Positions 1 to 35,602 of a stretch of DNA of 35,602 nt are shown here, one piece after another; position 1 is the first letter of the stretch; each line of letters starts with the position of its first letter. The notes beneath the pieces were generated by a model. That model was given only the letters and a program-made list of their open reading frames with translations, had not been told where the DNA came from and made no database searches. Source of the stretch: Sandaracinus sp. (GTDB lineage: Bacteria; Myxococcota_A; Polyangia; Polyangiales; Houyiibacteriaceae); contig PABA01000039.1 of assembly GCA_002699025.1 (NCBI GenBank), positions 1 to 35,602 on the forward strand. Direction: 5' to 3'. A program made the position numbers and the translations under genes.

Positions 1-365
1 CCGAGGCGGATCTCGCTCACGGTGGGCCTCCGGTGACCTCGGGAGCTCGCTTCGCTCACTGCGAGGGCGCTCGGCTTCGCTCGCTGAAGGGGTCGGGGAA
101 CTGGCGCACCCGAGGCGGATCTCGCTCACGGTGGGCCTCCGGTGACCTCGGGAGCTCGCTTCGCTCACTGCGAGGGCGCTCGGCTTCGCTCGCTGAAGGG
201 GTCGGAGAACTGTCGCGCTCGAGGATCTCGCTCACGGTGGGCCTCCGTGACCTCGGGAGCTCGCGGAGCTCACTGGGGGGCGCTCGGCTTCGCTCGCTGA
301 AGGGGTCGGAGAACTGGCGCGCTCGAGGCGGGTCTCGCTCACGGTGGGCCTCCGGTGACCTCGGG
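1..365. repeat. Four-copy ~109-bp extragenic direct repeat
   Basis: Copies begin near 1, 110, 219 and 323. The first two are almost identical at a 109-bp period; the third has a small deletion at its start and the fourth stops early. Each unit contains the phrase CTCGCTCACGGTGGGCCTCC followed by purine/pyrimidine-alternating CTTCGCTCGCTG-type segments that can pair with themselves. Open frames cross the array, but they are made of the repeat itself and show no protein family. The array may continue left of the window. Confidence 0.85.
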
Positions 366-568
366 AGTCGGACTCGGTCGAGTTCCCCGGCCCCGATTCC
401 GCCCGCGCTTCCCCATGGCCCGCTCGTCGCGGCGTGCCCGGCAGCTCCTCGAAGACCCCCGCCGCCCTCTCCCCTTCCCGGCCGCTCCGACGCCGGGCCC
501 GCGCACGGGCGCACCCCGCGCGCAGCGAGCGCCACGCCCGCCTCACACCGGCGAGAAAGGCGACGACG
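366..568. other. Intergenic spacer, no gene seen
   Basis: This stretch between the repeat array and the phosphoesterase gene is GC-rich and contains no supported coding frame. Its right end forms part of the hairpin at 561-578. Nothing else is recognisable. Confidence 0.5.
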
Positions 569-578
569 TCAGTCGTCG
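561..578 (-). terminator. Hairpin at the 3' end of the phosphoesterase gene
   Basis: CGACGAC at 561-567 pairs perfectly with GTCGTCG at 572-578 across a 4-base loop that contains part of the stop codon (569-571). Reading leftward the hairpin is followed by GCCTTTCTC, a weak T-rich run. It could be a factor-independent terminator for the phosphoesterase gene, but the T-tract is poor. Confidence 0.4.
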
Positions 579-3160
579 TCTTCCTCGCCCTCGAGCGTGA
601 CCGGCCAGGGGGGCTCCGTGCCGCGGAGGTGGCGCCAGAGCAGGCGCGAGAGGCCCGGCTGGGCGTCGGGGCGGCTGAAGTCCCAGTCCAGCGACTCCTC
701 CGCCATCGGCGAGTCGTCGTCCGGGTTCGTCGTCTTCGGCCAGCGCCGCTCGATCACCTCGTAGGGCGTGTAGTCCGGCGTGCTGGTGAAGAGGTCGAGC
801 ATGGGCGAGGCGTTCGCCCAGTAGGCGTTCAGCGGCCGCTCGAGCCCGAGGATGAGCTGGATCGTCCGGAAGATGCTCGCCTCGTTGTAGTGCACGCTCG
901 AGACGTAGCCGCGCTTCGCCCAGGGCGAGATCACCTGCAGCGGCGCCCGGTGGTTGTCGACGTGGTCGCCCCCGTTCTGCGGATCGTCCTCGATCACGAA
1001 GATCGCCGTGTGCGGCCAGAAGCGCGAGTGGCTGAGCGCGTCGGCGATGATGCCGACGGCGTAGTCGTTGTCCGCGATCATCGAGCGCGGCGTGGGCGCC
1101 CCGGGCTGGCGACCGGAGGTGTGGTCGTTGGGGATGAGCACGTAGGTGAAGCTCTCGAGCCGGCAGCGCGACTGCCACTGCGTCTCGAGGTAGCGGGCCT
1201 TCACCTCGTCCTCGACGCCGAGGTTGTAGATCAGCCCCGGGTAGCGCCCGTCGGGCGGCGCCGAGCGGCTCGAGACGATCTCGCCGTAGTTCGTCTGCGC
1301 GATCTCGTTCTCCGCCATGTAGTCGAAGACGCTCCCCTCCTCCGGGTAGCCGTAGGGCGCCGAGACGCCCTGCGGCGGGATGCCCCAGTAGCCCCGGCCC
1401 CAGGTCGTCAGCCAGGAGCGCTCCACGAAGTCCGTCGTGCGCCCCATGGTCGTCCAGATGTGCCCCTGCACGGACTGCTCGGCGAGCGAGTAGTAGTTGT
1501 CGCCCATGGCGAACTGGCGGGCGAGCTCGCGCGTGTTCGGGATGATGTCCTCGATCTCGTCGCGCGCGAGGAGCGTCAGCTCCGGGTCGCCGTTGCCGAG
1601 CGGCTCGCCCTCGGCGTCCGTGAGGTCGCCGAAGTAGGCGTCGTAGGTCTTGTTCTCGCGCACGACGAGGACGACGTGGCGGATCTGCTCGGAGGGGCCC
1701 GCGCCCTCGGCGGGGATCGGGAAGTCGTACTCGGCACCGGCCGGGCACTCGACCTCGAGGAAGCGCGTCGCCCGGTCGTTGTTCGCGGCGATCTCCATCT
1801 CCCAGCGGCCGAGGTTCTCGTCGGTGATCTCGGCGGCGGGGACGATGCTCAGGCTGCCCCCGACGAGCTCGACGATGTCGTCCTCCTCCGGGTTCAGGTT
1901 GGCGCCCGTGCCCTCGTGCTTGCCGTTGAGGATCAGCACGCGGCCGTCGTCGAGGGCGCGCACGTCGGTCGGGTACCACATGGTCGGGATGCGACCGACG
2001 CGGTCCCAGCTCTCCGTCTCGAGCACGTCGACGGCGTTGTCGCCGGCGTTCACGACGAGGAAGCGCGCGCCGTCGGGCGAGAAGACGCCGGTCACCGGCG
2101 AGCTCCCGCGCGGGGCCGACTCGCCGACGACGAAGATCTCGTCGACGACGGCGCCCAGGGCGACGTCGAGGATGGAGAGCGAGTCGCTGTCCGAGTTCGC
2201 GACGACGAGCGTGGCGCCGTCCGGGCTGAGGGCCATGCCCTCGGGGTTCTTGCCGACGGGGATGGGCGTGCCGGCCGTGCGCGCCTCCAGGTCGACGGGC
2301 ACGACCACGCCGTCGTCCCAGAGGCTGACGAAGGCCGTGCGATCATCGGCGGCGACCTCGAGGTCGTAGGCGCGGCCGCCCTCGGGGAGCGCGACGCGCG
2401 CGATCTCCGCGTCCTCCTCGACGTCGTAGAGGACGAGCTGGGCGCCGAACATGAGCGTGACGACGAGCGTGCGATCGTCGCCGAGCAGGTGCAGGTCGCT
2501 CACGTAGCCCTCGTCCAGGACCGTCGCGAGGGGCACGTGCGCGCCGTCCGTGAGCTGGCCCGTGGCCGGGTCGAAGCCGTAGCGCCAGACGTAGCCGCTG
2601 CCGCCGCCGCTCACGAAGATCTCCGATCCGTCGCTCTTGGCCGCCACGCCGAGGAAGAGCGCGCTGTCCGGCGCCTCGCGGAAGGGGCGGAGGTCGACCA
2701 CCTCGCCCGTGCCGAGGTCGATCACGCTGAGCTGCTCGTCGTCGACGCCGCCGTCCGAGACGATCGCGTAGTCCGTGCCCGGCACGCGGCGCACCGTGAG
2801 CGGGAAGCCCGGGAGCTCGACCTGCGTGCCGAGGCGGGTCACGCGGCGGGCGCCGGGCACGATGTAGCCGCCCTCGCCATCGTCGCCGACCGGGAGCGTC
2901 GCGCCCTCGTCCGCGATCACGGCGGCGCAGGCGCCGGAGACCGGATCGGGGAAGTCGGTCGTGCGGCACTCGGGCGGCCCCGCGTCCACCGGGCCCGCGT
3001 CCTCCGCGCCGGCGTCCACGGCCGCGTCGGCGCCCGCGTCCGCGCCGCCGCCGTCGCCGCCGCAGCCGCCGACGCCCGCGAGGAGGGCGCAGAGCACCGC
3101 CCCCGAGCAACCGAGCCGTCCGTCCCACGGCTCCCGCCGCCCCGTGATCCCACCGCGCAT
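569..3160 (-). CDS. Secreted lipoprotein: beta-propeller plus phosphoesterase (phospholipase C/acid phosphatase superfamily)
   Basis: The 863-residue product starts at an ATG at 3160; an upstream GTG/ATG extension would move the signal peptide inside. The N-terminus has a hydrophobic signal ending at a lipobox-like VGGC (Cys33), then an Ala/Asp/Gly linker with repeated DAG units typical of myxobacterial lipoproteins. Residues ~80-450 hold YVTN-like beta-propeller blades (for example FSPDGARFLVVNAGDNAVDV). From ~490 comes a phosphoesterase domain of the PF04185 type, with the early RENKTYDAYFGD motif near residue 500 and a late metal-site-like GGDHVDNHR near 733. The family hydrolyses phosphoester bonds outside the cytoplasm; the substrate cannot be told from sequence. 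It stands alone, with a hairpin at its 3' end. The family call is firm and the substrate unknown. Confidence 0.88.
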   Translation of the reverse strand: MRGGITGRREPWDGRLGCSGAVLCALLAGVGGCGGDGGGADAGADAAVDAGAEDAGPVDAGPPECRTTDFPDPVSGACAAVIADEGATLPVGDDGEGGYIVPGARRVTRLGTQVELPGFPLTVRRVPGTDYAIVSDGGVDDEQLSVIDLGTGEVVDLRPFREAPDSALFLGVAAKSDGSEIFVSGGGSGYVWRYGFDPATGQLTDGAHVPLATVLDEGYVSDLHLLGDDRTLVVTLMFGAQLVLYDVEEDAEIARVALPEGGRAYDLEVAADDRTAFVSLWDDGVVVPVDLEARTAGTPIPVGKNPEGMALSPDGATLVVANSDSDSLSILDVALGAVVDEIFVVGESAPRGSSPVTGVFSPDGARFLVVNAGDNAVDVLETESWDRVGRIPTMWYPTDVRALDDGRVLILNGKHEGTGANLNPEEDDIVELVGGSLSIVPAAEITDENLGRWEMEIAANNDRATRFLEVECPAGAEYDFPIPAEGAGPSEQIRHVVLVVRENKTYDAYFGDLTDAEGEPLGNGDPELTLLARDEIEDIIPNTRELARQFAMGDNYYSLAEQSVQGHIWTTMGRTTDFVERSWLTTWGRGYWGIPPQGVSAPYGYPEEGSVFDYMAENEIAQTNYGEIVSSRSAPPDGRYPGLIYNLGVEDEVKARYLETQWQSRCRLESFTYVLIPNDHTSGRQPGAPTPRSMIADNDYAVGIIADALSHSRFWPHTAIFVIEDDPQNGGDHVDNHRAPLQVISPWAKRGYVSSVHYNEASIFRTIQLILGLERPLNAYWANASPMLDLFTSTPDYTPYEVIERRWPKTTNPDDDSPMAEESLDWDFSRPDAQPGLSRLLWRHLRGTEPPWPVTLEGEEDDD

Positions 3161-3312
3161 GGGCGCAGTGAACCCGAGTCGCGCCGCCCGGACAAGGACG
3201 GCGCGGCAGACGGGGCACCCCACGCGATCGGCCTCGCCCGCGCGCCGGGCGCTCCGGCGAAGTGGGCGTTCGTCCCGGAGAGCCCCGCGCGCGTCTTCGA
3301 GTGGGTCGTTGC

Positions 3313-4095
3313 TCAGCCCGAGGGGCGCGCGAGGGCGAGGAGCTCGGCCACGAGCGCCGCCGACCGCGCGGGCGTGAGGGGCACGAGGGCGCCGCCCACG
3401 GAGCAGCCCGCCTCGCGGAGCGCCAGGTCGAGCGCCGCCCGCGCGACCGCCGGATCGAGGTCAGCGAGCGGGACGCCCACCGCGTCGACGAGCCCTCGGG
3501 CGAGCTCGGCGATGGGACGGCCCAGCTCCGCGCCCTCCTCCGCGAGAGCCTGCCGCACCGTCTCCCGCGGCGCCGGGTCGTCGGCGAGCACGAGCGGCAC
3601 GCGCGCCCGCAGGCCGCGCACGATCGCCGAGCGGAGCTGCGCGGTGGCCTCCGGCTCGTGGCGCCCGTGCTCGTCGCCGACCTGAAAGTCCGGCGCGTCG
3701 CGACGCGCGTCCGCGAGGGCGATCTCACCCGGCCCGGCCTCGCCCTCGACCACCCGGAGGAAGCGGAAGGCCGAGAGCCCCTGCACGTCGACGGAGGACC
3801 CGAGCGCCTCCGTCGCGGCCCGGTCGAGGGCGGCGAGGAGCGAGGGGCCGGGCGGGACGGGGGTCGAACCATCGACGTCCCGCTCTTCGACCGGGAGCCA
3901 GCTCTCCGGGCCCGTCCGTCGAAGCACGACGAAGCGCCGAACGGGCCCCGGCTCCACGTCGAGCCGCGCCTCCGGGAGGCCGCTCCAGGCGCGACCGAGG
4001 TGCGCGTCGAGGGCCTCGAGCTCGGCCGGCGCGGCGTCGTCGAGGAGGTCGCGGACGGGGGCGTCGAGGGGCCCGGGGGTGGCTTCCGGATTCAT
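3313..4095 (-). CDS. Hypothetical protein, 260 aa
   Basis: The frame stays open far upstream into repeats, but the likely start is the ATG at 4095, after which the protein looks natural (MNPEATPGPLDAPVRDLL). No signal peptide or membrane segment is seen. It is rich in Ala, Leu, Glu and Asp, with probable helices in the C-terminal half (residues ~150-255) and a mixed N-terminal half containing RRFVVLRRTGPESWLPVEE. I do not recognise a family. No clear Shine-Dalgarno sequence precedes the ATG. It is divergent from the gene at 4195, with 99 bp between the starts, so the two may share a promoter region. Confidence 0.65.
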   Translation of the reverse strand: MNPEATPGPLDAPVRDLLDDAAPAELEALDAHLGRAWSGLPEARLDVEPGPVRRFVVLRRTGPESWLPVEERDVDGSTPVPPGPSLLAALDRAATEALGSSVDVQGLSAFRFLRVVEGEAGPGEIALADARRDAPDFQVGDEHGRHEPEATAQLRSAIVRGLRARVPLVLADDPAPRETVRQALAEEGAELGRPIAELARGLVDAVGVPLADLDPAVARAALDLALREAGCSVGGALVPLTPARSAALVAELLALARPSG

Positions 4096-4194
4096 GTCGT
4101 TCGAGCCTACGCCGGAGCGGGTCCACCTGCCCCTTCGTGACGAGATGCTAGCGTCGTCACGCGGCGAGGGTGCGCCGCGGCGAGGTGCGTTCGG

Positions 4195-4617
4195 GTGGAA
4201 TCCATCATCGAGGGCTACGGCTACCGGCTCGAGCTCGGCGACTGGCCGCTCGTCGTCGTCCGCTACCCGGCCCATCCCCCGGACCCGGTCACGGGCTACC
4301 GCTGGCTCTTCGAGCGCTACGCCGAGCTCTGCGCGCGGGGCACGGGGATCGCCTGGCTCGTCGACTTCGCCCTCGCCAACCCGCTCGCCGTCTCCGCCCG
4401 CCACCGGAAGGCCACGGGCCGGGTCTTCGCCGAACACGAGGCCACGCTCCGCGCCGCGACCCTCTGCGAGGCGCGCGTCGTCCGCGGCCCCTTCGCCCGC
4501 GGCGTCCTCACCAGCTTCGACGCCATGACCCGCGCCGGCTGGCCCCGCGCCAACTTCGCCACCGAGCCCGCCGCCCGCCGCTGGATCGCCGAGCAGAGCG
4601 CCCGCCGCCAGCGATGA
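4195..4617 (+). CDS. Hypothetical protein, 140 aa (possible STAS/SpoIIAA-like fold)
   Basis: Start is the GTG at 4195, preceded by GAGGT about nine bases upstream. The product is soluble, with no signal or membrane segment. It has the pattern of a small alpha/beta protein: a strand-rich start (YGYRLELGDWPLVVVRYP), a helix (WLFERYAELCARG), a buried strand (IAWLVDFA), then helices and a last conserved-looking stretch ending WIAEQSARRQR. This resembles SpoIIAA/STAS-like regulators found in tandem in myxobacteria, but no diagnostic motif is visible, so the fold is only a suggestion. The gene is followed directly by the repeat block at 4650-5376. Confidence 0.7.
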   Translation: MESIIEGYGYRLELGDWPLVVVRYPAHPPDPVTGYRWLFERYAELCARGTGIAWLVDFALANPLAVSARHRKATGRVFAEHEATLRAATLCEARVVRGPFARGVLTSFDAMTRAGWPRANFATEPAARRWIAEQSARRQR

Positions 4618-4649
4618 TTCACGAGCCCCCGCCGCCTCCCATGCCGCAC

Positions 4650-5376
4650 GCCCCACGGAGCCGCCTTCGTGTACCCACGAAGAACCGACCCGTGTGACGC
4701 GAGCGAAGCGACCGCCGAGCGGCCCACGGCCGCGCTGGCAAGCCAAAGATAGCGAGCGAAGCGAGCGGAAGACGCCGCGAAGCGGCGAAGCCCCGCTACT
4801 GCGAAGGGGAGCGCTCCAGCCTCGGCCCGGTAGCACGGCCCCACGGAGCCGCCTTCGTGTACCCACGAAGAACCGACCCCCGTGACGCGAGCGGAGCGAG
4901 CGCCGAGCGGCCCCCGGCCGCGCTGGTAAGCCAAAGATAGCGAGCAAAGCGAGCGGAAAACGCCGCGAGAGCGGCGAAGCCCCGCGGCTGCGAAGGGGAG
5001 CGCGGCCGCGACAGCGGCGAAGCCGCCTGGCTGCGAAGGGGAGCGCGCCGGCCGCGAACGCGGCGAAGCTACGCTGCCGCGAAGGGGAGCGCGCCGGCCG
5101 CGAACGCGGCGAAGTCACGTGGCCGCGAAGGGGAGCGGCGGCCGCGAACGCGGCGAAGTCACGTGGCCGCGAAGGGGAGCGGCGGCCGCGAACGCGGCGA
5201 AGTCACGCTGCCGCGAAGGGGAGAGCTCCAGCCTCTGCCCGGTGGCTCGGCCCCACGGAGCCGCGTTCGTGCTCCGTCGAAGAACCGACCCGTGTGACGC
5301 CGCCGCAGGCGGCGCCGAGGGCCCTACGGGCCCGCTGGTAAGCCAATGATAGCGAGCAAAGCGAGCGGAAAACGAC
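4650..5376. repeat. Nested extragenic repeat block (three ~190-bp copies plus a 43-46-bp tandem array)
   Basis: Three copies of a long unit begin at 4650, 4838 and 5250 with GCCCCACGGAGCCG. Each has a small hairpin (TTCGTG-TACC-CACGAA in the first two), then GAACCGACCC, then GGTAAGCCAA/GGCAAGCCAA, then AGCGAGC(G/A)AAGCGAGCGG. Between the second and third copies, GCGAAGGGG recurs at 4990, 5033, 5079, 5125, 5169 and 5213, giving a tandem array of period 43-46 bp. Open frames through it are repeat translations. The block fills the whole gap between 4617 and the porin gene; no gene is seen in it. Confidence 0.85.
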
Positions 5377-5377
5377 C

Positions 5378-6730
5378 TCAGAACGCGAGGTTGATGTGGC
5401 TGCGGAGGCGCCACTGGTCCCGGTCCGGGCCCGCGTCGCGCAGCCAGCTCACGTCCGTCTGCCACTTCAGGTCGTGGCCGACGAAATAGACGTTCACGCC
5501 GAAGACGGTCTCGTGCTGCGCGCGGATCCGATCGACGCCCGCGTAGCGCCCCTCGAGCTCCGCCTGCCGGTCCGGGTCGCTCGCCGTCGCGATGCGCTCG
5601 TCCGCCGTCGCCCGCGCGTCCCGGCGGAGCGCGTCGCTCCGGATCACGGCCGAGTGCCGGAGCGCCACGCCGATCAGCGGATGCGGCCGCACCTCCGCCT
5701 CGAGCAGGCTGCCGCCGTGCGAGAGCATGAGGTCGCCGTCGAGCTCCTCCGCCGCCGCCAGGAAGGCGCCCGCCCAGGCCGTCAGCGGCCCCACCCGCAG
5801 CCGCCCGTCGAGCGCGAGCCGCAGCGTCTCGTCCACGCCGTGCTCGGGCCGCGTGTCCCAGGCGGCGCTCAGCGAGACGAGCCCATCGACGGCGCCGACG
5901 CTCCCGCGCCGCGTCACCCGCCCCGCGAGCTCCGGGTGCGGCGTCGCCAGCGGCCGGAACTCCTGCAGGTCGAGGTAGTTCACCCGGTCGTCGCCGTAGG
6001 CGGTCACGAAGCGCTGCCCGTTCGCGGGCCGCAGCGTCTGCCCCTGGTACACGCCCACGGCCCAGGTCCAGGGCGCGTCCTTGCGCGGGTCGAAGAGCGT
6101 GAAGCCGACCTGGCGCCCGCCGCCGAACCAGCGCTCGGTGAGCGGCCAGTCGACGACGCTCAAGCGCAGGAAGGACTGCATCCAGTGCTCGGTGAAGGGG
6201 ATCTTCCCGATGCCCGCCCGGAGCGCCACGCGCTCGGTGATGTCGCCCTCCACGTAGAGGTCGATCAGCTCGAAGGCGCGCGGCGCGAAGTCGGTCTGGA
6301 GCTTGAAGCGCACGCGCCCGTCGAGGAAGGACGCGCGCAAGAAGAGGCGCGCCCGGTGGAGCTGGAAGACGCCGTCGCTCTCGCCGTCCTCGAAGGTGGC
6401 CGTGCCGCGGATCTGCGTGCCGAAGCCGACGCCGACGGTGCCGTGCTCGCCGACGGCCTCGACGGGCCCGAGCCGCTGAGGCCACTCCCGCTCGCCGTGC
6501 TCCTCGGTGGCCTCGGGCGCGAGCTCGGCCTCGTGGTCGCCGATGGAGGCCTCGGTGGCGTGCTCCTCCGAGGCGGCGTCGTGCTCGGCGGCCGCGGTGT
6601 CTTCGACCTGCGGCTCCGGGCCGACCGCGGGCTGCTGGGCGCGGGCGCCCCGGGGGAGCACGAGGGGGAGCGCGATGAGGGTCGCGAGCGCGAGGAGCGC
6701 CCGGATCGATGCGTGGGTTCGGATGTTCAT
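5378..6730 (-). CDS. Outer-membrane porin, phosphate-selective OprO/OprP-like
   Basis: The 450-residue product starts at the ATG at 6730, which overlaps the upstream stop as ATGA, so translation is probably coupled. Residues 1-32 form a signal peptide ending GARAQQ. Residues ~38-85 are an unusual Glu/His-rich segment (EHDAASEEHATEAS, DHEAEL, EEHGERE). From ~95 the sequence is a 16-strand-type barrel of the OprO/OprP family: alternating strands such as FKLQTDFAPRAFELIDLYVEG and the typical GKIPFTEHWMQSFLRLSVVD region, ending in a terminal aromatic (INLAF). The porin would let anions or small sulfur compounds across the outer membrane. It is the last gene of the leftward sulfur module. Family is clear; the substrate is unknown. 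Confidence 0.88.
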   Translation of the reverse strand: MNIRTHASIRALLALATLIALPLVLPRGARAQQPAVGPEPQVEDTAAAEHDAASEEHATEASIGDHEAELAPEATEEHGEREWPQRLGPVEAVGEHGTVGVGFGTQIRGTATFEDGESDGVFQLHRARLFLRASFLDGRVRFKLQTDFAPRAFELIDLYVEGDITERVALRAGIGKIPFTEHWMQSFLRLSVVDWPLTERWFGGGRQVGFTLFDPRKDAPWTWAVGVYQGQTLRPANGQRFVTAYGDDRVNYLDLQEFRPLATPHPELAGRVTRRGSVGAVDGLVSLSAAWDTRPEHGVDETLRLALDGRLRVGPLTAWAGAFLAAAEELDGDLMLSHGGSLLEAEVRPHPLIGVALRHSAVIRSDALRRDARATADERIATASDPDRQAELEGRYAGVDRIRAQHETVFGVNVYFVGHDLKWQTDVSWLRDAGPDRDQWRLRSHINLAF

Positions 6731-8235
6731 CGGACCTGCTCCACGTCCACGCGCCCGTCGACGAAGCGCACGTCGAAGACCGGGAGCTCGGCGGCGAGGT
6801 GGCGCACCGTCGCCCCGAGCTGCCGCGCCGCCCGCGCGTTCAGCTCCGCCTCGAAGCGCTCCGGCGTCAGCCCTTCGGCGAGCTCCGGCGCCTCCTGCAG
6901 CAGGAAGCGCGCGTGCTGCCCGCGCAGGAAGGCCGCGACCTCCGGGTGGTTCACGAAGACCGAGTGGTGCCCGATGCGCGGCGGCACGGCGGGCACGTTC
7001 GAGAAGGCGTGCACCTCGCGCGGGAAGTGCACGTTGATGACCGCCTCCTCCTCGTGCTCGCCGTGGAGCACGACGAAGTCGAGCATCTCCGGGTGCGCCC
7101 AGAGCATGCGGTAGACGACCCGCAGAAAGCCCTGCGTCAGCCCCTCCCTCACCGCGTACTCGTCCGGGTGCGAGGCGACGAGCTTCAGGTGCCCGCAGCC
7201 GATGTTCGCCGGCGTCAGCAGATGCCCCAGGAGCGCCTCGCGCACGTCCGTGGGCGGGCGCCGGATGAGCCGCTCGACGGCCTCGAGCTTCGCCTCCGGG
7301 CCCTCCGCCCCCGCGAGGAGCTCGCGGAAGATCGGGTCGGCCTCGAGGCTCTCGAGGAGGTGCTCGAGGGCGTGGTCGTCCGTGTGCACGTAGAAGCGGC
7401 CGAAGCCCTCCACGTAGGCGTCGAAGAGGCCCATGATGTCGTCCTCGGCCAGCTCGCGGCCGGTCATGGCCTCGATGGTCGAGAGCGCCAGGAGGAGCTC
7501 CCCCGCGTCGCCGCCCGGCGTGCCGAGCACCGCGTGCTCCTCGCGCCCGTCCACGCAGGCCTCCGTGCCCTGGAGCAGGAGCGCCGCCACGCGCACGTTC
7601 TGGATGGGCGCCGCCTCGAGGTAGCGCTTCAGGGACTCGCTCGTCGGCGGCCCCTCGTAGTCGGCCGCGCTCGCCGGCGCGGCCCCGACCTCGCGGCCGT
7701 GGAGCTCGGCGTCGTGGCCAACCGGGTAGCGCGAGAGACCCCAGGCGAGCATGCCGCCGGTCATCGACGCGGCCCGGTCGAAGCCCATCGCCTCGACCGT
7801 GTGGACCGCGCGCGCCGAGCGCCGCCCGGAGCGGCAGACGAAGACCACCGGGTCGCGCGGGTTCCAGCTCATGGCGACCTCGGGGAGGCGGCCCAGGGGG
7901 ACGTGCTCGGCGCCGGGCACGTGGCCCGCCTCTTCGAGCTCGTCGGGCTCGCGGACGTCGACGAGGTGCACGTGGCAGCCGTGCTCGGCGACCCAGCGCG
8001 TCGAGACCTCGGGGACGCCGCCGGGAGAGGGATGGAAACGCATGGCGTCGGCCTCCGGGGCTTCGTCGGGGTGGCAGTGAGGGAGCGTGGGGTGCGTCGC
8101 GGTCGCGACGCGCTCGGTCGGCCCGGCCGGCATCGGCGGGAGCGAGGAGGTGTCGCGAGAGGGCGCCCCCGAGCAGGCCGCCGCGAGCGCGGAGGCCGCG
8201 GCGACGAGTCGTAGAGAGGGGGCGAAGCGGTTCAT
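6727..8235 (-). CDS. Lipoprotein with rhodanese domain and zeta-class (cadmium-type) carbonic anhydrase-like domain
   Basis: This 502-residue protein begins with a signal peptide and lipobox (LAAAC, Cys21), so it should sit in the envelope. A short His/Cys-rich stretch follows (HPTLPHCHPDE, ~48-57). Residues ~74-172 are a rhodanese domain with active-site loop CRSGRR (Cys134). Residues ~205-430 contain, in order, ACVDGRE (Cys227, Asp229, Arg231), TPGGDAG (~239), VHTDDH (His284), IGCGHLKL (Cys347) and LHGEHEEEAVINVHF (~390). This order matches the metal-site signature of diatom cadmium carbonic anhydrase (CVDGR, PGG, HGDH, LGCG, HHGSH), with a Cys-His-Cys metal site and an Asp-Arg pair. The His-to-second-Cys spacing is much longer here. 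Known carbonic anhydrases of this class hydrate CO2. The ATGA overlap with the porin gene and nearby sulP fit a role in anion handling. Enzyme activity is inference. Confidence 0.72.
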   Translation of the reverse strand: MNRFAPSLRLVAAASALAAACSGAPSRDTSSLPPMPAGPTERVATATHPTLPHCHPDEAPEADAMRFHPSPGGVPEVSTRWVAEHGCHVHLVDVREPDELEEAGHVPGAEHVPLGRLPEVAMSWNPRDPVVFVCRSGRRSARAVHTVEAMGFDRAASMTGGMLAWGLSRYPVGHDAELHGREVGAAPASAADYEGPPTSESLKRYLEAAPIQNVRVAALLLQGTEACVDGREEHAVLGTPGGDAGELLLALSTIEAMTGRELAEDDIMGLFDAYVEGFGRFYVHTDDHALEHLLESLEADPIFRELLAGAEGPEAKLEAVERLIRRPPTDVREALLGHLLTPANIGCGHLKLVASHPDEYAVREGLTQGFLRVVYRMLWAHPEMLDFVVLHGEHEEEAVINVHFPREVHAFSNVPAVPPRIGHHSVFVNHPEVAAFLRGQHARFLLQEAPELAEGLTPERFEAELNARAARQLGATVRHLAAELPVFDVRFVDGRVDVEQVR

Positions 8236-8591
8236 GCCTCGTGACGAGTTCAAGATGCGGGCCAGCCTCGCGAGAGGCCCCCGCGGCGTCTCGTCGCACC
8301 CGGCCTGCGACGACCTGAAACACCGCGTCTCAGACGGACCGACGCGCGTTTCATCGGCGCCGCTCGCCCCCTCGGGTGCGTGCCTCGTCCACCGCTCGAC
8401 GAGGCGCGGGACCGGCTCGAGCCGTGCACGAGGGATGCGCCTCGACGCAGCCACTTCGTGGCGTCCGGCCGAGGCGCGACGAGCGCGATGAAGCAGTGAC
8501 CGAGACGGACGCCGAACGCGCGGCGGCCGCACCGACCGAAGGGTCGATGCGGCCGAGCTGCCGCGCGGGGGCTTCTCCGGGCGAGCCCGGC
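8236..8591. promoter_or_regulatory. Intergenic region upstream of the rhodanese/carbonic anhydrase-like gene
   Basis: This 356-bp gap holds no gene. It contains a terminator-like hairpin next to sulP (8525-8554), a perfect 8-bp inverted repeat (8382-8389 and 8398-8405, GCCTCGTC/GACGAGGC), and TGAAAC at 8316 facing GTTTCA at 8348. A sigma-54-like element reading leftward (8264 to 8249, TGGCCCGCATCTTGAA) departs from consensus at two positions, one of them the critical -12 C. The downstream gene probably has its own promoter here. Confidence 0.4.
8525..8554 (-). terminator. Hairpin downstream of sulP
   Basis: GGCCGCACCGACC (8525-8537) pairs with GGTCGATGCGGCC (8542-8554) with one mismatch and a GAAG loop. 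It begins 38 bases past the sulP stop. No T-tract follows on the transcribed side, so it may act as a terminator, an attenuating hairpin or an RNA stabiliser between sulP and the next gene. Confidence 0.45.
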
Positions 8592-10441
8592 TCAGGTGGC
8601 GAGCGCGGGCCGCGGCGAGGTCCGCGTCCGCTTCGTCTCCTGGTCGCTGCGCTCGCGCCGGGCCGGCTCGCTCGGGGGCGCCTCGTCGACGTCCTCGGCG
8701 AGCCCGTCGGCGACCGACTCCATGGCGTCGTGGACGCGCAGCGCGCGCCCCTCCTCGCCGAGCCGCTCCCAGAGCCCGCTCCGCTTCAGGACGTCGCGGA
8801 CCGGCCCCTTGATGCCCGCGAGGACCATGCGGATGCCCCGCTCCTCGTAGGCCTCGTGGAGCTCCTCGAGGGCCGCCTCGGCCGACGAGTCGAGCTGGTT
8901 CATGCCGCTCGCGTCGAGCACGACGGCCCGGAGCGGCGCGTCCATGGCGAGCTCCTCGCTCTTGAGCATGTCCTTCAGGAACGTGACGTTGCCGAAGTAG
9001 AACTGGGCGTCCACGCGCACGGCCAGCACGCCCGGCGTCGTCTCCGCTTCCGGGAAGCGCTCGACGTTCCGGTACTCCTCCGTGCCAGGCAGGCGCCCGA
9101 GCACGGCCACGTGCGGCCGCGTCGTCCGGACCACGAAGGTCACGAGCGAGGCGCCGACGCCGACGAGGATGCCCTCCTCGATGCCGAGGCCGAGCGTGGC
9201 CACGAAGGTGAGCACGAGCAGCGCGAGGTCGCTCTTCTTCACCTTCCAGAGGTGCTTCATCTCGGCGATGTCCACGAGGCCGAAGACGGCCGTCATGATG
9301 ATCGCGGCGAGCACCGCCTTCGGGAGGAAGTAGAAGAGCGGCGTGAGGAAGAGGAGCGTCAGGCCGATGACCGCCGCCGTGATGAGCCCGGCGAGGCCCG
9401 ACTTGGCGCCCGCCTGCGCGTTGACCGCCGTGCGGGAGAAGCCGCCCGTGACCGGGTAGGCGCCGAAGAGGGTGCCGCCGAGGTTGGCGGCGCCGAGGGC
9501 CACGAGCTCCTGGCTCGGGTCGACGTCGTAGCGGTTCTTCCGGGCGAAGGCCTTGGCCACGCTGATCGACTCCATGAAGGAGACGAGCGAGATGGTGACG
9601 GCGATGGGCAGGAGGGACTGGATGGCCTCGAGGTCCATCGTCGGCAGCGAGGGCGAGGGGAGCCCGGCCGGCACGTCCCGGACGATCCTCACGCCGGCCT
9701 CCTCGAGGCCGAGGGCGAAGACGGCGAGCGAGCCGAGCACGACCACCGCGAGGGCGCGGGGGAAGACGGGCTTCCACTTCTTGAGCCCCATGAGCAGCGC
9801 GATGGAGGCGACGGCGATGACGATCGTCGCCACGTGCCACTCGCTCATGGCGCCCACGGCGTTCTGCAGGATGACGAAGATGTTCTTGCTGCGCTCGAGA
9901 TCGATGCCCAGCAGGTGCTTGAGCTGGCTGAAGCCGATGATGAGCGCGGCGGCGCTGGTGAAGCCGCTGATGACCGGGTGGCTCAGGAAGTTCACCAGGA
10001 AGCCCAGGCGGAAGACGCCCATGAGCAGCTGCATCAGGCCGACCATGCCCGCGAGGAGCACGGCGTACATGACGAAGGCCTCCGTGCCGGTCTCGGCGAG
10101 GGGCGCGACGCCCTGGGCGACCAGGAGCGAGACCATGGCCACCGGGCCGACGGCGAGCTCGCGGGAGGTGCCGAGGAGCGAGTAGATCGCGAGCGGCACG
10201 AGCGAGGCGTAGAGGCCGACGATGGGCGGCAGGCCGGCGAGCATCGCGTAGGCCATGGCCTGCGGGATGAGCATGACGGCCGTCGTGAGGCCCGCCGAGA
10301 CGTCCCCGCCGAGGTTCTTCCGATCGTAGTTCGGGATCCACTCGAGGAAGGGGAGGTAGCGGCGGATGCCCGTGGCGGGGGGCTTGGGCCGGCCGGCGTC
10401 CGTGGGGAGCGCGGCGGCGGCCTGGTCGTTCGAGCGGGCCA

Positions 10442-10442
<1 letters not shown>
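8592..10442 (-). CDS. SulP-family anion permease with C-terminal STAS domain
   Basis: The start is taken as the ATG at 10442, which overlaps the preceding stop as TGATG; a GTG one codon upstream is also possible. The 616-residue product has about a dozen hydrophobic segments over residues ~45-440. The SulP signature is PQAMAYAMLAGLPPIVGLYA at ~60-79, with the conserved GGTLFGAYPVTGGFSRTAVN at ~332-351. A STAS domain follows (~480-590, with RAVVLDASGMNQLDSSA). SulP proteins move sulfate, bicarbonate or other anions across the inner membrane. Being translationally coupled to the YeeE/YedE pair and next to a carbonic anhydrase-like gene, it could carry sulfate/sulfite out, or bicarbonate. Sequence alone cannot separate these. 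The last ~30 residues are charged and variable. Confidence 0.93.
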
Positions 10443-10947
<505 letters not shown>

Positions 10948-10951
<4 letters not shown>

Positions 10952-11379
10952 AGCGTACCTCCGAAGAAGTGGGAGACGGCGGCGACGGTCGCGGCGGCCG
11001 TCGCCATGAAGGTGAGCACGGCGACCAGGGACCGCGGCGAGAAGCGGCTCAAGCCGCAGATGCCGTGGCCGCTCGTGCAGCCGTTGCCCATCTGGGTGCC
11101 GATGCCGACGAGGACACCGGCGGCGAGGAGCGCGCCCGTCGAGCGGTCGATCTCGATCGCGAACGCGTCGGGCGCGAAGGCGTGGTAGGCGAAGCCTCCG
11201 ACGAGCAGACCGGCGACGAAGAGGGCGCGCCAGACGGTCTCGCCGCTCTGGAGCTTGAGGACGCCGCCGGTGATGCCGCTGATGCCCGCGATGCGGCCGT
11301 TCAGCACGAGCATCATCGCGGATGCGACGCCGATGAGGAGGCCGCCGAGGGCGGATGCGAGGGGCGTGAAGTTCTCCAT
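10948..11379 (-). CDS. YeeE/YedE-family transporter half
   Basis: The 143-residue product is read from the ATG at 11379 ([17 protein letters not shown]), the usual start for this family; a GTG-led extension to 11445 is possible but would place the start inside the putative regulatory region. It has four hydrophobic segments and the key motif [16 protein letters not shown] at ~103-118 with two cysteines that in relatives take part in sulfur-compound passage. With the next gene it would make a complete two-piece channel. It is the first gene of the leftward sulfur operon, and its start lies 378 bp from the divergent dioxygenase start. Confidence 0.88.
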
Positions 11380-11394
11380 GATGCCCAGGGCTCT

Positions 11395-11410
11395 TGCAGG
11401 CGCCGTGCCG
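11395..11410 (-). promoter_or_regulatory. Possible sigma-54 promoter for the YeeE/YedE-SulP operon
   Basis: Read leftward this is CGGCACGGCGCCTGCA, matching TGGCACG-N4-TTGCA at all but two fixed positions and with the correct GG-to-GC spacing. Transcription would begin near 11384, only about five bases before the ATG at 11379, implying a nearly leaderless message. That short leader makes the call uncertain. Confidence 0.3.
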
Positions 11411-11530
11411 AGCTCGAGCCCGAGCCGCCCGAGCCACCCGAACACGCACTACGCCGGCGGAACAGAGGGATCTCACAGCTCGCTCCGTGCGTCCGCGCAC
11501 GCGGCGTCGCAGCACGCATTTCATTCGTTT

Positions 11531-11550
11531 CAACCGGCCGCCCGCGGTTG
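11531..11550. promoter_or_regulatory. Inverted repeat CAACCG-N8-CGGTTG
   Basis: CAACCG at 11531-11536 faces CGGTTG at 11545-11550. It lies between two GTTTC elements and upstream of the sigma-54 promoter, so it could be part of an activator-binding array. On its own a 6-bp repeat in such GC-rich DNA is weak evidence. Confidence 0.3.
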
Positions 11551-11563
11551 TTTCGATCTGCTT

Positions 11564-11590
11564 CGTTTCGCGCGTTCTCCCCGCGAAACG
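11564..11590. promoter_or_regulatory. Perfect 9-bp inverted repeat, candidate activator site
   Basis: CGTTTCGCG (11564-11572) and CGCGAAACG (11582-11590) are exact reverse complements separated by nine bases. The site is centred about 30 bp upstream of the sigma-54 -24 element. A dimeric enhancer-binding protein is the likely kind of ligand, but no such regulator is encoded in the window. Confidence 0.5.
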
Positions 11591-11606
11591 CGACGTGGGC
11601 CGGGCG

Positions 11607-11622
11607 TGGCACGAGCGATGCA
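11607..11622 (+). promoter_or_regulatory. Sigma-54 (RpoN) promoter for the persulfide dioxygenase operon
   Basis: The element TGGCACGAGCGATGCA matches the sigma-54 consensus TGGCACG-N4-TTGCA at 11 of 12 fixed positions with exact -24/-12 spacing. Transcription should begin near 11633 and give a ~125-base leader before the ATG at 11758. Sigma-54 promoters need an ATP-driven activator, consistent with inducible sulfur-stress control. Confidence 0.65.
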
Positions 11623-11757
11623 CCGTTTCGAACCCGAGCGCGACCCGTCACCGCGACCGGTCACGCGGCCCCCGCCCCCCGCGGGGGTGGGTTTGGACTT
11701 TCCGATTTTTTCACTCACGGGCGCGCGTCGATGCCGCCCTCTCCGCAGGAGACAGTC

Positions 11758-12666
11758 ATGCAGATCAAGGCGTTCTACGACGAGCCCACGTACACGGTCA
11801 CCTACGTCGTCTGGGACGAGGCGACGAAGGACGCGGTCGTCATCGACCCGGTCCTCGACTACGACCCCCTCGCCTCTCAGACCTCGGTCGGCTCGCTGCA
11901 GGAGCTCGACGCCTTCCTCGAGGAGAAGGGGCTGAAGCTCCTCTACGTCCTCGAGACGCACGCGCACGCCGACCACCTCAGCGGCTCGCAGTACCTGAAG
12001 CGCAAGTACGGCGCCGGCGTCGTCATCGGCGAGAAGATCACGGTCGTCCAGGAGACCTTCAAGGGCATCTTCGACCTGGCCGACGACTTCGCGGTCGACG
12101 GCAGCCAGTTCGACGCGCTCGTGAAGGACGGCGAGACCTTCGAGGCCGGCTCGCTGAAGATCGACGTCATCGCCACGCCCGGCCACACGCCGGCCTGCGT
12201 CACCTACAAGATCGACGACGCCATCTTCACCGGCGACGCGCTCTTCATGGACGACTACGGCACCGGTCGCTGCGACTTCCCGCGCGGCAGCGCCGAGGAC
12301 CTCTACGCCTCGCTCCGGAAGCTCTACGACCTCCCGGACGACACGCGCGTCTTCGTCGGCCACGACTACCAGCCGGGCGGCCGCGAGGTGATGTGGGAGA
12401 CCACGATCGGCAAGTCCAAGGCGAACAACCCGCAGATGCGCGGGGACACGCCGAAGGAGGAGTTCGTGAAGTTCCGCCAGGAGCGGGACGCCCAGCTCCG
12501 CCCGCCGCGCCTCATCTTCCAGAGCGTGCAGGTGAACGTGGACGCGGGCCGCATCCCCGCGCCGCACGAGAACGGCATCCGCTACCTCAAGATGCCCCTC
12601 AACCTCTTCGGGCCGACCGACGAGGTCGGCCAGAAGAAGGACGAGAAGGCCGAAGCCGCCGAGTGA
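11758..12666 (+). CDS. Persulfide dioxygenase-type metallo-beta-lactamase-fold protein (Blh subfamily)
   Basis: The ATG at 11758 has a good ribosome site (AGGAGA) seven bases upstream; an in-frame ATG at 11731 lacks one. The 302-residue cytosolic protein carries THAHADH (67-73), [10 protein letters not shown] (His143), [20 protein letters not shown] (Asp160) and GHDY (His202). His68, His143 and Asp160 correspond to the two-His-one-carboxylate iron site of ETHE1-type enzymes. The [10 protein letters not shown] variant is typical of the Blh branch found in sulfide-responsive operons. The reaction would be glutathione (or similar thiol) persulfide plus O2 giving sulfite. It is the first gene of the rightward operon, behind the sigma-54 promoter. 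Confidence 0.9.
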
Positions 12667-12865
12667 ATCGGTAGCCAGCCTCCCGGCGCGCGCGGAGCTC
12701 CGGCTCCGCGCGTCGCGGGAGGGCCGCTCGGGCGCCCCCATTCCCCCACTCCCCGGCGCTCGAGCGACCCTCCCGCGACGCGGGCCGCGCCTCCCCCTCG
12801 CGGGCGAGCGACGCCCCCCGTCTCCCTCATCGCTTCCGCGGCCGCGGGCCGCCGAAAGGACCGTC
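12667..12865. terminator. Extended hairpin between the two dioxygenase genes
   Basis: CGCGCGGAGC (12689-12698) pairs perfectly with GCTCCGCGCG (12703-12712) across a TCCG loop, and an outer CCTCCCG (12679-12685) can pair with CGGGAGG (12716-12722). There is no T-tract. It may terminate part of the transcripts or set relative expression of the second dioxygenase. The rest of this 199-bp gap shows no gene. Confidence 0.45.
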
Positions 12866-13963
12866 GTGATCTTCCGTCAGCTCTTCGACCCCGAGTCCTC
12901 CACCTACACCTACCTCCTCGCCGACGAGGGCACGCGCCAGGCCGTCCTCATCGACCCGGTCCGCGACCAGGTCGAGCGCGACGAGCAGCTCCTCCGCGAG
13001 CTCGACCTGAAGCTCGCCTACACGCTCGAGACGCACGTCCACGCGGACCACATCGCGGGCAGCGGCGTGCTTCGCCAGCGCCTCGGCTCCACCTCCGTCA
13101 TGAGCGCGCGCGCCGGCGCGAGCTGCGCCGACCGGCTCGTCGAGACCGGCGACCTCATCGAGGTCGGTGACCTCGTCATCGAGGCGCGCCTCACGCCCGG
13201 CCACACGAGCGGCTGCGTGAGCTACGTCGTCCCCCAGGCGAAGCGCGTCTTCACCGGCGACACGCTGCTCATCCGCGGCTGCGGCCGGACCGACTTCCAG
13301 CAGGGCAGCGCCGAGACGCTCTACGACTCGGTGCATCAGCAGCTCTTCACGCTCCCGGACGACTTCGCCGTCTACCCGGGCCACGACTACAAGGGCCGCA
13401 CCTCGAGCACCATCGGCGAGGAGAAGAAGCACAACCCGCGGCTCGGCGGCGGCAAGAGCAAGGAGGAGTTCGCCCGGATCATGGCGAACCTGAAGCTCGC
13501 CCATCCGAAGAAGATCGATGTCGCCGTGCCGGCGAACCTCGAGTGCGGGCTGAAGATCCCGAACGTCGCCGGCGAAGCGGTGGAGAAGGCCTGGGCGCCG
13601 ATCGAGCGCACGGGCGGCGGCGTGCCCGAGGTGACGGCGGGCTGGGTGAAGGCGCACCTCGGCGAGTTCCGCGTCCTCGACGTGCGCGAAGAGGACGAAT
13701 ACAACGGGCCCCTCTCGCACCTCCCCGGATCGGAGCTCGTGCCCCTCGGCACGGTGGAGCACGGCGTGAAGGACTGGGACCGGAAGGCGCCGGTCGTCAC
13801 CGTCTGCCGCTCGGGCGGGCGGAGCGGGCGCGCGGCGCTGGCCCTCGAGAAGATGGGCTTCGAGCGCGTCGCCTCGCTGCGCGGCGGCATGCTGGTCTAC
13901 CGTGAGGTCGAGAAGAGCGGCGGCGCGGCGGAGGCCGAGGCCGAGCCCGTGGTCTGCGGCTGA
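12866..13963 (+). CDS. Persulfide dioxygenase-rhodanese fusion (ETHE1-like)
   Basis: The start is GTG at 12866, with AAAGGA about six bases before it. The 365-residue protein has an ETHE1-type metallo-beta-lactamase domain (1-~235): THVHADH (56-62), PGHTSGCVSY (His113), TGDTLLIRGCGRTDFQQG (Asp132) and PGHDYKG (His173). His57, His113 and Asp132 are the expected iron ligands. A rhodanese domain follows (~251-350) with active-site loop CRSGGRS (Cys314). Natural dioxygenase-rhodanese fusions of this order are known in proteobacteria; they couple persulfide oxidation to sulfur transfer between thiosulfate/sulfite and thiols. No signal peptide is present, so it is cytosolic. It extends the operon started by the Blh-type gene and is followed 32 bp later by a small rhodanese. 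Confidence 0.93.
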   Translation: MIFRQLFDPESSTYTYLLADEGTRQAVLIDPVRDQVERDEQLLRELDLKLAYTLETHVHADHIAGSGVLRQRLGSTSVMSARAGASCADRLVETGDLIEVGDLVIEARLTPGHTSGCVSYVVPQAKRVFTGDTLLIRGCGRTDFQQGSAETLYDSVHQQLFTLPDDFAVYPGHDYKGRTSSTIGEEKKHNPRLGGGKSKEEFARIMANLKLAHPKKIDVAVPANLECGLKIPNVAGEAVEKAWAPIERTGGGVPEVTAGWVKAHLGEFRVLDVREEDEYNGPLSHLPGSELVPLGTVEHGVKDWDRKAPVVTVCRSGGRSGRAALALEKMGFERVASLRGGMLVYREVEKSGGAAEAEAEPVVCG

Positions 13964-13995
13964 GCCCGCGCGCGAAGGGCGAGCGAAGGGAAAGG

Positions 13996-14355
13996 ATGGA
14001 GATGGCAAAGAAGGGAATCTTCGCGGCGTTCGCGGCGCTCCTCGGCCTCGGCTGCGGGGCGGACGCGGAGACGGTCTCGCGGGCCGAGGCGATGGTGCAG
14101 GAGGGGGCGATCCTCCTCGACGTGCGCACGCCCGGCGAGTTCCAGGGCGGGCACATCGAGGGCGCGCGGAACATCCCGGTGCAGGAGCTCTCGGCGCGCC
14201 TCGGGGAGCTCGAGGAGGGCGCCGACGTGGTGGTCTACTGCCGGAGCGGCGCGAGGAGCGCGCGGGCGGCGGGGATGCTGCGCGAGCGCGGCCACGAGGT
14301 GCTCGACCTCGGCGCCATGAGCAGCTGGCCGAACGCGGACGAGATCGTCCGGTAG
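13996..14355 (+). CDS. Small exported rhodanese-like protein
   Basis: The product is 119 residues from the ATG at 13996, or 117 from the ATG at 14002, which has the better-spaced AGGA. A hydrophobic signal ends at LLGLGCGADAE; Cys20 might be lipidated, but the residues before it are not an ideal lipobox. The rest is one rhodanese domain with DVRTPGEFQGGHIEGARNIP and active-site loop CRSGARS (~83-89). It would transfer sulfane sulfur in the periplasm. It lies 32 bp after the dioxygenase-rhodanese fusion and is probably the last gene of the operon. Confidence 0.88.
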   Translation: MEMAKKGIFAAFAALLGLGCGADAETVSRAEAMVQEGAILLDVRTPGEFQGGHIEGARNIPVQELSARLGELEEGADVVVYCRSGARSARAAGMLRERGHEVLDLGAMSSWPNADEIVR

Positions 14356-14674
14356 CTCGGACCGGCGCGCGGGACCCCACGGAGGAGCCCGCGAAAGGAC
14401 GAGATGCACGCCGACGACGCGCCGCCTGGGTCCCCGGGCGGCGCGTCGCGTTCCGTCCTCGCCTCGTCCACGCGCGGGCGCTCGACGGGCGCTCGGCCGG
14501 GGCGCTCGAGGGGGGAGCAGAGCAAGGGCGACGCGGAGGAGCGGCGGGAAGCTCCGCGCGCCGGCGTCCGTATCTGCCCGGGTGAGCGTTGACCGCCCCG
14601 AAGGGCTTCGGGGATGCTCCCCGTCCGCGGGAGCGAACGACGCTCGACGCAGACTGAGGAAAGGGACGAGGACG
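14356..14674. other. Intergenic region with a short hairpin
   Basis: This 319-bp gap holds no convincing gene; small frames in it lack family features. CCCCGAAG (14596-14603) and CTTCGGGG (14606-14613) form a near-perfect hairpin about 60 bp upstream of the TerB-like start, possibly in its leader. Nothing else stands out. Confidence 0.45.
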
Positions 14675-15088
14675 ATGGGTATCTTCGACGGTTTCGGTGG
14701 CTCCCAGGTGAAGCTCGACGCGCCGACCGCGCTGGCGGCGGGCATGGTCTACATCAGCGCCGCGGACGGGCACCTCGACGAGTCCGAGCGACTGAACATC
14801 CTCAAGGTCATCCCGGACGATCGCGTGCTCCGGAACGGCCTCGAGTACTGCCGCCGCAACGGCGTCCAGCAGTTCATCCAGGCCGCCGCCAACCTGCTCA
14901 CGCCGCAGCAGAAGATGTGCATGCTCCTGAACATGGCCGACATGGCCATGGGCGACGGGCACCTCGACGAGGCCGAGCGCCAGCTCCTCGTGCAGTTCCA
15001 GAACGCCTTCGGGATCTCCGACGATCAGATCAGCGTGTACGTCCAGGGGCTGATGCAGAAGAACAACCTCTCGGTCTTCGGCTTCTGA
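14675..15088 (+). CDS. TerB-like (tellurite-resistance B family) protein
   Basis: The start is the ATG at 14675, with GAGG six bases upstream. The 137-residue, mostly helical protein has two TerB-type segments, MVYISAADGHLDESERLNIL (~24-43) and LLNMADMAMGDGHLDEAERQ (~87-106), each with the acidic GHLDE(S/A)ER pattern characteristic of the family. TerB-like domains are cytosolic or membrane-associated and occur in phage/tellurite and stress-related contexts; the biochemical role is not established. The gene ends 8 bp before the protease gene, so the two are almost certainly co-transcribed. Confidence 0.82.
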   Translation: MGIFDGFGGSQVKLDAPTALAAGMVYISAADGHLDESERLNILKVIPDDRVLRNGLEYCRRNGVQQFIQAAANLLTPQQKMCMLLNMADMAMGDGHLDEAERQLLVQFQNAFGISDDQISVYVQGLMQKNNLSVFGF

Positions 15089-15096
15089 TCGCGGCG

Positions 15097-16125
15097 ATGA
15101 GCGACGCCGCGAAAGACATGATCCGCGCGCGGACGAAGCAGATCGTGCTCGTCCAGGACGCGAAGGGCCTCGGGACCGGCGTGATCGTCGGCCCCGACGG
15201 CTGGATCCTCACGAACAAGCACGTCGCGCCGAGCGTGGGGCCCTTCCGGGTCGTCCTCTCGGACGGGCAGAACGTGCACGGCGTGGGCGTGCACCAGAGC
15301 GTCCACCACGACCTCGCGATCGTGAAGGTCGACGTCGACACGTCGGGCTTCATGGACATCGAGAGCGACCTCGCCGAGGACTACGTGGTCGGCGAGGAGG
15401 TCTGGGCGCTCGGGCACCCGCGCGGCTGCCGCTTCAGCGTGGCGCGCGGGATCATCTCGAACCCGCATCGGGAGATCGAGACGAACTACTACGTCCAGAC
15501 GGACGTGAGCATCAACCCGGGCAACTCGGGCGGGCCGCTCGTGGACACGTCCGGGCGGCTCGTCGGGATCGTGACGCTCGCCTACGCGAACTCGCAGGGG
15601 CTCGGCTTCGCGGTGCCGGGGCATACGGCGAGCGACTACGTGCGCGAGGTGCGCCGGCTGGTGCGCCGCGGCGTGGTGAAGGTGCCCGAGGAGCTGCTGG
15701 CGAAGACGAGCTCCGAGGAGAAGGCCTCGCAGGAGATCGTGCGGAGCGCGATCGACGTGCTGACGGAGGTCGGCGGGACGCACGTCGAGGAGGAGAAGCT
15801 CGACGAGGGCTACACGCGGCTGAGCCGCAAGGGCTCGGAGATCGAGGTGAGCTGCTCGAACGAGGTGCTCTCCGTGCGCGGGCAGGTGAGCAAGATCGGG
15901 CCCGGCGAGCGGGGGAACGCGGAGTTCCTCTCGAAGCTGCTCGAGCTGAACGGGAGCGGTGATCTCGGCGGGGCGAGCTTCTACCTGACCGAGGACGCGG
16001 TCTGCGTGGGCGTGACGCGGCCGACGACGGGGTTGGACGCGCTCGAGGCCTTCTGGGCGGCGGACCTGGTGATGCACCTGGTCGGCGACTGGAAGAAGCG
16101 GATCAACGAGCTGCTCTTCGGCTGA
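15097..16125 (+). CDS. Cytosolic trypsin-like (S1C/HtrA-type) serine protease
   Basis: The 342-residue product begins at the ATG at 15097 and has no signal peptide. Residues ~12-185 form a chymotrypsin-fold domain with all three catalytic positions: His in LTNKHVA (~45), Asp in HHDLAIVKV (~78) and Ser in NPGNSGGPLV (~145). There is no PDZ domain. Residues ~225-342 instead resemble a YbjN/type III secretion-chaperone-like alpha-beta domain (EVGGTHVEEEKLDEGYTRL, then FLSKLLELNGSGDLGGASFYL), which may bind substrates. The pairing with an upstream TerB-like gene suggests a protein quality-control or stress role inside the cell; that is inference. HtrA-type proteases are usually exported, so the lack of a signal is notable. 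Confidence 0.85.
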   Translation: MSDAAKDMIRARTKQIVLVQDAKGLGTGVIVGPDGWILTNKHVAPSVGPFRVVLSDGQNVHGVGVHQSVHHDLAIVKVDVDTSGFMDIESDLAEDYVVGEEVWALGHPRGCRFSVARGIISNPHREIETNYYVQTDVSINPGNSGGPLVDTSGRLVGIVTLAYANSQGLGFAVPGHTASDYVREVRRLVRRGVVKVPEELLAKTSSEEKASQEIVRSAIDVLTEVGGTHVEEEKLDEGYTRLSRKGSEIEVSCSNEVLSVRGQVSKIGPGERGNAEFLSKLLELNGSGDLGGASFYLTEDAVCVGVTRPTTGLDALEAFWAADLVMHLVGDWKKRINELLFG

Positions 16126-16149
16126 GCGCGGCGCGGCTCGGCGGGTGGC

Positions 16150-16608
16150 TCAGCGGCGGCGCAGGCGCGTCGCGAGGGCGGCGAGGGCGAGCAGGGCGAG
16201 GCCGAGCGGCGCCGCGCCGCGGGAGGCGGGCGTGGCCGGGGTGGTCGCGCAGCCGCCGCCGTCCCCGCCGCCGGGAGCCACGCAGACGGCGATGGGCGCG
16301 CAGCCGGCCTCGCAGCTTCCGCAGTCGGTGCTGACGGCGTCGCGGTCGAACTCGGCCGGGTCGACGTCGGGCGGGAGCAGGCCCGCGCAGCTCACGGTCG
16401 AGAGGCAGAGGTCACGCGCCTCGCAGACCGTGCCGTCGGCGCAGTCGGCGTCCGTCTCGCAGCGCGAGGGCGCACAGTAGGGGCCGCCGTGGCAGCTCTC
16501 GGGCGTGCTCCCCGCAGGGCAGTCGTCGGGAGGCGGGCCGACGACGTCGGCGTGGGCGGCGGGCGCGAGAGCGAGGGCGAGCAGGGCAGCGAAGGCGAAG
16601 GCGCGCAT
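16150..16608 (-). CDS. Exported Cys-rich protein with MYXO-CTERM-like sorting tail
   Basis: The 152-residue product starts at the ATG at 16608 (MRAFAFAALLALALAPAAHA), a clean signal peptide; another ATG lies five codons upstream. The mature part has many cysteines (DCPAGSTPESCHGGPYC, CETDADCADGTVCEARDLC), as in small disulfide-bonded surface proteins. The end is GGCATTPATPASRGAAPLGL followed by a hydrophobic stretch and RLRRR. This fits the MYXO-CTERM sorting signal, in which a Cys precedes a transmembrane helix and Arg cluster and is processed for outer-surface attachment. Its partners and function are unknown. Confidence 0.78.
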   Translation of the reverse strand: MRAFAFAALLALALAPAAHADVVGPPPDDCPAGSTPESCHGGPYCAPSRCETDADCADGTVCEARDLCLSTVSCAGLLPPDVDPAEFDRDAVSTDCGSCEAGCAPIAVCVAPGGGDGGGCATTPATPASRGAAPLGLALLALAALATRLRRR

Positions 16609-16624
16609 GGCGCGAGAGTACATG

Positions 16625-16700
16625 GCGCGGGGCTCGGCCGCGCGGGGTCGGTGCCGGGGCGCGGTCGCGCGGGGCTCGGCCGCGGGGTCGGTGCCGGGGC
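16625..16700. repeat. Duplicated 34-36-bp GC-rich segment
   Basis: GCGCGGGGCTCGGCCG...GTGCCGGGGC occurs at 16625-16660 and again, with a 2-bp deletion, at 16667-16700. It lies just upstream of the MYXO-CTERM gene, in a 200-bp gap without other features. Confidence 0.7.
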
Positions 16701-16809
16701 TTCGCGGCGCCAGGAGAAGCTCCGACGAAGGAACCGGCGACGCGGTCGGAGGCGGCCGCGCGGGCTCGAGGCGCGGCGCGCGGGCAGGTGACCGGCCGAC
16801 GGGTCTGCC

Positions 16810-17187
16810 TCAACCGGGCTCGGGCTCGGACGCGGGCTCGGACGCGGGCGGGCGATACTGGCCCCAGAAGCCCGGATGCTTCCGCACGCGGCCGCCCGCG
16901 CCGCAGACCTTCAGCTGGCAGGCGAGCCGGAGCCCGCGCTCGGGCCGATGCGGCGGGAAGCGCAGCCGCCACCGCTCCATCGCCGTCCCCTCCTCGGGCG
17001 CGAAGTCCCCCTCCACCTCGACCGCGCAGGTCCCGCAGCTCCCGAGGCCCCGGCAGTTCACCCAGCGCGCGCGACCGTTGTGGGGGCTGAGCCCGCGCGC
17101 TCGGAGCGCGTCCCGGAGCGTCTCTCCCTCCTCGACCTCCAGCTCCCGGGGCGGCTCCCCCGCCCGCTCGAACACGATGCGCGGCAT
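16810..17187 (-). CDS. Plant-type 2Fe-2S ferredoxin
   Basis: The 125-residue product is read from the ATG at 17187 (MPRIVFERAGEPPRELEVEEG). It has the beta-grasp ferredoxin pattern, with cluster ligands Cys45, Cys51 and Cys54 in WVNCRGLGSCGTCAVEVEG and Cys90 in RLACQLKV. It would carry single electrons for an oxidoreductase not encoded nearby. The C-terminus has a short Ser/Glu/Pro repeat tail (SEPASEPEPG). It is divergent from the response-regulator gene, with 116 bp between the chosen starts. Confidence 0.87.
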   Translation of the reverse strand: MPRIVFERAGEPPRELEVEEGETLRDALRARGLSPHNGRARWVNCRGLGSCGTCAVEVEGDFAPEEGTAMERWRLRFPPHRPERGLRLACQLKVCGAGGRVRKHPGFWGQYRPPASEPASEPEPG

Positions 17188-17303
17188 CGCCGGGGTCTGG
17201 GGTCCGCGGCGCCCGAGGTCGAGGGCGCGCGTTCGTGGGGGAAACCACCCTCGGCAGTTAAGTGCCATTGCGGCTCCGTGGGGTCCGCGTCGAAAATCTG
17301 AAC

Positions 17304-18008
17304 GTGACCACCCGCTCCCTCCTCCTCGTCGACGACTACCCCGAGCTCGGTGATGCGCTCCGACGCGCGATGCCCCGAGGATGGCGCGTCAAGCAGGTGG
17401 GCTCGGTCGATGCGGGGCTGCGCGCGCTCGAGGGCGTCGAGTGGGACGCGGTGATCGTGGACGTGCGCCTCGGGGAGGAGGACGGCCTCGGCTTCCTCCA
17501 GCAGGCGAAGAAGCGCTGCCCGGAGACGGCCTTCCTGGTGATGACCAGCGACGGGCGCGAGGAGGTCGCGCGGCGCGCCGCGGGCCTCGGCGCGGCCTAT
17601 CTGCGCAAGCCGGCAGGCATCGCCGTGATGCGGGCGTGGCTCCGCGAGGTGGAGGCGCAGCGGCCGGTCCCTAAGCGCGACGACGTGGTGGCCGGCGAGG
17701 AGGTGCGGCACGAGGCCGAGACGGCCATCGAGCACTTCGCGCGGGAGTTCGGGCTGACGCCGGCGGAGACCCGGGTGCTCGCGCTGGCGGCGCAGGGCTA
17801 CACGCGGCGGAAGATCGCGGAGCGCCTCGACATCACGGTGCACACCTACCAGAAGCACGCGCGCGCCGTCCGGGACAAGACGGGCGAGGCGGTCGCGCAG
17901 GCGGCCATCCGCGTGCTCCGGGGCTCGCTCGGGGTGCCGGCGCCGACGCCTCCCCGACCGCGCCTCCCCCGGCGGCGCCGACGCCCGACGCCGGCCCGCC
18001 GCGACTGA
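17304..18008 (+). CDS. Response regulator with LuxR-type helix-turn-helix
   Basis: The start is probably the GTG at 17304, giving 234 residues that begin directly with the receiver domain (TRSLLLVDDYPEL); a GTG at 17262 would add 14 residues and neither has a clear ribosome site. The receiver has the acidic pair Asp10-Asp11, the phospho-acceptor Asp53 (VIVDVRL), the Thr of MTSD (~81) and Lys of RKPAG (~103). A LuxR/NarL-like DNA-binding domain follows (~148-200: LTPAETRVLALAAQGYTRRK). The last ~25 residues are a Pro/Arg-rich basic tail. No partner histidine kinase is nearby, so it is an orphan here. Targets are unknown. Confidence 0.88.
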   Translation: MTTRSLLLVDDYPELGDALRRAMPRGWRVKQVGSVDAGLRALEGVEWDAVIVDVRLGEEDGLGFLQQAKKRCPETAFLVMTSDGREEVARRAAGLGAAYLRKPAGIAVMRAWLREVEAQRPVPKRDDVVAGEEVRHEAETAIEHFAREFGLTPAETRVLALAAQGYTRRKIAERLDITVHTYQKHARAVRDKTGEAVAQAAIRVLRGSLGVPAPTPPRPRLPRRRRRPTPARRD

Positions 18009-18144
18009 GCGCGGGGAGCTCGGCGGACGCGCTCAGCGCTTCGCCAGCGCTCGAAGCGCCGCGGCCTCGGCAGCGGTGATCGGCTCGGCGGCCTTCACAG
18101 CGGCGAGGCTCCGCGGGAGCGACCAGCCGAAGAGGCGCGCCCAT

Positions 18145-19080
18145 TCAGGCGCCGGCTTCGGCGAGGACCTGCGGCAGGCGGGCGAGGTCCTCGTCGGGGA
18201 GGTAGGGGGGCTCGCCGGCGAGGTCCTTGGCGGCGCTGATCTGCACCGGGCGGCGGGCGCCGAGGAGGCAGCTCGTGACGACCGGGCTCGCGAGGACGAA
18301 GCGGAGGGCGGCGGTGCTCAGGCTGCGCACGTCGTCGTGCACGAGGAAGCGCAGCCGGTTCACCTGGCGCACGCGGATGGTGAGCGCCTTCGACGTCCAG
18401 CGGGCGCGCCGGTGGTCGTCCTCGGCGAACTGCCGGTACTCGGTCCAGCGCCCGCTGAGCAGGCCGTGGAAGAGCGGCGAGCGCGCGAGGACGCCGGCGC
18501 CGGCGTGCTGGATCTCGTGCTCGAGGTCCTGGAGGTCGTCGGCCGTGAGCAGGTTGTAGGGCATGCAGAGGGCATCGGCGCCCTTCGAGAGCGCCAGGCG
18601 CGCCTCGTCGACGCCGGCCGTGCTCACGCCCCAGGCGCGGATCGTCTCGGCCTCCTTCAGCTCCTCGCAGAGGGCGAAGAGCTCGTCCTTCAGGAGCGCG
18701 TCCTCGGGCGGCTCGTGGAGGAGCCAGACGTCGAGGTGGTCGGTCTTCAGGCGCTCGAGGGAGGCCTCGAGGTCCGCGCGGAGGGCGTCGGGCTCGAAGC
18801 GGTGGCGCACCCGGTCGTCCTCCCAGACGGCGCCGGCGCGCGTGACGAGCTGCACCTCGTCGCGCTGTCCCTCGAGGGCCTCCCCGAGGAGCGCCTCCGC
18901 CTTGCCCTCGCCCCAGAGCGGCGCCGCGTCGAAGGTGGTCACGCCCGCCTCGCGCGCGGCCTCCACCGTCGACTTGGCGACCGACTCGCTGACCCCGCCG
19001 TAGGCGCCGGAGAGGCCCCAGGTGCCGAGGGCGACCTCCGAGAGGCGCACCCCCGTCTTGCCGAGCTCGCGCGTATGCAC
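18145..19080 (-). CDS. Aldo/keto reductase-family protein with altered catalytic residues
   Basis: The 311-residue product starts at GTG 19080 (VHTRELGKTGVRLSEVALGT), the usual start of the family. The (beta/alpha)8 pattern is complete, with FDAAPLWGEGKAEALLG at ~50-66 and LVTRAGAVW at ~78-86. In typical members the catalytic tetrad is Asp-Tyr-Lys-His. Here Asp51 and His122 (LLHEP) are kept, but the Tyr position is Trp56 and the Lys position is Arg81. It may therefore lack ordinary carbonyl reductase activity, or use other chemistry. The NADPH-site end (SCLLGARRPVQISAA) is recognisable. It stands downstream of the outer-membrane barrel gene with 34 bp between. Confidence 0.85.
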   Translation of the reverse strand: MHTRELGKTGVRLSEVALGTWGLSGAYGGVSESVAKSTVEAAREAGVTTFDAAPLWGEGKAEALLGEALEGQRDEVQLVTRAGAVWEDDRVRHRFEPDALRADLEASLERLKTDHLDVWLLHEPPEDALLKDELFALCEELKEAETIRAWGVSTAGVDEARLALSKGADALCMPYNLLTADDLQDLEHEIQHAGAGVLARSPLFHGLLSGRWTEYRQFAEDDHRRARWTSKALTIRVRQVNRLRFLVHDDVRSLSTAALRFVLASPVVTSCLLGARRPVQISAAKDLAGEPPYLPDEDLARLPQVLAEAGA

Positions 19081-19114
19081 GGCAGCGGGATACCACGGGG
19101 CGCCGGGCGACGCC

Positions 19115-19873
19115 TCATGGGAGCGACGGGGCCGCGCGCGGCTGGGCCAGGGGACCCCGCGGGCGGCCCGGGCGGAGGCCCGGGCGGAGGCGCGGGCCCA
19201 GGGTGAAGCCGAGGCGCACGAAGGGGGTGAGGCTCGCGCCGAGGAGGCTCGAGCGCTCGACCTCGAGGTGGTCGTGGAAGAGGAGCGCGTAGCTGAAGCG
19301 CCAGCCGAAGAAGAAGCGCCCGAAGTGGATGTCGAGGTCGACGCCGACGCGCGCGCCCCAGGCGAAGCCGCCATCGCGGCCGCGCGACGCGGACCCGAGA
19401 GCGAGGCTCCCGTGGAGGGTGGTGGTGAAGGCGCGGGAGGGGCGCTCCATCGGGCGGACCCAGCGGCGGGCGTAGCCGACGTACTGCAGCGTGAAGTCGA
19501 GGGGGGTCTCCGCGCGCTCGTCGAAGATGCCGTCGAGGTCGGGATCCTCGACGCGCTGGAGCTCGAGGAGGAGGCCGTGGCCCGAGCGATGATAGATGCG
19601 CGTGCCCGCGCCGACGCTGAAGCCGACGCCCTCGTCGAGGGTCGTGCCCGTGCCGGGGCCGGAGACGCGGTAGAGGGGGCTGCCCAGGAGGCGGAGCTCG
19701 ATGCGGGGGCCGGGCCGGTCGTCGGCGGCGGCCTCGCTCCGGGCGATGGCGCCCGTGGCGGCGAGGAAGAGGGCGGCCAGGAGGAGGGAGCGTCCGGGCC
19801 CCGGTCGGCGCGGCCGGTGGGAGCGCGGGCGGGTCGGGGCCGGGGCGGGCGAGCGAGGCGTCGGCAGATGCAC
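19115..19873 (-). CDS. Predicted outer-membrane beta-barrel protein, 252 aa
   Basis: The start is uncertain; the GTG at 19873 is the first available, but it gives a 28-residue Pro/Arg-rich lead before the hydrophobic signal (RSLLLAALFLAATGAIARSEA). After the signal come alternating polar/hydrophobic strands, such as RIYHRSGHGLLLELQRVED, DFTLQYVGYARRWVRP and GARVGVDLDIHFGRFFFGWRFSYALLFHDH, consistent with an eight- to ten-strand barrel, then a Pro/Arg-rich tail. I do not recognise a specific family. It probably shares a transcript with the aldo/keto reductase downstream. Confidence 0.65.
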   Translation of the reverse strand: MHLPTPRSPAPAPTRPRSHRPRRPGPGRSLLLAALFLAATGAIARSEAAADDRPGPRIELRLLGSPLYRVSGPGTGTTLDEGVGFSVGAGTRIYHRSGHGLLLELQRVEDPDLDGIFDERAETPLDFTLQYVGYARRWVRPMERPSRAFTTTLHGSLALGSASRGRDGGFAWGARVGVDLDIHFGRFFFGWRFSYALLFHDHLEVERSSLLGASLTPFVRLGFTLGPRLRPGLRPGRPRGPLAQPRAAPSLP

Positions 19874-20010
19874 ACCGGCACGCGATGCAGGTCATGTTCC
19901 ACCATGGCGACCCGGGCCTTTTGCCGGGCGCGGATCGCGCGGCGCTCGGAGGGTGTGCCGACTCGACCACGGTGAGCGTGCGCGACACGGGCGGGCCGCG
20001 AGCGCGGTCT

Positions 20011-20961
20011 CTATCCGGTGGGCGCGTCGCCGCCGTGGCAGCGGACCAGGGTGGCGAGGAGCGCGGGGTCCGGGCCGCCGGGCGGGGGCCCGCCGAAGCC
20101 GACCTCGCCGCGGGCGACCCAGCGGAGCGCGGGCGCGCCGGCGGCCTTCTCGGTGAAGGCGCGGGGCGGAGCGGTGGTCACGAGGACGAGCTCCCGCGGA
20201 TCGACGTGCGCCTCGCGCACCTCTCCGTCCACGTCCTCGGTGAAGCGGAGCTCGCGGCCGTCGAGCGTCGCGGTCCAGCTCCGCCGGCTCCCGCGCGTCG
20301 TCGTTCGGAGCATGCCCCGCCAGAAGGCGCGCCCGTCCCGGAAGAGGAGCGAGAGCAAGGTCAGGGGCCAGCCGACGAGCCCGAGCCCGAGGACCAGCGG
20401 GAGGCCCCACCAGAGGGGCTTCTGCACCTGCTCCACGCGCAGCGTCGTCCCCTCGCCCTCGCCGCCGACCTCGACGCCGGCCGCGCCCAGCGCCTCCCGG
20501 GCCTGGCTCCACTCGGGCGGCCGGGCGCCCTCCCGGTAGCCGCCCCCGCGCGCCCAGGCCGCCGGCGGCCAGCGCTCGAGCAGCCGCCGCTCGGCCCAGA
20601 GCTCGAGCGTCGCCCCGAGCCGCCGCGCCGCCTCCGCCGCCTCGCGCAGGAAGGTCGCCTCCGCCTCGTCGCCCGGGAGCAGCGGGTGCACGTCGAAGCG
20701 CCCGAGCTCGGTCCCCGCCGCGTCGTGGGCCATCACCCGGAGGCCCCGCGGCCGGTCGTCGCGGGCCCCCTCGGCGCCCGCGTCCTCGGCGCCCAGGGCC
20801 GCGTCCACCACGGCGCCCACGGCCCCCGCCGCCACGCCCCCGACGAGCGAGCCGCCGGTGTGCCCCCGGTAGCGCACGACGCGCAGCAGCGCGGCCCCCT
20901 CGACGCTCCGGAGCGCCTCGACGACCGTGGTGCGCGCCGCCGGCGAGTCCGGCGACTTCAC
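20011..20961 (-). CDS. Hypothetical membrane protein, 316 aa
   Basis: The likely start is the GTG at 20961, directly preceded by GGGAGG (spacing is unusually short, so the start is not certain). A glycine-zipper-like hydrophobic stretch, HTGGSLVGGVAAGAVGAVV, lies at ~33-51, and a clear transmembrane pair, PLWWGLPLVLGLGLVGWPLT, at ~192-211. The middle domain (MAHDAAGTELGRFDVHPLLP onward) and the end domain (WTATLDGRELRFTEDVDGEV) are soluble. I do not recognise a family. It is divergent from otsA with 54 bp between the starts, so regulation may be shared with trehalose synthesis. Confidence 0.65.
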   Translation of the reverse strand: MKSPDSPAARTTVVEALRSVEGAALLRVVRYRGHTGGSLVGGVAAGAVGAVVDAALGAEDAGAEGARDDRPRGLRVMAHDAAGTELGRFDVHPLLPGDEAEATFLREAAEAARRLGATLELWAERRLLERWPPAAWARGGGYREGARPPEWSQAREALGAAGVEVGGEGEGTTLRVEQVQKPLWWGLPLVLGLGLVGWPLTLLSLLFRDGRAFWRGMLRTTTRGSRRSWTATLDGRELRFTEDVDGEVREAHVDPRELVLVTTAPPRAFTEKAAGAPALRWVARGEVGFGGPPPGGPDPALLATLVRCHGGDAPTG

Positions 20962-21015
20962 CCTCCCTGCCTCTCCCGAAACACGCTCGCCATCGACGGA
21001 TGCTATGAGCCCGCC

Positions 21016-22395
21016 ATGGCACGCGCCAGAAAGCTCGTCGTGGTCTCCAACCGGGGGCCCTACCGTCGCGAGGGGGGCCGCTGGATCCGCTCCGCCGGCG
21101 GCCTCGTCGCCGCGCTCCACCCGATGCTCGTCGGCCGCGGGGGCGTCTGGGTCAGCGCCAAGCAGGCCAAGGACTTCGACACGGTCCAGGGCGGGCCGGA
21201 GGTCGAGTACGAGCTCGCCTCCGTGCGCATCTCGCCGAAGCTCCAGCGCGCCTTCTACCTCGACATCTCGAACGCCATCATCTGGCCGCTCCTGCACAGC
21301 TTCCCGACGACCATGGCCGTCGCGGACGCGCCCTGGGATCGCTACGTGAAGGCGAACGAGCTCTTCGCGGACGTGACCTTCGAGGCGAGCAAGCCGCGCG
21401 ACCTCGTGTGGATCCACGACTACCACCTGATGCTCGTGCCCGGGATGCTCCGCGAGCGCCGCAAGCGCGCGCGCATCGGCTGGTTCTGCCACGTGCCCTG
21501 GCCGCCCGCGCAGCTCTTCGGGATCCTCCCCTGGCGCGCAGACGTGCTCGAGGGGCTCCTCGGCGCGGACGTGCTCGGCTTCCACACGCAGCAGTACGTC
21601 GACCACTTCCTCGACTGCGTGGACCAGTACACGGACCACCACGTCGACCGCTCGCGCGGCACGGTGAAGCTCGGCCGCCGCATCGTGCGCTGCCTCGCCG
21701 CGCCCATCGGCATCCCCGTGCAGCAGCTCCAGGAGCTCGCCGCGCACGAGGACGTCGTCGCCGAGCTCGCGCGCATCCGCAAGAAGGTCGACGGGCGCCG
21801 CGTCATCCTCGGCGTCGACCGGCTCGACTACACGAAGGGCATCCCGGAGCGGATGCGCGCCTTCGACCGCTTCCTCTCGAAGAACGCGGACGCGCGGGAG
21901 GAGGTGGTGATGGTGCAGATCATGGTGCCGAGCCGCACCGACGTGCAGGCCTACAAGGACCTGAAAGACGAGATCGACCGGCTCGTCGGCGACATCAACG
22001 GGCGCCACGCGAGCACCGGGCGCATCCCGCTCCAGTACTTCTTCCGCGGCTTCGATCAGAAGGCGCTCTTCGCGCACTACCGGGCGGCGGACGTGGCGCT
22101 CGTCACGCCGCTCCGCGACGGCATGAACCTCGTGGCGCACGAGTACGTGGCCTCGCGCATCGACCTCGACGGCGTGCTCGTGCTGAGCGAGTTCGCGGGC
22201 GCGGCCGGCTTCATGCACGAGGCCGTGCAGGTGAACCCCTACGACGTCGACGCGATCGCGAGCGCCATCGGCGAGGCCCTCTCGATGCCGAAGGCCGAGC
22301 AGAAGAAGCGCATGAAGGCGCTCCGCTCGGAGGTGCTCGAGCTCGACGTGCATCGCTGGGCCGACGACTTCCTCTCGGCGCTCGAGCACGGGTGA
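21016..22395 (+). CDS. otsA: Trehalose-6-phosphate synthase
   Basis: The 459-residue product is of normal length for OtsA (GT20 family). It makes trehalose 6-phosphate from UDP-glucose and glucose 6-phosphate in the cytosol. Signature regions are present in order: [16 protein letters not shown] at the start, [16 protein letters not shown] (~132-147), [15 protein letters not shown] (~191), [18 protein letters not shown] (~271-288), and [18 protein letters not shown] (~369), which form the donor and acceptor sites. The stop overlaps the next start as GTGA, so otsA and otsB are translationally coupled. Trehalose commonly protects against osmotic stress and drying. Confidence 0.96.
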
Positions 22396-23147
22396 GCGGC
22401 GTGGCGAAGCACGACGCGCTGAAGGAGCGGCTCCGGCGCCTGCCCCGGCCGCTGCTGGTCGGGCTGGACGTGGACGGGACGCTGGCGCCGATCGTGGCGG
22501 ACCCGGCGGCGGCGCGGATCCCGGAGGCGACGCAGCAGCTCCTGCGGAAGCTGGCGAAGCGCGAAGGGCTGATCGTGGCGCTCCTGACGGGGCGGGACCT
22601 GCCGGCGCTCCGGCGCATGGGGAGCGTGGCGGGGGCGTGGCGCGCGGTGGAGCACGGCGGGCGGATCGTGGCGCCCGGCGAGCGGCCGAAGGCGCGGCGG
22701 CTGGCGCCGGAGGACACCGCGAAGCTCGAGGCCTTCGCCGAGTGGGTGGCGGGGACGCCGGGGCAGCTCGAGCGGAAAGACGGCTCGGTGGCGATCCACA
22801 CGCGGAAGCTCGGCGAGGCCGGCGAGGCCTGGCTGGGGAAGGCCGTGAAGGAGGCGCAGCGGCTCGGGCTCCACGCGCGGGAGGGGCGCGCGGTGGTCGA
22901 GGCGGAGCTGGCGCCGGGGGACAAGGGGGAGGCGCTGGCGGAGGTGCACGGGCGGACCGGGGCGAAGAGCGTGTTCTTCGCCGGGGACGACCTCACGGAC
23001 CTGCCGGCGATCCGCTACGCGGCGCGGCGCGGGATGGGGATCTTCGTGAAGAGCGCGGAGCGGCCGCGGAAGCCGAAGGGAGCGACGGCGGCGGTGAAGG
23101 GGCCGGAGGAGCTGCGGGCGCTGCTCGAGGGCCTGCTCGACGGCTGA
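22392..23147 (+). CDS. otsB: Trehalose-6-phosphate phosphatase
   Basis: The start is GTG 22392, overlapping the otsA stop; a GTG at 22401 is an alternative. The 251-residue HAD-superfamily protein has motif I LVGLDVDGTLAPI (~22-34, nucleophile Asp), motif II VALLTGRDLPALRR, and motif IV FFAGDDLTDLPAIR (~197). A small cap domain lies between (AVEHGGRIV, then the Trp/Glu-rich segment). It removes phosphate from trehalose 6-phosphate to release trehalose and completes the pathway started by the coupled otsA gene. Confidence 0.94.
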   Translation: MSGVAKHDALKERLRRLPRPLLVGLDVDGTLAPIVADPAAARIPEATQQLLRKLAKREGLIVALLTGRDLPALRRMGSVAGAWRAVEHGGRIVAPGERPKARRLAPEDTAKLEAFAEWVAGTPGQLERKDGSVAIHTRKLGEAGEAWLGKAVKEAQRLGLHAREGRAVVEAELAPGDKGEALAEVHGRTGAKSVFFAGDDLTDLPAIRYAARRGMGIFVKSAERPRKPKGATAAVKGPEELRALLEGLLDG

Positions 23148-23164
23148 AGGGGACGAAGGAACTC

Positions 23165-23237
23165 GTGCCCGTGCCCCTGCCCGCAGGCCGAAAGACCCGT
23201 GCCCGTGCCCGTGCCCCTGCCCGTGCCCGCAGGCCGA
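23165..23237. repeat. CCCGTG-type hexamer repeat tract
   Basis: The segment is built of CCCGTG and CCCCTG hexamers, with GTGCCCCTGCCCGCAGGCCG early and a fuller run of it later. It lies in the 288-bp gap after otsB, where no gene is seen, and looks like slippage-prone DNA. Confidence 0.7.
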
Positions 23238-23394
23238 GGAGCCGGACGAGAGTGACCCGCGCGCGCAGAGGACGCCCCACGACCCCGTCCCTCAACCACC
23301 GCTCAGCGGAGAGCACGCGCCGAGGCGCGCGATCCGCCCGACCCCCAACACTCGACGTTCGACACCGGCCGACCGGTAGTGCCCAACCGACAGC

Positions 23395-23423
23395 GGCCCG
23401 CCCTTCGGTCCGAAGGGCGGGCC
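23395..23423. terminator. Strong 13-bp hairpin between convergent otsB and the glycine-tract gene
   Basis: GGCCCGCCCTTCG (23395-23407) and CGAAGGGCGGGCC (23411-23423) are exact complements around a 3-base loop. It sits between two convergent genes and 13 bp from the stop of the leftward one, where a bidirectional terminator would be expected. There is no T-tract on either side. Confidence 0.65.
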
Positions 23424-23435
23424 CGCGAGAGCCGG

Positions 23436-24494
23436 CTACTCGCTACGCTCGTCCGACTGCGCTTCTTGCGGAGGGTAGAGGGCGTTGCTCGGCGTGGTGC
23501 CGCCGTTCCCGTTGACGAACGCCGTCTGGCTGCTGAAGGAGTTGGTCTGCGCGTTGCGAAGCCGCTGACCCAGCAGCGCTGCGCTCACTCCCTCGAAGCG
23601 CCTGAACCTGCCGATGATCGTCCGAGGCGTATTGGGTCTCCCCATCTCCTGATAGAACGAGCTGGTGAAGATGCCCGCGGCCTGCACGACCTCCAGGGCC
23701 AGAAAAGCGTCGTTGGCTTCGATGTGGTACGGGAGATTGTCGCCTTGCCGGAGCAGCTCGGAGAGCAGAGCCTGCATCCCCGCAGGGCTGACCCTGACGC
23801 GAAGTCTGACGTCATAGCTCTGCCCGTCGTCGTAATACCAATGGCCGGTGGCGTCGGGCTGCATGCCGTTGCGCCCCGAGTTCAGGGTCACGCCCTGCTC
23901 CGGGTAGGCGCCGACCGTCAGCTCCCTCGATTGGCCACCGCGGATCACCTGCTCGAGGCCGATCGACACGTGGCCCAACCCGCTCGGTCCGGTCCACACG
24001 GTCTCGCTGTCGGCGATGGGCTGGTCGACGTAGAGGTTGACGTAGAAGTCGGACTGGGTGGTCAGCGCGAAGTCGTTTCGGTTGACGTAGCGATCGTCGA
24101 GCCAGCAATCGACGGCCTGCACGATCGACTCGATCCGTCGCTCGGGATCTCCCGCGGTCTGGGTCGCTTGCGGCGGTGCTCCACCACCTCCGCCGCCCCC
24201 GCCGCCGCCGGTTCCGCTCCAGCCGCCGCCTCCGCCGCCGCCGTTGCCGCCCCCACCGCCGCCACCGCCGCCGCCGCCTCCGCCGCCGCCGACGCCCCCT
24301 CCGCCGACGGTCGGGTCGCAGGTCTCGAACTCGGGCGAGCAACCCGGAGGCGGCTCGGTGGGCGTGTCGATTGGCGGCAACACGCGCTCGGCGCGGACCG
24401 GGCTGGCGGCGACCGCGAGCGCCAGCGCACCCATGAATTGAATTCGCATGGATCGGCGCGAAGCGATCCGGCGAGACCGACGAGAGAACTCCAT
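23436..24494 (-). CDS. Exported protein with long glycine tract and possible degenerate papain-like domain
   Basis: The ATG at 24494 has an excellent AGGAGG five bases upstream, which fixes the start. The 352-residue product has an N-terminal signal (IQFMGALALAVAASPVRAER), a Pro/Cys segment, then a Gly-dominated tract at residues ~64-105. A globular part follows. SGLGHVSIGLEQ (~171-182), TVGAYPEQG (~193) and LPYHIEANDAFLALEVVQAA (~254-273) recall permuted papain-like amidase domains of the GH...NNC type, but the usual nucleophile Cys is replaced by Asp/Ala at 262-263. That would make it inactive; this similarity is tentative. The coding DNA is visibly less GC-rich than its neighbours, which suggests different ancestry. 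Function is unknown. Confidence 0.75.
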   Translation of the reverse strand: MEFSRRSRRIASRRSMRIQFMGALALAVAASPVRAERVLPPIDTPTEPPPGCSPEFETCDPTVGGGGVGGGGGGGGGGGGGGGNGGGGGGGWSGTGGGGGGGGGGAPPQATQTAGDPERRIESIVQAVDCWLDDRYVNRNDFALTTQSDFYVNLYVDQPIADSETVWTGPSGLGHVSIGLEQVIRGGQSRELTVGAYPEQGVTLNSGRNGMQPDATGHWYYDDGQSYDVRLRVRVSPAGMQALLSELLRQGDNLPYHIEANDAFLALEVVQAAGIFTSSFYQEMGRPNTPRTIIGRFRRFEGVSAALLGQRLRNAQTNSFSSQTAFVNGNGGTTPSNALYPPQEAQSDERSE

Positions 24495-24585
24495 TCCTAC
24501 CTCCTGGACGACGAAGCGCGTCTCTCGCTCTTTCGGAGAACCCGTCCGAGCGATGGAGGCAGGCTGATGGGATTCGGGGGCGCGG

Positions 24586-24608
24586 GACATGGCAATCATT
24601 GCCATGTC
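24586..24608. promoter_or_regulatory. Perfect 23-bp palindrome (11-bp arms), operator or terminator
   Basis: GACATGGCAAT (24586-24596) and ATTGCCATGTC (24598-24608) are exact reverse complements around one central base. It lies 92 bp upstream of the glycine-tract gene and 17 bp past the stop of the outer-membrane barrel gene. It could be an operator for the former or a terminator hairpin for the latter; its AT-rich core in such GC-rich DNA favours a protein-binding site. Confidence 0.55.
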
Positions 24609-24624
24609 TTCCCCGGAGCGCGGC

Positions 24625-25941
24625 TCAGCGGCCCTGGCTGACGTCCTCGGCCTCGTAGGGCGAGGCGGCCTCGAAGGCGGCGGGTTGCTGCCGCGGGGTC
24701 TCGGGCGCGGCGGCCGGCGCGGGCGCCTCGGCGGCGCCGCCCCGGGGGGCCTCGTCCTCGTGGGCCTCCTCGTAGGCACCCTCCTCGTAGGCACCCTCCT
24801 CGTACGCGCCGTCCTCGGGGGCGCCCTCTTCGTAGGCCTCGTCCTCGTACGCCTCCTCCTCGGCGGGCGCCGACGTCTCCGCCTCCTCCTCGACGAGCTG
24901 CGTGCGCACCCCGAAGGCGACGTAGATCGCGTTGATCTCGGCCGTGTTCCGGCCCCAGAGCGTCCGCGCGTAGGCGACGTTCATCTCGACCGCGTCGGTG
25001 ATCTTCAGGATCGCGCCGACGGCGATGTCGATGGCGTCGCGCTCGAGGGGCACCTCGCGCAGCAGCAGGTTGTTCGTGCCGCCGTACTCCGTGTTCGGGA
25101 GCGTCGGGTCGATGGCGGCGACGCTGATGCCGATCACGTCGCCGTCCGTGACCGTGTAGGCCACGCGCGCGTCCGCGTAGAAGAGCACCCGATCGCTGAC
25201 CGCCTGCCCGACCTTCACGCTCGCGAGGATCTGGTCGCCGGCGCCGCCGAGCCGGAGGTTGTAGCCGGCGTCGAGGCGGAAGAAGGTGCGCGAGGGGAGC
25301 GACGCGCCGAGGAGCAGGTTCAGGTTCAGGTCGACCTGCCCGTCGCCGAGCACGACGTCGTCCTCGACGTTCTCGGGCGTCACCAGCTCGCCGACGCCGT
25401 CGAGGAAGGCCTCGGCGGTCTGCGGGTCGTCGCCGAAGGTGCCGGCGGGGCCGTCGTAGCCGGTGGGCGTCTTCAGCCGGCCCTCGATGGCGACGGCGAC
25501 GGGCCAGCGCGCGAGGTTGTAGCGGCCCGTGAACCAGATATCGCCGATGCCCTGCCGCGTGCGGCTGAGGTCGATCACGTTCTCCTGGTAGAAGTCGAGG
25601 TCCGAGCCGGTGGGCATGGGGGGCTCGAGCAGGATGACCGTGTCCGAGGTGTAGGAGACGAGCTTGAAGGGGACCTGCAGCTCGAGCTCGAAGCGGTCCG
25701 TGAAGCCGGCCCGGAGGCCGAGGTTCAGCGTGGTGGCGCGGTAGCGACCGTTCAGCGGGAAGGGCTGGTCGGCGCCGCGCTCGTCGAGGAACTCGTCCCG
25801 CGCCCACTGGTAGTCGAAGCCGGCGACGACGGCGATCTCGCCGCGGCGGAGCGTCCACGGGGAGGCGTGGGCGGAGGGCGCGGCGGCGAGGAGGTGCACG
25901 GCGGCGAGCCCGAGGAGGAGGGTCGGGGTGGAGAGGCGCAT
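24625..25941 (-). CDS. Outer-membrane beta-barrel protein with acidic Glu-Gly-Ala-Tyr repeat tail
   Basis: The 438-residue product has a signal peptide (MRLSTPTLLLGLAAVHLLAA, cleavage after AHAS). Residues ~25-345 show barrel-type strands (FDYQWARDEFL, LGLRAGFTDRFELELQVPFKL, GIGDIWFTGRYNLARWPVAV, RLDAGYNLRLGG), resembling transporter-like barrels of the phenol-degradation meta-pathway group. The final ~85 residues are a low-complexity acidic tail with a 5-residue EEGAY repeat, written in DNA as a 15-bp repeat near 24760-24850. It lies 19 bp after the Ser/Thr kinase gene in the same direction and is probably co-transcribed, which makes it a plausible kinase partner. Cargo is unknown. Confidence 0.78.
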   Translation of the reverse strand: MRLSTPTLLLGLAAVHLLAAAPSAHASPWTLRRGEIAVVAGFDYQWARDEFLDERGADQPFPLNGRYRATTLNLGLRAGFTDRFELELQVPFKLVSYTSDTVILLEPPMPTGSDLDFYQENVIDLSRTRQGIGDIWFTGRYNLARWPVAVAIEGRLKTPTGYDGPAGTFGDDPQTAEAFLDGVGELVTPENVEDDVVLGDGQVDLNLNLLLGASLPSRTFFRLDAGYNLRLGGAGDQILASVKVGQAVSDRVLFYADARVAYTVTDGDVIGISVAAIDPTLPNTEYGGTNNLLLREVPLERDAIDIAVGAILKITDAVEMNVAYARTLWGRNTAEINAIYVAFGVRTQLVEEEAETSAPAEEEAYEDEAYEEGAPEDGAYEEGAYEEGAYEEAHEDEAPRGGAAEAPAPAAAPETPRQQPAAFEAASPYEAEDVSQGR

Positions 25942-25960
25942 GGGGGAGTCGGGGGAGCGG

Positions 25961-27718
25961 TCAGAAGGTCACGAAGCCGGGGCGCTCGGGCTCGGGCTCG
26001 GGACGACGGGGCGGGGGACGACGCCGGCGACGGCGGCGCTCGGGAGGGGCCTCGCGCGCGCGCTCGGTCCGGCTCGGCTCCATGCGGGACGGCTCGGTGG
26101 GCGCGGTGCGCGCGGGGGGCTCTTCGGTCGGGGGCTCGACGGGCTCGGGCGTCTCCGGGGCCTCGGCCGGCGGCGGCTCGGGCGCGGGGGGCTCGATGGG
26201 CTCGGGCGCGTCCGGGGGCTCCGCCGGCTCGGGCGTCGACGGGGGCTCCACCGGGGCGGGCTCCTGGGTCGCGCGGGCCCGCGACGAGCCGGGCGAGCGA
26301 GACCCCGATTGGCCGGCGGGCTCCTCCTCGAAGGCGGCCGGCTCCGGCGCGGCGCCGGGCTCCTCGGAGGCACCGCTTTCGGAGACGCGGTTCTCGGAGG
26401 CGCGGTTCTCGGGGACACCGTTTTCGGAGGCACCGTTTTCGGCGGCACCGTTCTCGGCCGCGCTGACCTCGGGCTCGGGCCCGACGCCCGGATCGCGCTC
26501 GGCCGGCTCCGGGTCCGGCCCCTCCTCGGTCCCGGGCGCCTCGTCCTCGCCGTCTTCCATGGGCGCGGGCTCGGAGGGCCCGGACGCCATCGGTCCGCTC
26601 GCCCCCTCCTCTTCGGAGCGCGCGCCCTCCCCACCCCGGAGCCCCATCCAGACGCCGCCCCCGACGACCGCCAGGAGCAGGAGGAGCGCGACCAGGAGCG
26701 CCGGCGAGCGGCGCCGCTCCGGCTGCGCGAGCTGCGCGTCGAGCGTCGCGTCGGGTTCCCCATCGACCCGCCGGAGGCCGCTCCGGGTGGGCGCCGAGGG
26801 CCGCTCCTCGCGCGGCGCGCCGAGCCGGAGCTCCGGCGTCGCCGCGGGCCCCCCGAGCGTGGCGCGCACCTCGGGGCGAGCGAGCAGCGCCCCGAAAGCC
26901 TCCCGCGCGGCGGCCCCGTCCGGGTAGCGCTCCGCGACGTCCTTCTGGAGGCAACGGCGCACGAAGGCGTGGAGGTCCGGATGGACGCCCGGCGCTCGCG
27001 TCTCGAGCGCCACCGCCGGCTCGGTGCACACGGCGATCAGCACCGCGTGCGGGCTCTCCCCGTCGAAGGGCAGCTCCCCGCAGAGCGCCTCGTACACCAT
27101 CACGCCGAAGGACCAGACGTCCGTCGCCGGTCCGGCCGCGCTCGGCTTGGAGGCCTGCTCGGGGCTCATGTAGACGGGCGTGCCCACGGCGACGCCGGTC
27201 GCGGTCTTCTTCTTCGCCGAGCCGCCGAGCTCCCGCGCGATGCCGAAGTCGAGGAGCTTCACGCGGGGCGCGCCCTCGAAGCAGACGTAGACGTTCTCGG
27301 GCTTCAGGTCCCGATGCACCACGCCGGCCGCGTGGGCGGCCGCGAGCGGCTCGAGCGCCTCGCCGAGGAGCTCGAGCGCCTCGAGCCGGCTGTGGCCCGG
27401 CGTGTCCCACCACTCCTCGAGGCTCTCGCCCCGCAGCAGCTCCATGGCCAGGTAGAGGCGCCCGTCGGGGAGCTGCCCGGCGTCGTACACCTCCGGGATC
27501 GCGCCATGGCCGATGCGCCGCACCAGCTCCACCTCGCGGCGGAAGCGCTCGAGCGCCATCTCGTGCTCGACGACGTCCGCGTGGAGCAGCTTGAGCGCCA
27601 CGTCCCGCCCGGTCGCCCGCTCCACGGCCGCGTAGACCGTCCCCATCGAGCCCCGGCCGATGGGGGCGCGCAGCTCGTAGCCGTCGATCTCGGGGGCGAT
27701 GGAGGCGCGGGCGTTCAT
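25961..27718 (-). CDS. Membrane-anchored Ser/Thr protein kinase (PknB type)
   Basis: The 585-residue product starts at the ATG at 27718. Residues ~14-285 form a complete eukaryote-type kinase domain: glycine loop IGRGSMGTVY (20-29), catalytic Lys43 (ALKLL), HRDLKPEN (Asp137), DFG (157-159), SPE (185-187) and the DVWSFGVMVYEAL helix. One transmembrane segment lies at ~338-358. The external part is disordered: Glu/Gly/Ser/Pro-rich with pentapeptide AENGA/SENGA repeats (~420-455, DNA 26362-26462), then Pro/Glu runs and an Arg-rich cluster before the final GFVTF. Such kinases phosphorylate cytosolic targets in response to envelope signals. No sensor domain is seen. The outer-membrane barrel gene follows directly. 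Confidence 0.93.
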   Translation of the reverse strand: MNARASIAPEIDGYELRAPIGRGSMGTVYAAVERATGRDVALKLLHADVVEHEMALERFRREVELVRRIGHGAIPEVYDAGQLPDGRLYLAMELLRGESLEEWWDTPGHSRLEALELLGEALEPLAAAHAAGVVHRDLKPENVYVCFEGAPRVKLLDFGIARELGGSAKKKTATGVAVGTPVYMSPEQASKPSAAGPATDVWSFGVMVYEALCGELPFDGESPHAVLIAVCTEPAVALETRAPGVHPDLHAFVRRCLQKDVAERYPDGAAAREAFGALLARPEVRATLGGPAATPELRLGAPREERPSAPTRSGLRRVDGEPDATLDAQLAQPERRRSPALLVALLLLLAVVGGGVWMGLRGGEGARSEEEGASGPMASGPSEPAPMEDGEDEAPGTEEGPDPEPAERDPGVGPEPEVSAAENGAAENGASENGVPENRASENRVSESGASEEPGAAPEPAAFEEEPAGQSGSRSPGSSRARATQEPAPVEPPSTPEPAEPPDAPEPIEPPAPEPPPAEAPETPEPVEPPTEEPPARTAPTEPSRMEPSRTERAREAPPERRRRRRRPPPRRPEPEPERPGFVTF

Positions 27719-27838
27719 GTCGTGGGGGGAGGGGGGCTCTCTTCGCTATGCCGCGGAGCCGCGATCGTTTCGCTGGGCGGCGATCTCACCCATCCATACG
27801 AGCGAGGCGGGGCAGCGGATCATCGAAAGGTCGAAAGA

Positions 27839-28129
27839 TCAGCTCGCCAGGCGAGATGGGGTCGAAACATCGCCCCGACCAGCGGTGGCCTCGGCGCGGG
27901 GGCGGCCTTCGAAGGCGCGCACGTCGAGGGCGCCACCGGCGAGCTCGGCGATGGCCTCGAGGTGGCCGGCGACGTCGCTCGCGGGCAGGTCCCCGAGATC
28001 GCTCAGCAAGCGCGCGACCCAGCGCAGGGTCGCCGGCTCGAGCAGGTCGTGCCGGTGCGTCTCGCGCTCGAGCGTCTCCTCGCGCCAGCCCGGGGAGCGC
28101 CCCGTCGGTCGTGCATCGTGGCCTCGCAT
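27839..28129 (-). CDS. Small hypothetical protein, 96 aa
   Basis: The ATG at 28129 is preceded by a purine-rich GGAGGAGAGCGGAG, a good ribosome site. The middle of the product looks like a real protein, with a helical stretch LEPATLRWVARLLSDLGDLP followed by ASDVAGHLEAIAELAGGALDV; the two ends are less ordered. No motif or membrane segment is seen and I do not recognise a family. It lies 47 bp downstream of the TIGR02147-associated lipoprotein gene, in the same direction, and may be the third gene of that operon. Confidence 0.5.
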   Translation of the reverse strand: MRGHDARPTGRSPGWREETLERETHRHDLLEPATLRWVARLLSDLGDLPASDVAGHLEAIAELAGGALDVRAFEGRPRAEATAGRGDVSTPSRLAS

Positions 28130-28176
28130 CTCCGCTCTCCTCCCGTCTCGGCGCGCCCGCGGAGGCGCGCCCGTTC

Positions 28177-28902
28177 TCACTCGCCGCGACCCACCAGCGG
28201 GTCGTCGGGCTGGGCGACGCCGTCGGCGTCGAGATCCCGGTAGAGCTCCACGCCCCCGGCCAGCGCGGCCTCGAAGGCGGCCTGGAGCCGCGCGTTCGAC
28301 TCGGCGTTCACGCGCACCACGCCGTCCGCGTCGGCCTCGGCGGAGGCGAGGTCGAGGTCGCCGACCCAGCGCGCGACGTCGAAGCCGAAGAGCAGGCTGG
28401 GCGCGTCCTCGCCGAGATCGAGCTCGGCGTCGAAGGTCACGGAGACCGTGCGCTCCAGGGCCAGGGCGATCTCGAAGGGGCGGTCCATCGCGTCGCGGCC
28501 GCGCACGAGGACGCTCCGCCCGGCGAGCTCGGCCGGCCCCCCGCCCCCGTCCTCCGTCGGCTCGAAGCGGAGCCGCGCGCGGCAGTAGCGCCCCTCCTCG
28601 CCGAGGAAGGCGTCCATGGCCGCGTCGGCGCCGGCGTGATCCGCGACCCCGATGCCCGGGAGCGTGATCGCCGCGCCCGCGCAGAGCTCGAGCTCCGCGT
28701 CGCCCAGGTTGAGCCAGAGCGCCTCGACGAGCGCGCCCCCGCTCGGCTCCCCCAGGGCGGCCCGGGCCGGGTCCGAGGAGTGCGCGTTGTAGGACATGGT
28801 CCCGTCGAAGGGCGGGTTGCCCGTCTCCGTGCCGGTGCAGGCGAGGGCGAGCAGCGGGGTGGTCAGGGCGAGAAGAAGAAAGCGAAGGGGCGTGGCCTTC
28901 AT
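28177..28902 (-). CDS. Lipoprotein next to a TIGR02147-type regulator
   Basis: The 241-residue product starts at the ATG at 28902, overlapping the regulator's stop as ATGA. The signal peptide ends with LLALAC (lipobox Cys22) followed by TGTETGNPPF, a start seen in many predicted deltaproteobacterial/myxobacterial lipoproteins. The mature part is acidic and mainly beta, with VSVTFDAELDLGEDAPSLLF and a terminal calcium-loop-like DLDADGVAQPDDP (~225). No enzyme motif is visible. Translational coupling to the regulator is strong evidence that they work in one pathway, for example as an envelope target or sensor. Confidence 0.78.
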   Translation of the reverse strand: MKATPLRFLLLALTTPLLALACTGTETGNPPFDGTMSYNAHSSDPARAALGEPSGGALVEALWLNLGDAELELCAGAAITLPGIGVADHAGADAAMDAFLGEEGRYCRARLRFEPTEDGGGGPAELAGRSVLVRGRDAMDRPFEIALALERTVSVTFDAELDLGEDAPSLLFGFDVARWVGDLDLASAEADADGVVRVNAESNARLQAAFEAALAGGVELYRDLDADGVAQPDDPLVGRGE

Positions 28903-29744
28903 CCGTCGGCCTCCGCGCGGCTGAGGGGGAAGAGCTGGAATCCGATCTGCACGACCTGCCGAGGATCGTCTTCCGCGGCCGAGAGCTCCAGCAGCTCGCG
29001 GCGGAAACGCTGGATGCGCTCCTTCAGCTCGCGGAGGCCGGCCTCGCTCATGCAGAGGGTGAGGGAGGAGATGTCGCGCTCGGCGGCGGGCACCAGGTCG
29101 ATGGCGTCGGCGGCGCGGGCGAGCATCGTGCGGTGGTAGTTGCCGATGTGGAGGCCGCGGGTCTCCGGGCCGGTGGTGATCAGCGCGTCGCTCTGGCGCA
29201 CGCGGCCGTCCTCGTCCTCCTCGAGGAGGCCGAGCTCGAGGAGGATCTCGAGGGCCTGCTTGGCCTCGGCCTTGGCGATGGAGGGGACGAGCATCTTGGC
29301 GATCCACGCCGGGTCCGGCTCGAAGTCCTCGCGGGCGGCGAGCTCGCGGATGGCCGGGAGGTACCAGGTGGAGTGGTAGGCGGCGTGGGCGAGGTCGAGC
29401 TCGTGGGCCTTGCGGTAGCGGCGGAAGCCCGTGAGCTGGGCGTAGGCGGCGTTGCGCTCGCTCGCCGTGCCGGCCTGATTGAAGGCGACGAGCTGGACGA
29501 AGAAGCCGACCTCGTCGCCCTTCAGGCCGCAGGCCTCGGCGAAGCGCTCGGCCATGGGGGCGCTGAGGTTGCGCTGCCCGTCCATGACGAGCTTGAGGTA
29601 GTTCGGGGAGCGGAGGCCCGCGCGGCGGGAGAAGCTGCGGTAGGAGAAGCCGCGGCCGTGCTCCTTCTTGTGGTGGTAGAAGTCGCGGAGGAACGCCCGG
29701 TAGTCCAGGTAGGCGAAGACGTCGATGTCGGCGGAGCGGGCCAT
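28899..29744 (-). CDS. TIGR02147-family protein (DUF4423-type predicted regulator)
   Basis: The 281-residue product starts at the ATG at 29744. The N-terminus DIDVFAYLDYRAFLRDFYHHKKEH and the following SYRSFSRRAGLRSPNYLKLVMDGQRNLS (~34-61) match the TIGR02147 pattern, in which the second part reads as a helix-turn-helix. The C-terminal part includes ISSLTLCMSEAGLRELKERI, typical for the DUF4423 region. The family is abundant in Fibrobacter and in deltaproteobacterial and myxobacterial genomes and is thought to be regulatory; no biochemical role is established. It overlaps the downstream lipoprotein gene. A 21-bp inverted repeat sits 58 bp upstream and may be its operator. Confidence 0.88.
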   Translation of the reverse strand: MARSADIDVFAYLDYRAFLRDFYHHKKEHGRGFSYRSFSRRAGLRSPNYLKLVMDGQRNLSAPMAERFAEACGLKGDEVGFFVQLVAFNQAGTASERNAAYAQLTGFRRYRKAHELDLAHAAYHSTWYLPAIRELAAREDFEPDPAWIAKMLVPSIAKAEAKQALEILLELGLLEEDEDGRVRQSDALITTGPETRGLHIGNYHRTMLARAADAIDLVPAAERDISSLTLCMSEAGLRELKERIQRFRRELLELSAAEDDPRQVVQIGFQLFPLSRAEADG

Positions 29745-30048
29745 GCGACCGGGGGATCATGGGCCGGAGCGGGCGCGGCGCAATGGGCAACGAGGCGCTT
29801 TTCGTATACGTCGGGTATACGACGGGGTCTGATCGCACCCTGTAATCACTGACGTTATCGCCCGTTTCGACACCCGGGACGGCGCGTCGCGGCGCTCGCT
29901 TGTATGCAGTGGGGGGGGAGCGCTTCGGGGAGCGGTCGCCCTCGGGGCGTGTGGCGCGTCGCCACGCCGTTCGCAGGGCGTGAACGGGTCCGAGCCCGCT
30001 CCATCGGCGGCGTCGCGGCGGCAGCGGGGCGGCGGAGGCGGGCGCCGA
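29745..30048. other. Upstream region of the TIGR02147 gene and 3' flank of the Smr gene
   Basis: This 304-bp gap has no gene. Its section 29790-29880 is distinctly AT-richer than its surroundings, as expected for a promoter, and contains the inverted repeat at 29802-29822. The remainder is GC-rich and featureless. Confidence 0.5.
29802..29822. promoter_or_regulatory. Inverted repeat TCGTATAC-N5-GTATACGA
   Basis: TCGTATAC (29802-29809) and GTATACGA (29815-29822) are exact complements five bases apart, centred 68 bp upstream of the TIGR02147 start. It is a plausible dimeric operator for autoregulation by that protein, or for another regulator. Confidence 0.55.
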
Positions 30049-30951
30049 TCAGAGGGCGCGGAGCCGGACGAGCATCACGCCGGCGCCGCCGTGGCGACGG
30101 GGCGCGGTGCAGAAGGCGTCCACGACCGGCGCGGCGCCGCCCTGGGTGAGCATCTCGAGGCAGGCCTCCTCGAGCACGCCGCGCCCGCCCTCGCTGTGGC
30201 TCCCGCGGCCGTGGATCAGGGCGACGGTGCGGCGCCCGCTGCGCTGGCTCTCGCGCACGAAGCGCCGGACGGCCTTCGCTGCGTCGTCCTTGGTCAGACC
30301 GTGCAGGTCGAGGCGCGCCTCGGGGGTGAGCTCGCCGGAGAGGAGCATGCGCAGCGTGCGGTCCGGCTCGCCCCGGCGGCGGCCCTCGAGGAGGCCGTCG
30401 GGATCGCGGCGGACCGTGAAGTCGACGTCGCCGGCCACGAGCCGGTCGAGGCGGGCGCGCGCCTCTTCGGCGGCCGCCTCGCGGGCCTGGCGCTCGGCCT
30501 CGGCGCGGGAGGCCTTGGCGCGGGTCGGCTTCTTCGCCTTCTTCCTCTTCTTGCCGCCGGGCGGCGGGGCGTCGAGGGGGCGCACGCCGCCGAAGGCCTG
30601 GGAGAAGGCGACGCGGTCGTCATAGCTGTAGGACTCCATGAAGCCCTCGGGCGGCTTGGCGCCGCTCGGCGCTGCACCGCCCGGAGCCGCACCGCCCGGC
30701 GCCGCACCGCTCGGAGGCGCGGCGTCCTTCGCGGCGCCCTTCGCAGCGCCCTTCGCGGCGGCCTGCTTCGCCCGGGCGGCCTCGGCGGCGGCGCGCTGGC
30801 GCACGGCCTCACTCGCCTTCTTCGCGGCGGCGCCCTTGCGCTTGGCGTGCTCGAGGGCCTGCTTGCGCTTGGCCTCCCGGGAGGCGCGGGCGAGCTCGGC
30901 GAAGGGCTGGTTCAGCCCCGTCGTCTTCTTGCCATCGTCGCGCTTGGCCAT
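30049..30951 (-). CDS. Smr-domain protein
   Basis: The 300-residue product is read from the ATG at 30951, which follows GGAG; an in-frame ATG four codons upstream is possible. Residues ~1-150 are Lys/Ala-rich and probably disordered, with AKGAAKGAAKDAAPPSGAAP-type repeats. The Smr domain is at ~210-300, with RLDLHGLTKDDAAKAVRRFV and the VALIHGRGSHSEGGRGVLEE loop, the DLHG and HGRG motifs of the family. Smr domains are nucleases or nucleic-acid binders related to the MutS2 C-terminus; some act on mRNA at stalled ribosomes. No MutS part is present, so this is a stand-alone Smr protein. Confidence 0.9.
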   Translation of the reverse strand: MAKRDDGKKTTGLNQPFAELARASREAKRKQALEHAKRKGAAAKKASEAVRQRAAAEAARAKQAAAKGAAKGAAKDAAPPSGAAPGGAAPGGAAPSGAKPPEGFMESYSYDDRVAFSQAFGGVRPLDAPPPGGKKRKKAKKPTRAKASRAEAERQAREAAAEEARARLDRLVAGDVDFTVRRDPDGLLEGRRRGEPDRTLRMLLSGELTPEARLDLHGLTKDDAAKAVRRFVRESQRSGRRTVALIHGRGSHSEGGRGVLEEACLEMLTQGGAAPVVDAFCTAPRRHGGAGVMLVRLRAL

Positions 30952-31000
30952 GGGCTCCACCATGACACGACCGGGGCGCTTGGCGAGAGCGCGGGCCCGC

Positions 31001-32326
31001 TCAGCCGGCGCTGGCGAGGACGACGACGGGCGCGAGGGCGGCGCGCTCGGCGTCCGTGAGCTTGCGGCTGAGCTCGCCGGCGGCGTCGAGGATCGGCACC
31101 TTCGGCGCGAGCTCCACCAGCGCGGCGCGATCCTCGGCGCAGGGGTGACCGACGACGATGACGTCGGCGCCGGCGATGGCGTGGCCGACCGTGGGGGCGG
31201 CCTGGGCGCGCGGGTCGCCGAGGGCGGCGCGGAGCGCGTCGAGGCCGAGGGGCGGCACGCGGGCGTCGAGGACGGCGCCGTCGGCGACGGTGACGTGCAC
31301 GCCGGCGTCGAGGAGCGCGTGGACCATGCGCACGGGCGCGCTGTCGCGGACGTCGGCGGCGCCCGGCTTGAAGCCGACTCCGACGATGGCGGCGGTCTTC
31401 GGCGCGTGCTTCAGGACGGCGCTCACCAGGTAGGCGAGGTGCGCGTCGTTGGAGCGGAGGATCGAGCCGAGGAGCGGCGCGTCGACGGCGTGGCGGCGCG
31501 CGTGGGTCTGGATGGAGGCGACGTCCTTGACGAGGCAGGCGCCGCCGAAGGGGAGGCCCGGGCGGAGGTAGGCGGCGGAGGTGTTCAGGCGCGTGTCGGC
31601 GCAGAGCAGGCGCATGACGGCGAAGGGATCGACGCCGATCGGGAGGGTGGTGCGGGCGACCTCGTTGGCGAAGGCGACCTTGAGCGCGTGCCAGGCGTTG
31701 TTGACGAGCTTGAGCACCTCGGCGGTCGGCGGGTCGGTGCGCTTCAGGCGGTCGGCGACCGGCGCGTAGAGGCGCTCGAGGAAGGCCGCGGCGTCCTCGC
31801 GCTCGGTGGCGTAGACGACGAGCTCCGGCTGCTCGAGGTCGGCGACGGCGGAGCCCTCGCGGAGGAACTCGGGGTTCAGGGCGAGCGGCAGGTCGGCGCG
31901 GAGGCGGGCGCGGGCCTCGGCGTGGAAGCCGGCGGGGACGGTGGAGCGGACGACGGCGACGTGGCCCTCGGGGGCGTGCTCGGAGAGGGTGTCGAGGGCG
32001 GCGAAGAGGTCGTCCGTGACCAGCTCGCCGTCTTCGCCGACCGGGGTGCCGACGCAGATCAGGGAGGCGCCGCATGCGGCGACGGCGGCCGGGTCCGTGG
32101 TGCAGCGGAGCGTGCCGCGGCGGGCGGCCTCGGCGAGGCGCTCATCGAGGAGGGGCTCGCCGAGGGGGGCGACGCCGCGGGCCATGGCGTCGACGACACC
32201 GGCGCGGCGATCGATGCCGACGACCGGGACGCCGCGCGCGGCGAGGGAGGCGGCGGTGACGCTGCCGACGTAGCCGAGGCCGACGACGGCCACGGTCGGG
32301 AGCTCGCTCGGGGGCGCCGCGGTCAT
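31001..32326 (-). CDS. UDP-glucose/GDP-mannose dehydrogenase-family protein
   Basis: The 441-residue product uses the ATG at 32326 (GAGGA ~10 bases upstream); a GTG at 32350 is possible. It has the NAD-binding GLGYVGS (~16-22), the CVGTPVGEDGEL segment (~93), the NPEFLREGSAVADL region (~155), and the catalytic Cys in PFGGACLVKDV (~264). These enzymes oxidise a nucleotide sugar (UDP-glucose, GDP-mannose or an N-acetyl form) twice to the uronic acid for polysaccharide synthesis. The sequence does not decide which. No glycosyltransferase is adjacent; it is followed by the Smr gene in the same direction, 49 bp away. Confidence 0.92.
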   Translation of the reverse strand: MTAAPPSELPTVAVVGLGYVGSVTAASLAARGVPVVGIDRRAGVVDAMARGVAPLGEPLLDERLAEAARRGTLRCTTDPAAVAACGASLICVGTPVGEDGELVTDDLFAALDTLSEHAPEGHVAVVRSTVPAGFHAEARARLRADLPLALNPEFLREGSAVADLEQPELVVYATEREDAAAFLERLYAPVADRLKRTDPPTAEVLKLVNNAWHALKVAFANEVARTTLPIGVDPFAVMRLLCADTRLNTSAAYLRPGLPFGGACLVKDVASIQTHARRHAVDAPLLGSILRSNDAHLAYLVSAVLKHAPKTAAIVGVGFKPGAADVRDSAPVRMVHALLDAGVHVTVADGAVLDARVPPLGLDALRAALGDPRAQAAPTVGHAIAGADVIVVGHPCAEDRAALVELAPKVPILDAAGELSRKLTDAERAALAPVVVLASAG

Positions 32327-32395
32327 CGGGTGACGGTCCTCGATCGGCACGGAGCGGTCAACCGAGGTGACCGGGCCGGAGGGGCCGACGGGGCG

Positions 32396-32686
32396 TCAGG
32401 GCGCACGCCAGTCGAGCTCGAGCGCGGAGAGCGGCGCGAAGAAGTCGAGGAGGGCGTCGGGGGCTTCGTCGACGGCGCCGCAATCCGAGCCGATCCACTG
32501 CAGGGTCACGCGGGTGGGCGTGCTGCGGTCCCCGGCCTCGATGCCGGTGCGGAGCTCGCTGGTGCAGAGGACCCAGTGCTGGCTCACCCGCAGCACCAGG
32601 TAGGTGGCCGGATAGGCGAGGACCAGCGCGAGGGCGGCCCAGGCGAAGCGGGCCCGGCGGCGGCGGGGCGGCGACATGCGCGGCAT
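32396..32686 (-). CDS. Small single-pass membrane protein, 96 aa
   Basis: The start is the ATG at 32686, or 32677 three codons later. A basic N-terminus (SPPRRRRARF) is followed by one transmembrane helix, AWAALALVLAYPATYLVLRV, and a ~60-residue outer part (VTLQWIGSDCGAVDEAPDAL) with two cysteines that could pair. I do not recognise a family. It lies 69 bp upstream of the nucleotide-sugar dehydrogenase gene in the same direction and is divergent from the M23 peptidase gene. Confidence 0.62.
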   Translation of the reverse strand: MPRMSPPRRRRARFAWAALALVLAYPATYLVLRVSQHWVLCTSELRTGIEAGDRSTPTRVTLQWIGSDCGAVDEAPDALLDFFAPLSALELDWRAP

Positions 32687-32866
32687 CCTACCCGCGCGGG
32701 GACCGCTCCCTTCCTTCGCGTGTGCAGGACTTGGTCGACGGGGACGGCGAGCCCCGGCGGCGGCTGCGACCTCGAGTGCGCAATCGGACGCGCGCAAGGG
32801 CTGAAAGGTGCGGCACGCGGCTTGCTCACCAGGGCACCGAGGCCGCCGATGCCGCCGATGCCGCCG

Positions 32867-34027
32867 ATGCGAACGCGAGTCCTCGCCCTCACCTGCGCCG
32901 CCACCCTCGCCGCCGCCTGCGGCGACGGGACCCTCTCGGGGGCGCTCCCCGACGGGGGCGAGCTCCCCGGCGACGGTGCGGTGGCGGACGCGGGTCTCGG
33001 GCGCGACGCGGGACTGGCGCCCGACGCGGGCCCCGGAGTCGATGGGGGCGTGGGCGACGCCTGCGCCGGGCGGGGCGACGAGGCGTTCTGTGCGGACGCG
33101 GACGCGCTGGTGATCTGCAGCGGCGATCGGGAGGTCGCGCGGATGGACTGCCGCGCCGGCTGCGAGGCGCGGGAGGGCGACGACGCCTGCGCCGAGCCCG
33201 ACGCATGTGCCGACGCGCCCGATGGTTGGGCCTGCGGGGAAGCGCTCGGCCTCGCGCCGGGGACGCGGGCGCGCTGCGAGGGCGGCCGGCTCGCCGAGGA
33301 GGAGGCCTGCCCGCTCGGCTGCGAGGCCGGGGCGTGCGTGATGGAGGACCCCTGCGTCCACGCGACGCTCGGCAACGGCTGGTACTGCGCAGCCAGCCTC
33401 GAGGCCGGCGAGGAAGGGGTGCGCTACCGATGCGTCGACGGGGCGACCGCCGAGATGGAGCGCTGCGCGCATGGCTGCGCGGTGCAGCCGCCGGGCTCGC
33501 CGGATCTCTGCGCGGCGGCGCCCGGGGGCTGGAACCTGCCGCTCGAGTGCGGCGCCAGCGCCACCGTCAGCCAGGGCAACTTCTCGAGCTTCAGCCACAA
33601 CGGCACGTCCGCCTACGCCTTCGACTTCTCGCTCTCGCGGGGGACGCCGATGGTCGCCATGCGTGCTGGCACCGTGCGCCTCGTGAAGGACGACATCCGG
33701 CCGGGGCACCCCTGCTGGACCGGCGGTGGGCGCGAGTGCGCGAACCAGGTGAACTACGTCGTGCTCGCCCACGACGACGGCACGGACACGCTCTACCTGC
33801 ACCTGAACGAGGCGAGCGTGGGGCTGGGCGAGAGCGTCGGCGCTGGGGAGCGCGTCGGCCTGAGCGGCGGCACCGGCTGGTCGACGGGGCCGCACGCGCA
33901 CGTGCAGCGGCAGGAGCGCTGCGCGTCCTGGTGGTGCCAGAGCGTCGCGCTCCGCTTCGACGACTTCCCGCGCCGCGACGGCGTCCCCGCGAGCGGCGAC
34001 GCCGTGACGTCGGGCAACTGCCGCTAG
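32867..34027 (+). CDS. M23 (LytM-like) metallopeptidase lipoprotein
   Basis: Three in-frame ATGs lie at 32849, 32858 and 32867 in a 9-bp GCCGCCGAT repeat; the last gives the best signal peptide, with lipobox LAAAC (Cys18). An Asp/Gly/Ala linker (LGRDAGLAPDAGPGVDGGVG) and about 150 residues of Cys-rich repeats follow (CRAGCEAREGDDAC, CPLGCEAGAC, CAHGCAV), probably disulfide-bonded. Residues ~235-375 form the M23 domain with SHNGTSAYAFDF (zinc His and Asp), RGTPMVAMRAGTVRLV, LYLHLN and the GPHAHVQ His-x-His pair. The family cuts peptidoglycan cross-links. The metal ligands appear complete, so activity is likely. Confidence 0.88.
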   Translation: MRTRVLALTCAATLAAACGDGTLSGALPDGGELPGDGAVADAGLGRDAGLAPDAGPGVDGGVGDACAGRGDEAFCADADALVICSGDREVARMDCRAGCEAREGDDACAEPDACADAPDGWACGEALGLAPGTRARCEGGRLAEEEACPLGCEAGACVMEDPCVHATLGNGWYCAASLEAGEEGVRYRCVDGATAEMERCAHGCAVQPPGSPDLCAAAPGGWNLPLECGASATVSQGNFSSFSHNGTSAYAFDFSLSRGTPMVAMRAGTVRLVKDDIRPGHPCWTGGGRECANQVNYVVLAHDDGTDTLYLHLNEASVGLGESVGAGERVGLSGGTGWSTGPHAHVQRQERCASWWCQSVALRFDDFPRRDGVPASGDAVTSGNCR

Positions 34028-34142
34028 CGATCGGCTGGGGCCGGTCGCTCTGGCGAAGTCCCGGATGGGATCCCGCGGAGAGGGAGAGTTGCGGTCGCGA
34101 TCCACCCTCGCGAAAAGGCGCGTGCCCTTGGCCATTCGGGGC

Positions 34143-34214
34143 GGGAGCGCCCTTCGGGATGGGAGCGCCGCTCGGGACGGGTGCGCCGTTCGGGACGGGA
34201 GCGCCGTTCGACAC
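34143..34214. repeat. 18-bp tandem repeat, four units
   Basis: Units of GGGAGCGCCSTTCGGGAY type start at 34143, 34161, 34179 and 34197. Read leftward from an ATG at 34214 they spell a NGAPVP hexapeptide repeat, but that frame then runs into the M23 gene and has no family support. The rest of the 34028-34252 gap shows no gene; a GAGCGGAGCGAGCGG motif near 34235 resembles the extragenic repeats at 4650-5376. Confidence 0.7.
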
Positions 34215-34252
34215 ATCGAGCCCGAAGTGCCGAGCGGAGCGAGCGGAAGCCG

Positions 34253-34669
34253 TCAGCTCTCGGCGAGGCGGTAGGCCTCGAGGATCTCGCTGAGCGTCTT
34301 CAGGGCGTCGTGGCTCGTGAAGATGCCGACGAGGGTGCCCTTCTGATCGACGACCAGGGCCGAGCCGTACTTGTGCTCGACCATCTCACGGATCACGTCG
34401 GAGACCTGCGCGTCCATGGTCACGGTCCACGGGTCGGCGCTCATGGCCTCCTCGACGATGACCTTCTCCGGGTCGACGTCGTTCAGCGCGCCGATCAAGC
34501 CCGCGTCGCGGTCGCTGATCAGTCCGACCAGCTTGCCGCCGTGCAGCACCGGCAGGTGGCGGATGCCGTGCACCCGCATCTTCTCCTGCGCCGCCGCGAT
34601 GGTCTGTTCCTGCCCGATCGTGAAGGGGATCGGGCTCATCAGCTCGCCGATGCTCGATTCGAGACCCAT
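34253..34669 (-). CDS. Tandem CBS-domain protein
   Basis: The 138-residue cytosolic protein starts at the ATG at 34669. It is one CBS pair (Bateman module): ELMSPIPFTIGQEQTIAAAQ to LVGLISDRDAGLIGAL (~9-62), and AMSADPWTVTMDAQVSDVIR to LVGIFTSHDALKTLSEIL (~74-131). CBS pairs bind adenosine nucleotides or S-adenosylmethionine and usually regulate an attached or separate partner. No effector domain is fused here, so it would act as a free regulatory module. The partner is not evident from the neighbours. Confidence 0.92.
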   Translation of the reverse strand: MGLESSIGELMSPIPFTIGQEQTIAAAQEKMRVHGIRHLPVLHGGKLVGLISDRDAGLIGALNDVDPEKVIVEEAMSADPWTVTMDAQVSDVIREMVEHKYGSALVVDQKGTLVGIFTSHDALKTLSEILEAYRLAES

Positions 34670-34901
34670 GGCGCCGGACTTAGCAGGGAGCGTGCCGCGC
34701 CGTCGTTGCGTTCTCGCAGGCTCCGCGCGGGCCGCCTGGACGCAACGGATGCACGCGCGAGCGCGGCTCGGCCCCGAGCACGCGCAGATGTTGCGTTCAC
34801 TCCGGCGACCGGGCGCGTGGGCCGCCGCGGACGGCGGTCGGGCGCGCCGTTCTCCCGGAGGTCGAGGAGCGCCCGAGGGCCCGGCGCATGCCGAGCCGAG
34901 C

Positions 34902-35276
34902 TCAGGGCCTCGGCCCGCAGCGACCGTCGAGGCAGACCGCGTCGCGCGGGCGCACCAGGCAGCAGACGCAGCCCAGCGGATCGTCGCTCCGCGCCGCGCA
35001 GATCTCGCCCCGCGCGAGGAGGGCCCCCCAGGCGACCTCGTCGTAGCCCCGCTCGAGGTAGACCACGCAGCAGGCCTCCTGCCCCGGCAGGCACTCGGCG
35101 TTCGCCCGCGTGCAGTCGGCGTCCGCCTCGCAGCTCTTCGAGCCCGCGAGGAACGCCGCCACGTCGGCCTCGAGCGCGTCGCAGCGCGGATCGACCTCCG
35201 CCTCCACCTCGTGGTGCACGGCGCAGCCGCCGAGCAAGACGAGCCCGAACGCGATCCCGATCCGCACCCACCCCAC
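34902..35276 (-). CDS. Cys-rich lipoprotein, 124 aa
   Basis: The GTG at 35276 is preceded by GGAGG at six bases. The signal peptide ends with VLLGGCAVHH (lipobox Cys18). The mature part has 11 cysteines in a pattern such as CEADADCTRANAECLPGQEA and CVCCLVRPRDAVCLDGRCG, like the small disulfide-bonded surface proteins common in myxobacteria. Part of the pattern resembles the Cys-rich segment of the MYXO-CTERM protein at 16150-16608. No function is assigned. It is 233 bp downstream-to-upstream of the CBS gene, with a featureless gap between. Confidence 0.75.
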   Translation of the reverse strand: MGWVRIGIAFGLVLLGGCAVHHEVEAEVDPRCDALEADVAAFLAGSKSCEADADCTRANAECLPGQEACCVVYLERGYDEVAWGALLARGEICAARSDDPLGCVCCLVRPRDAVCLDGRCGPRP

Positions 35277-35367
35277 CTGGTGCCTCCCCCCTCCCCCGTC
35301 CAGCGCGCACCGCCCCGCCCCGCTCGAGCCGACGCCGCCCGCCCGCCGGCCGAGCCGGGCGAGAAAC

Positions 35368-35387
35368 TGAACTTGACGTCAAGTTCA
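35368..35387. promoter_or_regulatory. Perfect 20-bp palindrome, candidate operator
   Basis: TGAACTTGACGTCAAGTTCA equals its own reverse complement over all 20 bases. It lies 92 bp upstream of the Cys-rich lipoprotein start and faces the right end of the window, so it may control that gene or one outside. Its length and TTGACGTCAA core would suit a dimeric regulator; the MerR group is one possibility. Confidence 0.6.
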
Positions 35388-35515
35388 ACTTTGGAGGGAG
35401 TCGCCCGACTCCGATGCCCACCCTCGCACCACCCCCACCCCACCCAAGCATTCGTCATCATGGGGAATTCCGCCATCCGCGGCCGCCTCGCCCGCCCGCC
35501 CCAGACGCCCCCGGT

Positions 35516-35602
35516 GTCCGCAGGACACGTGGCGGCGTCCGCAGGACGCGTGGCGGCGTCCGCAGGACGCGTGGCGGCGTCCGCAGGACGCGTGGCGGCG
35601 TC
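35516..35602. repeat. 21-bp tandem repeat running off the right end
   Basis: GTCCGCAGGACGCGTGGCGG plus C repeats at 35516, 35537, 35558 and 35579 and continues at 35600 into the next sequence. Each unit contains a small hairpin, CGTCC-GCA-GGACG. The first unit differs by one base (ACACGT). The 326-bp region from 35277 holds no supported gene apart from this and the palindrome. Confidence 0.85.

Follow-up and report, generated by a model that had tools for sequence, protein, structure and literature searches.

The question raised by this locus is what a bacterial protein that joins a rhodanese to a carbonic anhydrase (CA)-like domain might do among genes for sulfide oxidation. Zeta-class CAs are generally presented as enzymes of diatoms, and a survey of microbial CAs from 2026 regards them as largely confined to diatoms and protozoa (PMC13098186). 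The gene lies in a window of 35,602 nucleotides (the whole stretch of DNA analyzed here, contig PABA01000039.1 from Sandaracinus sp.), in a genome (G000) of 9.24 Mb that is 96% complete and whose relatives are Myxococcota.

Architecture of the Focal Protein

The initial annotation had placed in positions 6727–8235 a lipoprotein combining a rhodanese with a zeta-class CA-like domain. This ORF is real and runs along the minus strand (8235..6727; ATG at 8235, stop at 6727–6729), encoding 502 amino acids, as supported by the translation and by relatives, while a plus-strand reading of the interval is not the encoded protein. The residues on which that annotation was built (C21, C134, C227, D229, R231, H284, C347, H391, and H394) are all found at the positions it gave, and its architecture and fold can be judged right.

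At the N-terminus, a signal peptide with a lipobox (8173..8235, minus strand) appears as a hydrophobic stretch, residues 8–21 LRLVAAASALAAAC, ending in Cys21 (8173–8175); the lipobox is recognized by pattern only, and its Cys recurs in relatives. The rhodanese domain follows at residues ~60–175 (7711..8058, minus strand) and is detected by Pfam PF00581 on residues 87–165 (E 9.3e-16, 58.6 bits against a cut-off of 22.2), apart from which Pfam gives nothing of weight on the focal protein. Its active-site loop CRSGRRS is intact and contains Cys134 (7834–7836), as the annotation had proposed. In the full-length model, the best structural match of this part is the rhodanese of BpPRF, a persulfide dioxygenase-rhodanese fusion (5ve3, Z 17.5, 35% identity). 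A disordered linker (residues 179–190, pLDDT < 50 in the full-length model; 7666..7701, minus strand) leads to the C-terminal domain, which comprises the 309 residues 194–502 (6730..7656, minus strand). No account of a rhodanese fused to a zeta-CA turned up in the literature searched, most subscription papers lying outside that search.

Predicted Fold of the C-Terminal Domain

The assignment of the C-terminal domain to a zeta-class CA-like fold is supported by structure prediction. The AlphaFold2 model, for which a 64-row alignment of relatives served as input, has a mean pLDDT of 93 and a pTM of 0.90. When it was compared with the PDB using Foldseek, the first four ranks were taken by chains of CDCA1, the zeta-class cadmium carbonic anhydrase of Thalassiosira weissflogii (PDB 3boh, 3bob, 3uk8, 7bez; PF18484), with probabilities of 0.97–1.00 and E values of 0.005–0.02, and everything below them was noise; these chains are thus the sole above-noise PDB matches, and no unrelated fold emerged. 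VIA alignment to CDCA1 gave Z 10.9–11.7 over 177–180 residues at 3.2–3.5 Å and ~20% identity, the next matches being the beta-CAs 1ddz (Z 3.4) and 2fgy (Z 3.0). CDCA1 was matched again, at Z 11.8, by the full-length model (pTM 0.73), and nothing matched in a viral structure library.

Homology to CDCA from sequence alone was rejected as a basis for the assignment, since Pfam, phmmer/hmmsearch and hhalign were weak or silent. Searching Pfam and PDB sequences with phmmer/hmmsearch returned no match of weight for the C-terminal domain, the focal protein has no match to Pro_CA (PF00484), none of 15 family members matched the Pfam CDCA model PF18484 at E up to 10, and the hhalign probability to CDCA is ~5–10%. 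The CDCA claim is therefore carried by the structure match, and the absence of PF18484 matches indicates a separate sequence family having the same fold. Based on these models, the family is a bacterial one with a predicted zeta-CA fold that lies outside Pfam CDCA.

Putative Metal Site

The motifs of diatom cadmium carbonic anhydrase had been noted to occur in the same order in the focal protein, and this is borne out by their invariance and by a collinear alignment with CDCA1. Across 64 relatives, C227, D229, G230, R231, G241, G242, H284, D286, G346-C347-G348-H349, H394, and E396 are invariant, and G392 is conserved in at least 90% of the 64 sequences. Profile alignment was performed against three diatom repeats, taken from the actual PDB chain sequences, and five bacterial CDCA proteins. 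In local mode it brings CVDGR, PGG (PGG/LGG in the comparison with CDCA1), H-x-D, GCG, and G-x-H-x-E into register with CDCA, at a score of 28.3 compared with 15.0 ± 3.0 in 150 column shuffles, only 1/150 of which reaches it; the global mode of hhalign produced no sensible alignment. A chance match of the motifs was rejected on the combined grounds that the residues are invariant, that CDCA1 leads the structural ranking and that the shuffles rarely reach the score, although the sequence evidence taken by itself is modest.

The proposed ligands are Cys227 in CVDGR (7543..7557, minus strand), which aligns to Cys41 of CDCA1 (3bob chain) and is accompanied by the Asp229-Arg231 pair; His284 (7384..7386, minus strand) in VHTD, which corresponds to VHGD in CDCA1; and Cys347 in GCGH (7189..7200, minus strand). 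A set of two Cys and one His plus an Asp-Arg pair therefore occupies positions corresponding to those of CDCA1, as judged by residue identity. From the sequence, Cys227, His284, and Cys347 are predicted to share one metal, and we infer that Zn or Cd would be bound through them beside the Asp229-Arg231 pair. Beta-CAs follow a similar Cys-Asp-Arg/His/Cys logic. The G-x-H-x-E motif, residues 392–396 (7048..7062, minus strand), is likewise common to the bacterial CDCA proteins.

However, the domain also has features of its own. A four-helix insert (residues ~287–339; 7219..7377, minus strand), helical in the model and seen in the profile alignment as ~53 unaligned residues between His284 and Cys347, is absent from CDCA1, and His349 is family-specific, CDCA having Phe or Tyr at that position (GCGF in CDCA1). 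The chemistry of the family could therefore differ from that of CDCA. Further, CDCA1 consists of three repeats, whereas the focal protein has a single domain that is fused to a rhodanese and predicted to be lipid-anchored.

True single-repeat CDCA proteins occur in bacteria as well (L097–L101, also L132 and L133; PF18484 E 4e-53 to 4e-59), and were found in 5/189 Myxococcota genomes, one of which (G008) also has the rhodanese-fused protein. L097–L101 share all the motifs, including G-x-H-x-E, but, unlike the focal protein, they are recognized by PF18484 and have neither the insert nor a rhodanese. As for other CA classes, the focal genome has no match to alpha-CA (PF00194), beta-CA (PF00484) or Pfam CDCA (PF18484), the classes searched. 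A general replacement of beta-CA by the new domain was considered and rejected, because beta-CA is already present in 17/19 sampled family-positive genomes.

Distribution of the Family and Its Rhodanese

Using the C-terminal part as the query, we found the protein conserved in 15/58 related genomes, and among 84,980 species genomes we found 72 loci. Most of these are in Myxococcota, with others in Gemmatimonadota, Rhodothermota, Pseudomonadota-labeled bins, Binatota, and one Falkowbacteria genome. In a maximum-likelihood tree of 68 domains, 19 including the window protein form clade I and 49 form clade II, the deep branch between the two being moderately supported (87/95). The focal genome itself has a full-length paralogue in clade II (G000:C145), 40% identical to the window protein. 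The Candidatus Falkowbacteria member (L085, 4574–5494) is a standalone CA-like domain on a long branch.

The lipobox is present in most clade-I Myxococcota proteins, its Cys being found in nine clade-I orthologues (L025, L026, L028, L031, L033, L035, L044, L057, and L063), and none was found in clade II or in Gemmatimonadota members. Judging from these signals, the cellular location probably differs within the family.

The rhodanese is fused in 53/53 full-length members scanned, and in Gemmatimonadota it is attached at the other, C-terminal end (L090) or encoded by the next gene (L092 and L095). That the rhodanese and the CA-like domain recur together in more than one arrangement hints strongly at a functional link in clade I, where most Myxococcota proteins retain the catalytic Cys. 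Their association could also be taken to favor the idea, put forward in the initial annotation as protection, loading or sensing of the Cys-ligated metal site, that the rhodanese delivers sulfur to this site or repairs or guards it. However, Ser replaces the catalytic Cys in 36/57 scorable members overall and in most of clade II, and a rhodanese domain is missing from the standalone members L085, L086, L088, and L126, so the CA-like domain evidently does not require a rhodanese, and we regard such a protective or loading role as very unlikely. A role as a sulfane-sulfur carrier or sensor would rank above metal protection or loading.

Sulfur Context of Clade I

In the window, a SulP-family anion transporter with a STAS domain (8592..10442, minus strand; PF00916, E 6e-116) is encoded 356 bp upstream of the focal gene, followed by a DUF6691 and YeeE-type sulfur-transport pair (10442..11379, minus strand; PF20398, PF04143). 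On the plus strand are a Blh-like persulfide dioxygenase of metallo-beta-lactamase fold (11758..12666), which matches NF040641 at E 6e-103 but under the cut-off, the match being confined to the dioxygenase half, and then a persulfide dioxygenase-rhodanese fusion and a single-domain rhodanese (12866..14355; PF00753 + PF00581, and PF00581). The same gene set has been described as the yeeE-yedE-pdo2 sulfide-detoxification operon (PMC7315123); no CA-like protein is mentioned in the passages of that description consulted here. The SulP neighbor scores above the cut-off of the general SulP model TIGR00815 but fails the BicA equivalog NF050096 (135 bits compared with a cut-off of 880), and it could equally transport sulfate or sulfite.

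Downstream, a protein that is porin-like in the appearance of its sequence (5378..6730, minus strand) is encoded by a reading frame whose first 4 bp (ATGA) also form the end of the focal gene. It has no Pfam match, and proteins of its type adjoin the family gene in L025, L026, L028, L035, L070, and L074. Elsewhere in the window, one gene (569–3097, minus strand) encodes a large protein that combines a beta-propeller-like part with a phosphoesterase part (PF04185), and at 21016–23147 (plus strand) a gene for a glycosyltransferase of family 20 precedes a phosphatase-like gene, the two being probably the trehalose pair OtsA/OtsB.

The sulfur context is not a property of the whole family, a possibility that we rejected, since each of the 12 loci whose neighbors include YeeE, DUF6691, a persulfide dioxygenase or SulP belongs to clade I. 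SulP is near 10/19 clade-I loci and 3 further standalone loci (L126, L129, and L130), where the SulP gene is adjacent and divergent; of these, L126 has the complete sulfur set, including a separate rhodanese. In L090, L092, and L095, the genes for YeeE, a DUF6691-like protein, the dioxygenase, SulP, and the CA-like protein follow one another in this order on one strand. Sulfur neighbors are found with 0 of 36 Ser members (Fisher p 0.005 for Cys against Ser, with relatedness ignored).

Such a setting would suit a hydrolase of COS or CS2 which yields CO2 and H2S, the latter being oxidized by the adjacent rhodanese and persulfide dioxygenases, and this is the main rival to a carbonic anhydrase. 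It is consistent with the location of clade I, with its intact rhodanese Cys, in sulfide-oxidation clusters; with the CS2 hydrolysis reported for zeta-CAs (Alterio et al., 2021, as indicated by the title in the references of PMC9570166); and with the fact that known COS hydrolases are relatives of beta-CAs (PMC8209446, PMC5745022). SulP itself, however, indicates bicarbonate. Its pairing or fusion with a beta-CA has been described as a bicarbonate system (PMC6458275). The SulP-can2 pairs and fusions resemble the window in that SulP adjoins a CA, although beta-CAs are a different family, with VIA Z of 3.4 or less to the focal domain.

Bestrophin Partners in Clade II

Clade II has a different transport partner. 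A bestrophin gene (PF25539, E down to 3e-87) is found beside 13 clade-II loci, counting L089, which is absent from the tree, and in 12/13 of them the gap is −8 to 98 bp, with the bestrophin either upstream or downstream and in several lineages. For example, it immediately adjoins the gene for the CA-like domain and pseudo-rhodanese in L050, L062, and L076, with a 4-bp overlap in L062 and L076. The window genome has only one bestrophin gene and four SulP genes, and therefore neither partnership is expected by chance. Bestrophins of Chlamydomonas have been proposed to feed bicarbonate to a CA (PMC6708349). Downstream of the focal genome's own clade-II paralogue (G000:C145) is a CitMHS-family gene (L123, 8858–10621), which adds one more type of anion transporter, after SulP and bestrophin, to those near the family.

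These partners bear on the COS/CS2 hydrolase, since bestrophin, like SulP, indicates bicarbonate, and clade II keeps the active-site residues without sulfur genes nearby; we therefore consider that hydrolase unlikely. They also raise the possibility that the CA-like domain is a non-enzymatic sensor of CO2/bicarbonate or sulfide regulating the neighboring SulP or bestrophin. The tight adjacency of the gene to the channel, and the retention in clade II of a rhodanese fold that mostly lacks its Cys, would fit a regulatory or binding use, whereas the ligand residues, the Asp-Arg pair and H-x-D are fully conserved in different phyla, which resembles catalysis and makes a purely sensory role quite unlikely.

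Proposed Function and Implications

Taken together, the occurrence of the domain in two clades, each with an anion-transport partner unrelated to the other's, and its single conserved set of active-site residues fit a membrane-sited carbonic anhydrase. We hypothesize, and consider it reasonably probable, that the C-terminal domain works as a carbonic anhydrase on behalf of an anion transporter and that, in the focal protein, this activity is linked to the oxidation of sulfide. A catalytic function is likely, and the domain would interconvert CO2 and bicarbonate plus protons beside SulP in clade I or the bestrophin channel in clade II. The focal protein would act in the envelope as a lipoprotein, its domain supplying or removing bicarbonate and buffering protons for the SulP transporter. 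Since the oxidation of sulfide yields acid anions, local exchange of bicarbonate and protons is plausible: the neighboring persulfide dioxygenases would oxidize sulfide to acidic sulfite or sulfate, which SulP may swap for bicarbonate. The active rhodanese, accessory to the anhydrase domain, would act as a sulfur carrier or sensor that connects the protein with this same pool of sulfane sulfur.

A broader proposal, which we put forward as tentative and rather doubtful, is that this widespread zeta-CA-fold family, with its recurrent rhodanese, links the chemistry of inorganic carbon, or of COS/CS2, with the oxidation of sulfide, either through a SulP that swaps sulfur oxyanions for locally produced bicarbonate, or through H2S derived from COS/CS2 that enters the persulfide pathway.

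The family was previously unnamed, and its genes adjoin bicarbonate-type transporters and, in the focal branch, sulfide-oxidation genes. A bacterial zeta-fold family that is missed by sequence libraries would alter the counts of genomes thought to have no CA, and would set the diatom enzyme in a bacterial context. Through the fused or neighboring rhodanese and SulP, carbonic anhydrase chemistry would be tied to sulfide oxidation.
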